Shown: in pieces, positions 1 to 64,000 of the stretch
How the letters are laid out: each line of letters begins with the position of its first letter
Numbering within the stretch: position 1 is the stretch's first letter
DNA from: Paenibacillus tianmuensis
GTDB lineage: Bacteria > Bacillota > Bacilli > Paenibacillales > NBRC-103111
Reading direction: 5' to 3'
DNA: 64,000 nucleotides
Assembly (NCBI RefSeq): GCF_900100345.1
Contig: NZ_FMTT01000024.1
Coordinates: 1 to 64,000, forward strand
The notes under the pieces: model-generated
What the model was told of the DNA's origin: nothing
Database searches by the model: none
The model's input: the letters and a program-made list of their open reading frames with translations, nothing else
Program-made: the position numbers and the translations under genes

Positions 1-328
1 TTCCGTCTAACATCACAGGAAATGCAACGCTATGGTCCCCAAGCGAATAGTTCTGGTTATTTACGTAGTAGGCTCTACGCTTTAGAACCGGACGTTTTCC
101 TTGCTTTTTCGTCTTGTTATGAATGCTTCGCGCATCTCGAATGGCTTGGTTCTTTACTGCGGATGGAAGTTTGGCATCGACATCCTTGGAGGTGAGCTTT
201 GGAAAGGTGCCCGATGTTTCCGCTTGTTCGGTGAGGAGATTGACCGTTTTGATGTATTCGTCCCCCATCTCCTTCAGCAGGGAAACATCGTTTGGGCATA
301 TTCGAATTTGAACGGTTACGGTTTGCAT
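1..328 (-). CDS. tnpB: TnpB (IS605 OrfB family), N-terminal part, cut by window edge
   Basis: The minus strand from the ATG at 328 stays open to the left edge (about 109 codons). It begins MQTVTVQIRICPNDV and goes on with KNQAIRDARSIHNKTKK and KRRAYYVNNQNYSLG, the usual N-terminal layout of IS605-type TnpB. TnpB is an RNA-guided nuclease encoded by IS200/IS605 elements; its RuvC residues would lie beyond the edge. The start lies 4 bases after the stop of a tnpA remnant, the normal tnpA-tnpB order of these elements. The family is clear; whether the gene is intact cannot be seen here. Confidence 0.8.
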   Translation of the reverse strand, partial: MQTVTVQIRICPNDVSLLKEMGDEYIKTVNLLTEQAETSGTFPKLTSKDVDAKLPSAVKNQAIRDARSIHNKTKKQGKRPVLKRRAYYVNNQNYSLGDHSVAFPVMLDG

Positions 329-332
329 CGCT

Positions 333-480
333 TCACCCCCTTGTCTTTTGTTCTTCAACATAACGTTGGATGGTTTCGCTCGAAACATTCCCTGCCGTGC
401 TGACAAAATAGGAACGTGTCCAAAGGCTTGGCAGCTGCTTCATGTGCTTAAATTCTTGGCGCAAACATCGCGAAGTTGTA
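333..480 (-). pseudogene. IS200-type TnpA transposase, C-terminal remnant
   Basis: Reading from about 480 down to the TGA at 333-335 gives VVKLKGTTSRCLRQEFKHM, then LPSLWTRSYFVSTAGN, then SSETIQRYVEEQKTRG and a stop. This is the C-terminal third of an IS200-family Y1 HUH transposase; the Tyr in the IQRYVEEQ helix is at the position of the catalytic Tyr of the family. Upstream the frame meets a stop near 513, and I could not find the HUH motif in any frame. It is therefore truncated or frameshifted. It is followed directly by tnpB. Confidence 0.7.
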
Positions 481-630
481 CCTTTCAATTTTACCACACA
501 AAATGATAGTTGATGAGTGATACGGTTGTTGTCGTTCTTCTATATTGTTGTCCCATACACCGATTGCATCAGTTAAACATACAACTGCAACAACATGAAG
601 GAATGTAGGACAATGCAGCTTTCTAAAGAC

Positions 631-686
631 AGCCCTTGTCCTAAGCCGACTCATCCCATGCCTAAAGGTAAGGGCTTTCTCGGCTA
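631..686. repeat. Nested imperfect hairpins, possible IS200/IS605 left end
   Basis: Three nested inverted pairs lie here: AGCCCTT/AAGGGCT (631-637 with 671-677), AGCCGA/TCGGCT (645-650 with 681-686), and a small hairpin CCCATGCC-TAAA-GGTAAGGG at 655-674 with one mismatch. Subterminal hairpins of this kind are what single-strand IS200/IS605 transposases recognise. The position, upstream of tnpA, suits a left end. This is inferred from layout only. Confidence 0.35.
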
Positions 687-923
687 AGATCTGTAACGCC
701 TGTCTAAAGCAAAAAACCATTGATTCCGGAAAAACCTCGGATTCAATGGTTTGTTTTTTCTGTAAGTTCGAATTGCAAGAGGGACTGGAATACGGTAGAC
801 TGTTTCGTGAGTTGAGCTTGTCTCATTTCCGGAGTTTATTTGCGACGTGCTGACGACGGGCATCGCGTGGGGCTTGGCACTAAATAAGGTAAGCATAAAG
901 ATACTAATGTACAAAGATGGAGA

Positions 924-1415
924 GTGAGTATAATTTTGAATCATGTCAAACCAATGGTTTATGAAGCAAAAACACTTTATGGTATCAGCCTGAAACACAG
1001 TTTAAAGGAAGACCAGACCGAGCATCTTGTGGATGCCATGAAGGCATATGTTAAGCAGTATGCAGAACCGAACTATCTCATTCAAATTTACATTTCAGAT
1101 GATTTTACCGAAAACACAGATTTTATTACGTTTGTAGGAAGCGATCAAAGTGGACATTCCGACTTGAATGTATTGAATATTCCGAAAGGGGAGTATCTGG
1201 TTTTTGAGCATCTTGGCGACGAGTCGGAAATCGATCTGACTCATGCCGAGATCCAGCAATATCTGAAATCTCAACCGATAACCGTGACTTCCAATTTCGA
1301 TTTTGAAAAATGGGAACCATCGACAGGCAAAATATTTGTATTTATTCCTTTAGACACTGCCGTGATCGAAGCCCCAGATACTATCGATAAAGTGCAACTG
1401 TTGGACATACCGTAA
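924..1415 (+). CDS. GyrI-like / AraC effector-binding domain protein
   Basis: A 163-residue soluble protein. The stretch IPKGEYLVFEHLGDESEI, about residues 90-107, resembles the GyrI-like effector-binding fold (SOUL/AraC-E-bind type), usually written as a small-molecule-binding domain; no DNA-binding domain is present. The start is uncertain. GTG 924 follows GGAG by only one base, while TTG 936 and ATG 954 are in frame and better spaced or more usual. It stands alone and ends at a bidirectional terminator. The family call is moderate and the function unknown. Confidence 0.6.
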   Translation: MSIILNHVKPMVYEAKTLYGISLKHSLKEDQTEHLVDAMKAYVKQYAEPNYLIQIYISDDFTENTDFITFVGSDQSGHSDLNVLNIPKGEYLVFEHLGDESEIDLTHAEIQQYLKSQPITVTSNFDFEKWEPSTGKIFVFIPLDTAVIEAPDTIDKVQLLDIP

Positions 1416-1436
1416 AACCCATTCCCCGCTTATACA

Positions 1437-1476
1437 ATAAAGGATGCCTTCACCTCGTGTGAACGGCATCCTTTAT
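1437..1476. terminator. Bidirectional Rho-independent terminator
   Basis: ATAAAGGATGCC pairs perfectly with GGCATCCTTTAT across a 16-base loop. It lies between two convergent genes and has A/T runs on both sides. Confidence 0.85.
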
Positions 1477-1480
1477 TTCT

Positions 1481-1927
1481 CTATGGAGATAAGCTCTTCA
1501 CTTTATCCAGGTTTTGAGTGACCTGCTTCAGCGTGTCGATGAATTGGGAATCTTCGATCGCCTTCCAGTCGATAGCACCGTTGTTGATCTGCTCTAGGTA
1601 GCCGTTAATCTCCTTCGTCATTGTCTCGTTATAACCGACCAACTGCTTATGAACGTCCTTGGCAAAATCGGGAGCTTGAAGCGTGTTGAATTTTGTAATC
1701 CGCTCCTTCATACCGGTTAATTCGTTCTTCAACGTCGTTCTGGCTTCGGGATCGGTGACCGCCTGCCCGGCAAGCGTCGGTAATTGCTCCGCAAACCGCG
1801 TCGTATCGTTGATAAAGTTGGTTGCTTCTTCCACATAGTTTAACGAATTGCTTACCTTGTCGACAATCCCGCAGCCTGACAACAGACCGACCGCAAACAC
1901 AAGCAAAAGCATGACTTTAAGTTTCAT
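1481..1927 (-). CDS. DUF6376-like lipoprotein
   Basis: A 148-residue secreted lipoprotein. The signal peptide MKLKVMLLLVFAVG is followed by the lipobox LLSGC, with Cys19 as the lipidated residue. The rest is helical with no catalytic motif: LNYVEEATNFINDTT, AGQAVTDPEARTTLKNEL and a C-terminal LKQVTQNLDKVKSL. The pattern of NYxxEATNfIN and QAVTD matches small Bacillus/Paenibacillus lipoproteins grouped as DUF6376, as far as I recall them. It is a single-gene unit with its own terminator, placed at the outer face of the membrane. Function unknown. Confidence 0.7.
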   Translation of the reverse strand: MKLKVMLLLVFAVGLLSGCGIVDKVSNSLNYVEEATNFINDTTRFAEQLPTLAGQAVTDPEARTTLKNELTGMKERITKFNTLQAPDFAKDVHKQLVGYNETMTKEINGYLEQINNGAIDWKAIEDSQFIDTLKQVTQNLDKVKSLSP

Positions 1928-2049
1928 ACCCGGGCCTCCAACTTTTTTACAAGGTAATACTGCTCCAAGCCGGCTCCGGTTTCAAAAAACTATAAAGATT
2001 TCGATTCCTGAACCGGCCGTTAAAGCCCGTTGAGACAGTCACACCAAAA

Positions 2050-2077
2050 AGCCGACCATCCGTATGGGACATCGGCT
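2050..2077 (-). terminator. Terminator of the bpsA-GNAT-FkbH-ACP operon
   Basis: On the minus strand AGCCGATGTCCC can pair imperfectly with GGATGGTCGGCT and is followed by a T run. It lies just past the acyl carrier protein stop. Confidence 0.65.
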
Positions 2078-2100
2078 CTTCGATGCTCAATGAGTTCTGC

Positions 2101-2364
2101 CTAATTAAGCCCGCGCGGCAAGTTCGCGCGCTCCACGATAAACGAGACGATATGGTCTACGCTCGATAACGATTCGATCATCAGGTCCTCCTCATCGAAT
2201 GCTACTTGAAACTCCTGCTCCAGCCAGGCGATCAATCGGACCACCATAACGGAATCCAACACGCCCTGCGGGCCCAACAGCCGCGCAGAACGCTCCACGT
2301 CCGACGTACCGAGCAATTGAGCTACGATGGCCGTAACCTTTCGTTCAATTTCTTCACGATTCAT
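2101..2364 (-). CDS. Acyl carrier protein
   Basis: An 87-residue carrier protein. The motif GVLDSVMVVRLIAWLEQEF places the phosphopantetheine-accepting Ser at residue 38 (LDS), followed by the usual acidic helix ending EEDLMIES. It overlaps the preceding FkbH-type gene by 4 bases (ATGA), so the two are translationally coupled. This is not the fatty acid synthesis ACP: it sits in a metabolite-like operon and its sequence differs from the DSLD type (DSVM instead). It probably carries the unit made by the FkbH protein. It is the last gene of the operon. Confidence 0.85.
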   Translation of the reverse strand: MNREEIERKVTAIVAQLLGTSDVERSARLLGPQGVLDSVMVVRLIAWLEQEFQVAFDEEDLMIESLSSVDHIVSFIVERANLPRGLN

Positions 2365-3419
2365 TCTAAGGTTCTCCCTTCCGCTTGCTTAAAATGCCCC
2401 ATCTTCACGCCAATCCAATCCGGTACGCAATAGGAGAGCGGTAACGGCAGAACATAGATCGAATCGTGCTCCCGCCTCTCCTTCCTTGTAAACCCCAAAA
2501 GCTGCAAAAGCATCAGCGCGGGCCGGTTGCGCCCTGTGGCCCGGTAGCTGCAAACCGCTTCAAGCATTGCCGGATGCTCCCGCTGCGCCAGCTTCAGCAC
2601 CGTCCCGAGAAACGCGGTTCCAATGCCGCGCCCTTCAATGCGGCAAGAGATGCAGAACAACCGGATGACCAGCCGTTCCTCCTCATAGTCCAGCATGGCT
2701 GCCCCGACAAGGCCGTGGTCGCCGAACCTGTCCTTCAGCTCCGCGACATAAAGCCCCTTCGCCGGCGATTCCAGATAAGAGCGGACGACGTCCTCCGACA
2801 TCCGCTCCGTGAAATTATTGAATTGATTCGTTCTTGCAGCCAACTCGAAGGCCCGGTCAAGATCCTCCTCGCGTGCAGTGCGTACCTCCAGCTCCATGAA
2901 GCAGGAGCGCAAAAAGTCTTCCCGCGTTCCGGCGAACCACTGCTCCGCCGTTTTCCGCTCCAGCCGGGAAAGCATCATCTCGCGTCGTTTCCCCGCCTCC
3001 TTCGTCAGCTTCTCGACTTGGAACTCGGGATATCCGGCGAGCTCCAGCGCCTCATGCGCACCGTAGACGGTCAGCTCCGGCAGATACGTTCCCGCCTCAT
3101 AGCGTTCGAACGGATTGTCATCGATGAACGCTACCGCATCCAGCCCGATATTCAACTCGTTCGCGATCCGTCGGATGCCCTCCGCCTTGGTCCCCCAACC
3201 GATCTGGGGATACAGAAAATAACGGCCGATGCCTAGTTCCTCCAATTTCGCCATAGCTAGATCATGGTCGTTCCGGCTCGCTACGCTCTGCAAAATGCCG
3301 CGCCCGTCCAACTGCTCCAGCACCTCGCGAATGCCGGGATGCAGCGACACCTCTTCATCGTCGGCCAGCGTTCCGTGCCATAACGTTTCGTCCAAATCCC
3401 AAATCAGACATTTGATCAT
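2361..3419 (-). CDS. FkbH-like HAD-IIIC protein with C-terminal GNAT-like domain
   Basis: A 352-residue protein. The N-terminal HAD domain has WDLDETLWHGTL with the nucleophile Asp8 and Asp10, ASRN at 47-50, a Lys in GWGTKAEGI near 78, and FIDDNPFER at 99-106. The second half is an acetyltransferase-like fold. This two-part layout is that of FkbH proteins, which in polyketide pathways load glyceryl from 1,3-bisphosphoglycerate onto an ACP. An ACP gene overlaps its 3' end, which fits that role. No polyketide synthase or NRPS is near, so the acceptor is unknown. The family call is strong; the substrate is inferred. Confidence 0.85.
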   Translation of the reverse strand: MIKCLIWDLDETLWHGTLADDEEVSLHPGIREVLEQLDGRGILQSVASRNDHDLAMAKLEELGIGRYFLYPQIGWGTKAEGIRRIANELNIGLDAVAFIDDNPFERYEAGTYLPELTVYGAHEALELAGYPEFQVEKLTKEAGKRREMMLSRLERKTAEQWFAGTREDFLRSCFMELEVRTAREEDLDRAFELAARTNQFNNFTERMSEDVVRSYLESPAKGLYVAELKDRFGDHGLVGAAMLDYEEERLVIRLFCISCRIEGRGIGTAFLGTVLKLAQREHPAMLEAVCSYRATGRNRPALMLLQLLGFTRKERREHDSIYVLPLPLSYCVPDWIGVKMGHFKQAEGRTLE

Positions 3420-3438
3420 GCTACCTATCCTCCGCAGC

Positions 3439-3897
3439 CTAAGCTTCCTGATCCTGCACCTTGTACTCCATCGTCAGATGGGTCGGCGCGAAGCCGTAAT
3501 TTTTATACAGCACGCGCATGGGCAGGTTGCTGACGTGTACGTGTCCGACGATGCGCCGGGCCTCCTGTCTGCCGGCAAACTCCATCCCCGCTTCGAATAA
3601 AGCCGTTACCGCCTCCGTACCGCGGCACGATTCGGCAGCGTAGAAGCTTTTGAACTGGATATATTTTTCTTTCGTCACGAAATTCTCTTTGAGCGTCATC
3701 CAGAGCCAGCCGGCCACCCGGCCTTCCAGCTCCAGAACGAGCATGCCTTCCCTTTCACGAGGAATCGCTTTTTCCAGCTTGCGCTGGTGGAATTCCAGAT
3801 CCGTTACCGCCTCGCTGCCAAACGAAATGACGGAAATTTCCTTCTCAAATTCGGCTACCTGAACCAAATCCTCCTGCTTGATCGGTCGGATATTCAT
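3439..3897 (-). CDS. GNAT family N-acetyltransferase
   Basis: About 152 residues, starting MNIRPIKQEDL. A further in-frame ATG lies 27 bases upstream at 3924, but AAAGGAG sits at the right distance for the ATG at 3897. The fold signature runs from MLVLELEGRVAGWLWM (beta strands) through KSFYAAESCRGTEAVTALF (acyl-CoA pyrophosphate-binding region) to LPMRVLYKNYGFAP near the C-terminus, as in GNATs. It sits between a polyamine-type aminopropyltransferase and an FkbH/ACP pair with short gaps. It may therefore acylate an amine made by the operon. The acceptor is not known. Confidence 0.8.
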   Translation of the reverse strand: MNIRPIKQEDLVQVAEFEKEISVISFGSEAVTDLEFHQRKLEKAIPREREGMLVLELEGRVAGWLWMTLKENFVTKEKYIQFKSFYAAESCRGTEAVTALFEAGMEFAGRQEARRIVGHVHVSNLPMRVLYKNYGFAPTHLTMEYKVQDQEA

Positions 3898-3939
3898 CTT
3901 GTCTTCTTCTCCTTTTTGAGCCATAAATTCGCCGTATGC

Positions 3940-5103
3940 TTATACGCTCTTCTTTTCGATCAATTGAAACGTATCGTTCTTACAATGGGGACACCCTTGA
4001 TTTTTAAGCTGCTCGATCGTAGGCACGTCGCCTTGGAAACCGACCTGGACCGTTCCCCCGCACTGCTTGCAGCGGTAAGTGCGCAGCGTCCGCTTGACTT
4101 CGCCCGTATACAGCGCATCCTCGAAAGCGTCGGCGTATTCGGAACGCGTCTGCTCCGTCGTCTTCAGCACGATCATTTGGCTCTGGTTCGCGATCATTTC
4201 CGCGCCTTCGTACTCGTTAAAGCGCGGGTACGCCGCGCTGACCATGAGCCCCATCTGCACGAACTCCCGCTGCATCGCCAGCATGAACTCCGGCGACTTA
4301 TGGGCAAAAGAAAAGAAGATCGGAGCCCCTTTCCTCTTCTTCAAGCCGCTGATGCCGCGGGAAAGAAACAGCGTCATGCCCTGCAGCGTATACGGCGGAT
4401 CGGTGAAGAAGCAGTCGTATTGTCCCTGCCATTCCTCGGCCAGCGGCTGCCGCAAATCCCAGTGGCGGCATTGGATGGGCAGCCCCCCCCTGGCTGCGGT
4501 CTCGCCGATATAGCTCAGGAACCGCTCGTCAATATCGACAACGTCGATCCTCGTCTTCGAATGTCCCGCCGGGAAAAGCTTCCGAAGCAGAAGGCCGATC
4601 GACACGCTAACCAGATCGTCGTCGCCGATGCAGAGCACACGCTTTCCAATCAGCGCCTGCTGCTTCAAGCACAGGACGGCCCGGCGCAGACTCGTTTCCA
4701 CGGTACATTTTGATTGATCGATCTGGACGTCCACCTGCGGCCGCATGCGGAGTAGTTCCTGAAGCTCGCTTAGCACGTCGGCCAGCTCGGCTGTCCAATC
4801 CGCATCGCCCGCCATCAGCTTCAGGTACAGACTTTTGTTTATTCCGCCGTATCCCAGCTCTTGCTCAATCCATGCCGTTCCCGCCCTGCTGCAGCGCGTC
4901 CCGTTTTCTTGCGTCAGCGCGCCTGCCTTGACAAGCTCTTTCTTGATGGCCGCGGCTACGGGAACGGGCAGCAGCGTCTTGCGAGCCAGCTCCTTGGTCG
5001 AGATGCCAGGGCTGAAATAGCATTCTAGCAAAAGCTGCTCGATGACGACGGTGCCTTCTTCCAGACGGACATTCGCGCTGACTTCATCCAAATAATTTTT
5101 CAT
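3940..5103 (-). CDS. BpsA-like branched-chain polyamine synthase (bis-aminopropyl spermidine synthase family)
   Basis: 387 residues. The N-terminal winged-helix-like part (about 20-80) is followed by a Rossmann methyltransferase-type domain with CIGDDDLVSVS (158-168), DVVDID (187-192) and DPPYT (235-239), the hallmarks of the DUF43/BpsA family. The C-terminus carries a zinc-ribbon-like CKQC (345-348) and CPHC (371-374). BpsA enzymes of thermophiles transfer aminopropyl groups from decarboxylated SAM to spermidine. The start at ATG 5103 has GGAGG upstream. It is the first gene of a four-gene operon with GNAT, FkbH and ACP. A C-terminal zinc ribbon and this context may mean a different acceptor. 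Confidence 0.8.
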   Translation of the reverse strand: MKNYLDEVSANVRLEEGTVVIEQLLLECYFSPGISTKELARKTLLPVPVAAAIKKELVKAGALTQENGTRCSRAGTAWIEQELGYGGINKSLYLKLMAGDADWTAELADVLSELQELLRMRPQVDVQIDQSKCTVETSLRRAVLCLKQQALIGKRVLCIGDDDLVSVSIGLLLRKLFPAGHSKTRIDVVDIDERFLSYIGETAARGGLPIQCRHWDLRQPLAEEWQGQYDCFFTDPPYTLQGMTLFLSRGISGLKKRKGAPIFFSFAHKSPEFMLAMQREFVQMGLMVSAAYPRFNEYEGAEMIANQSQMIVLKTTEQTRSEYADAFEDALYTGEVKRTLRTYRCKQCGGTVQVGFQGDVPTIEQLKNQGCPHCKNDTFQLIEKKSV

Positions 5104-5115
5104 TTCGATCCTCCG

Positions 5116-5410
5116 ATTCGGTTTCGATGGTAACGCCCGATACGTGCTTGCGTCCCATTAATTTGCTTTTTTTGCGGAATTCTTCGTCTCGGACACGGTG
5201 TCCAGATCAATTGTCCGGATAGAGCTCCTTGCTCGGTGTCGAGTTTCAGCCGCTCCTGGTTGATTTTGAACTTCTGGTTTTAGACTATCACACCTATATT
5301 GCCCCGGGCATCCTCGGTTTCAAACACAATGCCGGTACGGCCCAAATAAGCGATGTACACGCAATCGCCGAGCTGGAAGCTTCCGAACGTTGCAATGCTT
5401 TTTCATTCAT
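5116..5410 (-). pseudogene. Decayed small gene upstream of the BpsA-like gene
   Basis: A good RBS (AAGGAGATATCTCCT) leads to ATG 5410, but the frame breaks at once. In other frames the strand reads TFGSFQLGDCVYIAYLGRTG, then IVFETEDARGNIGVIV, a stop, NQKFKINQERLKLD, a second stop after ELYPDN, and KSKLMGRKHVSGVTIE. Put together these resemble one basic protein of about 95 residues with at least two stops and frameshifts. I do not recognise the family. It is preceded by a promoter, a structured leader and a terminator (5441-5777), so a once-regulated gene seems to have died. Confidence 0.6.
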
Positions 5411-5434
5411 AGGAGATATCTCCTTGTACGAAAA

Positions 5435-5741
5435 TAAAAAAAGCAGAGAATGAACGTACGTCATTCTCTGCCTTTTTATGTCATGCCTAAGTAAGAGCGC
5501 CCGATAAAACAGAAAATCCGCGCTGAACTCAGCACGGATGATAGGCGCAACGATTAGGCATGTACCTATGGCATTGTATGATATCCGTTGTTCTTAATTA
5601 ATTCCGAGTCTACCATAAACTCATGACAAAATAAACCTTGCGGAACAGCAAAATTCAGCCGTGAATTTCCAGTATCCTCATTATGGAATTGATTAGTTAA
5701 GAACGACCGCCGACATCAACATCTCTCCCTAGGCAATAATT
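5435..5741 (-). ncRNA. Candidate structured leader or small RNA with own promoter and terminator
   Basis: A sigma-A-like promoter fires leftward at about 5741 and the transcript would end at the terminator at 5443-5471, giving about 300 nt. Inside are GTTCTTAA pairing with TTAAGAAC, GGAATT with AATTCC, and a nested three-stem block at 5482-5562: CATGCCTAA/TTAGGCATG outside, GCGCC/GGCGC in the middle, ATCCG-GCTGA/TCAGC-CGGAT inside. A short reading frame (MSAVVLN) lies near the 5' end. I could not match it to a riboswitch class I know. It could be a riboswitch, an attenuator or a stand-alone RNA. Confidence 0.45.
5443..5471. terminator. Strong hairpin terminator in the leader
   Basis: GCAGAGAATGA and TCATTCTCTGC form an 11-bp perfect stem with loop ACGTACG. 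Runs of T follow on both strands. On the minus strand it lies between the structured block at 5482-5562 and the RBS of the decayed gene, as in transcription attenuators. Confidence 0.85.
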
Positions 5742-5747
5742 AAGCTT

Positions 5748-5777
5748 ACTATATCTTACGTCCCCGGAGAATGTCAA
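5748..5777 (-). promoter_or_regulatory. Sigma-A-like promoter
   Basis: On the minus strand TTGACA (5772-5777) is followed after 18 bases by TATAGT (5748-5753). No full gene follows at once; the transcript first enters the structured region. Confidence 0.7.
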
Positions 5778-5841
5778 GCGCTGTGAAATTCGCAGTGCAT
5801 TCCGGATCATTCAAGCCGGTCGATGCCGGTCACCTCAACCC

Positions 5842-7563
5842 TCATGCCCCGAACTGCGCCCGGTGCAGGCGGCTGTATGCGCCCTCCGCAGCGAGCAGTT
5901 GCTCGTGATTGCCCTGCTCGGCAATGCCTTGGTCTGCGACCACCACGATCCGGTCGGCGTTCTTTATCGTCGCCAGCCGATGGGCAATAATCAGCGTCGT
6001 CCGTCCTTCCGACAGCTCGGCCAGCGCCTGCTGAATGGCCGCCTCCGTCTCCGTATCGAGCGCCGACGTCGCCTCATCAAGTATGAGGATCGGCGGATTT
6101 TTCAGGAACATGCGGGCTATCGAGAGGCGCTGCTTTTGCCCGCCGGACAGCTTCACCCCGCGCTCGCCGATCAGCGTATCAAGCCCCTTGGGCTGGGACA
6201 AGATCAGCTCTTCCAGCTGCGCCCGGCGCGCGGCCTCCCAGATTTCCTCATCCGTCGCTCCCAGCTTGCCGTACGCAATATTTTCGCGGATCGTCCCATC
6301 GAACAGGAATACGTCCTGCTGCACGATGCCGATGTGCGAGCGCAGCGATTGCAGCGTCATCTGCCGGATATCGATGCCGTCGATCGTAATGCTTCCTTCG
6401 TCGACCTCGTAGAACCGGGGCAGCAAGCTGCACAGGGTCGTCTTGCCTGCGCCAGAAGGTCCGACGAGCGCTACGGTTTCCCCTGCGCGAACCGAAAGAT
6501 GAACGTCCTGCAGCACCTTCTCCTTGTTCTCATAGCCGAACTTCACGCCGTTGAAGCGGATATCCCCCTTCAGTTGCTCAACATGACGCGCATCTGGCGC
6601 ATCGTCCACATCGGGGGCGGTCTCCAGCAGCTCCAGATACCGTTTGAAGCCCGCAATACCTTTCGGATACGTCTCGATCACCGAGTTGATCTTCTGGATC
6701 GGCCCGAGGAAGACGTTGGACAGCATGACGAAAGCGATGAACTCCCCGTACGACATTTTTTTCTGGAGCACAAACCACGTGCCGCAGACGAGCACGAACA
6801 ACGAAACGAGCTTCATCAAAATATAGCTGAACGACGAATTCCACGCCATGATCCGGTAGGTCAGCAGCTTGGTCATCCGAAACCGGCTGTTGTTCTCCGC
6901 GAAGCGGGCGATTTCATGCTTCTCGTTGGAAAACGCCTGCACCACGCGAATGCCGCTGATATTGTTTTCGACCCGGGCGTTGTAGTCTGCGATGTCGGCG
7001 AACATGCGCTTAAAGGCGCGCGACATTTTTTGGCTGAAGTACAGAGACAAGTAAATCATCAGCGGGATGATAATAAAGGTCAGCACCGCGAGCTGCCAGT
7101 TGATGTTCAGCATAATCCCGAAGGCTCCGGTCAGCGTCATGACGGCAATGAACAAGTCTTCGGGGCCGTGGTGGGCGATCTCCCCAATGTCCATCAAGTC
7201 GTTGGTCATCCGGGAGACGAGATGCCCGGTCTTGTTGTTGTCGAAGAAGCGGAACGACAGCTTCTGCACATGGTCGAACAGCTTCTTGCGCATATCTGTT
7301 TCGATATTGATGCCCAGCATATGCCCCCAATACGTCACCACGTAGTGCAGCGCAGCGCTGATCGTATAAATGCCGAGCAGGCCGAGGCAGCCCCACAAAA
7401 TCCACTCCCATTTGCCGCTCGGCAGCAGATCGTCCACCACCCGGTTGACGGCGATCGGGAAAATCAGCTCCAGCAGCGCCGCAATAATCGCGCAGGAGAA
7501 ATCCAGCAGGAACAACCCTTTGTAGGGTTGATAATAAGCAAAAAAACGCCGAAGCATAGGCAA
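5842..7563 (-). CDS. ABC exporter-type half transporter (fused permease-ATPase), Fur-controlled
   Basis: 573 residues. Residues 1-310 form the six-helix exporter domain. The ATPase domain has Walker A GPSGAGKTT (368-376), LSGGQ (472-476) and Walker B ILILDE (492-497), then DEATSALD. All catalytic elements look intact. Such half transporters work as dimers. A Fur-box-like dyad (7598-7612) lies 35 bases upstream, so the gene is probably iron-repressed, which suggests siderophore export or uptake rather than drug efflux. It is transcribed away from the binding-protein gene at 7841. The substrate is not visible in the sequence. Confidence 0.85.
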   Translation of the reverse strand: MPMLRRFFAYYQPYKGLFLLDFSCAIIAALLELIFPIAVNRVVDDLLPSGKWEWILWGCLGLLGIYTISAALHYVVTYWGHMLGINIETDMRKKLFDHVQKLSFRFFDNNKTGHLVSRMTNDLMDIGEIAHHGPEDLFIAVMTLTGAFGIMLNINWQLAVLTFIIIPLMIYLSLYFSQKMSRAFKRMFADIADYNARVENNISGIRVVQAFSNEKHEIARFAENNSRFRMTKLLTYRIMAWNSSFSYILMKLVSLFVLVCGTWFVLQKKMSYGEFIAFVMLSNVFLGPIQKINSVIETYPKGIAGFKRYLELLETAPDVDDAPDARHVEQLKGDIRFNGVKFGYENKEKVLQDVHLSVRAGETVALVGPSGAGKTTLCSLLPRFYEVDEGSITIDGIDIRQMTLQSLRSHIGIVQQDVFLFDGTIRENIAYGKLGATDEEIWEAARRAQLEELILSQPKGLDTLIGERGVKLSGGQKQRLSIARMFLKNPPILILDEATSALDTETEAAIQQALAELSEGRTTLIIAHRLATIKNADRIVVVADQGIAEQGNHEQLLAAEGAYSRLHRAQFGA

Positions 7564-7597
7564 CCCTCTCTCTCGATTCTCTTCTTAATGATATAAA

Positions 7598-7612
7598 TGA
7601 GACTCATTCTCA
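7598..7612. promoter_or_regulatory. Fur-box-like site
   Basis: TGAGACT-C-ATTCTCA fits the 7-1-7 inverted repeat of Bacillus Fur sites (TGATAAT-N-ATTATCA) with mismatches in the left half. It lies between the start of the ABC gene at 7563 and the divergent binding-protein gene. Confidence 0.65.
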
Positions 7613-7785
7613 TTGCCACACCTCATTGTAGGCGGCGTACCAAGAGATGGCAATGGACAAACGCGACGGTTTTTTTGCACAAAATTAAAAGGGAACTTGT
7701 CCGAAGTTTTGTACAAAATGAAGCGGCCGTTTTTCGTTTGTCCATTGAGTACCGAACAGGTTCCTTATATGATGGTTTCTGAAAC

Positions 7786-7804
7786 GATAATGAGAATCAT
7801 TATC
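7786..7804. promoter_or_regulatory. Near-perfect 19-bp Fur box
   Basis: GATAATGAGAATCATTATC is an almost ideal palindromic Fur box, 36 bases upstream of the start at 7841. It should make that gene strictly iron-repressed. Confidence 0.9.
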
Positions 7805-7840
7805 TATAATTCTTACACCCTGTCGAAGGAAGGTAACCTC

Positions 7841-8824
7841 ATGAAAGCGGCAAGAAAAGTCATTCATCTGTTCGTCATCGTCCTAAGCTTGGGAGCGCTG
7901 TTGGCTATGGCGGCATGCGGCGCACAAACCGCAGCTCCTCCCGCTTCCGCTGGACAAACCGCTGACTCGCCCGAAGCCAATGCGCCTGATACACGCAAGT
8001 ATACGGATTATAAAGGCAACGAAGTGCAAATTCCCGTGCAGCCGCAGCGCGTCATTTTTGCGGGAGAGACGTTCGGCGATTTGCTGGTTCTCGGTGTCGA
8101 CGCCGTCGGCGCGCAGTTGTCTTCGATCAAAGATCATGTCTTCGAAAACCGGGTGAAGTCTATCGAAGATGTCGGCTTCCCGATCAATCTGGAAAAGGTG
8201 CTGGAGCTGAAGCCCGACTTGATCCTTGTGGCCAGCACCGACACGAAGCAATACGAGCAGCTTTCCAAAGTCGCTCCTACCGTCATGTTCGATACGTTCG
8301 CCCCGTTGGACGAGCGTATTGCGGTGCTGGGGGATTTGCTCGGAAAGCAGCAGAAGGCCAAGCAGTGGCTTGCCGATTTCAACGCGAAAGCGGAGGCCAT
8401 GTGGAAGCAGCTCCGGGCGGACGGCATGAAGGACGGAGAAACCGCCTCGGTGTTTACGTATTATCCCGGCGACCGGCTGTTTGTCATGGCGCGCGCCGGG
8501 CTTCCGCAAATGCTGTATCATCCAAACGGGTTCAAGCCTACCCCGATGATTCAGGACGTGCTAAACGGCAGCAAAGGGTTCATGCATATCTCGCCGGAGC
8601 TTCTGCCGCAGTACGCCGGAGACCGGATTTTCATTCTCATTCCGGCCGCCGGTCTGGAGGATGCGCGCAAATCGACGGACGAATTGATGAAAAGTCGCAT
8701 ATGGCTTGATCTGCCTGCCGTCAAGAACGGCCGCGTCTATTCCATCGATATTTCAAAATCCGACAGCGACGCCTCGACGAGGGAATGGATGCTGGAGGAA
8801 CTGCCTAGAATGCTTCGCAAATAA
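7841..8824 (+). CDS. Iron-siderophore ABC transporter substrate-binding lipoprotein
   Basis: 327 residues. The ATG at 7841 has GAAGGAAGG upstream and opens a signal peptide ending ALLAMAACG (lipobox Cys26); an upstream in-frame extension crosses the Fur box and is rejected. The mature part is a two-lobe FecB/TroA-type binding protein: GNEVQIPVQPQRVIFAGET, LKPDLILVAS, APTVMFDTFAP, AGDRIFIL. It should hold a ferric siderophore outside the membrane. Its sequence is strikingly like the C-terminal half of the AraC fusion encoded next (GETFGDLL, DIGFP/DVGFP, KPDLI, FAPLD). No FecCD-type permease or ATPase is in the window. Confidence 0.88.
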   Translation: MKAARKVIHLFVIVLSLGALLAMAACGAQTAAPPASAGQTADSPEANAPDTRKYTDYKGNEVQIPVQPQRVIFAGETFGDLLVLGVDAVGAQLSSIKDHVFENRVKSIEDVGFPINLEKVLELKPDLILVASTDTKQYEQLSKVAPTVMFDTFAPLDERIAVLGDLLGKQQKAKQWLADFNAKAEAMWKQLRADGMKDGETASVFTYYPGDRLFVMARAGLPQMLYHPNGFKPTPMIQDVLNGSKGFMHISPELLPQYAGDRIFILIPAAGLEDARKSTDELMKSRIWLDLPAVKNGRVYSIDISKSDSDASTREWMLEELPRMLRK

Positions 8825-8909
8825 TTTACCAATTTATGCGGGAGGTTCCCGGAAGCTTTTCAAGCTGTTATTGAAAAGCTTCTTTGTTTTTTATACAATA
8901 GATTTTAAT

Positions 8910-8924
8910 TGATAATCATTCTCA
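8910..8924. promoter_or_regulatory. Fur-box-like site
   Basis: TGATAAT-C-ATTCTCA is a 7-1-7 inverted repeat with one mismatch to the consensus, 18 bases before the start region of the AraC fusion. Confidence 0.8.
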
Positions 8925-8941
8925 ACCACTGAAGGAGGAAT

Positions 8942-10609
8942 GTGCGATTGGGCTGCGAATCTGCGAACGCCTCTTCCCTGCGCTCTTTGTTGTTTCATCT
9001 GTCGGATATCGAGCGAATCCATCGGCCGGTCGGATGGAAATCCGGGAAACAAACGGCCGCTCACCATACGATGCTGATCTTTACCACCGGACAGGGCCGC
9101 TTGGATGCGGACGACAGCCGCTATCACTTCACTCCCGACAGGTGCTTCTTATTCGCTCCTGGGGCTTCGTATCGACTGGAGAACGAATATGACGACGCGC
9201 TCCGTTTCTACAAGATCACGTTTACGGCCGTTCGGATTGGGAGCTCTTCGCACGAAACGTTTGCCGGAGAGCTTTTTCCGGAGCGCCGCGAGCTGACCGC
9301 GTATCCGTTCTCCCGGCTAGTCCGGTTAACGGAAGAGCTGTACGCCGGCCGGCCCGACCCATGCGATATCGCTTGGTTCAAGCAGCAACTGCGGTTTCAG
9401 GAGTTGCTGGGCTTTGTCATCGAGCACAATCTCCATTCGGAGCGGCCGCTCAGTCCGACGCAAGCGGTCGAAAGCACGGTCCGGTACATACAGAACCATT
9501 ACATGGATAACATCACCGTCAAGCAGCTAGCCAGTCAGGCGCAAGTGCCGCACTGGCAGTACACCCCGATTTTCCAAGAGCTGACCGGCAGGAAGCCGCT
9601 CGATTATTTGACCGAGCTGCGGATTAACCGCTCCAAGCAATTGCTGCTGGCTTCGACAGCTCCCTTAAGGGAAATTGCCCAACAAGTCGGCTTTCGGGAC
9701 GAGTACTACTTTAACCGCCGCTTTCGTCAAACGACGGGCATCGCGCCGAAGCAGTATGCCCGTCTGGCGAGCCGTACCGTTCTGGTCAGGGATTGGACGG
9801 GGCACGAGGTCGAAATCCCCGAGCAACCGGAGCGGATCATTTATTACGGGGAAACGTTCGGGGATCTGCTGGCGCTAGGCGTTAAAGCGATTGGCGGCGG
9901 CATTTCATTTTATAAGCAATCCTTATTCAAGAGCAAGCTGCGGGACGTACACGACATTGGCTTTCCGATGAGGACAGAGGTCCTTGCGGCGCTGAAACCG
10001 GATTTGATCATCTTGGCCAGCTCCGACGAAGCGCAGTATGCCCGCATTTCCAAGATCGCTCCCACGCTGACGTTTAATTCGTTTGCGCCGCTCGATCATC
10101 GTTTGCGCACGCTCGGCCGTTGGCTCGGGAAAACGCGCGAGGCGGAGCGGTGGCTGAAAGTCTACAACGCCAAAGCGGCCGCCATGTGGCAGCAGCTTCG
10201 CTCCACGATTGAACCGGGGGAAACGGCCTCCGTGTTTATTTACGATCATGGCAAGCGCTTATTTGTCATGGGAGCCGTCGGTCTTTCGTCGGCGCTTTAT
10301 CACCCTTACGGCTTTCGGCCTGCCGGACACATTCAGGAAGTGCTGAATGCGGGACAAGGATTTACGGAAATATCTGAGGCCAGCCTGCCCGCGTATGCCG
10401 GGGACCGTATTTTCATGCTGCTTCCCGCTAGCCCCGAGTCGGTACAAGCAGCGGAGAAGCTGATGAGCAGCCCGCTTTGGCGCTGCCTGCCCGCCGTTCG
10501 GAACGACCGCGTCCATCTGGTGGATGCGGCGCAGTGGAACTTCGGCGACGCCTTCACCAGAGCGAAGCTGCTTGAAGCGCTGCCCCGCTGGCTTACCAAA
10601 ACCTCGTAG
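8942..10609 (+). CDS. AraC-type regulator fused to a siderophore-binding domain (Btr-like)
   Basis: About 555 residues. The N-terminal cupin-like part (about 35-130) is followed by two AraC helix-turn-helix motifs (about 175-275: ITVKQLASQAQVPHW and LREIAQQVGFRDEYYFNRRF), then a periplasmic-binding-protein domain without a signal peptide (about 285-550). This is the layout of Btr (YbbB) of B. subtilis, which senses ferric bacillibactin and activates its uptake genes. The binding domain closely resembles the lipoprotein at 7841, so it probably senses the same siderophore in the cytosol. GTG 8942 is close to the RBS; TTG 8948 is better spaced from AAGGAGG. A Fur-box-like site lies upstream. Confidence 0.88.
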   Translation: MRLGCESANASSLRSLLFHLSDIERIHRPVGWKSGKQTAAHHTMLIFTTGQGRLDADDSRYHFTPDRCFLFAPGASYRLENEYDDALRFYKITFTAVRIGSSSHETFAGELFPERRELTAYPFSRLVRLTEELYAGRPDPCDIAWFKQQLRFQELLGFVIEHNLHSERPLSPTQAVESTVRYIQNHYMDNITVKQLASQAQVPHWQYTPIFQELTGRKPLDYLTELRINRSKQLLLASTAPLREIAQQVGFRDEYYFNRRFRQTTGIAPKQYARLASRTVLVRDWTGHEVEIPEQPERIIYYGETFGDLLALGVKAIGGGISFYKQSLFKSKLRDVHDIGFPMRTEVLAALKPDLIILASSDEAQYARISKIAPTLTFNSFAPLDHRLRTLGRWLGKTREAERWLKVYNAKAAAMWQQLRSTIEPGETASVFIYDHGKRLFVMGAVGLSSALYHPYGFRPAGHIQEVLNAGQGFTEISEASLPAYAGDRIFMLLPASPESVQAAEKLMSSPLWRCLPAVRNDRVHLVDAAQWNFGDAFTRAKLLEALPRWLTKTS

Positions 10610-10659
10610 GATCGGGCAGACGTAAGTGGATTATCGATGCCGGGCATTCAAAACAAAAA

Positions 10660-10701
10660 AGCGGCGGTACGGAGCGAAAATCAAGCTCCGAACTGCCGCT
10701 T
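10660..10701 (-). terminator. Terminator of the AraC/PchR-like gene
   Basis: AGCGGCGGT-CGGAGC pairs with GCTCCG-ACTGCCGCT. The T run follows on the minus strand, about 115 bases past the stop at 10817. Confidence 0.75.
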
Positions 10702-10816
10702 CCTCATTATAATGCTCCCGTCGTGTGCTTAATGACCACGTCGATCATACGTTCCCAATCGTCGTTTCTGGTTTACATAATAAATGATGTGAACTGAACA
10801 CCGCCGCCAAGGTGCG

Positions 10817-11782
10817 TTAATGTGCGGCATCTCTGACATAGTCGCTTGGATTCACGCCATACGTCTTCTTGAATAAGGCCGCAAAATGGCTGAAATTATT
10901 ATAGCCTACCAGAGACGCGGCTTGACTGACGTTCAGCGAGCCTTTTTCCAGCAGCAGCCTGGCTTTCTCCATCCGCTGCTGGCGGACGAATTCGAAGACG
11001 GTCATCCCGAACACTTCCTTAAAGCCGATCTTCAGTTTGTAGTCGTTGAGGCTGATTTTGCGCGATAAGGCAAGCAGGCTGGGCGGCTGAGCCAGCGTCT
11101 GCAGCAAAATATCTCTGGCGCTGTAGATCTTGTCGATATCTTCCGTTTTCAAGCTGGAGCCTTTCCTTGCACGGCCGTCGTTCGCTTCGTAAATAAACGA
11201 CGCCAGCAGTTCGAGGCACTTTCCTTCCAGAAAAAGCCGCTTAGCCGAGCCGCTGTACGGGCAGCTCTGCAGCTGCTGCACCAGAACTTGAAGCTTGGGA
11301 CCGATCAAATCTTCAAAGCAGAAGAAAGACTTCTCCATCCTGACACCCAATTCTTGAAAAAGGGGCTGCCAGAGCCGGGCGTCCATACGCAGCTCTGCTT
11401 GCACGATCCGTTTATTTTTTCTGTGTTCCATATGGATACGGACATCGTTAAAGTAAACAAGCTGCGCGGAGCCGGACTCGTTCGATATTTCCCTCTGCTG
11501 CCCTTCAGCGGACCAGCAGCCGCTGCCCTCGATATTCAGCGCAAGTTCCAGATGCGGATACCGAACGCCCATATCGAAGGTAACGTCCTCTCGCCAGATC
11601 ATATCGCTCAACTGCAGCTCCATGCCGTCCCGAAGCTGGATGAAGCTAAATTGCCCTTCGCCGTATTCCGGCGCGAGCTTGCCCGTCTGCTCGTACGGCT
11701 CCTTCTGCGGAACGGCGTTCAAATAGCCGCATACGTTCGTTGTCATATCGTGAAGCTCGGCAAACTCGGCCTGAATGTTCAT
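10817..11782 (-). CDS. AraC family regulator (PchR/YbtA-like)
   Basis: 321 residues. The N-terminal part has the GxGxWSAEGQQ and LVYFNDVRIHMEHRKN pattern seen in PchR-type sensors. The C-terminal 100 residues hold the AraC domain: LLALSRKISLNDYKLKIGFKEVFGMTV and the signature VSQAASLVGYNNFSHFAALF. PchR and YbtA bind a ferric siderophore and activate uptake genes. A Fur-box-like site lies upstream. It is encoded right after an IrtAB/YbtPQ-like ABC pair on the same strand but has its own terminator and Fur site, so it is probably a separate iron-repressed unit controlling that pair. Confidence 0.85.
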   Translation of the reverse strand: MNIQAEFAELHDMTTNVCGYLNAVPQKEPYEQTGKLAPEYGEGQFSFIQLRDGMELQLSDMIWREDVTFDMGVRYPHLELALNIEGSGCWSAEGQQREISNESGSAQLVYFNDVRIHMEHRKNKRIVQAELRMDARLWQPLFQELGVRMEKSFFCFEDLIGPKLQVLVQQLQSCPYSGSAKRLFLEGKCLELLASFIYEANDGRARKGSSLKTEDIDKIYSARDILLQTLAQPPSLLALSRKISLNDYKLKIGFKEVFGMTVFEFVRQQRMEKARLLLEKGSLNVSQAASLVGYNNFSHFAALFKKTYGVNPSDYVRDAAH

Positions 11783-11839
11783 CGGTTCCCCCTGGCGAAT
11801 CTCTACAATGACACAGGATCACACTTGCGTATGTGACAT

Positions 11840-11854
11840 TGATAATCATTTTCA
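11840..11854. promoter_or_regulatory. Fur-box-like site
   Basis: TGATAAT-C-ATTTTCA, a 7-1-7 repeat with one mismatch, 58 bases upstream of the AraC gene at 11782. Confidence 0.75.
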
Positions 11855-11892
11855 TCAAAATACAGTATATCATAACCCACATACGATTCAAC

Positions 11893-11922
11893 AAAAAAAA
11901 AATCCAGCACAAGGCTGGATTA
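11893..11922 (-). terminator. Terminator of the ABC pair
   Basis: On the minus strand AATCCAGCC-TTGT-GCTGGATT is followed by ten T residues. It lies 50 bases past the stop at 11972. Confidence 0.85.
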
Positions 11923-11971
11923 GAGATTGCAAAGAGTGGCCGGTCACCGACTGCGGATGCTACGTTGCCGA

Positions 11972-13708
11972 TCAAGAAGAAATACTCCAGCCTCCGGTTT
12001 GCTGCTGCAAATTCCAGAGCCGGGCGTATAAACCTTCGCGCTGCAGCAGGTCGTTATGCCGCCCCTGCTCGACCACGCGGCCGCCGTCTAGAACGATGAT
12101 GTTGTCGGCATTCTTTATCGTTTTCAGACGATGCGCGATGACAATGACTGTCCTTCGTTGAACCAGATGATCGATCGCGCGCTGAATCTCTACCTCGTTT
12201 TCCGGGTCCAAGGAAGCCGTCGCCTCGTCCAGCAGGACGATCGGCGCGTTCTTCAGAATCGCCCGCGCGATGGAAATCCGTTGCTTTTCCCCGCCAGATA
12301 ACGTGCTGCCTCCCTCGCCCACCATCGTATCGTAGCCTTGCGGCAGCTTCATGATAAACTCGTGGCAGCAAGCCAGCTGGGCCGCTTCCTCCACCTCCAG
12401 CTGTGTCGCGCCGATCCGCCCGAAGCGGATATTGTTTCCGATCGTATCCTGGAACAGATAGACGTCCTGAAACACCATCGACACCTTGCGGAGCAGTGCT
12501 TCCGGGTCCATGCTCCGCATATCCTGCCCTCCGAGCAGCACCGTTCCTTCGACAGGATCGTAGAAGCGTGCTGCCAGCCGAAGAAGCGTGCTCTTTCCGC
12601 TTCCCGACGGGCCGACCAGCGCGGTGAACGAACCGGCAGGCATCCGGACGCTGATGTTTTTGAGCGTGGATTGCTCGTTGTAACCGAAGGTGACCTGCCG
12701 CAGCTCAACGTCGTGCTCTTCGGGAGGAAGCTCGCTACCCGTCATGCCAGATTCTTTCAGCAATTGGACGATACGTTCGCCGGCCTGCTCGTGATAGCGG
12801 AACTCTGCATAGTTCACAAGCGCGGTCGTGAGAGGATCGAAAATCCGCGTTCCGATGAGCAAAAACGTCACAAACGTCATCACGTCAAGCTTGCCGCCCA
12901 GCAGCAGATGAACCCCTACGATCACCATCAGGGTCAGCCCGGCGCGAATAAGAGCGATGGCGCTCAGCACGATCGGTCCAAGCAGCCCTTCGATCCGGAT
13001 GCTGTGCCGCATCAGTTCCTTGAACGATTTTTCCAGCCGGACGAATCGCTCGCCCGTGATATTGTAAGCTTTAATGACCCGGATGCCATTCAAATATTCC
13101 TGAAGACGGTTTGCGGCGTCAATCTTGGCCCGCATATGGTTCGCCCCCAGCCTCCGCTGAATGCGGGAGGTGAGCAGAACCAGAACGACCGCCACCGGAA
13201 AAGCGGCAAACATGGCGGCCGCCATGCGCCAGTCCAGAATGGAGAGCCCGGCAAGGGCCAGCACCGGCATGACCAAAGCGCCGAGCATCTGCGGTACGAG
13301 ATGCGAGAGGCCGTGCTCCACCAGCGTAAAATCGCCCATCATCATATTCGCCAAATCGCCGGGGTCGCGTCGGTTCAAGTAGCCGAGGGAAAGCTTCCGC
13401 AAATGCTCAGCCAGTTGAGCGCGCCCTTCGGCCGCCGTCTCATAAGCGCCCCGGAACTGGGTGCGGTATGCCGGCATTTCGCAGAAGAACAAAACAATCA
13501 GCGCAGCCGCCATGCCTCCGCACACCCACCAAAGCCCCGTTACATCCAGCGGCGCGCCCGGATGAACGAACGGCTCGAAGATCAGCCTCGCGCCTACGAC
13601 CAGCAAAGCAAAAGGCGCAACCGCCATCAGGTTGGCGAGCGTCGTATACATTACCGGCTTGATCAGCTTTTTCGGCTGGCCCGCCGTAATGTTATGAAGC
13701 ATACTCAT
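11972..13708 (-). CDS. Siderophore ABC half transporter, IrtB/YbtQ-like
   Basis: 578 residues from the ATG at 13708, which overlaps the stop of the preceding gene (ATGA); an upstream extension inside that gene is unlikely. Exporter-type membrane domain (1-310) then ATPase with GPSGSGKST (about 366-374), LSGGEKQR and VLLDEATASLD. It pairs with the next gene as a heterodimer, as IrtA/IrtB of mycobacteria and YbtP/YbtQ of Yersinia do; these are exporter-fold proteins that import ferric siderophores. The assignment rests on the pairing, the Fur-type control and the neighbouring PchR-like regulator. Export of a siderophore is the alternative. Confidence 0.8.
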   Translation of the reverse strand: MSMLHNITAGQPKKLIKPVMYTTLANLMAVAPFALLVVGARLIFEPFVHPGAPLDVTGLWWVCGGMAAALIVLFFCEMPAYRTQFRGAYETAAEGRAQLAEHLRKLSLGYLNRRDPGDLANMMMGDFTLVEHGLSHLVPQMLGALVMPVLALAGLSILDWRMAAAMFAAFPVAVVLVLLTSRIQRRLGANHMRAKIDAANRLQEYLNGIRVIKAYNITGERFVRLEKSFKELMRHSIRIEGLLGPIVLSAIALIRAGLTLMVIVGVHLLLGGKLDVMTFVTFLLIGTRIFDPLTTALVNYAEFRYHEQAGERIVQLLKESGMTGSELPPEEHDVELRQVTFGYNEQSTLKNISVRMPAGSFTALVGPSGSGKSTLLRLAARFYDPVEGTVLLGGQDMRSMDPEALLRKVSMVFQDVYLFQDTIGNNIRFGRIGATQLEVEEAAQLACCHEFIMKLPQGYDTMVGEGGSTLSGGEKQRISIARAILKNAPIVLLDEATASLDPENEVEIQRAIDHLVQRRTVIVIAHRLKTIKNADNIIVLDGGRVVEQGRHNDLLQREGLYARLWNLQQQTGGWSISS

Positions 13709-15510
13709 GCCCTCACTCCTCCCGTCTCGATCTGCCATTGTCCCGCATCCGTGTACGCCTTCCACATTCTGGCATACAAGCCGTTCGCGGCAACGAGTCC
13801 GTCATGCGTTCCCCGCTCTTCGAGCCGCCCGGCGTTCAGCACGATAATTTGATCGGCATCCCGGATCGAAGAAAGCCGATGCGCGATCACGATAACCGTT
13901 TTTCCCTTCATCAGCTGCTTAAGCGCCAGCTGCATCTCATGCTCGTTCTCAGGATCGGCGAAGGCGGTCGCCTCATCCAGCACCAGAATGGGGGCATCCT
14001 TCAAAATCGCCCGGGCCACCGCAATCCGCTGCTCCTCGCCGCCCGACAAGTACACGCCGCCTTCCCCGATCAATGTATCGTAGCCTTGGGGCAGCCTGCC
14101 GATAAACTCATGGCACTGGGCCGCCTTCGCTGCGGCGTACACTTCCTCCGGCGACGCTTCGGGCCGCCCGACGGCGATATTGTTATAAAGCGTGTCGTAG
14201 AACAAGAACGTTTCCTGAAAAACAAAAGCAACGGTGTTCATCAGATCGGCCGAGGCCATCTCGCGGATGTCTACGCCGCCGATGCGGATGCTTCCTTGGC
14301 TTACGTCCCAGAACCGGGGAATGAGATTGGCGACAGTGGACTTGCCGGAGCCTGACGGGCCGACCAGCGCCGTTACCTTGCCCTGCCGCGCGTTGAACGA
14401 AATATCGGACAGCGCTTCGATTCGGGAAGATCTGCCTTCCGCCCCATAGGAGAAGGAGACGTTATGGAACGTCAAATCGTACGCGTCCGGCTTTTTCAGA
14501 GCTTCCGGCTCCCGTACCGGCTCCTCCGCCAAAATACGGTCGATCCGCTCGACCCCCTCGTTAATATTGCGGAGCGAGGAGCTGATATTCATAATTTTGA
14601 ACATGGGGGCGGAGATGCCCGGAGCCATGATCAGAAAGAACAGCAGAACCGAGGCGAACGCCACGCTCCCCGGGTCCCGGGCCAGCAGATAGACGCCGAC
14701 CGGCAGTATAAACGCCGCAAACGAGCTGAGAATGACTTTAAAAATGAGATACCCGTTCTGAAATTGGTCCGTATATTTGACGCAATAATCGCGGTAGCGG
14801 ATCATGTCGTCGTAAAACCTGCGAAACGAATGGACCGTCTGCCCGAACACCTTCACCGCCGGCATCCCGCGCACGTATTGAACCGCCGAGCCGCTCATCC
14901 GTTCCAAAGAATCGTGGTACATTTTGACGTGCTCCTTGCCATTTTCTCCCGTCGAGAACAGAATCTGCGCGATGAAAGCGGCTGCAATAGGAACGAGGCA
15001 AGCCAGCGCCAGCCATACGTTCAAGGCGAACATTGCGACGATCATCACAAGGGTCGTCACTGCCACATGAATGAGATCCGGGAGCTGATGCGCCACAAAG
15101 GTCTCTACTTTTTCCACGTTTTGCTCCAGCGTCTTCTTCACGGCACCGGTCGAGGTGCCGTTCAGCCAGCCCAGCGGCAGCCGTCCGATATGGTTGGACA
15201 GCTTGACGCGCAGACCGTACAAAATCCGGAAGGCCGCCATATGGGAGAACATCCCTCCTCCATACATCAGCAGCAGGCTTCCCAGCTGCCCTAGCAGCGC
15301 AACGATCCCCCAACGGATCATCCAAGACCCGTCGGCGGAAGCCGGATTCGTCGCATGCTCCAACAGCTCGCGGATAATAAAATATACCGATACGTAAGGA
15401 ATCAGCATGCAGACCGCGCTCAGTGCCGACAAAATGCCGGAAACGATCAGCAGACCGCGCTTCTCGCCCGCAATCTCGAGCAGTCTTGCGATTCCGTTTT
15501 TTTGGTTCAC
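13705..15510 (-). CDS. Siderophore ABC half transporter, IrtA/YbtP-like
   Basis: 601 residues from GTG 15510, which has AGGGGAGGG upstream; a longer frame from 15558 would run through the Fur site and is rejected. Six-helix exporter domain (LSALSAVCMLIPYVSVYFII first helix), then ATPase with [17 protein letters not shown] (Glu in place of the usual Gln/Lys) and LVLDEATAFADPENE. The Walker B region has AFADPE where TSALDxE is typical, as in the IrtA/YbtP branch to my knowledge. It is the first gene of a two-gene operon and is translationally coupled to its partner. Confidence 0.8.
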   Translation of the reverse strand: MNQKNGIARLLEIAGEKRGLLIVSGILSALSAVCMLIPYVSVYFIIRELLEHATNPASADGSWMIRWGIVALLGQLGSLLLMYGGGMFSHMAAFRILYGLRVKLSNHIGRLPLGWLNGTSTGAVKKTLEQNVEKVETFVAHQLPDLIHVAVTTLVMIVAMFALNVWLALACLVPIAAAFIAQILFSTGENGKEHVKMYHDSLERMSGSAVQYVRGMPAVKVFGQTVHSFRRFYDDMIRYRDYCVKYTDQFQNGYLIFKVILSSFAAFILPVGVYLLARDPGSVAFASVLLFFLIMAPGISAPMFKIMNISSSLRNINEGVERIDRILAEEPVREPEALKKPDAYDLTFHNVSFSYGAEGRSSRIEALSDISFNARQGKVTALVGPSGSGKSTVANLIPRFWDVSQGSIRIGGVDIREMASADLMNTVAFVFQETFLFYDTLYNNIAVGRPEASPEEVYAAAKAAQCHEFIGRLPQGYDTLIGEGGVYLSGGEEQRIAVARAILKDAPILVLDEATAFADPENEHEMQLALKQLMKGKTVIVIAHRLSSIRDADQIIVLNAGRLEERGTHDGLVAANGLYARMWKAYTDAGQWQIETGGVRA

Positions 15511-15542
15511 ATGTATCCCTCCCCTTCGTTGAACCCATTCAT

Positions 15543-15557
15543 TGATAAACATTATCA
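15543..15557. promoter_or_regulatory. Fur-box-like site
   Basis: TGATAAA-C-ATTATCA, a 7-1-7 inverted repeat with one mismatch, 33 bases upstream of the GTG at 15510. Confidence 0.85.
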
Positions 15558-15637
15558 CCTGGGCTTTTCTTTGTCTCCCGGAGGACGGATTATTTATGCG
15601 GTTCTACGGATAAATCGCAAGCCCCCCCCTTATCGCC

Positions 15638-16798
15638 TCAAGCGGATTGATCTATGTTTTCGCCAGGCGCCTTGGATTCCCTGAAAAACCATTTCATCAT
15701 CGGAGGCGTCACGAGGGTCGTCACCAAGACAACGACAATGAGGACGGCGAACATCTCTTTGCTCAGTAAACCTGCGTCCAGGCCCATGGCGGCGATGATC
15801 AGCGCGACTTCGCCCCGCGATACCATGGCTGCCCCGATCCCCAAGGAAGGTCTCCAGGAAAAGCCGGCAAATTTCGCTCCCAGCGCCGAGCCGACCAGCT
15901 TCGTGAGGATCGCTAGAAAGCTTAATACGACGATCAAGCCAAGATTGCCGGCAATTCCTGTGAACTCCGCCGTCACGCCGATGGAAGTAAAGAACACCGG
16001 AACGAAGATCGAGTAGCCGATCGTTTCGACCTTCTCGAACACCTCGTGCTTATATTTCGTGACGCTGATCGCCACACCGGCTATATAAGCTCCGATAATG
16101 GCGGCAATCCCTGCATATTCGGCCAAGTAGGCGTAAGCAAAGCAGATGATGAGAGCGGCCGATATGACCGCTTCGGTCACACGAAGAGGCGCGAACTTTT
16201 TCAGCACCCATGGAACGACCTTCCAAGCCATGAGAATCGCCCCGGCGAAAAAGATTACTTTTTTCAGGACAACGACACCCAGATTCACGTCTCCCCCTGC
16301 AAAGCTCATCACAAACGCCAGCGCAATGATAACCAGTACGTCATCAATGACCGCGGCGCCCAGAATCGTCGCCCCCGCCCGGGACTTCAGCTTTCCCATT
16401 TCCTTCAGCGCCTGCACCGAAATGCTGACGCTGGTGGCCGACAGCAGCAATCCCAGGAATACGGCCTGGATCGTTGGTAGCCCCATGACTTGCCCAGCCA
16501 AAAACCCTGCGACCAGCGGCACGACAATCCCCGCGACTCCCACATAAGCGGAAGGCTTCCCTGTATGCTTGAATTCCTCGACATCAGTTTCCAGTCCGGC
16601 AATAAACATCAGCAGAATCACGCCGATTTGACTGATTTCCGTTAAAATGTCGGTATTCGTGACGAGTCCGAGCACCGTCGGTCCCAAGACGATCCCGATC
16701 AGCAGCTTCCCGAGCACGGAAGGCTGTCCTAATTTAACGCTGAGGTCTCCTGCAATTTTGGAAGCAAGTAAAATGATAGCCAGTTGAAAAATAAGCAT
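15638..16798 (-). CDS. CPA2 cation:proton antiporter (KefB/NapA-like)
   Basis: About 386 residues with roughly 12 membrane helices. Motifs of the family are IGIVLGPTVLG near residue 35, GLETDVEEF near 70, LGAAVIDDVLVIIALAF with the ion-binding paired Asp (VIDDV), and MVSRGEVALI late in the protein. It exchanges Na+ or K+ for protons across the cell membrane. No cytosolic RCK/TrkA-N domain is attached. I chose ATG 16798, preceded by AAGGGG; ATG 16828 is in frame and possible. It is a single-gene unit between the iron island and the catabolic operon. Confidence 0.85.
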   Translation of the reverse strand: MLIFQLAIILLASKIAGDLSVKLGQPSVLGKLLIGIVLGPTVLGLVTNTDILTEISQIGVILLMFIAGLETDVEEFKHTGKPSAYVGVAGIVVPLVAGFLAGQVMGLPTIQAVFLGLLLSATSVSISVQALKEMGKLKSRAGATILGAAVIDDVLVIIALAFVMSFAGGDVNLGVVVLKKVIFFAGAILMAWKVVPWVLKKFAPLRVTEAVISAALIICFAYAYLAEYAGIAAIIGAYIAGVAISVTKYKHEVFEKVETIGYSIFVPVFFTSIGVTAEFTGIAGNLGLIVVLSFLAILTKLVGSALGAKFAGFSWRPSLGIGAAMVSRGEVALIIAAMGLDAGLLSKEMFAVLIVVVLVTTLVTPPMMKWFFRESKAPGENIDQSA

Positions 16799-16867
16799 TA
16801 TGACCGACCGCCCCTTCTGTTTGTTCATCGTGCTTATCCTGTGGGTATTCAGGTAAAAACATACAAA

Positions 16868-16924
16868 AAGAAGCCTATCGACCATAGCTGCTAGAATAAA
16901 CATAGCAAAGCTAAGGTGACAGGC
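16868..16924 (-). terminator. Likely terminator of the catabolic operon
   Basis: On the minus strand AGCCTGTC pairs with GATAGGCT around an inner TAGC/GCTA hairpin and is followed by TTCTTTTT. It lies about 130 bases past the stop at 17054 and before the antiporter gene. Confidence 0.5.
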
Positions 16925-17053
16925 TCCTCCAGGTATGGCGTATTTGATTTTCCAAAGGATAGCTAACGTTACGATACTTATACGTAAGGATGCGATCCCG
17001 GTTTCAAAAATGGTGCAAGAAAAATCGTCGTGGGGTGATAACGCCCCCTGCGG

Positions 17054-17956
17054 CTATAGCTTGACCCGCTGCCCTGTCGCCCGGCTTTCGTTGGCTGCTT
17101 CGAGGAAACGGATGATCTCCAGCGTCTCCGTCAGCGGAAGGCCCGCTTCTCCCAGCCAGAACATCTTCATGACCTCGACCAGCAAGCTGGCGTAAAACGG
17201 TCTGCTGTCCTTGGACACATCGACAAGGCGCGGTCCTTCTCCGGTATGCAGCGTGACGCCGAAGCTTTGATCCGGCCGTCGGCTCCCCCGTACCGTGCCG
17301 ATCCGCCCGTCCTGCCAGACGCCCGTAATGACGTCAAAATCGTCGTTCGCCGCCACGGCCACTTCCCGGCAGCCTGTGCCCATGGCGCGGTACAGCAGCT
17401 CGACCGTATGAATCCCGTACCAGTAGTACCCCGGCTGTGTCGGTTCGAGATACATCGGTCCGAAGGCATCGGCTCCCGTAATAACTCCGTCCGCTTTAGC
17501 CAGAGCGCTGACCAGCCCTTCGGCGTACCGCAGCGCGGAAGCGCTCATGACCGGAATATCGTATTGCTGCGCAAGCTCGGCGATTTCATACGCCTCCCGC
17601 GAGCTCAACGCAAGCGGCTTGTCGATAAATACCGGCTTGCCGTAAGGCGCGATGGCGCGAAACTGCTCCAGGTGCACCCGTCCGTCGGCCGATTCGAGCA
17701 GCAGCGCATCGACCGATTCCGCTACGGCTTCCGGCGTTTCCATGATGGACACGCCGTATTGCTCCCGCAGCTCTTGCGTAAAGCCACCGACCCGGTCGAT
17801 GCTGAGCGGGAAGTCGGCGGAACCGCCCGGATAAGCGGCAATCACCCGTCCTCCCGGCACATGGTTGGCATCCGACGGGTCGTTCAGCAGCTTCGTAAAC
17901 GCCGTTACGTGCGACGTATCGAGCCCGATGATGCCGATGCGCAGCGTCGCATCCAT
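17054..17956 (-). CDS. Gfo/Idh/MocA family oxidoreductase
   Basis: 300 residues from ATG 17956, 4 bases after the previous gene. It starts LRIGIIGLDTSHVTAF, a variant dinucleotide-binding loop (GIIGLDTSH instead of GxGxxG). FIDKPLALSSREAYEIAELA carries the conserved EKP-like motif with Lys (here DKP). A conserved His sits in YYWYGIHTVELLYRAMG. Such proteins oxidise or reduce sugars, inositols or their acids with NAD(P). It is the last gene of the eight-gene minus-strand cluster. The substrate is unknown. Confidence 0.8.
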   Translation of the reverse strand: MDATLRIGIIGLDTSHVTAFTKLLNDPSDANHVPGGRVIAAYPGGSADFPLSIDRVGGFTQELREQYGVSIMETPEAVAESVDALLLESADGRVHLEQFRAIAPYGKPVFIDKPLALSSREAYEIAELAQQYDIPVMSASALRYAEGLVSALAKADGVITGADAFGPMYLEPTQPGYYWYGIHTVELLYRAMGTGCREVAVAANDDFDVITGVWQDGRIGTVRGSRRPDQSFGVTLHTGEGPRLVDVSKDSRPFYASLLVEVMKMFWLGEAGLPLTETLEIIRFLEAANESRATGQRVKL

Positions 17957-17960
17957 GCGT

Positions 17961-18845
17961 CTAGCCCCGCTTCCGGTAAGCTTCGATGAATTGAATCGCT
18001 TTGCGGATATCTTCCTCCGGCTGCTCGCCAACCTCGCGTTCGATCGTCAGATAGCCCGTATACCCGATGTCTTGCAGCGCTTGGAAGTACGCGTCGAAAT
18101 CGACGGCTCCCTCGCCGGGAGGCAGCTCCCGGAAAAACTCTCCCGCGGTCACCATCCGCGCGATCTCCTCATGATCCATCGGCTTGAATCCGAGAGAGCC
18201 GTAGATGACACGAGGGTCCGCTTCGCGCACCCGGAGCCCGTCCTTCACGTGCGTATGGACGATATAGTCCTTCAGCGTGTGCACGCCTTTAGCCGGGTCG
18301 TCGCCGGTCACCATGACCATGTTCGCCGGGTCGAAGTTGACCGACATTCCTTTGGAGCCAAGGCTGTCCAGGAAGCTTTTCAAATGTGCGGCTGTCTCGG
18401 GGCCGGTCTCGATGGCAAAATAACCGCCGACGGACGAAGCATAACGGGCCAGTTGACCGCAAGCGTCCTGCATCTCGGCATAGATCGGATCGGCCGGGTC
18501 GGCCGGTACCAGCCCGATATGCGTCGTCACGATATTCGTGCCCAAATCAAGCGCCAAGTCGAGAATCCGCTTCGACTTTTCGATTTTGGCCGGGTTCGCT
18601 TCCTTGTCTTGGAAGCCGTGTCCGCCCAAATCGCCGCACAAAGCGGAAATTTCCAGTCCGATCGAATCGAGGTAAGCCTTGAGGTCTTTCCGAGCGGCTG
18701 CGTCCAGGTTCGCCGGGTCCATTTCCCCTTTGGTGGCCCAAATCTGCACGCCGTCGGCGCCAAGCTCCTTAGACTTTTGCAGCCCCGCACGCAGCGGCAG
18801 CTTGAAGCTGTCCGAGATGACTCCGATTTTGTTCGTCAATGCCAT
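17961..18845 (-). CDS. Sugar phosphate isomerase/epimerase (xylose isomerase-like TIM barrel)
   Basis: 294 residues. Metal-binding positions of the AP endonuclease-2/IolE-type barrel can be seen: FAIETGPE (Glu), MSVNFDPANMV (Asp), YIVHTHVKDG (His) and a final Glu in YLTIEREVG. These enzymes isomerise, epimerise or dehydrate keto-sugars using a divalent metal. It is coupled to the oxidoreductases on both sides (gaps of 15 and 4 bases), the usual pairing for inositol-like or uncommon sugar catabolism. Confidence 0.82.
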   Translation of the reverse strand: MALTNKIGVISDSFKLPLRAGLQKSKELGADGVQIWATKGEMDPANLDAAARKDLKAYLDSIGLEISALCGDLGGHGFQDKEANPAKIEKSKRILDLALDLGTNIVTTHIGLVPADPADPIYAEMQDACGQLARYASSVGGYFAIETGPETAAHLKSFLDSLGSKGMSVNFDPANMVMVTGDDPAKGVHTLKDYIVHTHVKDGLRVREADPRVIYGSLGFKPMDHEEIARMVTAGEFFRELPPGEGAVDFDAYFQALQDIGYTGYLTIEREVGEQPEEDIRKAIQFIEAYRKRG

Positions 18846-18860
18846 GACCGTTTCTCCTCC

Positions 18861-19919
18861 CTATAGTTCGATTTCGCGCCCTTGAGCGGCCGATTCGTAA
18901 ATGGCGCACAGTATTTTCATCACTTCGACGCCGTCCTCCACCGGACTCCGAGTTTCCGTTCGTCCGAGCGAGCTGTCGATAAAATAATTGATCTCCTGTT
19001 GAAACCCGGCGACAAAATCGAACGAAGGATGGTCTACCTGCGGCGCGACGTTTAGAATCGTATCATGCTTCTCGGCGATGATCGCAAGCTCCGGCTCCAG
19101 CTCCGCTCCGCCCTTGTCCCCGTACAGCTTGACGGACAGCTCGTCCTTCTTCGCATGCAGTGTGAAGCTGACATCGACCATAAGACTCGCCCCGTTCTCG
19201 AAGCGGATGAGCGCATTAGCCATGTCCTCCACCGTGTTGAGCGCCCCGTTGTAATCCGCTGCTTTGTAGTATGTGAGGTGCTCCACGTTTGAGCGATTGC
19301 CGAGGCGATTATACGTATTGGCCGAAACCGACTTGACCTTCGGCTTGCCCATCAGGTACCAGCAAATATCGATAATATGCACGCCAAGGTCGATGAGCGG
19401 CCCGCCGCCGGAGCGCTTGATATCCGAGAACCAGCCGCCCGGGTTGCCGAGACGGCGCAGACAAGAGGCTTTGGCGTAATAAATCTCGCCCAGATCGCCC
19501 GCATCGATAAATTTTTTCAAAATTTCCGTATTGCTGGCGTACCGGCGCACGAAGCCGACCTGCAGCAGCTTGCCCGTCCGCCGTACCGTTTCTTCGACTT
19601 TCAAAGCTTCGGCCACCGTCTGACACAGCGGCTTCTCCACCAGCACGTGCTTGCCCGCTTCGAGCGCCGCGATGCTGATCTCGGCATGGGAGTTGTTCCA
19701 AGTACAGATGCTGACGCCGTGAATGTCGGGCAGCGCCAGCAGCTCGCGGTAATCGGTGAACACTTTGGAGGCGCCGTACGCTTCAGCCTTCGCTTGTGCC
19801 CGTTCCTCGTTCAAATCGCAAACGGCATAAATCTCCACTTCAGGATGATGGCTGTAGGCTGTAAAATGCTGCTCCGAAATGGAGCCCGCTCCGATTATTC
19901 CGATTTTGATTTTGCTCAT
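18861..19919 (-). CDS. Gfo/Idh/MocA family oxidoreductase
   Basis: 352 residues. IGIIGAGSISEQHF gives the classic GxGxxx(H) dinucleotide-binding loop at residues 7-20. VLVEKPLCQTVAEA holds the conserved EKP motif (Lys near 97). GGGPLIDLGVHIIDICWYLMG contains the Asp and His of the active site. An NAD(P)-dependent sugar or inositol dehydrogenase is most likely. It differs clearly from the second oxidoreductase of the same operon at 17054, so the two probably act at separate steps, one oxidising and one reducing. Confidence 0.85.
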   Translation of the reverse strand: MSKIKIGIIGAGSISEQHFTAYSHHPEVEIYAVCDLNEERAQAKAEAYGASKVFTDYRELLALPDIHGVSICTWNNSHAEISIAALEAGKHVLVEKPLCQTVAEALKVEETVRRTGKLLQVGFVRRYASNTEILKKFIDAGDLGEIYYAKASCLRRLGNPGGWFSDIKRSGGGPLIDLGVHIIDICWYLMGKPKVKSVSANTYNRLGNRSNVEHLTYYKAADYNGALNTVEDMANALIRFENGASLMVDVSFTLHAKKDELSVKLYGDKGGAELEPELAIIAEKHDTILNVAPQVDHPSFDFVAGFQQEINYFIDSSLGRTETRSPVEDGVEVMKILCAIYESAAQGREIEL

Positions 19920-19958
19920 CGTTGCCTTGTTCCTCCTGCTTCTCCTGTTGTTTTCGGT

Positions 19959-20828
19959 TTACACTATGGCTTCCTGCCACAACCGCCGGACGTTATCCAT
20001 CGCGATTCTCGAACCGGTCCTCGGGTCCTCCATGCCTTCGAACTCAACGGACAAATAGCCGTCGTACCCCGAAGCCTTCAACACCCGGATAACCTCCGGC
20101 ATATCGATGTCGCCTTGTCCGACGATGGCGCCCCGCAGGAAGTTGCCGTGGGTCGACTTGAACCAGCCTTCGCCCGGATTGCGGTACGACGGACGGCGGT
20201 AAAAGTCTTTCAAATGCACCATGGACGCAAACGGAATGTTATTCAAAACGGCGCTGACCGGATCTTCGTCCACACACAGGAAATTGCCGATATCCAGCGT
20301 CGTCTTGAAGTTGGCGCGATCCACCTCATGCACGAGCCGGAGCACCCGGTCGCTCGCTTGCAAGTAGAAACCGTGGTTTTCCACGCTTGTAACGATATCG
20401 AACTGCGCTGCGTAGTCGGCGATGCGGCGGCACGCTTCGACAAGTCGGGGCAAGTCCGCTTCGAACTGGCGGATCGTCGTTTCGGGAATCGGACGCGACG
20501 CGACGTCGTGACGCATCCGCTTCACTCCAAGATCGCGGGCGATGTCGACCTGGCGCATCGTCTTCTCAATCTCCAGCTCGTAGGCTTCCGGCGTGGCCTG
20601 CACGAAATTCGCGCCGACCGCGTAGCCTGAAATATCAAGTCCCGCTTGGTCTGCGGTCTTGCGGATATCTTCAATCAGCCCTGGATTGTTCGTCAAGTCG
20701 TACCCGATCGGCACGATCTCCACATGCTCGCCTCCATTGTCGGCAATCCAGCGGATAGCTTCCGTTACGGTCAATTCTTTCTTATCGATAGCCTGGAATA
20801 AACTATAGGTGCTTAATCCCAATTTCAT
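19959..20828 (-). CDS. Sugar phosphate isomerase/epimerase (second TIM-barrel enzyme)
   Basis: 289 residues from ATG 20828, which has GAGGAGG upstream. MKLGLSTYSLFQAI is a typical first strand. FDIVTSVENHGF (Glu), FKTTLDIGNFLCVDED (Asp), ASMVHLKDFYRR (His/Lys) and YLSVEFEGMED (final Glu) outline the metal site. It is the second such barrel in the operon. Duplicate barrel enzymes with paired dehydrogenases are common where an epimerisation and a dehydration or isomerisation are both needed. Confidence 0.82.
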   Translation of the reverse strand: MKLGLSTYSLFQAIDKKELTVTEAIRWIADNGGEHVEIVPIGYDLTNNPGLIEDIRKTADQAGLDISGYAVGANFVQATPEAYELEIEKTMRQVDIARDLGVKRMRHDVASRPIPETTIRQFEADLPRLVEACRRIADYAAQFDIVTSVENHGFYLQASDRVLRLVHEVDRANFKTTLDIGNFLCVDEDPVSAVLNNIPFASMVHLKDFYRRPSYRNPGEGWFKSTHGNFLRGAIVGQGDIDMPEVIRVLKASGYDGYLSVEFEGMEDPRTGSRIAMDNVRRLWQEAIV

Positions 20829-20875
20829 GTGTACATCCTCCTCAGACAAGTCCGATATAAACGACAAGCATGCTT

Positions 20876-22225
20876 TTAACGGCGCAGCAGGTCGTCCAGG
20901 AAGGAAAACCGGTAAATTTGCTTCGGCCTGCCCTTCGCTCTGCCCCGTTCCTCTCCGGCCACCTCGACCAGTCCCGCGTCCATCCACTGCGTCAGCAGCC
21001 GATGGGTGCTGCGGACGGTCACGCCGAGAACCGACGCCAGCTCGTGAACGTTGTAATCCGTCTTGCCCGTACGGGTGAGCTGGGCAATCACCCGGCTCAA
21101 ATACGTCTGGGTGAAGCCCGCTTCCTCCGCCTTTCGAATCAAGACGGCGTCCAGCAGCGTTAGCTCGGCGCCGAGCGGCTCGGCCATTTCCAGCGGACCG
21201 ATGACGCTCTCGTCTTCGCGGACGATGAAACTGATGCAGCCGCCTGCGTCTTTGGCCCGTCGCAGCGCCATCCGGGCATGCGAGCCCGCTTCGTGGGCGG
21301 ACCGGCCGAAGCCGATGCCGATGCTCAGCGAAAGCGAGAAGGCGTCCTGCGCCATTTTGGCCAGCGGGATATATTTATATCCGCCCGTATGGCGCTCGAA
21401 CGTCCCCCGCGTCGTGACGAACAAATATTCGTCGCCGCCCAGCGGGGTCAAATGTCCTTCGAGCGTTTCGGCATACTCGAGCATCATCCGGTGAATATCC
21501 AGCTTCAGCCGTTGCACATCATGCTCCGACTTTCGGAGATCGGCCGCTTTGCGGAACCCGTCCACGTCGATCAAGCCCACCACAATTTGCGATTCCTTGC
21601 TGCGGCGGGATTCCGTCGACAACAGCGCCCGCTCGAGCGCAACGATGATATCCTGCTCGGTCGGCAGCACCCATTCGTTCGGCACGCCAAGCTCGCTCAG
21701 CTTCACCGATACGGAACGGAGCGCGGTCAAGGCAATCGCCGTGTTCCCCTGAGCATGTTGCTCCGCATGAAAACGAACCATCGCTTCCGTATTCGCAGGA
21801 TCGCCGCTATAGAACGTCAGTTCAGGCAGCGATTGGCCCAGCTCGCGGAATGTCTTCACGAACGGCTGGCGGGTCAGCGTATCGACCGACATGGCGCCGA
21901 GCCGCCCCATCCGCTCCGCACGAAACAACGACCGGTACAGTCCCGAGCCGTTCAGCGGAACAAAATGAGCGGGTACGCGCAGCTGGACGCGATCGAGGCA
22001 TACCTGGTATGGATGAGGCCCCGAATATAAGATCACTTCGACGCGGTCCATAAGGTCCCGGGTCCATTGAACCGCTTCCTCCAGATTCGCGTACGCCCCG
22101 GTGACGGGGACGAAGGACGGAAACGATTTCATCGCTTGCAGCATGACGGGAATCATCGGCTCCGGTCCGATCAGCGCTATCGGAATCCCTTTTTCTACAG
22201 TGGACGGACGATCAGTCCCGAACAT
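20876..22225 (-). CDS. Transcriptional regulator with GGDE-type cyclase-like domain and C-terminal winged helix
   Basis: 449 residues in three parts. Residues 1-200 look like a receptor domain (IPIALIGPEPMIPVMLQAM). Residues 210-345 resemble a nucleotidyl cyclase or GTP cyclohydrolase III fold, with VGLIDVDGF and PLGGDEYLFV. Residues 370-449 are a winged helix (VHELASVLGVTVRSTHRLLTQW) with a basic tail. The GGDEY motif is like that of GGDEF proteins, but the surrounding sequence is not a normal diguanylate cyclase. It is encoded inside the catabolic operon and is its likely regulator. Whether it binds or makes a nucleotide is open. Confidence 0.65.
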   Translation of the reverse strand: MFGTDRPSTVEKGIPIALIGPEPMIPVMLQAMKSFPSFVPVTGAYANLEEAVQWTRDLMDRVEVILYSGPHPYQVCLDRVQLRVPAHFVPLNGSGLYRSLFRAERMGRLGAMSVDTLTRQPFVKTFRELGQSLPELTFYSGDPANTEAMVRFHAEQHAQGNTAIALTALRSVSVKLSELGVPNEWVLPTEQDIIVALERALLSTESRRSKESQIVVGLIDVDGFRKAADLRKSEHDVQRLKLDIHRMMLEYAETLEGHLTPLGGDEYLFVTTRGTFERHTGGYKYIPLAKMAQDAFSLSLSIGIGFGRSAHEAGSHARMALRRAKDAGGCISFIVREDESVIGPLEMAEPLGAELTLLDAVLIRKAEEAGFTQTYLSRVIAQLTRTGKTDYNVHELASVLGVTVRSTHRLLTQWMDAGLVEVAGEERGRAKGRPKQIYRFSFLDDLLRR

Positions 22226-22332
22226 GACAACACCGCCTTACCCATGCTTGTGTTCAATCTATCTCCATTATACCTGACAAGAGGAATCTGCCAATTGCAA
22301 AAAGGTGACGTTTTCAGCGTATCGCTTCTTCG

Positions 22333-23535
22333 CTATGCCTGCCCCGCCGCCAGACGCTCCAAAGCAATGGCGGCGAGCGCCGCCGCCCCGACCGGGAGAC
22401 ACGCTTCGTTAAGCGTAAACCGGGGATGGTGCAGCCCGAAAGCCTGCTCCGCTCCCGTCTCGGGACCTGAGCCGAGCCAAAAAAAGCAGCCCGGCACCTG
22501 CTGCAAATAGGCGGAAAAGTCCTCGCCCGCCATCGTCGGCTCCGCCTGTACCCGCCGCTCGCGCCCCAGAAGCCTGTCCATGGCTCGCTCAGCGTGGGCC
22601 AGACAATCGTGGTGGCTGACAAGAACCGGATTCTGCGGAATGTAACGGAGCTCGGCCCGGCAGCGATAGCCTTCGGCGATCCGCGTCACGAGCCGTTCCA
22701 GCCGCTCCCGCATCCCTATTTGCACTTCCGGCGCAAACGTCCGTACCGTCCCGGTCAGACGAGCCCGGTGCGGGATGACGTTGTTCGCTTCCCCGGCCTG
22801 CAGGCTGCCGATGGTCACGACGGCAGGGGCGAACGGCGAAAGCTCGCGGCTTACTGCGGTTTGCAGCGCTAGAACGATGGCCGAAGCCGCAACGATCGGA
22901 TCGATGCACTGGTCAGGGATGGCACCGTGCCCCCCTTTGCCCTCGATGTCGATCTCGATGCGGTCGACAGAGCCCATAAGCGCCCCGGCGCGAGTCGCTA
23001 GCTTGCCCGCCGAAAGGGTCGGCAAATTGTGCAGCCCGTAAATTTCCGAGACGCCGTCCAGCGCGCCGTCCGCGATCATCGCTTTGGCGCCTGCGTTGAT
23101 CTCCTCCGCCGCTTGGAACAGAAACCGCACGCTGCCGTTCAACTGTTCCCGGCGCTCCGTGAGCAGCCGGGCCGCGCCGAGCAAAATCGTCGTATGCCCA
23201 TCATGGCCGCAGGCGTGCATGATGCCCGGGCGGCGCGAGGCGAACGGGAGGCCGGTCTCTTCCGTCACCGGCAGCGCATCCATGTCGGCACGCAGCGCAA
23301 TGACGGGCCCCGGTCCGATGCCGTGAAGCTCGGCCGTCACGCCGTAGCCGCCGACGCCGGTCCGCACTTCAAGCCCGAGCCCGGTCAACTGCTCCGCCAC
23401 CTTGCGGGACGTTTCCCGCTCGTCCAGACTCAGCTCGGGCTCGGCGTGAAGGTCGCGGCGAAATGCCACCAGCGAGTCCGCAAGCCGTTCCGCCGACGCC
23501 AACAGCCCATGGCTATCCTCAACGTTCGATTTCAT
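22333..23535 (-). CDS. M20 family amidohydrolase (N-acyl amino acid or hippurate hydrolase-like)
   Basis: 400 residues. Metal and catalytic motifs of the M20D peptidase family are all visible: ALRADMDALPV, MHACGHDGHT (metal-binding His/Asp), FQAAEEINAGA (Glu pair), GLHNLP and AGEDFSAYLQQ near the C-terminus. It removes the acyl group from an N-acyl amino acid or related amide in the cytosol. Its place between an aldolase-type gene and a regulator suggests that the operon's substrate is N-acylated. Confidence 0.88.
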   Translation of the reverse strand: MKSNVEDSHGLLASAERLADSLVAFRRDLHAEPELSLDERETSRKVAEQLTGLGLEVRTGVGGYGVTAELHGIGPGPVIALRADMDALPVTEETGLPFASRRPGIMHACGHDGHTTILLGAARLLTERREQLNGSVRFLFQAAEEINAGAKAMIADGALDGVSEIYGLHNLPTLSAGKLATRAGALMGSVDRIEIDIEGKGGHGAIPDQCIDPIVAASAIVLALQTAVSRELSPFAPAVVTIGSLQAGEANNVIPHRARLTGTVRTFAPEVQIGMRERLERLVTRIAEGYRCRAELRYIPQNPVLVSHHDCLAHAERAMDRLLGRERRVQAEPTMAGEDFSAYLQQVPGCFFWLGSGPETGAEQAFGLHHPRFTLNEACLPVGAAALAAIALERLAAGQA

Positions 23536-23615
23536 TCGTTCATCCTCTTCCCCTGGAAACTATATCTTTTGAAGCGCCTCATGCGCGGCTCCTGCTTAAG
23601 CGCGGGCCTGGAAAC

Positions 23616-24683
23616 TCAAGCCATCCAGGATGCCAAATGCTCGCGGACGAACGCGTCGTCGTTCAATTCCGGGTAGTCCCTGTACATCCGGTCGATCTCC
23701 TCCGCCTGTCCCGGAGACAGCGTTTCGTGAGGATTCAGGCACCAGATGCCTTTCATCAGACCTTGACGACGAAGCACCTCGTGGATGCCCGGGATGCAGC
23801 CGGCAAACCCATGCGCCGGATCGAAAAATGCCGCGTTCGTATCCGTAACGGCCACGTTCCGGGTCAACCACTCGCTGCCGATCGTCCCCGATTGCCGCAC
23901 TTGCTTGATTTCCTCCAGCAGCTCGACTGCTTTGTGCGTCCAAACCGCCCAATGCCCGAGCAGCCCGCCGACGATCCGTTTTTCCACGGGCTTGCCATCC
24001 ACCATAAAGCGGTAGACGGTCAGCAGATCGTTCACGATGTTATCGTCGTTGCCGGTGTACAACGCAATCTCGTCGCGCCGCGGCGAGTAGCAGACGGCCC
24101 GCGCCACGTCGATCGTTTGGTACCGGTTGAACGGCGCCATTTTGATCGCTACGATGCCGGGAATGGTGGCGAACTCCTTCCAAAAGTCAAAGCTGAATAC
24201 CTTTCCACCTACGGACGGTTGCAAATAAAAGCCAATAACCGGCATCTTTTCGGCGACCCGCGCCGTGCGTTCGAGGATTTGCGCCTCGCTCAAGCTTTGC
24301 AGTCCGCCCATGCTCAGCAGCCCTGCGTCATATCCGAGTCCGACCGCCGTGTCCGCTTCGTTCAGCGCCTGCTCGGTCGGGCCGCAAATGCCGGCGATTT
24401 TCAGGAACGGACGCGTGATGTTGGCCCGGTCGACCTCCTCGGAGGCCATCCGCAGCACCTTCTCGAACAGATTGAATTGCGGCTCGCGGATTTCAAACTG
24501 CGTCGAGTGCACGCCCACCGCGACGCCTCCGGCGCCGGAGGCGGCATAATAGCGGGTTAAAGCGCGCTGACTGCGCTCGTCAAGCCGTCGCTGTTCGTCC
24601 AGCGCCAGCGGATGAGCCGGAATGACCAGCCCTTCGTGCAGCGCCCGGGATTGTTCGGGAGATAACTGTTTTCTGCCGCCCAT
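23616..24683 (-). CDS. Dihydrodipicolinate synthase/N-acetylneuraminate lyase family protein
   Basis: 355 residues, longer than the usual 290-300. VIPAHPLALDEQRRLDERSQ matches the family start (GlvvPaxTPf-like). The Schiff-base Lys is probably the one in GIVAIKMAPFNRYQT, and VIGFYLQPSVGG corresponds to the strand with the active-site Tyr. The C-terminal 60 residues are extra. Members are class I aldolases or dehydratases acting on keto-acids such as 2-keto-3-deoxy sugar acids. It follows the SDR gene by 3 bases. Confidence 0.8.
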   Translation of the reverse strand: MGGRKQLSPEQSRALHEGLVIPAHPLALDEQRRLDERSQRALTRYYAASGAGGVAVGVHSTQFEIREPQFNLFEKVLRMASEEVDRANITRPFLKIAGICGPTEQALNEADTAVGLGYDAGLLSMGGLQSLSEAQILERTARVAEKMPVIGFYLQPSVGGKVFSFDFWKEFATIPGIVAIKMAPFNRYQTIDVARAVCYSPRRDEIALYTGNDDNIVNDLLTVYRFMVDGKPVEKRIVGGLLGHWAVWTHKAVELLEEIKQVRQSGTIGSEWLTRNVAVTDTNAAFFDPAHGFAGCIPGIHEVLRRQGLMKGIWCLNPHETLSPGQAEEIDRMYRDYPELNDDAFVREHLASWMA

Positions 24684-24686
24684 ACG

Positions 24687-25703
24687 TTAAAATTTCCCCT
24701 CTCTTTCCTGAAAATGCGTCGGCTTGTTAATCGTCTGGCCTTCGTGCAGCACCCATTCGGCCACCCAATCGATCATTTGCAAAAGCGATACCCGCGGATA
24801 CCCGAACAGCTGCATGCATTTCGACGCATTGCTAAGCAGCGCCGTTTCCGCCTCCTGTCCGGTGAACACCGGTTCCGTTCCGAGCCGCTTGGCGAGCTCT
24901 GTAGCCGCATACCGGATCGACACCGTCTCCGGACCGGTCACGTTCAACAGCTCCGCCCCCGGCTTGCAGACCAGCAGCGAACGAATCGCAATTTCGTTGG
25001 CGTCGCCCTGCCAAATGCAGTTGAAATGCCCCATGGACACGTCGATCGGACGGCCTTCCTTCACCGATTTTGCAATTTCCAGCAACACCCCGTACCGCAG
25101 ATCGATCGCATAATTGAGACGGTAGATGGAGATCGGCGTTCCGTATTGATGGGAAAAATGCTCGAACACCCGCTCCCGCCCGAGACACGACTGCCCGTAC
25201 TCGCCGACCGGCGACGGAGCCATCGATTCGCTCGCTCCGCCCTGTAGGACAGGAGTCAACGGATAGACGTTGCCGGTGGAGAATACCACGATCCGTGAAT
25301 CGCGGAACTTCTCCGCCACGCGGCCCGGCAAATAAGCGTTCATCGCCCATGTAAAATACTCTTTGCCCGTGGTGCCGAATTTCGTTCCAGCCATATAAAT
25401 GACGTTTTTCACATCAGGCAGCTTCTGAAGCTGCTCATCGTTCAGCAGATCGCACGCAATCGTTTCGACGCCGAAGCTCTCCAGCTCTTCCTTCAGCCCT
25501 TTTTCTGAAAATCTCGACACGCCGTATACTTTGCGGTCGACCCCCGATTCCCGGATCGCGTTGATTGCCAGCTTGGCCAGACTCGGCCCCATTTTGCCGC
25601 CCACCCCGAGCAGCATGATGTCTCCCTCCAGCGACTTCATCTCCTGCACTAAAGCAGGCGACGGTTCGGCAAGCTTATGCTCCAGTTCCTCCACACTTCT
25701 CAT
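24687..25703 (-). CDS. NAD-dependent epimerase/dehydratase (extended SDR) with unusual active site
   Basis: 338 residues. IMLLGVGGKMGPSLAKLA is a nucleotide-binding loop (GxGGxxG), CDLLND and NVIYMAGTKFG follow as in extended SDRs, and VVFSTGNVYPL supplies the Ser/Thr region. The catalytic YxxxK is EYGQSCLGRERVFEH here, with Cys in place of Lys, so the normal proton-relay Lys is missing. This may be a feature of the subfamily or a change of chemistry. It is the first gene of the operon, with a cre-like site upstream, and probably acts on a nucleotide-free sugar acid or lactone. Confidence 0.75.
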   Translation of the reverse strand: MRSVEELEHKLAEPSPALVQEMKSLEGDIMLLGVGGKMGPSLAKLAINAIRESGVDRKVYGVSRFSEKGLKEELESFGVETIACDLLNDEQLQKLPDVKNVIYMAGTKFGTTGKEYFTWAMNAYLPGRVAEKFRDSRIVVFSTGNVYPLTPVLQGGASESMAPSPVGEYGQSCLGRERVFEHFSHQYGTPISIYRLNYAIDLRYGVLLEIAKSVKEGRPIDVSMGHFNCIWQGDANEIAIRSLLVCKPGAELLNVTGPETVSIRYAATELAKRLGTEPVFTGQEAETALLSNASKCMQLFGYPRVSLLQMIDWVAEWVLHEGQTINKPTHFQEREGKF

Positions 25704-25730
25704 CGATCAAGACAGCTCCCTTCATTCGTT

Positions 25731-25744
25731 TGATAACGTTTTCA
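25731..25744. promoter_or_regulatory. cre-like or LacI-type site
   Basis: TGATAACGTTTTCA matches the catabolite response element TGWAANCGNTNWCA at all but one fixed position. It lies about 30 bases upstream of the first gene of the catabolic operon, where CcpA repression would be expected. Confidence 0.5.
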
Positions 25745-25929
25745 ATATGATCATAGCGCTAACCGGTATTTAAAGACAAATCTTTAAATTGTCTTTAAAT
25801 CAAATTGGCAATGCCCAAACGTTGCGCGCAGCTGGACGGTTATGGGTATTGGGCCAATACCCATGATATGGTATATTAGTTATGGCAAGGGAATCTCGCC
25901 GTACTAACGTTTTGGGAGGTCTTATCCGG

Positions 25930-26571
25930 ATGAAAATAAAAGTAGTTCTCGCCTGTCTGTTTGCGCTTGCCTTTGCGGCCGCGATCTGGAATGACGCACA
26001 GAAGAAGCAGCCTGCGATGCCGGTCAATACAAGCACGGATTCAAATGCTTCACCAGATGATAAAGCAAACACGATAAGCTATGTTCCGATAACGGATGAC
26101 GAATACGCGTCAATCCGAAGCGCAGCAGGCACGGACAGTTTATTCATCTATAAGTTTCAAACGGATGACGAGAATATCAACCAGATTGATTGCTGGATGG
26201 AGCATTACGTGAACGGAGCGTTTAAGGAGACGCTGGCATCGATGGGGACGAGTATTAGGCCCAACAAGCACGAAAATAAGCTGTACTGGAGCCTGACCAG
26301 TGTAAACGATAAGGAGCAAATGTGGATTGTTTCGGTGCGGGACGAAGGCGGCTCCTCCTCCAGTAAGGGCTCCATAGCTAAAGGAGCTTATCTTTCGTCA
26401 ACGTGGGGCTCGATTATCGGCAGCGAAAAGATCATACCCGAGGAGCCCATTACATTAGGCGCGATCGTACGCAAGAAGGAGCAGGGTCTGACGAGTTTCG
26501 TACCAGACCCTGGCAAATTAATCAACGCATTCGACGAAGTTTATCTGCTGAAATGCCGTTTTAAACCTTAA
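25930..26571 (+). CDS. Secreted or membrane-anchored protein of unknown function
   Basis: 213 residues from ATG 25930, which has GGGAGG at the right distance; an upstream ATG at 25882 has none. MKIKVVLACLFALAFAAAIW is a signal or anchor helix. There is no lipobox. The mature part has YVPITDDEYASIRSAAGTD and a glycine/serine-rich loop (EGGSSSSKGSIAKG). I do not recognise it. It is a single gene facing away from the catabolic operon. Confidence 0.75.
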   Translation: MKIKVVLACLFALAFAAAIWNDAQKKQPAMPVNTSTDSNASPDDKANTISYVPITDDEYASIRSAAGTDSLFIYKFQTDDENINQIDCWMEHYVNGAFKETLASMGTSIRPNKHENKLYWSLTSVNDKEQMWIVSVRDEGGSSSSKGSIAKGAYLSSTWGSIIGSEKIIPEEPITLGAIVRKKEQGLTSFVPDPGKLINAFDEVYLLKCRFKP

Positions 26572-26670
26572 ACCAGTTGTGTATCCCCAAGCCCGAGCCG
26601 CACTCTTCCATTCGCAGAGATAGCGACTCGGGCAAGCTCTACCGCGAACAGCATTGCCGGGCATCACAAG

Positions 26671-27117
26671 TCACCCTTCCTCCTCAAGCTTCGGCTCCCG
26701 GAATGCGCCATAGCTTTCCAAGTATTCGAAAAAGGCCTCATCCCCATTGCCTTCCAACAGGTTCAGAAACGCATACGAAATCGTTTCGATCCACTCCTCT
26801 AACCGGCACACATCCTCTTCCACGATCAAATCGTTAGAACGGAGCATGCCGTCCGAATGAACGCCCCACGCCCGGCTTAAGTGGCACATCCCCCATACGG
26901 CGGTGACAAGATCCCGATCCAGATGCGGAGTCTCCGGCCCCAGCTTCTTTTGCAGAATGGACAGAGCATACATGATCTCGTGAAAGTTCTCTTCGATCAA
27001 GCCGCGGTACGGGCGCAGCGACATCAGAAATCCGGTTTGACCCTTCGGATGGTCGATCGCCTCATCAATTGAGAAACTGTGCAGCATCAGCAGCCGCTTT
27101 GCTTCTTCTTCCGTCAT
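26671..27117 (-). CDS. Conserved-looking cytosolic protein of unknown function
   Basis: 148 residues, acidic and mostly helical, starting MTEEEAKRLLMLHSFSIDE. The middle has RDLVTAVWGMCHLSRAWG and the end an acidic EAFFEYLESYGAFREPK. A GGGAGG RBS precedes the ATG at 27117. No signal peptide, membrane helix or known motif is visible. It is a single-gene unit between a secreted protein and the NhaC antiporter. Confidence 0.65.
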   Translation of the reverse strand: MTEEEAKRLLMLHSFSIDEAIDHPKGQTGFLMSLRPYRGLIEENFHEIMYALSILQKKLGPETPHLDRDLVTAVWGMCHLSRAWGVHSDGMLRSNDLIVEEDVCRLEEWIETISYAFLNLLEGNGDEAFFEYLESYGAFREPKLEEEG

Positions 27118-27390
27118 GGTTTCCCTCCCACTATTCTTTTCTTTTCAGCGAACCCGTTACTTCACTTCTTCATGGAGAGACGAAATTCCTTGTAAGACAT
27201 CCAATGAGGTTCTCTTTTGCCTTACGAGCAGTTTTTATTGGCTAGTATCAGGATGCTTTTAACCAAATTATGAGCAATAAGAAGGAACCGGGCGGAGACT
27301 TAACGAATCTTATGTAAAGAAACTGCTATTTTTTAACTTTCTAGGAGTGATCGTATATGGTGCACCTCTCGCAAGATTTGTAACTAAAAA

Positions 27391-27408
27391 AGCCTGATGT
27401 CTCAGGCT
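27391..27408 (-). terminator. Terminator overlapping the NhaC stop codon
   Basis: AGCCTGAGACATCAGGCT followed by TTTTTT on the minus strand. The stem includes the stop codon of the antiporter gene. Confidence 0.85.
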
Positions 27409-28721
27409 TGAACGCGGACTTTCGCACGATCCAGATAAGCGGAATATAAATAAGTGCAGAGCGGCAGACTCCATAAAAAAATCGCAAAGGGCAAATACTG
27501 CTCCACCGGCACGCCGACAAACGTGCTGCACAGCACGGCCAGCAAATTCCACGGTACGGCCGCGGCCAGAACGGCGCTCGTATCGGCGATGACACGCGAG
27601 AGGTGCGCGGAGCTGAACCGACGGCTCCATAGCGGTAAAATGTTGCGGCCGGACATGATGATCGGCAGCGTCTGCGTGCAGGAGATCAGACAGAGGACGA
27701 AGCCGAACGCTCCCGTGCGCCATGTGGCGGAAGCGAGCGAAGGCATGGCCCCCATCATCCGCTCGATGTATGCGCTGATCATGTTCGACCGCTCCAGAAT
27801 GCCGTTGAACGCCCCGGCCAGCACAATAAGCGAGACGAGGCTGATCATGCTCAGCAATCCCTTGCCTTCGACAATCGAATGCTCCGCCCCGCTCCACATC
27901 GCTTTCAGCCAATCGGCCGGCCCTACCCCTTTTTGCAGGCTTCCTATTATAATAGCGGCGGCAATGGATAACAGAAATCCGTATTTCGTCTTCAGCCGCA
28001 GCACGATTGAGCCGAGAAGCACAAGAATCGGGATCAGGAGTACGAGCGATTCACCGAGATTGGAAGGAATGAGGTTGGCCGGTTGCTCCACCGGACCGTG
28101 CGCCGTCCGCAGATCGAGCCACCCGTAAAAGGCCAGCGAGGCGAGCACGGCAATCGCCGAGGTCGGAGCCATCGCCCGCCATTGCCGCGGGACGGACGTC
28201 TCGGTCGAAGCTGCGATCAACTGGTGCGCACTGGAAAACGGCGACGTTCGGTCGCCGACAAAGATGCCGGAGACGACGGCCCCGGCGGCGTATGGCAGCG
28301 GAACACCCACATGGAGCGCCATCCCGATGAGCGGAACGCCAACCGCGCTGAGCGTCCCGGTCGAGGTCCCGAGAATCATCGACACGAACGCGCAGATCAG
28401 AAACGAAAAGGTCAGCGCATACTGCGGCTGCACGACGGCAAGCGCCCATTGAATCAGTTCGTCCATCGTCCCGCTGACCGCCCAGCAAGGAAGAATCATG
28501 CCGACGAGCAGCAGCAGCCAGACGACCTCCTTGGTACGGCGAACGCCTTCCAGTATCCCGGCGCCAAGCTCCTTGCCTCCAATTCCGCTGCGGAGCGATA
28601 TCAGAATAAGAGCCAGCAGCCCTGCCGAAAAGCCGAAGACGACCGGAATTTGGGCCATATAGGCCGCAGTGATGCCAAGTACGGTAATTCCTACAATGAT
28701 TACAAGCTGACGGAACGACAT
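27402..28721 (-). CDS. NhaC-type Na+/H+ antiporter
   Basis: 439 residues with about 11-12 membrane helices. Family features include FVSMILGTSTGTLSAVGVPLIG, AAGAVVSGIFVGDRTSPFSSA (the polar SG..GDxxSP motif) and ISCTQTLPIIMSGRN in the second half. It exchanges external protons for internal sodium or a small organic ion. It is transcribed divergently from the AdeR-like regulator across a 160-base region. NhaC homologues near amino acid genes sometimes move organic solutes, but nothing in the sequence shows that here. Confidence 0.85.
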   Translation of the reverse strand: MSFRQLVIIVGITVLGITAAYMAQIPVVFGFSAGLLALILISLRSGIGGKELGAGILEGVRRTKEVVWLLLLVGMILPCWAVSGTMDELIQWALAVVQPQYALTFSFLICAFVSMILGTSTGTLSAVGVPLIGMALHVGVPLPYAAGAVVSGIFVGDRTSPFSSAHQLIAASTETSVPRQWRAMAPTSAIAVLASLAFYGWLDLRTAHGPVEQPANLIPSNLGESLVLLIPILVLLGSIVLRLKTKYGFLLSIAAAIIIGSLQKGVGPADWLKAMWSGAEHSIVEGKGLLSMISLVSLIVLAGAFNGILERSNMISAYIERMMGAMPSLASATWRTGAFGFVLCLISCTQTLPIIMSGRNILPLWSRRFSSAHLSRVIADTSAVLAAAVPWNLLAVLCSTFVGVPVEQYLPFAIFLWSLPLCTYLYSAYLDRAKVRVQA

Positions 28722-28881
28722 CGAAAATCCCTTTCCATTTCTATGAGAATATGCGTTCGTCCATTATATCACGATAGAGTTAAATTTTGATCCCCTTCGG
28801 GGGATTCCCATGACAAAAAAATTTGTTTATAGTTAAAATGGTACCGCTGCCATCCGAAACTTTAAAAAGGAGAAATGAAGC

Positions 28882-30114
28882 ATGACCGCCGAAAAAGGGC
28901 CCTTCGATCAGCATTTCGACAGTCTGGAAACGTTAGCCGAAACCATTAGCGAGGTGCTTCGCTGCCCGGTTACGATTGAAGACGCCAATCATCGGCTTGT
29001 CGCCTACAGCGCGCACGATCGTCAGACGGACGAAGCCCGCATCGCAACCATCATCGGCCGGCGGGTACCCGAGAAGGTGGTGCAAAGCTTGTGGAGGCAA
29101 GGGGCTATTCCGCAGCTTATGAAGTCCGACGAGCCGGTCAGGATCGCCTCCATTACGGATGTCGGTCTTGGGGACCGTGTCGCCGTCGCCATTCGCAAAG
29201 ACGAGGAAGTTCTTGGATATATTTGGGCGCTCGAGGTGCAGCAGCCCATCGACGATAACTGCATGCAGCAATTAAAAAAGGCCGCGCAAACGGCCAAACA
29301 AAAGCTGCTGCAGATTCAAACGCGCAAACGCAAGCAGGAGGAAGGCTATCAGGAGTTTTTCTGGCAGCTGCTTACGGGACATCTGACCACCGAAGAAGCC
29401 GTCCGGGACAAAGCGGCTCAAATCCAATTGACGCTGCCTCCCGCCTTTTACGTCATGGTGTTCGAATTTCCGGAATCGATCGATGATCATCGGCTCCAGC
29501 AAATCCGCTATCTGATGTCGGTGACGCAGCGCATCTCCGTCGTATGCCATGCGTCGGATCATCATCATTTCATTCTGCTCGCTTCTCCTTCCAAATCGAC
29601 GTCTTGGAAAGAGCATGCCAGCGGCTTTATCAATCATTTTGCCAAGCAGATGCAGGACCGGTTTCGCGTGTCCGCGATGGCCTCCGCCTGCGGCTCTCTG
29701 TACGAAGATTACGGCAAGGTCGAGACAAGCTACCGCGAAGCGCTCACGCTGCTGCGCCTGAAGAAGCTGTTCCCGAATCAAACAAATATTCACCACTACG
29801 AAGATCTGGGCTTTTACCGGTTCCTGCCCCCCATTTACGAATACAAGAAGTCCCATCGGATGGTGAACCGCCACTTGCAGCGGCTTAAAGAATACGACCG
29901 GGACCATCATACGAATCTGTTGGATACGCTGGAGACGTTTCTGACGCACGACAGCAATGCCAAGGAGGCTGCTGCCGCGCTTCATATCCATACGAATACG
30001 ATGAACTATCGTCTGTCCCGGATTGCCGAAATCGGCGAGATCGACTTAAAAAGCATGGACCAGAAGGTAGCGCTTTACATCGATCTGAAGACCAATAAGC
30101 TCATGTCCTCCTGA
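28882..30114 (+). CDS. adeR: PucR/CdaR-family regulator, AdeR-like
   Basis: 410 residues. The N-terminal 160 residues are a PucR-type sensor (LAETISEVLRCPVTIEDANHR), a coiled segment follows, and the last 60 residues hold the HTH_30 domain: TLETFLTHDSNAKEAAAALHIHTNTMNYRLSRI. B. subtilis AdeR has this layout and activates alanine dehydrogenase. The permease, ald and alr genes that follow support the same role. RBS AAAAGGAG. Candidate binding sites are the palindromes at 31684 and 31733. The symbol is by context and layout only. Confidence 0.75.
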   Translation: MTAEKGPFDQHFDSLETLAETISEVLRCPVTIEDANHRLVAYSAHDRQTDEARIATIIGRRVPEKVVQSLWRQGAIPQLMKSDEPVRIASITDVGLGDRVAVAIRKDEEVLGYIWALEVQQPIDDNCMQQLKKAAQTAKQKLLQIQTRKRKQEEGYQEFFWQLLTGHLTTEEAVRDKAAQIQLTLPPAFYVMVFEFPESIDDHRLQQIRYLMSVTQRISVVCHASDHHHFILLASPSKSTSWKEHASGFINHFAKQMQDRFRVSAMASACGSLYEDYGKVETSYREALTLLRLKKLFPNQTNIHHYEDLGFYRFLPPIYEYKKSHRMVNRHLQRLKEYDRDHHTNLLDTLETFLTHDSNAKEAAAALHIHTNTMNYRLSRIAEIGEIDLKSMDQKVALYIDLKTNKLMSS

Positions 30115-30133
30115 TCCATGCCGTTTGATTTGC

Positions 30134-31546
30134 CTATACCTGCGTCGCGCCGTCGTCTACGCGTCTTTCCACGCCGTTCGTTCCGGCAGGAGAGGCGCTT
30201 TTTTTCTTTTTCACGAAATAAACCACGAGCAGGATCGCATACCATACCGGGCCGACCACCAGCGCAATCCGGGTATCCGGAGAGTAAGCCATAATCCCGA
30301 TCACGAACACGAGGAATGCCAGCACGACGTAAGAGCTGTAAGGCGCAAACGGCATTTTGTAAATCAACTTAGCGGCTTGATCGGCCGAAAGCTTCTTGCG
30401 GAAGCGGATTTGCGAGATCAGAATGACCGCCCATACCCAAATGACCGCAAACGTAGCGATGCTAGTAACCATGGTAAACGCTTTTTCCGGAACGATGTAA
30501 TTGAGCACGACGCCGATCAACAGGAAGAATGCGGATACAATAATCGCACGGGACGGAACGCCGGAACGGGATACCTTCTCAAAGCCTGCAGGCGCTTCTC
30601 CCTGCTGCGCCAAGTTGTACAGCATGCGGCCGTTGCTGAAAATGCCGCTGTTGCAGGACGAAAGCGCGGCAGTCAGCACGACGAAGTTAATGATACCTGC
30701 GGCGTAAGGAATGCCCAGCTTCTCGAAGGTCATCACAAACGGGCTGCCCTTAAGGCCGATTTCCGTCCACGGATAGATCGACATGATGACGAACAGCGCG
30801 CCGACATAGAAGATGAGAATGCGCCAGAACACGTTGTCGATTGCTCTTGTGAGCGCTTTCGTAGGGTCCTTGACTTCACCGGCCGTAACCCCGATCATTT
30901 CGATTCCGAGATAGGCGAACATGATCATCTGCATCGCTAGCAGCACGCCCGACCAGCCGTTCGCAAAAAAGCCTCCGTGACTCCATAGGTTGCTGATTCC
31001 GATGGCGACACCGCCATTCCCCAGACCGAATACGATCATGCCTACGCCGACGACGATCATGAAGATGATCGTGATGATTTTAATGAGCGCGAACCAAAAC
31101 TCCAGCTCGCCGTAAACTTTAACGGCAATCAGGTTAACCAGGCTCATAATGACCAGCGCGGCGAGCGCCCAAATCCACCTCGGCACCCCCGGATACCAAT
31201 ACTCCATATAAATCCCGACGGCGGTAATTTCGGCCATACACGTAACGACCCAAATAAACCAATAGTTCCATCCCGTCAAAAAGCCGAATACCGGACTCAT
31301 ATATTCCCGGGCATAGCGGCTGAACGAACCGGCCACCGGCTGCTGAACGGCCATCTCCCCCAGCGCCCGCATAATGAAGAATATCGCCAGCCCGCCGATC
31401 ATGTAGCCAATCAGTATCGCAGGCCCGGCTACCTTAATTGCCGATGCGGACCCAAGAAACAAGCCGACGCCGATTGCCGCGCCAAGCGACATTAGTGTAA
31501 TATGCTTTTGCTCCAGTCCCCGCTTTAATTCATTGTTGTTTTTCAC
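30134..31546 (-). CDS. APC-family amino acid permease, probably for alanine
   Basis: 470 residues, 12 membrane helices, GTG start at 31546 with GGAGG upstream. HITLMSLGAAIGVGLFLGSA is the substrate-binding first helix of the AAT subfamily (IGxGLFxG), and the VKDPTKALTRAI loop is typical. The family includes GabP, RocE, CycA and the alanine transporter AlaP (YtnA). It is divergent from ald across 313 bases with paired operators and so is probably an alanine or glycine permease co-regulated with it. Confidence 0.85.
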   Translation of the reverse strand: MKNNNELKRGLEQKHITLMSLGAAIGVGLFLGSASAIKVAGPAILIGYMIGGLAIFFIMRALGEMAVQQPVAGSFSRYAREYMSPVFGFLTGWNYWFIWVVTCMAEITAVGIYMEYWYPGVPRWIWALAALVIMSLVNLIAVKVYGELEFWFALIKIITIIFMIVVGVGMIVFGLGNGGVAIGISNLWSHGGFFANGWSGVLLAMQMIMFAYLGIEMIGVTAGEVKDPTKALTRAIDNVFWRILIFYVGALFVIMSIYPWTEIGLKGSPFVMTFEKLGIPYAAGIINFVVLTAALSSCNSGIFSNGRMLYNLAQQGEAPAGFEKVSRSGVPSRAIIVSAFFLLIGVVLNYIVPEKAFTMVTSIATFAVIWVWAVILISQIRFRKKLSADQAAKLIYKMPFAPYSSYVVLAFLVFVIGIMAYSPDTRIALVVGPVWYAILLVVYFVKKKKSASPAGTNGVERRVDDGATQV

Positions 31547-31683
31547 AAAAAATCTCCTCCGATAGTTAATTTCCGGAACTACAGTATGCGCTTACATTCG
31601 CTTTTGTGACGAATTGATGTCTAAATCGTAGCACACTCGTTCCCGTCTGCATTTGTCTTGTTACTCAAAAATGGTCGAACCCA

Positions 31684-31701
31684 TTTGTGATATTACACAA
31701 A
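31684..31701. promoter_or_regulatory. Palindrome TTTGTG-N6-CACAAA, candidate AdeR operator 1
   Basis: A 6-6-6 inverted repeat in the intergenic region between the divergent permease and ald genes. The same half-sites and spacer recur 49 bases downstream. Confidence 0.6.
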
Positions 31702-31732
31702 AAGGCCCGTCCCACCTGCGGAAACGCTTACG

Positions 31733-31752
31733 TTTTGTGAAAAAACACAAAA
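31733..31752. promoter_or_regulatory. Palindrome TTTTGTG-N6-CACAAAA, candidate AdeR operator 2
   Basis: A 7-6-7 inverted repeat with the same core as the site at 31684. The two centres are about 50 bases apart, roughly five helical turns, so both would lie on the same face. A lone half-site TTTTGTGA is near 31603. Confidence 0.65.
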
Positions 31753-31859
31753 GCATCCAATTCTTTTCAGCTCGTTTCACGAAGAAAAACGCCGGATTTG
31801 TTCGATATACTCAGCTTACCGAAACAATCCAACCACATTTTTCAAGGGAGATGGCAATC

Positions 31860-32990
31860 ATGATTATCGGCGTGCCAAAAGAAATTAAAAACAATGAAAA
31901 CCGCGTGGCCATTACGCCTGCCGGCGTGTCCACAGTTGTACAGTCGGGCCATGGCGTGTATATTGAAAAAGGAGCAGGCCTTGGCAGCGGCTTTACGGAC
32001 GAGCAATATGCGGCAGCCGGAGCCTTGATCGCCGATGCCGCGCAAGAGGTTTGGGAAAAATCCCAAATGATCATGAAGGTCAAAGAACCGCTTCCTTCCG
32101 AATACGGTTATTTCCGGGAAGGTCTGATCTTGTTCACCTACCTGCACCTGGCCGCCGATGCGGAATTGGCCGCGGCCCTGACGAAATCGGGTGTCATTTC
32201 CATTGCGTACGAAACGGTTGAAGTCAACCGTACGCTCCCGCTTTTGACTCCGATGAGCGAGGTTGCAGGCCGGATGGCGACGCAAATCGGTGCGCAGTTT
32301 CTGGAGAAGCCGTATGGTGGAAAAGGCGTGCTGCTCGCCGGCGTGCCCGGAGTACAGCGGGCCAAAGTCACGGTCATCGGCGGGGGCGTAGTCGGCACGA
32401 ACGCAGCGAAAATCGCTGTCGGTTTAGGCGCGGATGTGACGGTAATCGATTTAAGCGCAGACCGGCTCCGTCAGCTTGACGATCAGTTCGGTCCGCAAAT
32501 TCAAACGCTCATGTCCAACCCATATAATATCGCCCAAGCGGTGCGTCAATCCGATCTCGTCATCGGAGCGGTGCTCATTCCAGGAGCCAAAGCGCCTAAG
32601 CTGGTTAGCGAAGATATGGTTCGCAGCATGTCGCCAGGCTCCGTTGTTGTCGATGTTGCCATCGATCAGGGCGGAATCTTCGCCACGGTTGACCGGATCA
32701 CGACCCACGATGCGCCTACGTATGTCAAGCACGGCGTGGTCCACTATGCGGTAGCCAATATGCCGGGGGCGGTTCCGAACACCTCCACCATCGCACTGAC
32801 GAACGTAACGATTCCGTACGCCCTGCAAATCGCGAACAAAGGCGTGAAGGAAGCGATCGCCGACAGCCCGGCCTTGGCCAAAGGTCTCACCACGGCAGGC
32901 GGCGCCATCACGTACGAAGCGGTTGCAAAAGATCTGAATTACGACTATGTGCCTGCGCACAAAGCACTGGAAACCGTATCTAGTCGATAA
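31860..32990 (+). CDS. ald: Alanine dehydrogenase
   Basis: 376 residues from ATG 31860, with AAGGGAG 10 bases upstream; this gives the canonical start [28 protein letters not shown] and FTYLHLA hold the catalytic Lys and His. The NAD-binding loop is [32 protein letters not shown] is the Ald signature near residue 300. It interconverts alanine with pyruvate and ammonia. It is divergent from the permease and followed by alr, so D- and L-alanine use, uptake and racemisation are grouped here. It ends at a strong terminator. Confidence 0.95.
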
Positions 32991-33000
32991 CTAAGAAAAA

Positions 33001-33020
33001 CTCCCCCGTCATCGGGGGAG
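33001..33020 (+). terminator. Terminator of ald
   Basis: CTCCCCCG-TCAT-CGGGGGAG, an 8-bp perfect stem followed by ATTATTGTTTATT. Confidence 0.8.
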
Positions 33021-33112
33021 ATTATTGTTTATTCCGCAAATCATAAGAAAAGCTTCTTATCGAAGCCTTTTCGAGGAAGATACATTCGTGTTTTAGCGGA
33101 AACTTTACTTGC

Positions 33113-33159
33113 GATATAGAATTTAATCAGCTCCGCTGATAACTTATAAATTCTATATC
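33113..33159. repeat. 12-bp inverted repeat with nested hairpin in the alr leader
   Basis: GATATAGAATTT and AAATTCTATATC are perfect inverted copies. The space between holds a second hairpin ATCAG-CTCCG-CTGAT. It ends about 20 bases before the alr start. It could be an operator, a translation-controlling hairpin or overlapping promoters (TATAGAAT-like). Confidence 0.6.
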
Positions 33160-33181
33160 TACTACGAAGGAGCAGCACAAC

Positions 33182-34426
33182 ATGCACACAAGGAACGATA
33201 GGAATGTGAAACCGCACGAAGAGCTTCCCTGTTCGATTATGACCGAACCAGACTACGTGGATTGGGACGGCAGCTTCAGCCACCGTCCGACATTGGCCGA
33301 AATCTCGCTGGATGCCATCGCCTCGAACGCGGCGTACTTCAAGTCGCTTCTCCAGCCCGGCTGCCAGTGGATGGCAGTGGTCAAAGCGAACGGGTACGGC
33401 CACGGCGCGGTGGAAACCGCAAAGGCGACACTGAGCGCCGGCGCGGACCGTCTTGGAGTCGCTTTTCTGGATGAGGCGCTCCGCCTGCGGTCGGCCGGCA
33501 TTGCCGCCCCGATCCTTGTGCTCGGCTATACGCCCCCGGAAGCGATCCGGGAGGCCGTGGCCGCCGACGTGACGCTGACGGTGTTTACCGGCGAGACAAT
33601 TGAAACGGTGATGCGCGAAGCGGAGAGCTTAGGCCGGACAGCCCGGATTCATCTCAAGATCGAAACCGGGATGAACCGGCTCGGGGTTACGTCCGCGGAA
33701 GCCGCGCTGCGGCTTGCCCGACGTGCAAACGAGAGCCCCTATGTGACGCTGGAGGGCGTATTTACTCATTTTGCCAATGCAGACCATCCGAGCCCGGCTT
33801 ACACGGAGCTGCAATTTGCCCGGTTTCTCGAATTTCGCGGCGCTTTTGAGGAAGCCGGTATCTCCGTTCCTGTCTGGCATTGCTGCAACACCGCCGCAAC
33901 CATTGCTTCTCCGCATATGCATTTGGATATGGTTCGTGTCGGGATCGGTCTGTACGGCTTGAAGCCGTCGATAAGAGGCGCTATCGCGGGCGCTCCCCTC
34001 AAGCCGGCCATGCGGCTCAAATCGCAAATCGTATCGCTCAAGGACGTCCCAGCGTTAGAGCCGGTCAGCTATGGGTGCACGTTTGCCTCCGATAAAGATA
34101 CCAGAATAGCCATTGTGCCGATCGGATACGCGGACGGTATGCCGCGGGCGCTTTCCAACAAGGGAACTGCGACGGTGCGCGGGCAGTCTGCGCCGATATC
34201 CGGAACGATTTGTATGGATCAGTTGATGCTCGATGTTACCGCTATTCCGGACGCGAAGCCCGGCGACGAAGTCTTGCTTTTCGGCACGCCGGAAGACAAA
34301 GTGACCGCCGCCGATGTGGCAAGCCATGCGCATACAATCCATTACGAGATCGTATGCGGTATCAGCGCCCGGGTTCCCCGGGTTTATGTGAAGGAGGGCC
34401 GGACGGTTTCTACGTGCTTTATATAA
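33182..34426 (+). CDS. alr: Alanine racemase
   Basis: 414 residues; the first 35 form an extension before the usual start RPTLAEISLDAIASN. The PLP Lys is K68 in MAVVKANGYGHG. HLKIETGMNRLG, WHCCNTAATI and the second catalytic Tyr in PVSYGCTFASD followed by VPIGYADGMPRAL are all present. GTICMDQLMLDVT is the conserved C-terminal motif. It makes D-alanine for the wall or, next to ald and a permease, lets D-alanine be used as a nutrient. RBS AAGGAG 10 bases before ATG 33182. Confidence 0.95.
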   Translation: MHTRNDRNVKPHEELPCSIMTEPDYVDWDGSFSHRPTLAEISLDAIASNAAYFKSLLQPGCQWMAVVKANGYGHGAVETAKATLSAGADRLGVAFLDEALRLRSAGIAAPILVLGYTPPEAIREAVAADVTLTVFTGETIETVMREAESLGRTARIHLKIETGMNRLGVTSAEAALRLARRANESPYVTLEGVFTHFANADHPSPAYTELQFARFLEFRGAFEEAGISVPVWHCCNTAATIASPHMHLDMVRVGIGLYGLKPSIRGAIAGAPLKPAMRLKSQIVSLKDVPALEPVSYGCTFASDKDTRIAIVPIGYADGMPRALSNKGTATVRGQSAPISGTICMDQLMLDVTAIPDAKPGDEVLLFGTPEDKVTAADVASHAHTIHYEIVCGISARVPRVYVKEGRTVSTCFI

Positions 34427-34440
34427 CAGGACGGCAAAAC

Positions 34441-34472
34441 AACGGGCAGGGTCTCCCCTGCCCGTTTCGTTG
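34441..34472 (+). terminator. Terminator of alr
   Basis: AACGGGCAGGG-TCT-CCCCTGCCCGTTT, a near-perfect stem followed by a T-rich stretch. Confidence 0.8.
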
Positions 34473-34487
34473 TTGCTCAGGCTCGCT

Positions 34488-34747
34488 TTAGGTCAGGCAA
34501 AAACCGTCGATCCGTTGTCCGTTAATAATCCGGAGCTTTCTGGTTTGCGAGCAAGACGACACGACTTTGAACACGCATTTCCGTTCGGACAACGGTTTGA
34601 TACAGCGGTTCTGAACTTTGGCCGCCAGCACGAAGTCGGCCAAAGGCGTTGCATCTACGGTAACCAGCACTTGATTAACCTTAACGATACGCGCTTCGCC
34701 GCCGTAACCTTCCCTTTTCGCACGGAACGACTACAAACACAAGCCAT
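34488..34747 (-). pseudogene. Small Cys-containing protein with an apparent frameshift
   Basis: ATG 34747 has a good RBS (AGAGGTGATTCT) and reads MACVCSRSVRKGKVTAAKRV before a stop after 30 codons. Another frame takes over around 34690 and reads GGEARIVKVNQVLVTVDATP, then LADFVLAAKVQNRCIKPL, then SERKCVFKVVSSCSQ and ends RLDG-like (RIDGFCLT). The two pieces look like one protein of about 85 residues split by an indel. I do not know the family. It could still be translated from GTG 34670 as a shorter form. Confidence 0.5.
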
Positions 34748-34888
34748 AGAATCACCTCTTCTGGAAGTTTCGCATGATTAGTAGATGCACGGCTTGCATA
34801 AGAAGTATGGTTACTTGTCCGGATGCCCATAGTATATTTATAAAAGACGCTTGGTGGTCCAGCTGCTTGAATCGGTTGAGCATGAAAA

Positions 34889-34911
34889 AAAGCACCGTTT
34901 CCGGTGCTTTG
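34889..34911 (-). terminator. Terminator of the MFS gene
   Basis: On the minus strand AAGCACCG-GAAA-CGGTGCTT is followed by a run of T residues, 9 bases past the stop at 34920. Confidence 0.8.
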
Positions 34912-34919
34912 TATACGCG

Positions 34920-36122
34920 CTATCTGCTAAGCGACGACCGCGAAGCGTCCGACCGCTGACGGCGGGGCCTGAACCAGAACAAGGTCAAGCCCACGGCGCT
35001 CGCCCCGATTACCCCAGCCAAATAAAATCCGCTCTTGAGTCCCGCCCACTCGTTCAAGCCGCCGGCCAAGAACGGCCCCGCAAACATGCCGATCGCATAG
35101 ACTGCCTGGTACAGCCCCATCGCTGTAGCCCTCTTTTGTTCCGGGATGTGCTGTATCGAGAGTCCCAAGAGCAGCGGGAAATGCAGTCCTTGGAAAAACC
35201 CGTTAACCGCCTGCGTCAGCAGCAGCAGCCCGAAACCGGACACCAGTGAAGTTGCCGCCGAGCACACGGCGCTGACCGCAAAGCCGAGCAGCACGACGTT
35301 CCACGCTCCGAAGCGCGGGGCAAATACTTTGCCGGTCATAAACGAGCTGACGGCGTGCGGAATCATGAAAGCAAATACAAGCAGTGTCAGCCCGGCCTCG
35401 TCCGCCCCCAGCGATAAAGCGTACGAGGGCGTAAAACCGAACATCGTAATAAACAAGACACTGTGCGCCAAAATGGACAACGAAGAAACCTTGAGCAGCA
35501 GCTTATCCTTCATCACCGGCGCGAGATCGGTGAAACGCATCGGCGACCGGTCGCCGCTTTCCTTCGGTTCTTTCAGCAGGAAAGCAAGCGCCAGCCCGGC
35601 CAGTCCGATGACCGCCCCGGTCCAGAATGCGGCGTTCCATCCGCCCCATTTGACCAAGTAGCCGCTCATGCTCATGCCGAAAAGCTGCCCGGCGACGGTG
35701 AGCAGGCTGATCGTGCCCATCGCCCGGGTCGCTTGTTCGCCGCGGTATAATCCGGCATACATGACGGTAAACGCAACCCAGGTCGAGGCGCCTACCCCCG
35801 ACAGCACGCGGCCGGCGAACGCCCAGCCAAGCTGCTCGCCCAAGGCGAAGCATAGGCAGCTGGCCGCGGTACACAGCATGCCGAGCACAATGAACGGCTT
35901 CCGGCTCTTAAAACGGTCGGACGTGATCCCGAGCGGCAGACGCAGCACGATCTGCGTCAACCCGTAGCTGCCGAGCACGATCCCGGCCATGGTATAGGAG
36001 GCGCCCAGATGATCAAGGTATGGCGACAGGATCGGCACGTAGACATAGAGCGAGCACCAATATAACAAGGTGACCAGCACAAAGATCGTATGATTCATTC
36101 GCTCTGCGGTTGTCGATTTCAT
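34920..36122 (-). CDS. Major facilitator superfamily transporter
   Basis: 400 residues, 12 membrane helices. GSYGLTQIVLRLPLGITSDRFKSRK is the MFS motif A loop between helices 2 and 3. ASTWVAFTVMYAGLYRGEQ and the second-half repeat loop (QHIPEQKRATAMGLYQAVYAIG) agree with the DHA1-type drug:proton carriers. The C-terminus is very basic (RPRRQRSDASR). It follows the Fe-alcohol dehydrogenase gene by 18 bases and so is probably co-transcribed with it. The substrate is unknown. Confidence 0.85.
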   Translation of the reverse strand: MKSTTAERMNHTIFVLVTLLYWCSLYVYVPILSPYLDHLGASYTMAGIVLGSYGLTQIVLRLPLGITSDRFKSRKPFIVLGMLCTAASCLCFALGEQLGWAFAGRVLSGVGASTWVAFTVMYAGLYRGEQATRAMGTISLLTVAGQLFGMSMSGYLVKWGGWNAAFWTGAVIGLAGLALAFLLKEPKESGDRSPMRFTDLAPVMKDKLLLKVSSLSILAHSVLFITMFGFTPSYALSLGADEAGLTLLVFAFMIPHAVSSFMTGKVFAPRFGAWNVVLLGFAVSAVCSAATSLVSGFGLLLLTQAVNGFFQGLHFPLLLGLSIQHIPEQKRATAMGLYQAVYAIGMFAGPFLAGGLNEWAGLKSGFYLAGVIGASAVGLTLFWFRPRRQRSDASRSSLSR

Positions 36123-36140
36123 GATGAGTTTTCTTCCCTC

Positions 36141-37310
36141 TTATAAGCTTAGCTGCAGAATAGCCTTGACATCGTCCTCATGCAGCACCTTGAACGATCC
36201 GATCGGGCCGAACTTAACGGCTTCCTTTGCCATTCGGCCGATTTCGCTGTCCCCGATACCGAGATCGGCCAAACGAGCAGGCGCGCCGATGCGCGTAAAA
36301 TAATCTCTCGTCGCCTGAATGCCGGCCAACGCGATTTCTTCTTCGCTTTTGCCTGCGGGATCGATGTTCCACACCCGGACAGCAACCTGCACGAACCGTT
36401 CCGGACGGCTGCGGTATACATACTTCATCCAGTTCGGAAACAAAATGGAAAGTCCCGCCGCATGCGCAATATCATAGATTGCGCTCACTTCGTGCTCGAT
36501 AGCGTGCGTCGCCCAGTCGGTCTGCACGCCGACGCTGATCATGCCACCGTTCAGTGCATACGTGCCGCAAAGCATCAGGTTCGCGCGAGCCTCGTATTGC
36601 TCCGGCTCGGCCAAAGCCCGTTCGCCGTTCTCAATAATCGTTTGCAGGATCGACTCGCAAAGCCGCTCTTGCAGAGGTGTATCCGGCGTGAGGCTGAAGT
36701 ATTGCTCGAAGACGTGCGACATCATGTCCACGACCCCATTCACCGTTTGATCTGCGGGCACCGTGTACGTCAGCGTTGGGTCCAGAATGGAAAATTGGGG
36801 ATAAGCGTAAATGCTGGCGAACGATTTCTTCAGCTTTTCTTCCCAGTTGGTGATGACGGCGTTGCCGTTCATTTCGGAGCCCGTTGCTGATAAGGTTAAC
36901 ACCGTACCGAGCGGCAGCGCCGCCGTAATTTTCGCTTTCCGCATCAGAAAATCCCAGACGTCTCCCTCATAAGGCACGCCGACGGCGACGGCTTTGGCTG
37001 CGTCGATTACGCTGCCTCCACCTACGGCCAGAATCAAATCGACGCCTTCCGCGCGGCACAGCTCGATTCCCTTGCGCACTGTCGTAACCCGGGGATTCGG
37101 CTCAACGCCGGGCAGTTCGACGGTTCGGACACCCGCGTTGGCAAGCTGCGTGAGGACGCGATCGTACAGGCCGGTCTTTTTAATGCTTCCGCCGCCATAA
37201 ACGAGCAGTACCGTTTTGCTGCCGCAGGACGCAACTTGCTCGCCCAGCCGCTCCAGCTTGCCCGCACCGAACAAGATTTTGGTAGGATTATGAAAATCAA
37301 ACGAATTCAT
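36141..37310 (-). CDS. Iron-containing alcohol dehydrogenase (YugJ/BdhA-like)
   Basis: 389 residues from ATG 37310, which has GGAGG upstream. MNSFDFHNPTKILFGAGKL is the typical group III ADH start. ILAVGGGSVIDAAKAVA is the NAD(P)-binding GGGSxxD motif. The metal ligands fall in VVDMMSHVFEQYF and TDWATHAIEHEVSAIYDIAHAAGL (Asp and three His). Relatives are the YugJ/YqhD-type NADPH-dependent butanol and aldehyde reductases. Encoded just upstream of an MFS carrier. Confidence 0.9.
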   Translation of the reverse strand: MNSFDFHNPTKILFGAGKLERLGEQVASCGSKTVLLVYGGGSIKKTGLYDRVLTQLANAGVRTVELPGVEPNPRVTTVRKGIELCRAEGVDLILAVGGGSVIDAAKAVAVGVPYEGDVWDFLMRKAKITAALPLGTVLTLSATGSEMNGNAVITNWEEKLKKSFASIYAYPQFSILDPTLTYTVPADQTVNGVVDMMSHVFEQYFSLTPDTPLQERLCESILQTIIENGERALAEPEQYEARANLMLCGTYALNGGMISVGVQTDWATHAIEHEVSAIYDIAHAAGLSILFPNWMKYVYRSRPERFVQVAVRVWNIDPAGKSEEEIALAGIQATRDYFTRIGAPARLADLGIGDSEIGRMAKEAVKFGPIGSFKVLHEDDVKAILQLSL

Positions 37311-37485
37311 CGTCTTTCCTCCTTCGTTACTCATGCGTTCAATATATTATACTAGGTACCGAACCATAGTACTAGCATGGGAACTTTTTACAAGACATGC
37401 TCGCAGCCGTTTCGCAATTTTCGCCGCACAAAAAGCCCTGCTGCCAGCATGGCGCTGCAAGAGGGCCGGGAATGGTAAAAATCTG

Positions 37486-37878
37486 TCAAGAAATACTTTT
37501 GAGGCCGCCGTATTGAGAAATCGCGAGCAACAAATCACGCAATATCGGCAAGACGAACTGCGCGCCATCAAGCCGAAATATGCCGCTGCGGTTATGCACC
37601 GTCGCTTCCTTCACATACAGGCAGTAATGCGGCATTCCGGAGTGCATGCTGACGGATTCGCTTCCGGAGGCACCCCTCTTTTGGAACGTAATCGGACGAG
37701 CGCCGGACGGCGGCTCGTACGGCAAAATGCTGATAATATCTTCAAGCCTGATATGATAATTGGCATGCGGCTTTTGGAAAACGAGTTCTTGGGTCGAGAC
37801 CGTGAGTCCGAAATCCCTCTTTTTATGAGAAATTTTCAGTTCCCCCTCCAGCCCCTTGATCTTAATAAATTCGTTCAT
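37486..37878 (-). CDS. Small protein of unknown function
   Basis: 130 residues from ATG 37878, which has TGGGAGGGAGAG upstream; an in-frame extension to 38172 has no RBS and crosses a gene scrap. The protein is beta-rich (ELKISHKKRDFGLTVSTQEL, HYCLYVKEATVHNRSGIFRL) and ends LRDLLLAISQYGGL. No signal or membrane helix. It is a single gene. Not recognised. Confidence 0.65.
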   Translation of the reverse strand: MNEFIKIKGLEGELKISHKKRDFGLTVSTQELVFQKPHANYHIRLEDIISILPYEPPSGARPITFQKRGASGSESVSMHSGMPHYCLYVKEATVHNRSGIFRLDGAQFVLPILRDLLLAISQYGGLKSIS

Positions 37879-38084
37879 GCTCTCTCTCCCTCCCAGAGCC
37901 GTAGGCAGTCTGTTCGGTGGGTTGCCTCGAACGTTCCGATCCGAACGGAGCTTAGACCTTGAAGCGAGCATACCATAAAAGGATAACCCGCGCCACCTGT
38001 CCCGTCCGGTCGGATGCTGCCAACATATTCTTCGGAGTTTTTGGCAAAATAACGCTATTGCCGAATATTTCAAGACAAAGGGGC

Positions 38085-38225
38085 GAAGCCGGAGGATTGC
38101 GACCATACGCTGTTCGTCAATCTGAAAGGGACGTTTCTGTGCGTTAAATTTGCGATTCCTCATATGAAGCAAAAGGCCGGCAGCATCATCATTACCAGCT
38201 CGATCATCGAGATCATGGAGTTGTA
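38085..38225 (+). pseudogene. Short-chain dehydrogenase fragment
   Basis: One frame reads PEDCDHTLFVNLKGTFLCVK, then FAIPHMKQKAGSIIITSSI, the N-N-K...SIIxxSS segment of classical SDR enzymes. The Rossmann GxxxGxG start and the YxxxK are both missing, and stops close the frame on either side. It is a remnant of about 45 codons inside a 500-base gap. Confidence 0.65.
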
Positions 38226-38278
38226 CAGCTACCGCTTTTCGTTTGTTTGTCCGAAACCCGCTTGTAGCTATAACGCAA

Positions 38279-38325
38279 AAGCAAGCAGAAATCGTCTGGT
38301 GTAGACGACGATCTGCTTGCTTCTT
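38279..38325. terminator. Hairpin, probable orphan terminator
   Basis: AAGCAAGCAG-AAATCGTC pairs with GACGATCTGCTTGCTT around a short loop. It follows the SDR scrap and may be the terminator of that lost gene. Confidence 0.55.
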
Positions 38326-38389
38326 AGGGATGGAAAACTTTTCACTGTTTCATTTCATATACCTTGATTTTTTTAGTGTGCGTTCGTTT

Positions 38390-38878
38390 TTAGTTATAAA
38401 CGGTCAAAAGTATATTACTCTCAAAAGCATAAAGTATTTCTTTAAATTTATTCTTCTTGGCATCATACGTTCCGATTACTTGCACTTCTTCAGATTTTGC
38501 ATCCAGCTTTTTTAGCTTTTGAAGGATCTGCTTCCGATCCTTTTCATCGATTTCATTGATTGGGAGCGTTGCGCGAGCCCCAGCTACTGTACCTGTTTCA
38601 GTGTCAAAGTGGATTTTATATTTTCCGTCTACCGATTTAACCGCTACAAAATCTCCAAATTCCACCTCGCCAACATCCTGCAACTTTATCTCTTTCCCCG
38701 CAAACTGTTTCATCACTTTCTGTAGCTTTGAGGCCATCTCTTTGTCAATCTTAACCTTCTTAACCTCCGGCTGCTTCTGCTCTTGTGCAGCCGCAACTCC
38801 TGCAGGAAGCGGCCCTGCCACGGTAACCAACATACTGGATACGATCATAGACGCCATAATTGCTTTTTTTAATTTCAT
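38390..38878 (-). CDS. Secreted protein with PepSY-like fold, function unknown
   Basis: 162 residues from ATG 38878 with TAGGAGG upstream. MKLKKAIMASMIVSSMLVTV and the following AGPLPAGVAAAQ form a signal peptide with a likely AxA cleavage. The mature part is small and charged: VDGKYKIHFDTETGTVAGA is like the repeated strand-turn of PepSY proteins. It lies behind a promoter with BlaI/CopY-type operators at 39082-39134 and may be controlled by them. Confidence 0.65.
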   Translation of the reverse strand: MKLKKAIMASMIVSSMLVTVAGPLPAGVAAAQEQKQPEVKKVKIDKEMASKLQKVMKQFAGKEIKLQDVGEVEFGDFVAVKSVDGKYKIHFDTETGTVAGARATLPINEIDEKDRKQILQKLKKLDAKSEEVQVIGTYDAKKNKFKEILYAFESNILLTVYN

Positions 38879-38949
38879 GATAAATCCTCCTATGTAATTA
38901 ATTGGATAAAAATTCAATCATACTCATTTTAGAAAAGGAATTGGTTTTC

Positions 38950-39072
38950 TTAAGCTTCCTTTAAAGATTTCGCCTCTGCCACAAAGTTCACCGATGAACC
39001 CAGTAATATAACACTGATTAATGTTGCATGGCTACTTTTGATATTACGTTCATTTTGTATAGCTCCTCCCAT
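38950..39072 (-). pseudogene. Frame-disturbed short membrane peptide gene
   Basis: GGGAGGAG is spaced for ATG 39053, but that frame stops after MNVISKVAMQH. Another frame, open from ATG 39072, reads NERNIKSSHATLISVILLG, then SSVNFVAEAKSLKEA and stops. It encodes one membrane helix. Most likely a 35-40 residue peptide gene hit by an indel. It lies directly downstream of the operator-bearing promoter. Confidence 0.4.
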
Positions 39073-39081
39073 ATGATTATA

Positions 39082-39095
39082 ACTACGTTTGTAGT
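39082..39095. promoter_or_regulatory. BlaI/CopY-type operator, downstream copy
   Basis: ACTACGTTTGTAGT: one mismatch from the TACA-N2-TGTA dyad, located just after the expected start of transcription. Confidence 0.6.
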
Positions 39096-39105
39096 CTATG
39101 GTTAT

Positions 39106-39134
39106 ATACTACAGTTGTAGTTGTATATTGTCAA
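39106..39134 (-). promoter_or_regulatory. Promoter with embedded BlaI/CopY-type operator
   Basis: On the minus strand TTGACA (39129-39134), 17 bases, TAGTAT (39106-39111). The dyad ACTACAGTTGTAGT (39108-39121) with the TACA-N2-TGTA core of BlaI/MecI/CopY operators covers the -10 and spacer. No gene for such a repressor is in the window. Confidence 0.7.
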
Positions 39135-39171
39135 CACCTTTGTTACAAAAAAAATTTTCATCCTACTATGC

Positions 39172-39483
39172 CTAAATGCCAGGATTCAGTTTGCCCCTCT
39201 CCGCATCAACATGCTCCCGATTAACTTTGAAGTAGGTACCTTGCTCCTCAAAATCAAAATAATGCTTGTCATCCGGCATCAAAACACACCGGGTCAGTTT
39301 TATTATATTGTCTTCATTGAACGTGCTATCGGTAAAGTATATCTGAACGGCCCTCTTTCTCTGGAGCGCCTCATTCAGATTTTTTAATGCAGAGCGGCCT
39401 TCTTTAAGAATGACAATAAGCATGCCGAAAGAAAAACCGACCTCTTCGTCCTCTATATCCAGGAAAACTTCGTCGACGAGCAC
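39172..39483 (-). pseudogene. Unknown protein, probably 5'-truncated at an IS scar
   Basis: About 103 residues can be read from a GTG at 39483 that has no RBS. The frame stays open further up to the edge of an ISL3 transposase fragment near 39491. The protein is acidic at first (VFLDIEDEEVGFSF) and then has RKRAVQIYFTDSTFNEDN and DKHYFDFEEQGTYFKV. I do not recognise it. Lack of a start and the abutting IS piece point to loss of its 5' end. Confidence 0.5.
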
Positions 39484-39490
39484 TGCAGAG

Positions 39491-39890
39491 TCGCTAGGTG
39501 AAGAAAGTAAAAAACGGTTGGAATCGCTGCTGAACTACTCCCCTCTGCTTCGAAGCGTGTGGGAGTGGAAAGAAGCATTCACGACATGGTATGACTGCTC
39601 GCCGAACTTGGCCATTGCCAGACTGGGATTTTATAGAGGACGAAGAGGAACGTTGGTGTGAGCAAGGTGATCGAATCGACCACACCGCGGTCCGAAGCGC
39701 CCTCAAGACGATGTGCAATTGGAAAGTGGAGATCGTGAACTACCATCATTGCTGCTGGACAAACGCAACAGTAGAAGGTCGACACAATCGTATAAAAGCT
39801 TTTCAGCGCCGCCATTACTTCACACGAAATCGCAGTCGCTATAAAGCAGGCATTCTCATCGAATGTAACCGCCACCGGATGTTGGGCTAG
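39491..39890 (+). pseudogene. ISL3-family transposase, C-terminal fragment with frameshift
   Basis: The first part reads LRSVWEWKEAFTTWYDC and the frame shifts near 39625. The second part gives DWDFIEDEEERWCEQGD, NWKVEIVNYHHCCWTNATVE and GRHNRIKAFQRRHYFTRNR before a stop at 39890. VEGRHNRIKA with the acidic Glu is the C-terminal catalytic region of ISL3 DDE transposases. The N-terminal two thirds are absent. A terminal repeat follows at 39893. Confidence 0.75.
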
Positions 39891-39892
39891 CA

Positions 39893-39919
39893 GTCAAGCA
39901 CTGATTTTGAGGTTGAGCC
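39893..39919. repeat. ISL3-type terminal inverted repeat (one end)
   Basis: GTCAAGCACTGATTTTGAGG then TTGAGCC. It shares nearly its whole length with the right end of the MITE at 61347-61373. No matching left end is seen, in line with a truncated insertion. Confidence 0.75.
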
Positions 39920-39959
39920 ATAATTAATCTCATTTATTTTTTTCGAAAAGAAATATGCC

Positions 39960-41495
39960 TTACGCTTCCGGCTTTGCATTCGAATCGACGGGAGGGGCCG
40001 GGACTAGAGCCGGTTGATTCGCCACGGAATTCTGTTGACTCGTGCGATTCGTCAAGCCTTTCACCAGCTTCTCCAGGTCCAGTCCGCTGACGCTCTTCAG
40101 CATTTCCGGCGCCGTCGCCATCAACTGTGTCACATAGTTGCTAATCCGCGCCGCGCCTTCGCCGTGACCGGTATCGACAACCGTAAGCTTGTCGATCGAC
40201 TTGATCGGCTCGGCTACCTTGCCCGCCAGCTCCGGGAGCATCTTGACGATGATATCGAGGACAGCCGCTTCGCCGAACTTTTCGAACGCCTCCGCGAGCT
40301 TCTGCTTCGCTTCCGCTTCGGCCAAGCCGCGCAGCCGGATCACCTCCGCCTCCGCCGTCCCTTTGGCCCGCTCGGCATCCGCGATCGCCAGACCTTCCAG
40401 CCGCTTCTGCTCCGCCTGCGCTCTCGCCTCCGCTTCGATGCGGTATTGCATGGCGTCCGCTTGCGTGATCTGCTTCGCCTTCTCCGCTTCCGCCGCCTGA
40501 ACGACCGCATACCGGTCGGCGTCCGCCTTCTTCTTCACCTCGGCGTCATACTGCTTCTCGCGGCGTAAAATCTCCTTCGCTTCGAGGTCGATTTCGCGCT
40601 CCTTCCGCACGAGCTCCACGCGCATTTGCTCCTCGACGACGCTTTGCTTCGAACGCGCCTCCTGCACGTGGTAGGCCTGATCCGCTTCCGCACGGGCCAT
40701 ATCCTGATCCTTCTTGAAGGCAGCTACCTTCAGTTCCTTCTCCTTCGAAGCCTCGGCGATATTCGTGTCCCGCAGCAGCTCGGCCTTTTGCCCTTCCTCC
40801 TCGGCGCGCGCCTTCTGAATCCGCGCATCGCGGAGCGCTTCCGCTTCGGCGATTTCCGCATCGCGCTTCACCGCGGCGATCCGCGGCTTACCAAGCGCAT
40901 CCAGGTAGCCCTGCTTGTCGCGTACATCCTTGATCGTGAAGGAAACGATCTGCAGCCCCATTTTTTTCAAATCCTTGGCTGCGACGCCCTGGACCTCCTG
41001 CGCAAAGCGGTCCCGGTTCCGGTATACTTCCTCCACCGTCATCGAGCCGAGAATGGCCCGCAAATGGCCTTCCAATACTTCCTGCGCCTCTCCTTTAAGC
41101 GCTTCCGTAGGCTTGCCCATAAACTGCTCCGCAGCCGTAGCGATATCCTCGACGGCCCCGCCGATCTTAATGATCGCCACGCCGTCGGCAAGCACCGGCA
41201 CCCCTTGCTCCGTATACACTTCGGGAGTCGAGACATCGAGCTTATGCGACAGCAGTGACAAAAACTCGGCCCGTTGGAATACGGGAAGAATGAACGAACC
41301 GCCGCCGCGCACGATTTTGATTTTGCGTCCGTTGTCGTCCGTCAGGACGTTTCTGCTGCCGAGAAACGAACCGGTCACGATCATCGCTTCGTCCGGGCTG
41401 ACCGTTTTGTACCGCGCCCAGAATGCCAGGCCCAACACTACGATGACGGCAACGACAATCACGGGAACCAACAAGGCATCACTTATTCCATCCAT
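39960..41495 (-). CDS. floT: Flotillin-like protein FloT (YuaG)
   Basis: About 511 residues from ATG 41495 (GAAGGAGC 8 bases upstream; GTG 41501 is also in frame). One N-terminal hairpin or membrane helix (ALLVPVIVVAVIVVLGLAFWA), an SPFH domain (about 40-220), then a long Ala/Glu/Lys-rich coiled coil (about 220-430) with EAEAKQKLAEAFEKFGEAAV near its end, and a Pro-rich tail. Flotillins form scaffold assemblies in fluid-ordered membrane regions. The upstream gene encodes the NfeD-like partner YuaF, the usual pair. Confidence 0.93.
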   Translation of the reverse strand: MDGISDALLVPVIVVAVIVVLGLAFWARYKTVSPDEAMIVTGSFLGSRNVLTDDNGRKIKIVRGGGSFILPVFQRAEFLSLLSHKLDVSTPEVYTEQGVPVLADGVAIIKIGGAVEDIATAAEQFMGKPTEALKGEAQEVLEGHLRAILGSMTVEEVYRNRDRFAQEVQGVAAKDLKKMGLQIVSFTIKDVRDKQGYLDALGKPRIAAVKRDAEIAEAEALRDARIQKARAEEEGQKAELLRDTNIAEASKEKELKVAAFKKDQDMARAEADQAYHVQEARSKQSVVEEQMRVELVRKEREIDLEAKEILRREKQYDAEVKKKADADRYAVVQAAEAEKAKQITQADAMQYRIEAEARAQAEQKRLEGLAIADAERAKGTAEAEVIRLRGLAEAEAKQKLAEAFEKFGEAAVLDIIVKMLPELAGKVAEPIKSIDKLTVVDTGHGEGAARISNYVTQLMATAPEMLKSVSGLDLEKLVKGLTNRTSQQNSVANQPALVPAPPVDSNAKPEA

Positions 41496-41519
41496 CTGCA
41501 CCGCTCCTTCGATAAGTAA

Positions 41520-42053
41520 TTAATGATTGGAGTCCAGACAAGACACAAGCAGTGCGCCGTCCTTCACTTCCACCGTCACAACCTTAAGACCTGCCGCAAT
41601 CTCCGTCCCGTCGAAGCTTTCCGCAATTTGATTCGTCACACCGCCGCCGATCCGCATCACAACCTCGCCGCTGCCCCGCGCGGGAATCGGCACGGTCACT
41701 TCGCCGATGCGGCCGACCAAATCCTGCATCGAGAATGCGACCGAATTTTCGGTTTTCTCCATCGGCTTTACGTAGACAAAATAAATCAGAACGGCAGATG
41801 CAGCGGCAGCCAGCAGGGATAGGACAAAGACCGCCCCCGCTACCAAAGAAGTATAGCCCGTCAGCAGCACCCCGGCCCCGCCAAGCACCGTAATCGCAGT
41901 GAAGAGCACCATCGGCTGCAGCCAGTGAAGCACGTCGCCGGACATGAAATCGAACATTCCGTCCAGCGCGTTGCTGAGCAAGTCGCCGAGCAGCACCGTC
42001 ACCAAGGCGAATAAGACGCCGGTAATCAACAGCCCCCAATACACTCCAAGCAT
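41520..42053 (-). CDS. yuaF: NfeD-like membrane protein YuaF
   Basis: 177 residues from ATG 42053, preceded by GGAGGGAAGG. Three or four membrane helices (GVYWGLLITGVLFALVTVLLG and LFTAITVLGGAGVLLTGYTSL) are followed by a C-terminal OB-fold (LVGRIGEVTVPIPARGSGEV), as in B. subtilis YuaF. It is encoded 24 bases upstream of floT and works with it in membrane organisation. Confidence 0.88.
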   Translation of the reverse strand: MLGVYWGLLITGVLFALVTVLLGDLLSNALDGMFDFMSGDVLHWLQPMVLFTAITVLGGAGVLLTGYTSLVAGAVFVLSLLAAAASAVLIYFVYVKPMEKTENSVAFSMQDLVGRIGEVTVPIPARGSGEVVMRIGGGVTNQIAESFDGTEIAAGLKVVTVEVKDGALLVSCLDSNH

Positions 42054-42173
42054 GTCCTTCCCTCCTGACCGTCTAGGGTTATGCACTCATGACGTAATAC
42101 GCATCATACGCGTAAAAGTTTCGCTTTTTTTCCTCCATTTTCCTTATTTTGAAAATAAAAATCAAGGCCGCAG

Positions 42174-42195
42174 GAATCGTCATTCCCACGGCCTT
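42174..42195 (-). terminator. Terminator of the phosphodiester glycosidase-like gene
   Basis: AAGGCCG-TGGGAAT/ATTCC-TGCGGCCTT pairs with small bulges and is followed by TGATTTTTATTTT on the minus strand. Confidence 0.65.
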
Positions 42196-42197
42196 CT

Positions 42198-43007
42198 TTA
42201 CTTCGACTTGAGCGCTAGCATCTGATAGACCTCCCGGGAATCTCCCTTAAGCCGGACTTGTCCGTTCTGCATCTGCGAGGAGCCGTCGCCGTCCAGAAAA
42301 ATGCCGTCGACCAGTTGTCCCGGCGCAGTCGTCTCAAGCACCGCCCGGCGGAATTGCTCGACGGTGCACGGCTTGTCCGACACGAGAAGCCACAGGTTCT
42401 GCTGCCGGTCGAATACGGCTCCCGAGCGCAGCCTCGGCTCGTCAAACGCCGGCATGTCCTCCTTCTTCGCCTGCTCGATCCAGCGCTCCTCCGCCCCGAG
42501 AGACATGCTGACCCCGCCTTGCGCCCAGTAGCGGTTCGGATCGGTCATTCGCAGCTCCCCTGCCTCCTGCGCCACCTGGACGGAGAACGACCGCGTCACT
42601 TCGTCCCAGACAAGCGTCCCTTTCGGATAATCGATGTTGTACCAGCCGGAGCCGTAGTCGTGGGATTCGCCCTTCAGCGGCTTGCCGTTGACAACGGCGA
42701 TGCTGAGCAGGTCGCCGTTCCAGAAAAAGCCTCCGTTAATCCCGTAATCCGGCGTCGCGGTCACGTTGGTCACGATGTGCTTCAGCTCGATATTGTCGGG
42801 AGCCGTCCGCATCGCATGCAGCTTCACTCCGTTCGCCGCCGCAAACGTGGTGTAGGTATAATGGACGGGAACCGGCTTTTCCCGGGGGGTTGTCCAATAG
42901 GCAGACAAAATGACGGCAATTAAATTGCCAAGCAAAAATCCCGCAAGCAAAAGCTGAAGCTGACGTTCGTTTCCGCGGGCCAGACGGTTTCTCAGAACGG
43001 CTATCAT
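42198..43007 (-). CDS. Phosphodiester glycosidase-like (NAGPA domain) membrane-anchored protein
   Basis: 269 residues from ATG 43007. One N-terminal helix (LQLLLAGFLLGNLIAVILSAY) anchors an extracytoplasmic domain. YGINGGFFWNGDLLSIAV, WAQGGVSMSLG and VDGIFLDGDGSSQM are the NGGFF and DGxxSS motifs of the NAGPA family, which removes N-acetylglucosamine from phosphodiesters and is found in bacterial wall-acting proteins. It probably acts on a wall or teichoic acid glycan outside the membrane. Single gene. Confidence 0.75.
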   Translation of the reverse strand: MIAVLRNRLARGNERQLQLLLAGFLLGNLIAVILSAYWTTPREKPVPVHYTYTTFAAANGVKLHAMRTAPDNIELKHIVTNVTATPDYGINGGFFWNGDLLSIAVVNGKPLKGESHDYGSGWYNIDYPKGTLVWDEVTRSFSVQVAQEAGELRMTDPNRYWAQGGVSMSLGAEERWIEQAKKEDMPAFDEPRLRSGAVFDRQQNLWLLVSDKPCTVEQFRRAVLETTAPGQLVDGIFLDGDGSSQMQNGQVRLKGDSREVYQMLALKSK

Positions 43008-43091
43008 CGGCACATCCCCATTTCATCTGAAATCATAGTCATAGATTCGTAGTCTTAATCTATGAGATTCAGGGAAGGATTATGATTGGCG

Positions 43092-43523
43092 TTACGGCTT
43101 GACGACGCCTTTTTTGAGCACGATGTTCGCATACTGCGCCCCTTCGCCCGTCGCAACGACGGCATACGCTTGTTTGGCGCGCTCATAGAACGCGAACCGC
43201 TCCACAAATGCGGGCTCGGCGAATTCCGGCGCGTGCTTCTTGACAATCGCGCGATATTCGTCCCAGATGACTGGCTTCACCGGATCGCCGGGAACGACGG
43301 CCATCAAGGCGACCGAATGCTCCGCATACGTATCCAATGGAAAAAAGGTTAATATTCCGTCGAGCAGTTGGGGAATGTCATGTCCGTCACAGCGCACCAG
43401 ACGCTGCGCATGGCTCGCCGCCGGAAAATTGCCGTCGGCCAGCACCAGTTCATCGCCGTGTCCCATTTCCATCATAATTTTTAACAATTCGGGAGAAAGA
43501 ATCGAAGGAATGCCTTTTAACAT
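43092..43523 (-). CDS. RbsD/FucU family sugar mutarotase
   Basis: 143 residues. MLKGIPSILSPELLKIMMEM followed by GHGDELVLADGNFPA is the hallmark of RbsD/FucU, with the catalytic His in GHGDE. The C-terminal KQAYAVVATGEGAQYANIVL is also typical, and the length and DANFPA-like motif place it nearer FucU (fucose mutarotase). It interconverts sugar anomers in the cytosol. RBS GGAGG before ATG 43523. No fucose or ribose genes are beside it. Confidence 0.88.
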   Translation of the reverse strand: MLKGIPSILSPELLKIMMEMGHGDELVLADGNFPAASHAQRLVRCDGHDIPQLLDGILTFFPLDTYAEHSVALMAVVPGDPVKPVIWDEYRAIVKKHAPEFAEPAFVERFAFYERAKQAYAVVATGEGAQYANIVLKKGVVKP

Positions 43524-43771
43524 GTCCGTACCTCCAAGGGGCTAGTCTTGCGCCGCCGTATCGCAGCGTTCAAGCTTATCCTAGGGCAGCAGGCCAGTTT
43601 TTGTCAACGGTTCGGGGTTCAGGTAGGTCGATTAAAAGTCCGGCGCACAGCCTAGGGGCTCCCGGGGAAACAAAGCGATGGCATCCGTCGGCCCGATAAG
43701 GTACTATGGGTAGAGAATCAACAGGATTCTCTCTCTATCCATACATTTGAAAAAGCGGGTGAAGCATTCCA

Positions 43772-44758
43772 ATGGAAGAAGTCGTCATTATCGGGGCTGG
43801 CCCTTGCGGCTTGTCCGCGGCCCTGGAGCTGCAGAAGATCGGCATCGATCCTCTTATTATCGAAAAAGAGTGCGTCGTGCATTCGATATACTTATATCCG
43901 ACGTATATGCAGTTTTTCAGCACGCCGGAGCTGCTTGAGATCGGCGGATACCCGTTCTCGACGCCTAACGATAAGCCTTATCGGCTGGAAGCTTTGAATT
44001 ATTACCGGAATGTAGCGGCCCGCAGCGGCGTGCGCATTCGTCCCTACCATACGGCAACCCATTTGGCGGTACAGCCGGGGGGAACCTTCGAGCTGACGGT
44101 ACAGAATCGTTTCGGCGCAGCTTCTACGATAGCCGCGCGTTATGTCATTGTCGCGACCGGCTATTTCTCGCAGCCGAATATGCTCGGCATCCCGGGAGAG
44201 GAATTAAGCAAGGTGGCGCATTACTTCTGCGAAGCCCATCCGTATACCGGCACGAAGGTCGCGATCATCGGCGGAAGCAACTCCGCGATCGATGCCGCAA
44301 TGGAGTTGCTGCGGGCAGGCGCCGAGGTGACCGTCGTTTACCGGGGCGAAACCTACTCGCCGGTCATTAAGCCGTGGGTTAAGCCGATCTTCGAAAGCAT
44401 GGTCAACAAGGGCCGCATTCGGATGCTGTTTCAATCCCGGGTCGTCCGCATCACGGAAACGTCCGTCACCGTATCTCGCGAAGGACGCGAAGAGGAATTC
44501 GATAATGACTTCGTCTTGGCGCTGACCGGCTTCCGCCCGGACCGCAGTCTGTTAGCGGGAGCCGGAGCCGTCGTGTCGGAAGCAGACGGGATTCCCCAGT
44601 ACGATCCGGCTACGATGGAAACGACGGTTCCCGGGCTGTTCGTCGCCGGTGTCATCGCTTCGGGCGCGAACGCCAACGAGGTGTTTATCGAAACCGGCCG
44701 TTTGCACGGCGGATTCATTGCAAATCGCATCGCCGCTTGCAATCCTGCGGTTAACTAA
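43772..44758 (+). CDS. bdr: YpdA-family bacillithiol disulfide reductase
   Basis: 328 residues. VVIIGAGPCGLSAALELQ holds the FAD-binding GxGxxG (8-13), and VAIIGGSNSAIDAAMELLRAG the NADPH-binding loop. The second half ends TTVPGLFVAGVIASGANANE with the FAD ribityl Asp position replaced, and EVFIETGRLHGG. The Cys in GAGPCG is a feature of YpdA/Bdr, which reduces oxidised bacillithiol with NADPH. This fits a low-GC-type Gram-positive that uses bacillithiol. Single gene, transcribed opposite to its neighbours. Confidence 0.88.
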   Translation: MEEVVIIGAGPCGLSAALELQKIGIDPLIIEKECVVHSIYLYPTYMQFFSTPELLEIGGYPFSTPNDKPYRLEALNYYRNVAARSGVRIRPYHTATHLAVQPGGTFELTVQNRFGAASTIAARYVIVATGYFSQPNMLGIPGEELSKVAHYFCEAHPYTGTKVAIIGGSNSAIDAAMELLRAGAEVTVVYRGETYSPVIKPWVKPIFESMVNKGRIRMLFQSRVVRITETSVTVSREGREEEFDNDFVLALTGFRPDRSLLAGAGAVVSEADGIPQYDPATMETTVPGLFVAGVIASGANANEVFIETGRLHGGFIANRIAACNPAVN

Positions 44759-44760
44759 AG

Positions 44761-44803
44761 AAAGATCGGCCCGGACATTAATGTCAAGGTCGACCTTTTT
44801 TTA
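44761..44803 (+). terminator. Probable terminator of bdr
   Basis: GATCGGCC and GGTCGACC-like arms flank GACATTAATGTC, and seven T residues follow. Confidence 0.5.
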
Positions 44804-44818
44804 TATGTAACGATTCCA

Positions 44819-45547
44819 TTAAAAAATAAGTTCCTTCTCCCGCTGCGTCAACCGCCGGCCCGCAATATCCACCACAAGCTTCCCGTCGGACAGTCCCCAA
44901 ATGCGCGACCCGAATTTTTCGGCAAGCTCCACCTGATGAAGACTGCAAAACACGAGAAGCTTATGCTTCTGACAGATGGACTTGAAATCTTGCATGACGA
45001 GGCTCGCCGCCTCCGGGTCCAAGCCGGACACCGGCTCGTCCGCGAATATCACCTTGGCTCCCTTGATCAGCGCCTTGCAGATTGCGACGCGCTGCTTCTC
45101 CCCGCCGCTCAGCTTCTCCACCGGCTCGTGCGCTTTGTCGAGCAGTCCCACTTTATCGAGGTAATCCATCGCTTCCATGTGGTCGTCTTCCGAAACGGAA
45201 TTCGTTAGAAAGCGCCACCACGATTTTTTAAACAGCAGCGCGCTGAGCACATTTTTCAAAGCCGTCTTTTTCAAATTCAAGCTCGGCTTTTCCTCCAAAT
45301 AGGCCCACTGCTTGTTCAGTCGGAACTTCTCCCAGGCGCCGGTGCCCGAAATATCCTTACCGTCGTAAATATACTGGCCGTCGTTCCATTTTTCCTTCAG
45401 CATCAAGCACCGGAAAAAGGTCGTTTTGCCGCTCCCGCTTGCGCCGAGCAGCGCCACCAGTTCCCCTTCGTCCGCCTGAAAGCTGATGCGGTCGAGTACC
45501 CGCTGCCCGGATGGGAACGATTTGGTTAGATTGCGTACGATGATCAT
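44819..45547 (-). CDS. Orphan ABC ATPase, PhnC-like
   Basis: 242 residues. Walker A GASGSGKTT (about 35-43), signature KLSGGEKQRVAICKAL, Walker B VIFADEPVSGLDPEA and the H-loop in CSLHQVELAEKF. The long insertion between Walker A and the signature and the order SGLDPEAASLVMQDF agree with phosphonate/phosphite importer ATPases (PhnC). No PhnE permease or PhnD binding protein is next to it. It may serve a transporter encoded elsewhere or be a remnant of a lost operon. Confidence 0.75.
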   Translation of the reverse strand: MIIVRNLTKSFPSGQRVLDRISFQADEGELVALLGASGSGKTTFFRCLMLKEKWNDGQYIYDGKDISGTGAWEKFRLNKQWAYLEEKPSLNLKKTALKNVLSALLFKKSWWRFLTNSVSEDDHMEAMDYLDKVGLLDKAHEPVEKLSGGEKQRVAICKALIKGAKVIFADEPVSGLDPEAASLVMQDFKSICQKHKLLVFCSLHQVELAEKFGSRIWGLSDGKLVVDIAGRRLTQREKELIF

Positions 45548-45696
45548 CCGTCCGATGTCTCCTTTGTTCGAGCCAAAGCAATAGCAGGCTTGTTGTGTCT
45601 TGGTATAAATATAACATGTTCTGCCACATAAAAACCATAAAGGAGCACATCCTATTAGATGCTTATCCCGTAGATCCTGAAGAGGAGGAACAACGC

Positions 45697-45867
45697 GTGA
45701 AGCACCAATTGGTCAAGCTCGTCTCCGAGCAAGCGGGCATTACCGAAGGGCAGGCGGACAAAACGGTCGAAGCGGTCGTCGGCTATTTCAAAACCCGCAT
45801 CCCGGACGAAATGAACGATAAAATCGCCAATCTGGCTATCGGGCACAATAACGACGCCGAGGCTTAG
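45697..45867 (+). CDS. Small helical protein of unknown function
   Basis: 56 residues from GTG 45697, preceded by GAGGAGG; longer in-frame starts upstream lack an RBS. It reads MKHQLVKLVSEQAGITEGQA, then DKTVEAVVGYFKTRIPDEM and an acidic tail. Amphipathic helices and AGITEGQADKTVEAVVGYFK resemble small proteins that group near DUF2267/DUF937, but this is a weak likeness. It ends at a strong terminator shared with the convergent gene. Confidence 0.6.
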   Translation: MKHQLVKLVSEQAGITEGQADKTVEAVVGYFKTRIPDEMNDKIANLAIGHNNDAEA

Positions 45868-45876
45868 CAGACACGG

Positions 45877-45919
45877 AAAAACGGTAAAACTGCCCGCTCT
45901 CCGGGGTTTTACCGTTTTT
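45877..45919. terminator. Bidirectional terminator
   Basis: AAAAACGGTAAAAC and GTTTTACCGTTTTT form a 14-bp stem between two convergent small genes. Confidence 0.9.
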
Positions 45920-45923
45920 GTAT

Positions 45924-46070
45924 TTACTGCGGATTCGTTTCCTTCGGGATTTCATTCAAATTCGGAGGGCGGTCCGCCACCTTACCCGCATGCATGACCG
46001 CCTCTTCTTCCGTAAATTTGTTCTCCTTGAAATTCGGATTGTTTTTCGTATTCGCCTTGGCGCTGTCCAT
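45924..46070 (-). CDS. 48-residue protein, possible spore-associated small protein
   Basis: ATG 46070 has a strong RBS (GGGAGGTGAG) 6 bases upstream. It reads MDSAKANTKNNPNFKENKF, then TEEEAVMHAGKVADRPPNL and ends NEIPKETNPQ. It is hydrophilic, Asn- and Lys-rich, and without Cys, like small acid-soluble spore proteins of minor types, but I cannot assign it to a family. It shares its terminator with the convergent gene. Likely real because of the RBS, terminator and composition. Confidence 0.6.
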   Translation of the reverse strand: MDSAKANTKNNPNFKENKFTEEEAVMHAGKVADRPPNLNEIPKETNPQ

Positions 46071-46256
46071 GTTCGGCTCACCTCCCGTCGACCGTAATAT
46101 ACCTCTTCCCGAAGGGGATTATACGGTCCGACGGTTTCCTTAAAAAAAATTTAAGAATAGACTCGACAACGATTTACATATTTTACAACTGGATTGAATT
46201 ATAATAGACTAATAGTGGACTTACTATTTTCACATCGTTAGGATGGGGTCTGAAAA

Positions 46257-46427
46257 ATGGAAGAAGCGGAATTGAGACGACATTTGGAGCGAATGCAGAT
46301 GCAGCTTCGCTTGCTTGTGGAGGAAAAAGGAAGTTTTGTCGATCCCCGGGTAGTAGAGCTCAGTCAAAAAATAGATCGTCTTGTCTTGTCCATCCAACGT
46401 CTTCGGATGCAGGAACGGATAAAATAA
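46257..46427 (+). CDS. Spo0E-like aspartyl-phosphate phosphatase
   Basis: 56 residues: MEEAELRRHLERMQMQLRLL, then VDPRVVELSQKIDRLVLSI. Two antiparallel helices with the S-Q-x-[IL]-D motif (SQKID) are the signature of Spo0E-family proteins, which dephosphorylate Spo0A-P and hold back sporulation. The RBS is weak (AGGATGGGG further up). It ends at a hairpin terminator 3 bases past the stop. Confidence 0.8.
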   Translation: MEEAELRRHLERMQMQLRLLVEEKGSFVDPRVVELSQKIDRLVLSIQRLRMQERIK

Positions 46428-46429
46428 CC

Positions 46430-46452
46430 GAGGCCGGACGGGCCTCTTTTTT
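46430..46452 (+). terminator. Terminator of the Spo0E-like gene
   Basis: GAGGCC-GGACG-GGCCTC followed by TTTTTT. Confidence 0.85.
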
Positions 46453-46599
46453 GTGCCCTGCCCTTGCAATATGTTACATGATATGTTATATTGAAACCAA
46501 GGAAGATCAAGGCTTTTTCCGAAAATATACACTCAAGTCCCCTGCTAAATACAGCTTATTGATGCACTCTCAAATCCTAATGAGAAGGAGCGATGCACC

Positions 46600-46782
46600 A
46601 TGAGTTACGAAGTACGCGAGCCGCAGGAGCAAAAAATTTCCGTCGAGCTGACCATAAACGAGGCTTTGGCATTGACCGGCGTTCGATTCTGGCAAAATCA
46701 TAAACTGGAAGTCGATGCGATGCAAAAAATTAAAAAGCAGCTCGAAGAGCAAATCATCGACAAGCGCCGCAACATGCAATAA
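46600..46782 (+). CDS. Small conserved-looking protein of unknown function
   Basis: 60 residues, MSYEVREPQEQKISVELTIN at the start and KKQLEEQIIDKRRNMQ at the end. RBS GAAGGAGCG 6 bases upstream of ATG 46600. It is charged with a long C-terminal helix and has no signal peptide. It stands alone and ends at a hairpin terminator. Not recognised. Confidence 0.6.
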   Translation: MSYEVREPQEQKISVELTINEALALTGVRFWQNHKLEVDAMQKIKKQLEEQIIDKRRNMQ

Positions 46783-46810
46783 CCGAACCTAAATTATGAA
46801 ACGACACCCG

Positions 46811-46852
46811 GACCCCGTTTCTGCAAGCCCTTGCAGCGGGGTCTTTCTTTGT
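46811..46852 (+). terminator. Hairpin terminator
   Basis: GACCCCG-TTTC-TGCAAG pairs with CTTGCA-G-CGGGGTC, followed by TTTCTTTG. Confidence 0.75.
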
Positions 46853-46911
46853 TTGCTCCGCTTTTTTCGTTATAATAAGTTCAAGTTACAAAGAAGTAAA
46901 GGAGAATGAAT

Positions 46912-48087
46912 ATGAAACAACAAATTGCCTCGACCATCGACCTGCATGCCCCATCGTTCACGGACATTTCCCGGTTTATCGGCGAGAACCCCGAGCTGGG
47001 CCACGAGGAATGGAAGGCGTCGGCGCGCCTGATCGAAGCGTTGAAAGAGCATGGCTTTACGGTGCAAGCCCCTTACGCCGGGCTGCCTACGGCGTTTCTG
47101 GGGACGTACGCCGCAAGCAAGCCAGGACCGACTATCGCCTTCCTGTGCGAGTACGATGCGCTGCCGGAGCTGGGACATGCATGCGGACATCATTTGATCG
47201 GCGTCATGAGCCTTGCGGCAGCCGTCGGATTGAAAGCCGTTATCGACCAACTCGGCGGAACGATTCGGGTATACGGTACTCCGGCAGAGGAAACGAAAGG
47301 CGCGAAGGTCGATATGGCGGCCGCCGGTCTGTTCGACGACGTCGACTTCGCCTTGATGGCCCACCCGTACTACACGTACGAGAAATCGGGCAGCTCGCTG
47401 GCTATGGATGCGCTGGAGTTCGAGTTTTTCGGCAAGGCGGCTCATGCCGCGGCAAGCCCGCATGAAGGCGTCAACGCGCTGGATGCGGTGCTGCTTCTGT
47501 TCCAATCGATCGGCGCACTGAGGCAGCAGCTCCACAGCCATGCACGGATTCACGGTATCATCACTGAGGGCGGTAAAGCCCCGAACATTATTCCGGATTA
47601 CGCGGCTGCGCAATTTTATATCCGATCCGCCAGCCGCCCCTACACGAACGAAACCGTGCAAAAGGTGATCCGCTGCGCGGAAGGCGCCGCTCTGCAAACT
47701 GGTTGTACGATGAAATGGTCTAATTACGAGTACTCCTATGACGAACTGATTACGAATACTCATTTGTCGGACACGTTTACCCGCAATCTCGCCGGTCTGG
47801 GCATCCCGGAAGACGAGATCGAATACGGCAAGGACCATGGCTCGCTCGATCTTGGGAACGTATCTCGGCATTGCCCGGCGGTTCACCCGTACGTCAAGGT
47901 CGTTGACGAAAAGCATTTGCTGCATACGAAGGAATTCCGCGATCTGGCCATGCAGCCCCGAGCCTTCGAAGGCATGCTGCTCGGCGCCAAAGCGTTGGCG
48001 TTCACCGCCTACGATGTAGTGGCTGACCCTGCCCTGCTGCAGTCGATCCGCGACGAATTCGAACGCAGCGTGAGCGCTGCCGAATAA
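46912..48087 (+). CDS. M20 family metallopeptidase (AbgB/p-aminobenzoyl-glutamate hydrolase-like)
   Basis: 391 residues from ATG 46912; ATG 46906 is in frame but only 1-2 bases from AAAGGAG. Metal-binding motifs: FLCEYDALPELGHACGHH, GTPAEETKGAKVD and AHPYYTYEK; the dimerisation domain lies around FFGKAAHAAASPHEGVNAL. SLDLGNVSRHCPAVHPYV is typical of the AbgB branch. It hydrolyses an N-acyl bond of a folate-breakdown product or dipeptide-like substrate in the cytosol. Single gene with its own terminator. Confidence 0.88.
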   Translation: MKQQIASTIDLHAPSFTDISRFIGENPELGHEEWKASARLIEALKEHGFTVQAPYAGLPTAFLGTYAASKPGPTIAFLCEYDALPELGHACGHHLIGVMSLAAAVGLKAVIDQLGGTIRVYGTPAEETKGAKVDMAAAGLFDDVDFALMAHPYYTYEKSGSSLAMDALEFEFFGKAAHAAASPHEGVNALDAVLLLFQSIGALRQQLHSHARIHGIITEGGKAPNIIPDYAAAQFYIRSASRPYTNETVQKVIRCAEGAALQTGCTMKWSNYEYSYDELITNTHLSDTFTRNLAGLGIPEDEIEYGKDHGSLDLGNVSRHCPAVHPYVKVVDEKHLLHTKEFRDLAMQPRAFEGMLLGAKALAFTAYDVVADPALLQSIRDEFERSVSAAE

Positions 48088-48096
48088 ACGCCAAAA

Positions 48097-48139
48097 AGCC
48101 GCGACCCGGTTTCGAACCGGATGTTCGCGGCTTACTTTT
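48097..48139. terminator. Terminator between convergent genes
   Basis: AGCCGCGA and TCGCGGCT enclose CCGGTT/AACCGG; followed by ACTTTTTT on the plus strand. Confidence 0.85.
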
Positions 48140-48140
48140 T

Positions 48141-48863
48141 TTAGAGCACCTTGGCCAAAAATTCTTTCGTCCGCGGATGCTGCGGGTTCGAAAAGATGTC
48201 GTCCGGATTGCCCTGCTCGACGATTTTTCCGCCGTCCATGAAGATGAGACGCTTGCCGACTTCCCGGGCAAAGCCCATCTCATGCGTGACGACGACCATC
48301 GTCATGCCTTCGGCTGCCAGCTCCTTCATGACGTCCAGCACCTCGCCAACCATCTCCGGATCGAGCGCCGAGGTCGGCTCGTCGAACAGCATGACGGCCG
48401 GCGACATGGCGAGCGCCCTAGCAATAGCGATCCGCTGCTTCTGTCCACCGGACAGCTGCGACGGGTAGCTGGACGACTTGTCCGCTAGACCAATGCGCCG
48501 CAGAAGCTGCTGCGCGATCTTGTCGGCCTCCGGCTTGCTGACGCTTTTCAGCTTCTGGGGCGCCAGCGTGATGTTTTCCTGGACGGTCATATGCGGGAAC
48601 AGGTTAAACTGCTGGAACACCATGCCCATCCGCTGCCGCAGTTGGTTGATATCGTGCTTGCCGCGCAGCAGCGACATGCCGTCGAATTCGATGTCTCCCC
48701 CCGTCGGCTCCTCCAGGAGGTTCAAGCAGCGCAGAAACGTGCTTTTGCCCGAGCCGCTCGGTCCGATGACGACGACGACCTCGCCTTTCGCGATCTCAAT
48801 ATCGATTCCGTTCAACACAAGGTTGGACCCGAACGACTTCTGTAAACCGGTTACTTTAATCAG
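48141..48863 (-). CDS. Polar amino acid ABC transporter ATPase, apparent CTG start
   Basis: 240 residues if translation begins at CTG 48863, giving [20 protein letters not shown], the usual N-terminus of GlnQ-type ATPases. AAGGAGG sits 10 bases before it and an in-frame stop lies just upstream, so no ATG, GTG or TTG is available until after the conserved start (GTG 48818). Walker [39 protein letters not shown] and VTHEMGFA are all intact. The start overlaps the permease stop by 8 bases. It powers uptake with the permease and binding protein encoded upstream. Confidence 0.85.
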
Positions 48864-49536
48864 AGGACTTCATCCTCCTTTCCGCGACGCCGAGCAGCTT
48901 GGTCAGCGTAAACGTCATGATGAAGTAGATGATTGCCGCCAGGATGAGCGGCTCGAACGGCTGGAACGTATTGCCCCGCACCGTGTCGGCTTTGTACATC
49001 AGCTCGCCGATCCCGATGACGGAGACGATGGACGTTTCCTTGATCACCACAATGAATTCGTTGCCAAGCGCCGGGAGAATGTTGCGCAGCGCCTGCGGCA
49101 AAATGATAAAGCGCATGGCCATCGCGTGCGGCATCCCGAGAGAGCGGGCCGCTTCCATTTGTCCCTTGTCGATCGACTGAATGCCCGCGCGGAACGTCTC
49201 CGCCACATACGCAGCGCTGTTGATGGACAGTGCGATGATCGCCGCCATCATATCGGGAAACGATGAACCGAGTCCCGGCACCTCGGGAAAGTGAATACCC
49301 AGCTTCGGAAGCCCGTAATAAAAAATGTACAGCTGCACCAGCATCGGCGTCCCGCGGATGAATTCGATATACGAAACCGCGAACGCTTTAAGCAGCCAAA
49401 TGCGGGACATGCGCATCAGGGCAATGACCATGCCGAGCAGCACTCCGAAAATGACGGTGAAGATGGTCAAAATGAGCGTCATCTTCGCTCCGTCGATAAA
49501 AAACATGTAATACTTGGATAAAAATGAAAAATCCAT
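48856..49536 (-). CDS. Polar amino acid ABC transporter permease
   Basis: 226 residues from ATG 49536, with GGAAGGGGGAAG upstream. About five membrane helices; [20 protein letters not shown] is the HAAT permease start motif and [25 protein letters not shown] the EAA loop that docks on the ATPase. It is a homodimeric channel of the His/Gln-type family. Encoded between the binding protein and the ATPase. Confidence 0.9.
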
Positions 49537-49575
49537 TCGCTTCCCCCTTCCTGTCAAATAAGTGTATAACTGAAC

Positions 49576-49610
49576 AAAAACCCGCCGGAGAATTCCGCTC
49601 AGGTTTTTGT
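49576..49610 (-). terminator. Leaky terminator between binding protein and permease
   Basis: On the minus strand AAAAACC-TGA-GCGGA pairs with TCCG-GC-GGGTTTTT. Such hairpins lower expression of permease relative to binding protein in ABC operons. Confidence 0.6.
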
Positions 49611-49649
49611 TCGGTATGCTGTAAGGAACGGATGGTTCCGTCCTCTTGC

Positions 49650-50513
49650 TTATTGCGTATCGACTTGCTCGTTCGCTTCGGCTACCATTTTATCGATGGA
49701 CTTGGCGCTCATCAGGCGGTCCAACGTTTTGTTCATCGCTTCCACGAGCTCAGGGTTGCCTTTTTTCAAGGCAATTGCCGACCCGCTGTCTTCCGTACTC
49801 AGCTTAATGTCCGCAAGCATCAAATCTTTGTTTTTGCTCAAGAAAGCTTCGGCTACCGGCTGCTCAACGACGAGAGCTTCGACTTTCTTGTTTTTCAGCT
49901 CCAGCATCAAATCGGCAATTTTGGGAAGTGCCTTCAGCTCGGAGCCCGGCATTTGTTCTTTAATGATTTTTTCTTGCGTCGCTCCCTTTTGGCCGGCGAC
50001 TTTTTTGCCTTTCAGATCGGCGATGGACTTGTATTTATCCTTGTCCTCCGCGCGGACGGCCACACGTTGGATAGCCGTGTAGTAGATGTTGGTGAAATCC
50101 ACGTTTTTCTTGCGATCTTCCGTCGGTGTCATGCCGGCAATAACGAAGTCAACGTTACCGGAATCCAAAGCGGCGAGCAGACCATCTAGTTTCATATCTT
50201 TGATTTCCAGCGTAACGCCGAGGTCTTTGGCAATCTCTTTGGCGATCTCGATATCGAAGCCGATGATTGCATCCTTCTTGTTGATTTCCTTGTGGAACTC
50301 ATACGGCGGATAGTCGGCGCTCGTGCCTAATACGATTTTGCCCGCTTTTTTAATTTGCTCAAGCTTGGAGTCCTTGGACGCTGAAGTTGTTGCTGCCTTA
50401 TCTCCCCCAGTCGCCGGTTTGTCGGCGGTCGTAGCTGCAGGCTTCGTACCACATGCGGATACGATCAGCGTAAAGCAGAGGAGCATGAAGATAATGGCTT
50501 TGTTTTTAGTCAC
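49650..50513 (-). CDS. Polar amino acid ABC transporter binding lipoprotein
   Basis: 287 residues. Signal peptide with lipobox IVSACG (Cys21), then a Thr/Ala/Lys-rich linker. The SBP_bac_3 fold starts GKIVLGTSADYPPYEFH and has GFDIEIAKEIAKDLGVTLEI, DFVIAGMTPTEDRKKNVDFTNIYY and VAGQKGATQE, the ligand-binding set for polar amino acids. The ligand cannot be told from sequence alone. A sigma-A promoter lies upstream. Confidence 0.92.
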   Translation of the reverse strand: MTKNKAIIFMLLCFTLIVSACGTKPAATTADKPATGGDKAATTSASKDSKLEQIKKAGKIVLGTSADYPPYEFHKEINKKDAIIGFDIEIAKEIAKDLGVTLEIKDMKLDGLLAALDSGNVDFVIAGMTPTEDRKKNVDFTNIYYTAIQRVAVRAEDKDKYKSIADLKGKKVAGQKGATQEKIIKEQMPGSELKALPKIADLMLELKNKKVEALVVEQPVAEAFLSKNKDLMLADIKLSTEDSGSAIALKKGNPELVEAMNKTLDRLMSAKSIDKMVAEANEQVDTQ

Positions 50514-50544
50514 TGGTCAAATCTCCTTTCTCATTAACCAGTAC

Positions 50545-50573
50545 ATTATATAATAGACCTCTCGCTTTTACAA
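50545..50573 (-). promoter_or_regulatory. Sigma-A-like promoter of the amino acid ABC operon
   Basis: TTGTAA (50568-50573), 17 bases, TATAAT (50545-50550) on the minus strand, 32 bases before ATG 50513. Confidence 0.75.
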
Positions 50574-50720
50574 TGACACATACGTTCCAGTGATCAATAA
50601 AATATGGAATAAAACTCTGAAATATGTAATAAAATAACATTTACATGTCGACCGGACCGCCGGAGGCTTTTTTCATTCCAAAGACCTAACCCTCTCTCCC
50701 GGAAAGGTGGTTCGACAGGC

Positions 50721-50838
50721 TTGAAAGCGAAAAAAACTTGGGATCTGGCAGCGGTCTACCGTACTCGCCGGGGTCCTCGTTGCGCTGTTCGCGATTAAGC
50801 CCGCGCAAGTGGAGGTTGCAACGGCAAAAAGCCGTTGA
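50721..50838 (+). pseudogene. Possible remnant of an HlyD/MacA-type efflux adaptor N-terminus
   Basis: After an RBS-like GGAAAGGTGG a TTG opens LKAKKTWDLAAVYR. One frame over, the strand continues VLAGVLVALFAIKPAQVEVA and stops. Together they look like the signal-anchor and first residues of a periplasmic-type adaptor (KKTWxLAAVxxVLAG...KPAQVEVA), cut short and frameshifted. Only about 40 codons remain. Weak evidence. Confidence 0.35.
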
Positions 50839-50853
50839 GTCTTGCTCAACGGC
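50831..50853 (-). terminator. Hairpin terminator
   Basis: GCCGTTGAG-CAAGA-CTCAACGGC followed by TTTTTG on the minus strand. It ends the transcript of the small genes at 50.9-51.4 kb. Confidence 0.75.
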
Positions 50854-50873
50854 CGGGGGCGCAGGGATAACGC

Positions 50874-51185
50874 TTATCCAACGAGCTTGGGCTTCGTCAT
50901 AAAATCGAACAGTTGCTTGGTCAAGCCGCCCTTGCCGAATTTCAAATACGTTCCTTTCGTCCGGTCCGGCGGCTGCAGCGAGGCCAGAAAGGCTAGGACG
51001 GCCTGGCGGCGCTGGACGATGTCTCGCACGCCGAAACGGTACAGACACTCGTCAATCGTATTGTAAATGCCCCGATTGAGGCCATAGCGTTCAAAGCAAT
51101 GCGTTACGAACCGGTGATCGGGAAGCTGAAGCACGTCAGCCTCATCGAACTGCCCGGATACAGAGCTATGGGTAAGCATTCGCAT
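50874..51185 (-). CDS. Protein of unknown function
   Basis: 103 residues from ATG 51185, preceded by AAGGAGTGAATGCG. It is basic at the end (GKGGLTKQLFDFMTKPKLVG) and has HRFVTHCFERYGLNRG and YRFGVRDIVQRRQAVLAFL. No membrane helix or signal. It overlaps a small upstream frame. Not recognised. Confidence 0.5.
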   Translation of the reverse strand: MRMLTHSSVSGQFDEADVLQLPDHRFVTHCFERYGLNRGIYNTIDECLYRFGVRDIVQRRQAVLAFLASLQPPDRTKGTYLKFGKGGLTKQLFDFMTKPKLVG

Positions 51186-51303
51186 TCACTCCTTGTTTTT
51201 TCCTTAAATGATGAACGAATAGTCCGGGCTCAGCGCCGGAACGCCATAGCAGCACCGCCAGCAAAGCCAGCGAGAACGGCCTCTCCCCCAGCTTACGTCT
51301 CAT
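51166..51303 (-). CDS. Possible 45-residue membrane peptide
   Basis: ATG 51303 overlaps the stop of the 17-codon frame (ATGA) and reads MRRKLGERPFSLALLAVLLW then ends VNANAYP; it overlaps the start of the next gene at 51185. It has one short hydrophobic stretch. No RBS of its own, so it would depend on coupled translation. Speculative. Confidence 0.3.
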   Translation of the reverse strand: MRRKLGERPFSLALLAVLLWRSGAEPGLFVHHLRKKQGVNANAYP

Positions 51304-51353
51304 ACGACGGCGCCCTGGCCGGATTCAATCGATTGGATAACGAGTTTAGCCAT
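51300..51353 (-). CDS. Possible 17-codon leader peptide
   Basis: AAAAGGAG sits 9 bases before ATG 51353. The frame reads MAKLVIQSIESGQGAVV and stops, with the next ATG overlapping. It may be the truncated start of a gene whose body was lost or frameshifted. Confidence 0.35.
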   Translation of the reverse strand: MAKLVIQSIESGQGAVV

Positions 51354-51472
51354 GTTCGTACACTCCTTTTATTCATTTTGAAGCGAAAAAAAAGAAAGAG
51401 ACCTCCGGCGAACGCGCGGCAATGTGCCATGCAGTTCGGGAGGTCTCCAGCGGTTCGGTGGACCAGTTCGCA

Positions 51473-51676
51473 TCAGGGGGTGCGCTTATGTTGTTTTTGT
51501 TCAGGCAGATGGCGCTGGGATGCCGAATCCGATTCAAAACGTTTGCGTTCCGTACGTTCGATTTGCACGATTCGTCCGTCATGCACGACGATCTGCACCG
51601 TACCGTATTCGAGTCCGTTGACACTTTGAAGGATGCGTTTCGTCCAAAGTTCATCCACATCGAGCGGCTTAGTCAT
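51473..51676 (-). CDS. yezD: YezD-family protein (DUF2292)
   Basis: 67 residues. ILQSVNGLEYGTVQIVVHDG and RIVQIERTERKRF are the YezD core. The C-terminal 20 residues are a basic extension. The family is typically encoded with sulfate transport and sulfur assimilation genes; here it follows the hydrolase and the four sulfate importer genes on the same strand. Its biochemical role is not established. RBS TCGGAGGG before ATG 51676. Confidence 0.85.
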   Translation of the reverse strand: MTKPLDVDELWTKRILQSVNGLEYGTVQIVVHDGRIVQIERTERKRFESDSASQRHLPEQKQHKRTP

Positions 51677-51755
51677 CCTAATCCCTCCGACATCTAAAGT
51701 TTTATATTCCTATGTGTTAAGTTGGTTTTGTATGTTAAAAAAATTCGCTCTCCCG

Positions 51756-52592
51756 TTAAATCGTCCAATCGTACCACTCGTTTTTGCGTTTGTCGATATA
51801 CAGCAGCCAATCCCTTGTTTTGGTCAACAACTGCTCTTTGGCCAGACTGCCCGAATACGTATGATTCGCCTGGAAAATAATTTCTTTCTCACACTGCCCC
51901 TGACTGCGCAGCCAGAACAGCTTCTGGTACAGAAAGCAGTAATCGACGGGAATCACGTCATCTGCCGTACCGTGGACGAGCAGGACGTCGCCGTTAAATT
52001 TGCGAAGCTGCTCAAACGGCTGGTGCTGCGACAACGATTCGAAAAAGACCGGCTGCAGCGCATAACCGAGATGATCCGCCGAGCCGCATTGAACGGCCGT
52101 CTCGTACGTCTTCTTCCCGGTGATGTTCACGATGTCGTTAAACGGATACGCGACGGCCGACCAGAGTACGAGTGATTTCACCCGTTTGTCCCGGGCGGCG
52201 GTCAGGATGGCGACGGCTCCGCCGAGGCTGTGTCCGAGCAGCACGACCCGCTGCGGGTCGACGCAGTCGATATCGAGCGCGTAATCGAGGACGGTGCGCG
52301 TCTGGTCGATCAACGCGTTCAAGCCCCCGGCGCCGTAATCGCCCGTGCTCTCGCCGCAGCCGCCGTAGTCGAATCGGAGCACCATATAGCCGTGACGGGC
52401 AAATTCCCGCGCCGCCAAGACGAACAAGCGGTCGACGCCGATTCGCGTGCCGACGAACCCGTGGCATATGATGATGATCGGATAACGGCCCGACCCGCAG
52501 CCCTTTCCGCCCTCCTCTTCCGCCAGCGGATAATGGAGGTTTGCCGCCAACTCGTATGGTTCGCTTCGTATCGTAATATGATGTTCCATCAT
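51756..52592 (-). CDS. Alpha/beta hydrolase (acyl esterase-like)
   Basis: 278 residues. IIIICHGFVGTRIGVDRLFV is the oxyanion strand, VVLLGHSLGGAVAIL carries the nucleophile Ser, VLLVHGTADDVIPVDYC the acid Asp and QANHTYSG the His. GGCGESTGDYGAGG is typical of small-ligand dipeptidyl-peptidase-like hydrolases. No signal peptide, so cytosolic. It is 29 bases downstream of the sulfate ATPase gene, so it may serve sulfur ester use, but this is only inferred. Confidence 0.82.
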   Translation of the reverse strand: MMEHHITIRSEPYELAANLHYPLAEEEGGKGCGSGRYPIIIICHGFVGTRIGVDRLFVLAAREFARHGYMVLRFDYGGCGESTGDYGAGGLNALIDQTRTVLDYALDIDCVDPQRVVLLGHSLGGAVAILTAARDKRVKSLVLWSAVAYPFNDIVNITGKKTYETAVQCGSADHLGYALQPVFFESLSQHQPFEQLRKFNGDVLLVHGTADDVIPVDYCFLYQKLFWLRSQGQCEKEIIFQANHTYSGSLAKEQLLTKTRDWLLYIDKRKNEWYDWTI

Positions 52593-52621
52593 CGACTCCC
52601 CCTTTCTGCGACCTCATTCAA

Positions 52622-53686
52622 TTAAATGTGCACCGGCATCGGGTCGGATTTCAGCGTGTTTTCCAACGTGAGATGTTCGTCTTCGTTGAACAGGTACAAA
52701 CGGTGAATCAACACGCTCACCCGGTCTCCGGCATGAAGCTGCGGCAGCTCCAAAGAGCGATAAGCGAACAGCTTCTCGCTGCCGAGCGTCACTTCGATCT
52801 GCCAATTCGTTCCGCGGAAGTAGACGTTCTTGACGACGCCCTGCTCGGCTGCGGACGGATAAGGCAGCTCGCCGGGCAAGCCGACCTCGATAAACTCGGG
52901 GCGAATAATCGCTTTTGCGCCTTCGATCGCCCCGGCAGCCGGGAAACCTTTGAGCGTCGTGGCGTCTCCAATCTGATTCGATTCGCCGATGAAATTCGCC
53001 ACAAACGGCGTTTCCGGCTGCTTGTAAATTTCAATCGGCGTGCCCTGCTGCTCCAGCCGGCCTTGGTTGATGATCATGATCTGATCGGCCACCTCGACGG
53101 CTTCCTCTTGGTCGTGCGTGACGAAGATGGTGGTAATGCCGACACGGTCGATCATCTCCTTCAGCCAGGTGCGCAGCTCTTTGCGTACCTTGGCGTCGAT
53201 GGCCGCAAACGGCTCATCCAGCAGCAGCAGTTGCGGCTCGGGCGCGATGGCGCGGGCAAAGGCGACACGCTGCCGCTGTCCGCCGGAAAGCTGGTGCGGC
53301 AGCCGCTTCTCAAGCCCTCCCAAGCCGGTAAGCTCGATCAGCTCCTGCACGCGCTGCTTGATCTGGGCCTTGCTGCGCTTCTGAACCGTCAGCCCGAAGG
53401 CAATATTGTCGAACACGCTCATGTGGCGGAACAGCGCGTAGCTCTGGAACACGAAGCCGATGCCGCGCGCTTGCGGCGGAAGCGAGTTGACCTTTTGCCC
53501 GTGAAAGAGGATGTCGCCCGAATCCGGCTCCTCCAATCCGGCGAGCATACGAAGGATTGTCGTTTTCCCGCCACCGCTCGGTCCGAGCAGACCGATCAGC
53601 TTCCCTTTTTCAATCTCGAAGCTGACGTCTTTGGTCGCCTGAAAGCTGCCGAAGCTTTTCGTCAAATGTTTGGCCACGATATGCAT
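52622..53686 (-). CDS. cysA: Sulfate/thiosulfate ABC transporter ATPase CysA
   Basis: 354 residues. LGPSGGGKTTILRMLAGLE (Walker A), FVFQSYALFRHMSVFDNIAFG (Q-loop in the form typical of CysA), LSGGQRQRVAFARA, LLLLDEPFAAID and VTHDQEEAVEVAD are present. The C-terminal 110 residues are a TOBE-like regulatory domain. Together with the two permeases and binding protein it makes an importer for sulfate or thiosulfate. Confidence 0.93.
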   Translation of the reverse strand: MHIVAKHLTKSFGSFQATKDVSFEIEKGKLIGLLGPSGGGKTTILRMLAGLEEPDSGDILFHGQKVNSLPPQARGIGFVFQSYALFRHMSVFDNIAFGLTVQKRSKAQIKQRVQELIELTGLGGLEKRLPHQLSGGQRQRVAFARAIAPEPQLLLLDEPFAAIDAKVRKELRTWLKEMIDRVGITTIFVTHDQEEAVEVADQIMIINQGRLEQQGTPIEIYKQPETPFVANFIGESNQIGDATTLKGFPAAGAIEGAKAIIRPEFIEVGLPGELPYPSAAEQGVVKNVYFRGTNWQIEVTLGSEKLFAYRSLELPQLHAGDRVSVLIHRLYLFNEDEHLTLENTLKSDPMPVHI

Positions 53687-53688
53687 GA

Positions 53689-54582
53689 TCAGGTCTCCCC
53701 TTCCCGGCTAAGCTGCTGTTGATGGTGCTTCCACTCGATGACACTTTTGACGATCAAGGTGATCACCGCAAGCAGGACGAGCAAAGATGCCATGGCAAAC
53801 GCGCCGGCAAAATTATATTCGTTGTATAAAATCTGAATGTGCAGCGGCATCGTATTGGTCGATCCGCGAATGTGGCCGGAGACGACCGATACCGCGCCGA
53901 ATTCGCCCATGGCGCGGGCGTTGCTCAGGATGACTCCGTACAGCAGCCCCCATTTGATGTTAGGCAGCGTGATTTTCCAGAAGATGCGCCACCCCTTGGC
54001 GCCTAGCGTTACGGCCGCCTCTTCCTCCAGCGTCCCTTGAGCCTGCATCAGCGGCAGCAGTTCCCGGGCGACGAACGGGAAGGTGACGAATACTGTGGCG
54101 AGTACGATGCCCGGCAGCGCGAAAATGATCTTGAGATCGTTCTCCTGTAGCCACGGGCCGAACCAGCCTTTCGCGCCGAACAGCAGGATGAAGATCAGGC
54201 CCGAGATCACTGGGGACACCGCAAACGGCAGGTCGATAAGCGTGATCAGCAGGTTTTTTCCTTTAAATTGGAATTTCGTGATCGCCCATGCCGCCGCCAG
54301 TCCGAACAGCAGGTTAAGCGGCACCGTGATGACGGCAACGAGCAGCGTCAGGCGAATGGCGTCCGCCGCATCGGGCTCGATCAGCGAAGCCGCATACACC
54401 TCCCAGCCTTTGCGGAACGCTTCAACAAAGATGCTGACCAAAGGCAGAATGAGTAAAAATCCCAAAAATAGCAAAGCGACGGTAATGAGCGCCCATTTCA
54501 CGATCCGGGGCTCGGTAATGTGACGCGGACGTTCGGCGGCGGCCGAACCCGATTTCACCGCGGTAGCTACGTAACCGGCCAT
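53689..54582 (-). CDS. cysW: Sulfate ABC transporter permease CysW
   Basis: 297 residues, six membrane helices. PLVSIFVEAFRKGWEVYAA is typical of CysW. The EAA loop is EEEAAVTLGAKGWRIFWKITLPN. ARAMGEFGAVSVVSGHIRGSTNT is the CysW signature with SGHIRG. It is encoded 2 bases before cysA and after cysT. RBS GGGAGGGGAGGAAGG. Confidence 0.93.
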   Translation of the reverse strand: MAGYVATAVKSGSAAAERPRHITEPRIVKWALITVALLFLGFLLILPLVSIFVEAFRKGWEVYAASLIEPDAADAIRLTLLVAVITVPLNLLFGLAAAWAITKFQFKGKNLLITLIDLPFAVSPVISGLIFILLFGAKGWFGPWLQENDLKIIFALPGIVLATVFVTFPFVARELLPLMQAQGTLEEEAAVTLGAKGWRIFWKITLPNIKWGLLYGVILSNARAMGEFGAVSVVSGHIRGSTNTMPLHIQILYNEYNFAGAFAMASLLVLLAVITLIVKSVIEWKHHQQQLSREGET

Positions 54583-54603
54583 AGCCTTCCTCCCCTCCCC
54601 GGC

Positions 54604-55440
54604 TTATGCCGATGTGACATGGCGGTTCGCCCGCCATTGCAGCAAATTGATGACGAGCAGCGTCACGAAGGAAATGACCAGCATGACCAAAGCGATTGCC
54701 GTCGCGCCGGCGTAATCATACTGCTCCAGCTTCGTCATGATCAGGAGCGGCGCGATTTCGGTCTTCATCGGCATGTTGCCGGAGATGAACACAACCGAAC
54801 CGTACTCCCCCACCGCACGGGCAAACGCCAGCGTAAAGCCGGTCAGCAGCGCAGGCAGCAGCTCGGGGAACAGGATGCGGACGAACGTCTTCCAGCGGCT
54901 CGCGCCGAGGCTCACCGCCGCTTCCTCGACCTCCTTCTCCAACTCTTCCATCACTGGCTGAAGCGTCCGGACGACGAAAGGAATGCCGATGAACGTCAGT
55001 GCAAGCATGATACCGAGCGGCGTAAAGGCGACTTTAATCCCCAACGGCTCCAGCAGCTTGCCGACCCAGCCGTTCTGCGAATAGATGGTCGTGAGGGCAA
55101 TCCCGGCGACGGCCGTCGGCAGCGCAAAGGGCAAATCGACGAGCGCGTCGACGATTTTTTTGCCCGGAAACGAGTACCGGACCAGCACCCAAGCGACGAT
55201 AAAGCCGAAGACCGAATTCACGAGCGCAGCGCCGAACGCCGTGCCGAAGCTGATCTTATAGGAAGCGATGACCCGGGGATCGGTAATCGTATGCCAGAAA
55301 GCCTCCCAGCCCATCCCGGAGCTTTTAATGAAGATAGCCGACAAAGGGAAGAGAACGATTAAACTCAAGTACAATACAGTAAAACCCATCGATAAACCGA
55401 ATCCGGGTAAAATACTGCGCTTTTTCCAAGCTTTCGCCAT
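54604..55440 (-). CDS. cysT: Sulfate ABC transporter permease CysT
   Basis: 278 residues, six helices. [20 protein letters not shown] precedes TYxISF-like YKISFGTAF, and [43 protein letters not shown] (EAA loop) and [20 protein letters not shown] are the CysT marks. It pairs with CysW to form the channel. RBS GGGAGAG. Confidence 0.93.
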
Positions 55441-55461
55441 CGTCTATTCTCTCCCTGTCTG

Positions 55462-56559
55462 TTACGGTTTGTAGATTTGGTCGAATACGCCGCCGTCGCT
55501 AAAATGCGTCTTTTGCGTTTTCGCCCAGCCGCCGAACGGCTCGTCATCGATAGTAAACAGGTTTAATTTGGAGAACTGGTTCTCGTACTTCTTCGCGACC
55601 GACTCCAGACGCGGACGGTAATAGTTTTTGGCCGCAATCTCCTGCCCTTCCTCCGAGTACAAGTAGTCCAGATACGCCTGTGCTACTTCACGGCTGCCTT
55701 TCTTGTCGACCACTTTGTCGACGACGGCGACCGGAGGCTCGGCAAGCACGCTGATCGAAGGCGTGACGATCTCGAATTTGTCTTTGCCAAACTCGTTGAT
55801 GGACAGATAAGCTTCGTTCTCCCAGGCGATCAGCACATCGCCGATGCCGCGCTGGACGAAGGTCGTTGTCGCATCGCGCGCGCCGGAATCGAGCACCGGC
55901 ACATTTTTGAACAACTGCTGCACGAATTCTTTCGCCTTTCCTTCGTCTTTATTGTTCTTCTGGTAGGCGTAGCCCCAAGCGGCCACATAGTTCCAGCGGG
56001 CGCCGCCGGACGTTTTCGGGTTCGGCGTAATGACTTGCACGCCCGGCTTGATCAGATCGTCCCAATCCTTGATGCCCTTCGGATTGCCTTTCTTCACGAG
56101 GAAGACGATGGTCGAAGTATACGGGGAGCTGTTGTTTTTCAGCTTCTTTTGCCAATCCGCTTGAATCAATCCCGCTTGTTGAATCGCGTCGATGTCGTAG
56201 GCCAGCGCAAGCGTCACCACATCCGCCTCCAGCCCGTCGATGACCGAACGTCCCTGTTTGCCGGAGCCGCCGTGCGATTGCTTGAAGGTGACGTCCTGTC
56301 CCTTCGTCTTCTTCCAATAGGCGGTAAAGGCTTTATTGTAGCTTTGATACAGCTCGCGCGTCGGGTCGTATGAGACGTTAAGCAGCTCAATCGGCTTTGC
56401 CGCAGAAGCCGCAGGCTTCGTGCCGTCAGCCGGGGCGGCCCCGCCCGAATCCGGTTTGGCTCCGCCGCAAGCCGTCAACCCGACGAGCGATATCGTAAGT
56501 ACGCTGAATATTGACCATTTACCGAACAACCGTAGCACATGATTTGTGTGTGTGCGCAT
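55462..56559 (-). CDS. Sulfate-binding lipoprotein (CysP/Sbp type)
   Basis: 365 residues from ATG 56559 (GGGGAGAG upstream; ATG 56577 is in frame but badly spaced). Lipobox GLTACG. The mature protein begins [20 protein letters not shown], the sulfate-binding signature; [19 protein letters not shown] and [20 protein letters not shown] line the ligand site. It hands sulfate or thiosulfate to CysTWA. First gene of the operon, behind a strong promoter with an inverted repeat. Confidence 0.93.
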
Positions 56560-56670
56560 AACCTTTTCTCTCCCCATTTATCAATTCTGCTTATAATTTC
56601 CGTTTATCGGATCGGAGGGGCGGGTCAATCGCCCACAGCTCATTATATGGCGTTCCGGTTGTCCGGTGAC

Positions 56671-56702
56671 TAACTAACAATTCCGATAAATTTACTTAGT
56701 TA
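56671..56702. promoter_or_regulatory. Inverted repeat TAACTAA-N18-TTAGTTA, candidate operator of the sulfate operon
   Basis: It begins just after the -10 of the sulfate operon promoter. The space contains CGGAATT, similar to a half of the CymR (Rrf2 family) site. Sulfur-responsive repression is therefore likely. Confidence 0.5.
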
Positions 56703-56709
56703 TGTCAGT

Positions 56710-56738
56710 ATATTAGCATCGGCCTAGTGTCCTGTCAA
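56710..56738 (-). promoter_or_regulatory. Sigma-A promoter of the sulfate operon
   Basis: TTGACA (56733-56738), 17 bases, TAATAT (56710-56715) on the minus strand, 150 bases upstream of ATG 56559. The 5' leader is therefore long. Confidence 0.8.
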
Positions 56739-56778
56739 TCGATTTTTGGGGATTTTTTCACTATTCAGTCATAAAAAA

Positions 56779-56798
56779 AGAGGAGCTGATCGCTCCTC
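56779..56798 (-). terminator. Hairpin terminator before the sulfate operon
   Basis: CGAGGAGC-GATC-AGCTCCTC followed by TTTTTTT on the minus strand. The stretch between it and the zur gene (56800-57056) holds a 63-codon frame with no clear RBS; I see nothing else in it. Confidence 0.7.
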
Positions 56799-57056
56799 GT
56801 TTAACTCCCTTTAGCTGCGGCCTACCCACAACTACAACTCCTATTAAGATCGCAAGGTCTATATCGACCCGGCTGCGATTCATTTTTTCAAATATCGCTT
56901 TTCCATAGTTCTTCGCCTCGGCAGCTCCCATCAGGCCTTCTGCCCCGCTCATAGCACGACGCGAAGGGTCTTACTTCACACATGCGCTTTATTCTTCAAA
57001 CAAAAGGCAGTGTCCCTTCACAGGTACACTGCCTTCCATATGGCGGCCTGGCCTTG

Positions 57057-57527
57057 TTAATGCTTTTCCGTTCCTGCCTCGCGGGATTCCGCCTGCGCGC
57101 AGTCGCAGCAGTAGCCCAAAATTTCAAACCGGTGGTTGACGATTTGAAAATCGCACGGCAGGTTATCGATCTGCTTCATCGGACAAAACTCGAAAGGCAC
57201 TGTTTTCTCACAGTTCACGCAGATGAGATGATGATGGTGGTGCGACTGGCAGCGAGAGCGGAACTTCAGTCCGTCGTTTAAGTAAATTTGTTCCAGAACA
57301 CCCATCTCGCTCAGCAGGCGCAGGTTGCGGTACACCGTATCAAAGCTGACGCCGGGATAAGGCTGCTTCATATAATCATAAACGTCCTTGGGGGACAAAT
57401 AGCCCGTCGATTCGGCGAATAAGGCGGCAAGGCTCTTCCGTTGGTCGGTGATACGCCAGCCTTTGGCCGACATGGCCTTCAAAATATCTTGAACGGTCGA
57501 CTGAACCTCATGCTCGTGATTTCCCAT
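57057..57527 (-). CDS. zur: Fur family zinc regulator Zur
   Basis: 156 residues. Winged helix about 20-90 (ITDQRKSLAALFAESTGYLS, SFDTVYRNLRLLSEMGVLEQ), then a metal-binding domain with QSHHHHHLICVNCEKTVPF (His-rich stretch, first CxxC) and GYCCDCAQ (second CxxC). The two CxxC pairs bind the structural zinc. Its neighbour encodes a COG0523 zinc GTPase with a Zur-box-like site, so Zur suits better than Fur or PerR. Represses zinc uptake genes when zinc is enough. Confidence 0.85.
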   Translation of the reverse strand: MGNHEHEVQSTVQDILKAMSAKGWRITDQRKSLAALFAESTGYLSPKDVYDYMKQPYPGVSFDTVYRNLRLLSEMGVLEQIYLNDGLKFRSRCQSHHHHHLICVNCEKTVPFEFCPMKQIDNLPCDFQIVNHRFEILGYCCDCAQAESREAGTEKH

Positions 57528-57598
57528 ACCTACCTCTTCCCTATGAATACGCTATCAGATACTCCTAATAATGCCTGAATCCACAGCGGGAGTCAAGG

Positions 57599-58618
57599 TT
57601 ACCGCCCTTCCAGAGCTGCCAATTCAGCCTTCAGAAAAGACCGGTCAAAGTGCTCGCCGATAAACACCGCCACGCTGGGCAGCTCTTCCTTCGGCGCTAT
57701 TTTCACGAAATCCATCTCGCGATAAGCATATTGGAACAAGAACGGACTAACCGTATCGGTGAACCGTAAAATGCCTTTGGCCCGGTAAATTTCCCGCGGG
57801 AGCCGTCCGATCAGCGCTTCAAACTGCTCACTGTCCATCGGCCGTGCAAAATAATGCGTGTAGACCATCACATGCTCATGGCTGTGATGATGCGCATCGC
57901 TTCCGTGGTCATGATCATGGCCTTCGGCTCCGCAAGCTCCGCTCTCCGCATGTTCATGTCCGCAGCGGCAAGCGGAAGCCGCGTGGCGCCGTTCCGCTAC
58001 GCCGCCCTCGAGGCTGTCGAACAAGGACAGCTCGATCTCGCAGCGCACGGTGGGCAGAATCGGGGCAGCAGGATTCAGCTCCCGGATCAGCGTATCCAGA
58101 CGCACGAGCTCCGCCGGAGGCACAAGGTCCGCCTTGTTGAGCAAAATGCGCGTCGCGCAGCGGATCTGATCCTGCATGAGCCGGTACGTCTTGCCCTTCG
58201 GACTGTGCGAACGCTCGCTGAGCTGCGCCGCATCGACAACCGTAATGACCGACTTCAGCTCCACCTTCGTCAGGAGCGAAGCATCGGTGACGCCGTCCAG
58301 CATCTCGATCGGGTTGGCCGCTCCTGTGCATTCCACGAACACGACGTCCGGCTGGTGCTCCTCGATCAACTGCTTCAACTCCATGCCCAGATCGCCGCGG
58401 ATCGTACAGCAGATGCACCCGCCGAGCATTTCGGTCATCGGCACGTCCTCGTCGACGAGCATTCCGTCCAGATTCACATCGCCCAGCTCGTTCATCAGAA
58501 CGGCGGGCTTTTTACCGCTCAGTCTGTAATAATCCAGCGCACGGGTCAGCAGCGTCGTCTTGCCGCTGCCCAAAAATCCGGTCAAAATATGAATCGGAAC
58601 CGATCGTTCTTCCTTCAA
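57599..58618 (-). CDS. COG0523 GTPase (CobW/ZagA-like zinc metallochaperone)
   Basis: 339 residues. Walker A GFLGSGKTT (14-22), metal-binding GGCICCT with CxCC at 68-71, ECTGAANP, and LNKADLV as the GTP base motif. A His/Asp/Cys-rich insertion (CRCGHEHAESG, then GHDHDHGSDAHHHSHEH) lies at about 216-245, and the CobW C-terminal domain follows. Such proteins pass zinc to client enzymes when zinc is scarce. The Zur-box-like site upstream and the zur gene after it support this. Confidence 0.88.
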   Translation of the reverse strand: MKEERSVPIHILTGFLGSGKTTLLTRALDYYRLSGKKPAVLMNELGDVNLDGMLVDEDVPMTEMLGGCICCTIRGDLGMELKQLIEEHQPDVVFVECTGAANPIEMLDGVTDASLLTKVELKSVITVVDAAQLSERSHSPKGKTYRLMQDQIRCATRILLNKADLVPPAELVRLDTLIRELNPAAPILPTVRCEIELSLFDSLEGGVAERRHAASACRCGHEHAESGACGAEGHDHDHGSDAHHHSHEHVMVYTHYFARPMDSEQFEALIGRLPREIYRAKGILRFTDTVSPFLFQYAYREMDFVKIAPKEELPSVAVFIGEHFDRSFLKAELAALEGR

Positions 58619-58710
58619 GTCGCTACACCGCTTTCCGTTTAGGTTCGCAAATCAGGTCGTTGCCTTTCTTTTTTCAAATTTTACTCCGTCCGCTCGGCCC
58701 TGTCAATTAT

Positions 58711-58725
58711 TCGTAATTTTTATCA
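58711..58725. promoter_or_regulatory. Zur-box-like site
   Basis: TCGTAATTTTTATCA matches TCGTAATNATTACGA at 11 of 14 fixed positions. It is 93 bases upstream of the COG0523 gene. Confidence 0.6.
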
Positions 58726-58746
58726 TTATAATCCTGGTTGGTCAAG

Positions 58747-59328
58747 TTACTTCAGCAATTCGAGGATCGTCGCGATAAAATGGTCCGCAACCGAACGATC
58801 GGAACGGGATTTCATCAGCACGGTAAGTCCGATGACCGATACGAGCAAGGTGTGGGCCAACGCCTTGGCGCTGCCGACTTGCTTCAGCTCTCCCGACCGT
58901 ATCCCGCGTTCGATCGTTTCTTGAAACAGGGCAGCCAGATACATCTGATGCTCTCTGGTGAGAACCTCGAATTTGGCGTCATGCGGCGCAAGCTCCACCA
59001 TGACGTTGATGCAGAAGCATCCCTTGTTGGGCCCTTCCTCGTCCGCTTCCGCCGCAATCCCTTCGAAATAGGACCGGAACGCTTCCTTGACGGAAGCAGC
59101 GTTTTGCAGCTTGGACCGGACGTAGGAGGAGTGAGCATGCGTATATTTGCGCAGCGCAGCTTCGAACAGCGCCTTCTTGTCTCCGAAGGCCGAATAAAGG
59201 CTTGGGCGCTGTATGCCCATTCCGGACGTGAGATCGCTTAAAGAAGTCGCTTCATACCCCTTCTCCCAAAATAGCCGCATCGCAGCATCCAAAGCCTTGT
59301 CTTCATCAAACGCTCTTGGCCGTACCAT
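58747..59328 (-). CDS. TetR/AcrR family repressor
   Basis: 193 residues. The N-terminal HTH is LWEKGYEATSLSDLTSGMGI then QRPSLYSAFGDKKALFEAAL, a clean TetR signature. The ligand-binding part contains NKGCFCINVMVELAPHD, the CF.CxNxxxE stretch of the TetR_C_16/YxaF-like branch. It is divergent from an MFS carrier, and two matching operators lie next to the two promoters. It therefore represses itself and the carrier until a drug-like ligand binds. Confidence 0.88.
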   Translation of the reverse strand: MVRPRAFDEDKALDAAMRLFWEKGYEATSLSDLTSGMGIQRPSLYSAFGDKKALFEAALRKYTHAHSSYVRSKLQNAASVKEAFRSYFEGIAAEADEEGPNKGCFCINVMVELAPHDAKFEVLTREHQMYLAALFQETIERGIRSGELKQVGSAKALAHTLLVSVIGLTVLMKSRSDRSVADHFIATILELLK

Positions 59329-59345
59329 AAAATCTGCCTCATTTC

Positions 59346-59359
59346 ATATCGATTAGTAT
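59346..59359. promoter_or_regulatory. TetR operator near the repressor gene
   Basis: ATATCGATTAGTAT; its reverse complement ATACTAATCGATAT differs from the site at 59507 in two symmetric positions. Confidence 0.65.
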
Positions 59360-59461
59360 AATATGATTTTAGGCCTTGAAGCCGTCACTGTCAAATTCAG
59401 TCGACGTTCCGCAGACGCGTCTCGCTGGAATTTCAGCCTACTTCCCGGACCAAACGGCCTC

Positions 59462-59490
59462 TTGACAGCAGACATGTACGAGAGTTATAT
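59462..59490 (+). promoter_or_regulatory. Sigma-A promoter of the MFS gene
   Basis: TTGACA (59462-59467), 17 bases, TTATAT (59485-59490). The operator at 59507 covers the transcription start region. Confidence 0.75.
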
Positions 59491-59506
59491 TTACGAGGCA
59501 CATTAT

Positions 59507-59520
59507 ATACCAATCGGTAT
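59507..59520. promoter_or_regulatory. TetR operator in the MFS promoter
   Basis: ATACCAATCGGTAT, an almost perfect palindrome, 17 bases after the -10 box. Confidence 0.75.
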
Positions 59521-59569
59521 ATTATACTTTTTGGTAGAAAATATTCTTACTTGTCAGGAGGTAAAAACG

Positions 59570-60841
59570 ATGGACAGGCTTGAAAAAACGGCGGGGTTTC
59601 TTGCTGAAGACCACAACGAGGCAAAACCGGAGGTGCTGCAAGAGCCTTTAGCCGCAGGGGACCCGCCTTCCGCACCGGCGATGTCCCGTTCCGTCGCGCT
59701 GTTGTTTGCCGTCGCCTGCGGGCTTGCTGTCGCCAACGTCTACTATGCGCAGCCGCTGCTCGATGCGATGGCAACCGAGCTTGGAATTGACCGCGCCGCC
59801 GCAGGTATTGTCATCACGGCCACTCAGATCTGCTATGCGCTGGGACTGCTATTGCTCGTCCCGCTCGGCGATCTGGTGAACCGCCGGAAGCTAATCGTCG
59901 GCCAAATGCTGTTGTCTGTATTGGCGCTTATCGTGGTCGGCACCGCCTCTACCGCCGTCGTGCTGCTCGCAGGCATGGGTGCAGTCGGCCTGCTTGCCGT
60001 AGTGACGCAGGCGCTCGTGGCCTACGCCTCGACGTTGGCTGCGCCCGCCGAGCGAGGCCGGATCGTCGGCTTGGTAACGAGCGGTGTAGTGATCGGCATT
60101 CTGCTTGCCCGAACCGTCGCCGGGACGCTGACCGATCTCGCAGGCTGGCGTTCAGTCTATTTCGTCTCAGCCGGATTGACCGTGCTCATGGCCGGGCTCC
60201 TGTTCCGGGTACTGCCGCGTGAAGATCACGGGAAGGCGCCGATGACGTATCCGCAGCTGCTGCGCTCCGTATTCGCTTTATTCATACAGGAGCCGGTGCT
60301 GCGCATCCGCGGTATCCTCGCGCTTCTTATTTTCGCCTCGTTCAGCGTGTTGTGGACCTCACTTGTGCTGCCGCTCAGCTCGCCGCCGCTGTCGCTTTCC
60401 CATACCGCGATCGGGTCGTTCGGGCTCATCGGCGTAGCGGGAGCGATGGCGGCAGCGCGTGCGGGACGGCTTGCAGACCGCGGCTTGGGACAGCGGACCA
60501 CCGGGATCGCACTGACGCTGCTGCTGGTTTCGTGGCTGCCGATCAATCTGACCGAACGCTCCCTATGGGCACTGATCGCCGGAGTGGTTCTCCTCGATCT
60601 CGCGGTGCAAGCCGTGCATGTGACCAATCAGAGCATGATTTACAACGTGCGCCCGGAAGCCCGCAGCCGTCTCGCCGGCGCGTACATGATCTTCTATTCG
60701 ATCGGCAGCGCCGTCGGCTCGATTGCCTCGACGCTTATGTACGCGCGGGCCGGTTGGACCGGCGTCTGTCTGCTGGGCGCTGCCATAAGCGGTCTTGCGC
60801 TGCTATTCTGGGGACTGACCCGGCGCTTGACGACCGCATGA
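59570..60841 (+). CDS. MFS drug efflux carrier
   Basis: 423 residues from ATG 59570 with AGGAGG 8 bases upstream; upstream in-frame codons run through the promoter and are rejected. A hydrophilic start of 35 residues precedes 12 membrane helices. VALLFAVACGLAVANVYYAQ and LLLVPLGDLVNRRKLIVGQM (motif A) are typical of the YgaY/DHA1 group. NQSMIYNVRPEARSRLAGAY is the mid-loop of that group. It likely expels a lipophilic compound sensed by the TetR protein. Confidence 0.88.
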   Translation: MDRLEKTAGFLAEDHNEAKPEVLQEPLAAGDPPSAPAMSRSVALLFAVACGLAVANVYYAQPLLDAMATELGIDRAAAGIVITATQICYALGLLLLVPLGDLVNRRKLIVGQMLLSVLALIVVGTASTAVVLLAGMGAVGLLAVVTQALVAYASTLAAPAERGRIVGLVTSGVVIGILLARTVAGTLTDLAGWRSVYFVSAGLTVLMAGLLFRVLPREDHGKAPMTYPQLLRSVFALFIQEPVLRIRGILALLIFASFSVLWTSLVLPLSSPPLSLSHTAIGSFGLIGVAGAMAAARAGRLADRGLGQRTTGIALTLLLVSWLPINLTERSLWALIAGVVLLDLAVQAVHVTNQSMIYNVRPEARSRLAGAYMIFYSIGSAVGSIASTLMYARAGWTGVCLLGAAISGLALLFWGLTRRLTTA

Positions 60842-60934
60842 ACTAGGATAATGCCCCGTTTCTTCAGTAGTCCACTCCTTTTTTTTGAAGATTCATAAGA
60901 ATGTATGGAGTCCATCGAAAAGGAGGTTGGACCA

Positions 60935-61123
60935 ATGCGTGAAAAATGGAAAAAGCCAGCGTTCGTTCTAGGTATTCTTGGCGGGGCGAAGCTTGCCTTG
61001 AGCAGCTACGGATACGACATCCCCGATCATCTCATTAACGATATCACCAATGGAGTCAGCGCCATTCTCGTTCTCGTCGGCATTATTGTTGACCATGGCA
61101 AACCGAAAGACGACAACGTGTAA
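60935..61123 (+). CDS. Holin-like small membrane protein
   Basis: 62 residues from ATG 60935; AAGGAGG lies 8 bases upstream, so the earlier ATG at 60905 is not used. It reads MREKWKKPAFVLGILGGAKL and then SAILVLVGIIVDHGKPKDD, that is one or two membrane helices with a charged end, like short phage holins of the phi-LC3 type. No lysin or phage gene is nearby, so it may be a stray or chromosomal small membrane protein. Confidence 0.55.
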   Translation: MREKWKKPAFVLGILGGAKLALSSYGYDIPDHLINDITNGVSAILVLVGIIVDHGKPKDDNV

Positions 61124-61147
61124 CCTCATCCGATCTCTGCGGACTTA

Positions 61148-61179
61148 ACGCCCTCGAATACGAGAGGCGTTTCTTTTTG
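61148..61179 (+). terminator. Terminator of the holin-like gene
   Basis: ACGCCCTCG-AATA-CGAGAGGCGT followed by TTCTTTTT. Confidence 0.85.
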
Positions 61180-61230
61180 GGCTAAGCCGGAATGATCCCA
61201 ATCATGTGAAATGGAAGCAATAAAAAAACT

Positions 61231-61373
61231 GGCTCTACGCCATAATCAGTGCTTGACAGACAAAATGGCAAGTCGAGCGTTCAGTTATACAATCTTAATG
61301 CTTGATTTTACTGGTATCTGTATGCCTCGCATTTTTGTTGGAAGGGGTCAAGCACTGATTTCGGTTTTGAGCC
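61231..61373. mobile_element. 143-bp ISL3-derived MITE
   Basis: Left end GGCTCTACGCCATAATCAGT then GCTTGAC is an imperfect inverted copy of the right end GTCAAGCACTGATTTCGG then TTTTGAGCC. The outer GGCTC and the inner ATCAGTGCTTGAC are perfect. The element is flanked on both sides by AAAAAACT (61223-61230 and 61374-61381), a perfect 8-bp target duplication, the size made by ISL3 transposases. No transposase is encoded. The right end matches the ISL3 end at 39893-39919. Confidence 0.88.
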
Positions 61374-61401
61374 AAAAAACTTTCAGCAAATTTTTTTGCT
61401 A

Positions 61402-61488
61402 GCGGGTTCATATACATAATCTGAATGGCTTTGGGGCGCACGCCCCGCTCCGACTCCAAGCATACGCGCACTTCTAATTTGAACCCGC
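61402..61488. repeat. 87-base structured inverted repeat upstream of the 61578 gene
   Basis: GCGGGTTCA and TGAACCCGC are the outer arms; inside is a GC-rich hairpin GGGGCG-CA-CGCCCC (61433-61446). It may be a leader RNA or a remnant of another mobile piece. Confidence 0.45.
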
Positions 61489-61512
61489 GGAGCATAGAGC
61501 GTACTATGAAAG

Positions 61513-61522
61513 GAAACGTTTC
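61513..61522. promoter_or_regulatory. LacI/cre-type palindrome GAAACGTTTC
   Basis: A perfect 10-bp palindrome within AGGAAACGTTTCTA, 25 bases before the 19-bp palindrome at 61538. Confidence 0.45.
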
Positions 61523-61537
61523 TATAAAAGCAATCGA

Positions 61538-61556
61538 ATAAACGGTTACCGTTTAT
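61538..61556. promoter_or_regulatory. 19-bp palindrome, LacI-type operator
   Basis: ATAAACGGTTACCGTTTAT is a perfect 9-1-9 inverted repeat ending 21 bases before ATG 61578. Together with the site at 61513 it suggests control by a LacI-family protein not encoded nearby. Confidence 0.65.
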
Positions 61557-61577
61557 GAAGGAAAGCGAGGGATACGC

Positions 61578-62918
61578 ATGTCTGTCCGAGCCCCGAGTCG
61601 GCCTACGATTCAAATCGACCCGACCTTTGCTTATTATCTCGACCGTTCCCCTGAAAGCGTCGCTTCCGAGCTGGAATTGGCCGGATTCCGTACCGTACGC
61701 TATTTTGTGACGGATGAAACCAGGGTAAACGGCAGACTCGTAGCGGCGCTTCGCGAGCGTGGCATGGACGTCTGGGCGATGGTGATCGGCAACGGGACGT
61801 TCACGACCGAGAATTTGCCTGCGGATTGGCCGGAGTGGCAAATGACGCTGCTGAAGCCGGTCAACGACGGGTTTACCCGGCTATCCCCTTTCAGCCACCG
61901 CTATGTGACATGGAAAAAAGCGGCGGTCGCCCATCTCGTCCGCACGCACCCGTTCACCGGCTTCGAGGTGGCCGAGCCGTATTTTCCCGAATGGAACGGA
62001 CTGTCGAGCGGCGTGTACGGCGATGTCGGCCCGTATGCCCGGGCGGCGTTCAAGCAGTTCAGCGGCAGCGACATGCCGGAATTTCGTTACTCCTCCTCGC
62101 CGCTGTACTACAAAAAGGACCGCGGCCGTTACTTGCTGTGGATCGAGTTTCGGGTACAGGCGGTGAACGGGTTTCTGAACGAGCTGATCAACGGAGCAGG
62201 CGGGGTCCGCGAAACGCGACCCGATATCAAAATCGCGACGTGGTCCCTTGCGGTGGACGCCGGTCAAGATCCTGTCGGAGCGCTTCGCGAGTACCAAGGC
62301 GTGGATGCGGTTGAAATGATCCGGACGGTCCGCCCGGACGCCCACATTCTCCAGACCCATTGGCCCGACTGGATGCGGATGCATCTGCCATCCGATTACA
62401 TAAGACATTACCGGCCCTTCGCGGAGAGCATCCGGGCCGTTCATCCGGGCATTCCGCTGGGCATCCAGGCGGATATCGGCTCACTGGCCCGGATGCGACG
62501 CAGCCGGACCTGGATTCGGGAGTTCGCCAAATCGGCGGGCGAGCTCGGTTACCGGTTCTGGACGGCCTACGAGTATTCCATCAGCCTTCCGATGTACCGG
62601 GAACCGCCGCGGGTGCTGCAGGTCCATCGTCCGGACCGCCAGCTCGTCGTGCTGGAATTCAACAAGCGCGTGGATGCCGAATCCGCCGCAGAGCCTTCGC
62701 ATTACCGCTGCGTCGTCAGCGGACAGCCGCAGGAGCTTGCGATCCGCGTCATTCAAGCAGACGGCAACGTCGTTGTCTTGCAAGCGGATTTTCCCCGCGT
62801 GTCGTTCGAGCTGTTCGCGGAAGGAATCCGCGATACTCCCGGGCTGCTGCTTATTTCCAACGAACGAGGGAACGAATCGCCCAGAGGTTTTCCGGTACGG
62901 GTTACGGGCTGGTACTAA
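61578..62918 (+). CDS. Unknown protein, likely glycoside hydrolase-like barrel with C-terminal beta domain
   Basis: 446 residues, RBS AAGGAAAGCGAGGG. No signal peptide. VASELELAGFRTVRYFVTDE and LRERGMDVWAMVIGNGTF look like the first strands of a TIM barrel; FTGFEVAEPYFPEWNGLSSG and GIQADIGSLARMRRSRTWI contain conserved-looking acidic residues that could be catalytic. The last 100 residues (LEFNKRVDAESAAEPSHYRC) resemble an SbsA/Ig-like add-on. The LacI-type palindromes upstream suit sugar metabolism. No family assigned. Confidence 0.6.
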   Translation: MSVRAPSRPTIQIDPTFAYYLDRSPESVASELELAGFRTVRYFVTDETRVNGRLVAALRERGMDVWAMVIGNGTFTTENLPADWPEWQMTLLKPVNDGFTRLSPFSHRYVTWKKAAVAHLVRTHPFTGFEVAEPYFPEWNGLSSGVYGDVGPYARAAFKQFSGSDMPEFRYSSSPLYYKKDRGRYLLWIEFRVQAVNGFLNELINGAGGVRETRPDIKIATWSLAVDAGQDPVGALREYQGVDAVEMIRTVRPDAHILQTHWPDWMRMHLPSDYIRHYRPFAESIRAVHPGIPLGIQADIGSLARMRRSRTWIREFAKSAGELGYRFWTAYEYSISLPMYREPPRVLQVHRPDRQLVVLEFNKRVDAESAAEPSHYRCVVSGQPQELAIRVIQADGNVVVLQADFPRVSFELFAEGIRDTPGLLLISNERGNESPRGFPVRVTGWY

Positions 62919-62988
62919 GAGTTGGTCATTTCTCCGGTCATGGGTTATAATGGAAGAAATCCATCAACCGACAGGAGATGAACGCAAG

Positions 62989-63624
62989 TTGACTTTGTCG
63001 TCTTGGAAAGAAGAGCGGGCCAACGCCATCAGCCACGGCATCGGCGCCGCGCTCAGCGTCGCGGCTCTCGTTCTGCTGCTGCTCCATTCGCTGCAGAACG
63101 GCACGGTCTGGCATATCGTCAGCTTCACCGTATTCGGCGTCTCGCTCATTCTGCTGTACGTCTGCTCCACCTTGCTGCATAGCGCCCGCCAAGCGCGCTG
63201 GATCGATCTGTTCGAAATTATGGACCACTCGGCCATCTATGTTCTCATCGCAGGCACTTATACCCCGTTCTTGCTCGTCACGATTCGCGGCCCTTTGGGT
63301 TGGAGCTTGTTCGGCGTCGTGTGGGGACTCGCGCTGCTGGGCATTGTGTTCAAGCTGTTTTTCGTCAAGCGGTTTAACGTCCTCTCCACGCTGTTCTATA
63401 TCGCGATGGGCTGGATGGTCATGTTCGCGTTCCGTCCGCTGCAGGAGCAGCTTCCCGCAGCCGGAATCGGCTGGCTGGTCGCCGGAGGCCTGCTGTACAC
63501 GGTCGGCACGGTCTTTTATTTATGGCGTAAACTCCCTTACGCCCACACCGTTTGGCACGTGTTCGTGCTGGGAGGAAGCATCTGTCACTTTTGCTCCGTC
63601 TATTTCTACGTGCTGCCCTGGTAA
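62989..63624 (+). CDS. Hemolysin III/PAQR family membrane protein
   Basis: About 211 residues from TTG 62989, which has AGGAG 11 bases upstream; ATG 62950 is in frame but has no RBS. EERANAISHGIGAALSVAAL, YVCSTLLHSARQARWIDLFE and IMDHSAIYVLIAGTYTPFLL are the PAQR/HlyIII motifs: the Ser/His of the second and the Asp/His of the third form the presumed metal site, with the late HTVWHVFVLGGS. Seven membrane helices. Despite the name, the role in most bacteria is membrane lipid homeostasis or unknown. Confidence 0.9.
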   Translation: MTLSSWKEERANAISHGIGAALSVAALVLLLLHSLQNGTVWHIVSFTVFGVSLILLYVCSTLLHSARQARWIDLFEIMDHSAIYVLIAGTYTPFLLVTIRGPLGWSLFGVVWGLALLGIVFKLFFVKRFNVLSTLFYIAMGWMVMFAFRPLQEQLPAAGIGWLVAGGLLYTVGTVFYLWRKLPYAHTVWHVFVLGGSICHFCSVYFYVLPW

Positions 63625-63640
63625 GGCCTAACGGCAAAAA

Positions 63641-63676
63641 AGCTTTCACGCAGACTCTGCGGTGAAAGCTTTTTTT
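63641..63676. terminator. Bidirectional terminator
   Basis: AGCTTTCAC-GCAGA/TCTGC-GGTGAAAGCT with A and T runs on both sides, between convergent genes. Confidence 0.9.
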
Positions 63677-63710
63677 ATAATCTCTTCGCCCGGCTGCGCT
63701 TCGGAGCCTG

Positions 63711-64000
63711 TTATTTGCGGAGGCGCTTGAACCGGTAATACAGAAAGCAGCCGAGGCAAAAGCCGCATAGAGCCGCGAGCGCGGCAAGCGCCACGATGCT
63801 TGCGAGGACGTATCCGTACCAGCCGCCCGGATTCATCCAGAACGCAAGCAGCGACAAGGTAAGGAGCACGACGGTTATCGCGTTGTTGAACCGCAGCAGC
63901 TCCCGCGATTCGGTAGGCGCGCCCGCCACACGGCTGCGGAGCAGCGGGGCGGCGAGCTGCACGATCAGATTGGCGCGAATGCCCTGCCACAAGCCAAGCA
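63711..64000 (-). CDS. DUF4395-like membrane protein, cut by the window edge
   Basis: The frame is open to the right edge. Readable part: GIRANLIVQLAAPLLRSRVA, FNNAITVVLLTLSLLAFWMN, and the end LCGFCLGCFLYYRFKRLRK. The Cys pair in GFCLGCFLYY and RFNNxIxVxLLxLS pattern are typical of DUF4395 proteins, often found with thioredoxin-like proteins. Two membrane helices are in view. The N-terminus lies beyond the window. Confidence 0.75.
   Translation of the reverse strand, partial: LGLWQGIRANLIVQLAAPLLRSRVAGAPTESRELLRFNNAITVVLLTLSLLAFWMNPGGWYGYVLASIVALAALAALCGFCLGCFLYYRFKRLRK

Follow-up and report, generated by a model that had tools for sequence, protein, structure and literature searches.

A four-gene cassette with a zinc-ribbon BpsA relative and a putative attenuator leader in Paenibacillus tianmuensis

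What might a relative of the branched-polyamine synthase BpsA be doing beside a GNAT, an FkbH-type protein and an acyl carrier protein, away from any assembly line? The question is raised by the first 64,000 nucleotides of P. tianmuensis contig NZ_FMTT01000024.1 (hereafter the window), in which these four genes lie intact on the minus strand. The BpsA-like protein, BPS (5103-3940; 387 aa), has a winged-helix-like N-terminus, a transferase domain and a C-terminal zinc-ribbon-like module, and matches Pfam BpsA_C (1.1e-44). It is followed by the GNAT acyltransferase (3924-3439; 161 aa; PF00583, 3e-9), the FkbH-type HAD and acyltransferase protein (3419-2361; 352 aa; TIGR01686, 245.1 bits against a cut-off of 146.65) and the acyl carrier protein (2364-2101; 87 aa; PF00550, 2e-8), which contains an LDS phosphopantetheine site. 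The intergenic gaps are 15 and 19 nt, and the FkbH and ACP genes overlap by 4 nt. Coordinates and gene calls were correct; ORFs, family matches and spacing all bear out the packed set described in the initial annotation. No PKS or NRPS gene was found within the 64-kb window, where no non-overlapping ORF exceeds 617 aa.

The four genes are a real co-inherited unit and work as a set. Their recurrence with conserved gene order in five or more genera, drawn from two families, together with dN/dS values of 0.11-0.26 across BPS, GNAT, FkbH and ACP in the orphan-cassette group, makes this more than chance. Among 395 genomes of the order, the cassette GNAT subfamily was found only beside BPS. The cassette-type FkbH (13 genes at 597 bits or more, against 332 for the next) sits in cassettes in 13 of 13 cases, and is fused with the ACP into one protein in two lineages. 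Neighbourhood comparison confirmed that the genes occur together in relatives. The genome from which the window derives has a single FkbH. BPS itself is patchily distributed (49 of the 395 genomes), and lone BPS genes are much commoner than four-gene cassettes; their recurrent partners are limited to MutS2-like genes (few), MFS transporters of mixed families (Brevibacillus) and topoisomerase III (one clade). Broken copies occur among the BPS and cassette loci and, with the patchy spread, would suit a resistance gene. A search of a plasmid collection gave a single distant match and nothing else.

BPS shares its fold and the GDDD motif with BpsA, the N4-bis(aminopropyl)spermidine synthase (T. 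kodakarensis 5XNC, T. thermophilus 6J27). The top nine Foldseek matches were BpsA or its uncharacterised P. furiosus relative, with BpsA at E 5e-21 and the next, unrelated methyltransferases, at 2e-11. The invariant GDDD (residues 160-163; 4615..4626, minus strand) is the donor motif of BpsA (Asp159/Asp160; PMC12979288), and BPS also keeps the Asp of DPP and the equivalent of Tyr290 (FNEY). However, the BPS clade reads HKSP and DPPY where 12 canonical BpsA proteins read EAS and DP[PV]E; DPPY (residues 235-238; 4390..4401, minus strand) occurs in 69 of 70 clade members and in none of the 12. E259 is absent from the clade, and a CxxC...CxxC ribbon (residues 339-386; 3946..4089, minus strand) replaces the acidic aminopropyl-carrier tail; in BpsA, this tail and E259 act on the polyamine (PMC12979288). 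The ribbon cysteines (C345, C348, C371 and C374) are invariant in 21 sequences, and the C-terminal zinc ribbon noted earlier thus holds up. BPS forms a clade separate from true BpsA (support 100/100) and is less acidic, with a median pI of 8.2 for lone and 7.4 for orphan-cassette proteins versus 5.1 for canonical BpsA; that of the window is neutral (pI 6.5). We take DPPY to resemble the motif of amino-methyltransferases. Since E259, DP[PV]E and the acidic tail are all missing, the label of branched-polyamine synthase given in the initial annotation is unsupported.

Nine cassette GNATs do not keep the pyrophosphate loop R/Q-x-x-G-x-G/A but read R-x-x-[E/A]-x-[V/A], and their donor may be an ACP. 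The predicted GNAT model had as its top structural match the polyamine acetyltransferase DpA with 1,3-diaminopropane, barely ahead of many other GNATs. In FkbH the motifs DLDETLW, IDDNPFER and SCRIEGRG are intact, with D8, D10 and the SCR motif invariant among cassette relatives. The FkbH domain, HAD motifs and partner ACP are shared with the glyceryl-loading pairs of FK520, tetronate and hydroxymalonyl systems (PMC7489565), whereas the window operon lacks the dehydrogenase pair, the FabH-like tetronate synthase and the PKS, and the cassette FkbH belongs to a separate high-scoring subfamily. A literature search on BpsA with FkbH, DUF43 in gene clusters and aminopropyltransferases in clusters found nothing relevant; corramycin, which surfaced there through its FkbH, was dismissed as a related product because it contains no polyamine part.

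Upstream of BPS lies a leader of approximately 300 nt (5777-5443, minus strand throughout). The leader with its uORF had gone unmentioned in the initial annotation, as had a wrecked MutS2-like gene and the cassettes inside NRPS-PKS clusters of relatives, both described below. A candidate sigma-A promoter, TTGACA-18-TATAGT (5748..5777), is recognised by its consensus match (11 of 12 positions), and its TTGACAT is conserved in eight relatives. The uORF ATGTCGGCGGTCGTTCTTAACTAA (5693..5716) has seven codons, reads MSAVVLN* and is preceded by a Shine-Dalgarno-like AGGGAG. Pairing segment 1, GTTCTTAACTAAT (5692..5704), overlaps the 3' end and stop codon of the uORF; its partner, segment 2, ATTAATTAAGAAC (5590..5602), has one C.A mismatch in the window and is perfect in most relatives. 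The antiterminator segment ACGGAT (5583..5588) complements the 5' arm of terminator 1, ATCCGTGCTGAGTTCAGCGCGGAT with a T-rich tail (5516..5539). Terminator 2, an GGCAGAGAATGACGTACGTTCATTCTCTGC hairpin (5443..5472), is conserved in relatives.

Of 64 non-PKS BPS loci, 56 have the uORF (MSxxVLN*) together with its pairing, whereas none of nine PKS-linked loci has the uORF; a search made without presupposing the peptide recovered it independently. Across 18 sequences of one lineage group, 98.3% of cells are paired for segments 1 and 2, 95.0% for terminator 1 and 99.1% for the antiterminator, against 17-41% in sliding controls for the latter; the other two also lie far above their controls. One pair of terminator 1 shows a compensatory change from G-C to A-U in three sequences, and an automatic scan of wider leaders detected an antiterminator in 26 of 45. 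The long helix shows little covariation because it hardly varies, and its support comes from conservation and the sliding controls. Conservation of the VLN codons may reflect RNA pairing and not the peptide. Rfam models gave no relevant leader match at E<=1 for the window and six relatives. Amino-acid attenuation was ruled out, since the uORF has no single-codon run.

This anatomy, with its mutually exclusive pairings, suggests ribosome-mediated attenuation. Attenuators of this kind control inducible antibiotic-resistance genes, as in the erm, cat, vmlR and bmrCD leaders, with which the BPS leader shares a short uORF with Shine-Dalgarno sequence, pairing at the uORF end and an antiterminator/terminator switch. 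It differs from them in its peptide and in its presumed targets, which are BPS and a Smr-less MutS2, neither of them a resistance gene known to us. The exact leader pattern was found in 28 of 89 genomes, with no control matches; in these 89 genomes, all 18 leader copies away from BPS precede a Smr-less, Walker-A-positive MutS2. MutS2 (RqcU) is a ribosome-collision ATPase of B. subtilis that acts in ribosome rescue. Intact MutS2-like relatives of about 660 aa share with it Walker A and a match to TIGR01069 (mutS2; 586-589 bits over positions 1-515 of 790), but differ in lacking the Smr motifs and in having the attenuator leader. In P. elgii relatives and B. fluminis the MutS2-like gene and BPS stand in one operon. 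In the window, a remnant of the gene, internally deleted and frameshifted, remains between leader and BPS (5108..5410, minus strand; tblastn and blastn against locus L003). A leader common to BPS and Smr-less MutS2 points to translation stress, not to ordinary small-molecule synthesis.

In nine further genomes from two families the cassette lies within an uncharacterised hybrid NRPS-PKS cluster, between or behind its genes; at nine such loci it directly follows a PKS protein ending in C-FkbH-T. The PKS-linked BPS proteins form one clade, and three genomes carry one of these plus a separate lone BPS. The cluster also encodes an NRPS C-A-T-C protein, a hydroxymalonyl-type gene set and a membrane beta-lactamase-family PF00144 protein bearing a signal peptide and, at its C-terminus, TM segments, all shared with the N-acyl-D-Asn prodrug clusters of zwittermicin, amicoumacin, edeine, paenilamicin and xenocoumacin (PMC9889268); such a cluster is not at the cassette locus of the window genome. 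The statement that no PKS or NRPS lies near is therefore right for the window but fails as a general feature. The initial annotation had held that a larger known cluster in relatives would tell against a joint pathway: a larger cluster there is, but no counterpart of it turned up in the literature, and inside it the set still stays together. To our knowledge, none of the named prodrug clusters has a terminal C-FkbH-T module with BPS-GNAT-FkbH-ACP behind it.

We propose, at a probability of about one half, that this is a translation-stress (antibiotic)-inducible cassette for ribosome protection or drug modification, and prefer this to an acyl-polyamine pathway. The leader RNA with its seven-codon uORF suggests that a polyamine-synthase-like enzyme may act on ribosomes, protecting or modifying them, or may disarm an antibiotic. 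By default, transcription would end within the leader. A ribosome stalled where the uORF ends in VLN-stop would cover segment 1, and the freed segment 2 and ACGGAT would then block terminator 1. BPS would be a BpsA-derived transferase with decarboxylated SAM as its likely donor, because GDDD is kept, and SAM as a possible one; where BpsA uses a polyamine, its acceptor would now be a planar amino group, most likely on a ribosomal RNA base, otherwise on the inducing drug. With 1,3-bisphosphoglycerate as the source, FkbH would charge the ACP with a C3 glyceryl unit, which the GNAT would pass to an amine, either made by BPS or on the drug; how FkbH and ACP might contribute to protection is guesswork. 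In the NRPS-PKS relatives, the leaderless cassette might be the cluster's self-protection or final-tailoring unit. A fully specified version, in which BPS aminopropylates an rRNA base on ribosome stalling (with dcSAM), GNAT, FkbH and ACP glyceryl-cap the amine and the leader co-regulates Smr-less MutS2, is quite unlikely to be right in every part; it would amount to a new kind of drug-inducible rRNA hypermodification with a polyamine synthase as its evolutionary origin. On the side of protection are the leader data, the MutS2 link, DPPY, the zinc ribbon, the higher pI, the patchy spread and the prodrug-like PKS-linked cluster; on the other side are BpsA as sole close fold, the retained GDDD, the pI of 6.5 in the window and the polyamine-acetyltransferase match of the GNAT.

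Provided that the leader does what its architecture suggests, there is a small ribosome-stress regulon in Paenibacillus, Brevibacillus and relatives; we know of nobody who has tied either the zinc-ribbon BpsA relative or the Smr-less MutS2 to translation stress. A family annotated as polyamine synthase would then become one of candidate ribosome- or drug-modifying enzymes, and the leader an inexpensive reporter with which to find the inducing antibiotic. An uncharacterised family of prodrug-type NRPS-PKS clusters could be flagged in genomes in this way, and the cassette itself would be a rare case of carrier-protein chemistry outside an assembly line.

Among the alternatives, an amended acyl-polyamine pathway is conceivable, if doubtful: BPS would aminopropylate a polyamine or small amine, FkbH and ACP would supply glyceryl, the GNAT would join the two, and the leader would sense polyamines by slow termination at the uORF. 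There is precedent for the last step in the MAGDIS uORF of eukaryotic AdoMet decarboxylase, which senses polyamines in this way. The restriction of BPS fold neighbours to BpsA, with GDDD kept, and the DpA match of the GNAT agree with such a pathway, as does the SAM decarboxylase family found in every BPS genome of the family; since 100 of 104 genomes overall have it, this co-occurrence is uninformative. The BPS clade has, however, lost the carrier tail and E259, and its leader would also control Smr-less MutS2, for which no connection to polyamines is known. Of the joint acyl-polyamine pathway first suggested for this locus, the action of the four genes as a set stands; BPS as a polyamine synthase is not supported, and the leader points to translation stress instead.

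The cassettes behind C-FkbH-T proteins and the single clade of PKS-linked BPS bring in another explanation, that of a module for an NRPS-PKS product (e.g. a glyceryl- or aminopropyl-bearing end group), with orphans as leftovers or as in-trans suppliers to another cluster. C-FkbH-T modules of vioprolide indeed add glycerate, through an ester bond (PMC8949500). We nevertheless regard it as unlikely: orphan cassettes show purifying selection and a leader of their own, lone BPS genes far outnumber cassettes, some genomes hold both PKS-linked and lone BPS, and the window genome has but one FkbH. That the four genes are decaying and have no present function in the window genome is very unlikely. The MutS2-like gene is wrecked there, and the neighbour MZ04-78.2 has lost most of GNAT, FkbH and ACP through a clean deletion, but in the window BPS, GNAT, FkbH and ACP are each complete and keep their motifs, and the group dN/dS is low.

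Four intact, tightly packed genes occupy positions 2101-5103 on the minus strand of the window, encoding BPS, a BpsA-fold protein of 387 amino acids, a GNAT (161 amino acids), an FkbH protein (352 amino acids) and an ACP (87 amino acids). The last two genes overlap by four bases. Pfam and NCBIfam support the domain assignments of the initial annotation, all four products retain their catalytic or attachment motifs, and dN/dS values among the seven closest full cassettes (BPS 0.11, GNAT 0.18, FkbH 0.20, ACP 0.26) indicate purifying selection. The source genome (6.03 Mb) lies near Paenibacillus elgii, P. ehimensis and P. tyrfis. A siderophore-like locus adjoins the cassette at 5842-10609, comprising an MsbA-like ABC exporter together with two divergently oriented genes, one for an iron-type binding protein and the other for a fusion of an AraC protein with a binding protein. 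In Paenibacillus sp. MZ04-78.2 (L002), one clean deletion at approximately 11179-11739 removed FkbH completely, along with most of ACP and the C-terminus of GNAT; its BPS is still 94% identical.

The four genes do occur together in relatives and form a real unit. BPS matches were found in 26 of the 104 genomes of the family and GNAT subfamily matches in 16, every one adjoining BPS. Across the order (395 genomes) this subfamily was present in 24, all within the 49 genomes possessing BPS, and at BPS-adjacent coordinates in all 24. The 13 places at which cassette-type FkbH scored at least 597 bits were all cassettes, the next FkbH reaching 332 bits. Over 14 cassettes, the four proteins show correlated pairwise distances (0.93-0.98). 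FkbH and ACP are a single protein in two loci, L049 and L051, which argues that FkbH serves the ACP of its own cassette.

No PKS or NRPS was located in the whole 64-kb window, as had been noted initially, but the statement does not extend to relatives. In the window's family (L057-L059) the cassette directly follows a PKS protein ending in C-FkbH-T, and it also lies behind such a protein in another family of the order (G497, L154, L155, L157, L160 and L165). In genomes G061 and G497 this protein is part of a hybrid NRPS-PKS cluster of approximately 50 kb (C1:2125339-2169000 and C1:4855157-4900846, respectively), in which prodrug-type parts occur together with a terminal C-FkbH-T module and the BPS cassette. 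Both clusters contain an NRPS C-A-T-C protein, a membrane beta-lactamase-family protein (with a signal peptide and C-terminal TM segments in G061), a thioesterase, several KS-AT proteins, and a 3-hydroxyacyl dehydrogenase, FkbH, ACP and acyl-CoA dehydrogenase set. In their peptidase and C-A-T-C components the clusters are similar to the N-acyl-D-Asn prodrug class (PMC9889268), and C-FkbH-T modules are known to add glycerate via an ester bond (PMC8949500); a literature search found no published counterpart for the whole cluster. PKS-linked BPS proteins form one clade, and three genomes that have one also carry a lone BPS elsewhere. A PF20254 N,N-dimethylformamidase beta-subunit-like protein lies near the cassette end in both PKS clusters (L133:10533-12842; G061 joined 52236-54578), with prophage tail genes intervening in G497.

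Foldseek analysis of the BPS AlphaFold model (pLDDT 87) revealed BpsA as the only near fold, and the GDDD motif is retained. However, 69 of 70 BPS-clade members possess DPPY at the place where the 12 canonical BpsA sequences have DP[PV]E. Enzymes that act on planar amino groups, for example those of nucleobases, have DPPY as their signature. The EAS holding the BpsA residue Glu259 (PMC12979288) is replaced by HKSP-like residues, and the acidic tail, which in BpsA carries the aminopropyl group (PMC12979288), by a CxxC...CxxC ribbon. The two clades split at 100/100 support, and BPS is less acidic (median pI 8.2 for lone BPS, 7.4 for orphan cassettes and 6.7 for PKS-linked copies, vs 5.1 for canonical BpsA). 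BPS is not simply BpsA: of the branched-polyamine synthase originally proposed, the fold and GDDD stand, whereas the loss of DP[PV]E, Glu259 and the acidic tail makes that identity less probable. Since GDDD is a donor-side motif, BPS could still transfer an aminopropyl group.

Upstream of the operon, approximately 300 nt between a promoter-like element (TTGACA-18-TATAGT, 5777-5748 in the window) and the first gene are nearly invariant among eight close relatives. This leader contains, behind a Shine-Dalgarno-like stretch, a seven-codon uORF, which in the window reads MSAVVLN* (5716-5693). BLAST revealed related leaders preceding BPS throughout Paenibacillus and Brevibacillus, and MSxxVLN* frames were recovered by a search requiring only a short frame with a segment complementary to its end further downstream. 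A direct search recovered the frame at 56 of the 64 BPS loci without PKS linkage and at none of the nine PKS-linked loci. Among the eight misses, an intervening MutS2-like gene reaches the end of the available sequence in two (L089, L094) and another (L161) carries a variant of the frame. In 3.1 Mb of locus sequence, both strands counted, 83 of 104 pattern matches lay upstream of BPS; those listed among the remaining 21 seem to be those same leaders in mirror image. A sub-threshold PreQ1 riboswitch match (29.4 bits vs a gathering score of 39) was seen in a BPS locus of a third family (L074:908-952, minus strand), and an IMG/VR viral contig (L207, 1885-2013) matched both pairing arms, with no uORF of the MSxxVLN* type found.

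The uORF end and stop codon pair with a segment that lies approximately 100 nt further downstream (98.3% of cells paired), and the ACGGAT after that segment pairs with a terminator at its 5' arm (99.1%). The hairpin of this terminator (95.0%) shows one compensatory change and is followed by a second hairpin. The helix varies so little that covariation is weak; an automatic scan detected the antiterminator in only 26 of the 45 wider leaders, and Rfam holds no family matching the leader. Judged from its sequence, this anatomy is that of ribosome-mediated attenuation: the terminator would form without a stalled ribosome on the uORF, and the antiterminator with one. The VLN residues may be fixed by RNA pairing rather than by the peptide.

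Of 89 genomes of the family, 28 contain the exact two-arm pattern; a reversed control gave no matches. All 18 retrieved copies away from BPS carry the same uORF (LMSVxVLN* or a close variant) and sit just upstream of a MutS2-like gene whose product has Walker A but lacks Smr motifs. Two examples from operons shared with BPS score 586-589 bits against TIGR01069 (mutS2), the match covering positions 1-515 of the 790 in the model; leader, MutS2-like gene and BPS are one operon in the P. elgii group and Brevibacillus fluminis. In the window this gene is a remnant (5108-5410, minus strand) consisting of the first ~10 codons and the C-terminal part, having undergone an internal deletion of ~1.7 kb and then a frameshift; it is intact in all close relatives. 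Genomes that lack BPS also have Smr-less MutS2 genes under the control of the leader (L208-L225). The leader by itself marks a regulon and, since it precedes both Smr-less MutS2 and BPS, the observed regulon has two members. In Bacillus subtilis, MutS2 acts on collided ribosomes.

Attenuators of this type without codon runs usually serve resistance to ribosome-targeting antibiotics, and we therefore favour translation-stress-inducible protection as the function of the cassette. The patchy spread and many broken BPS copies, as in resistance genes, point the same way, as do the BPS motifs and ribbon, which fit a nucleic-acid acceptor, and the leaderless BPS copies, whose clusters belong to a class with many ribosome inhibitors, in which self-protection is required. 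The main rival is the acyl-polyamine pathway suggested by the initial annotation; it draws on BpsA being the only close fold to BPS and on a polyamine acetyltransferase being the best structural match of GNAT, and is weakened by the departures of BPS from BpsA. Under the favoured reading, GNAT, FkbH and ACP would constitute an acylation branch in which FkbH forms glyceryl-ACP and GNAT passes the acyl group to an amine, perhaps that of BPS-modified RNA, a drug or a polyamine. The CoA loop of the cassette GNAT is degenerate, which is compatible with ACP as the donor.
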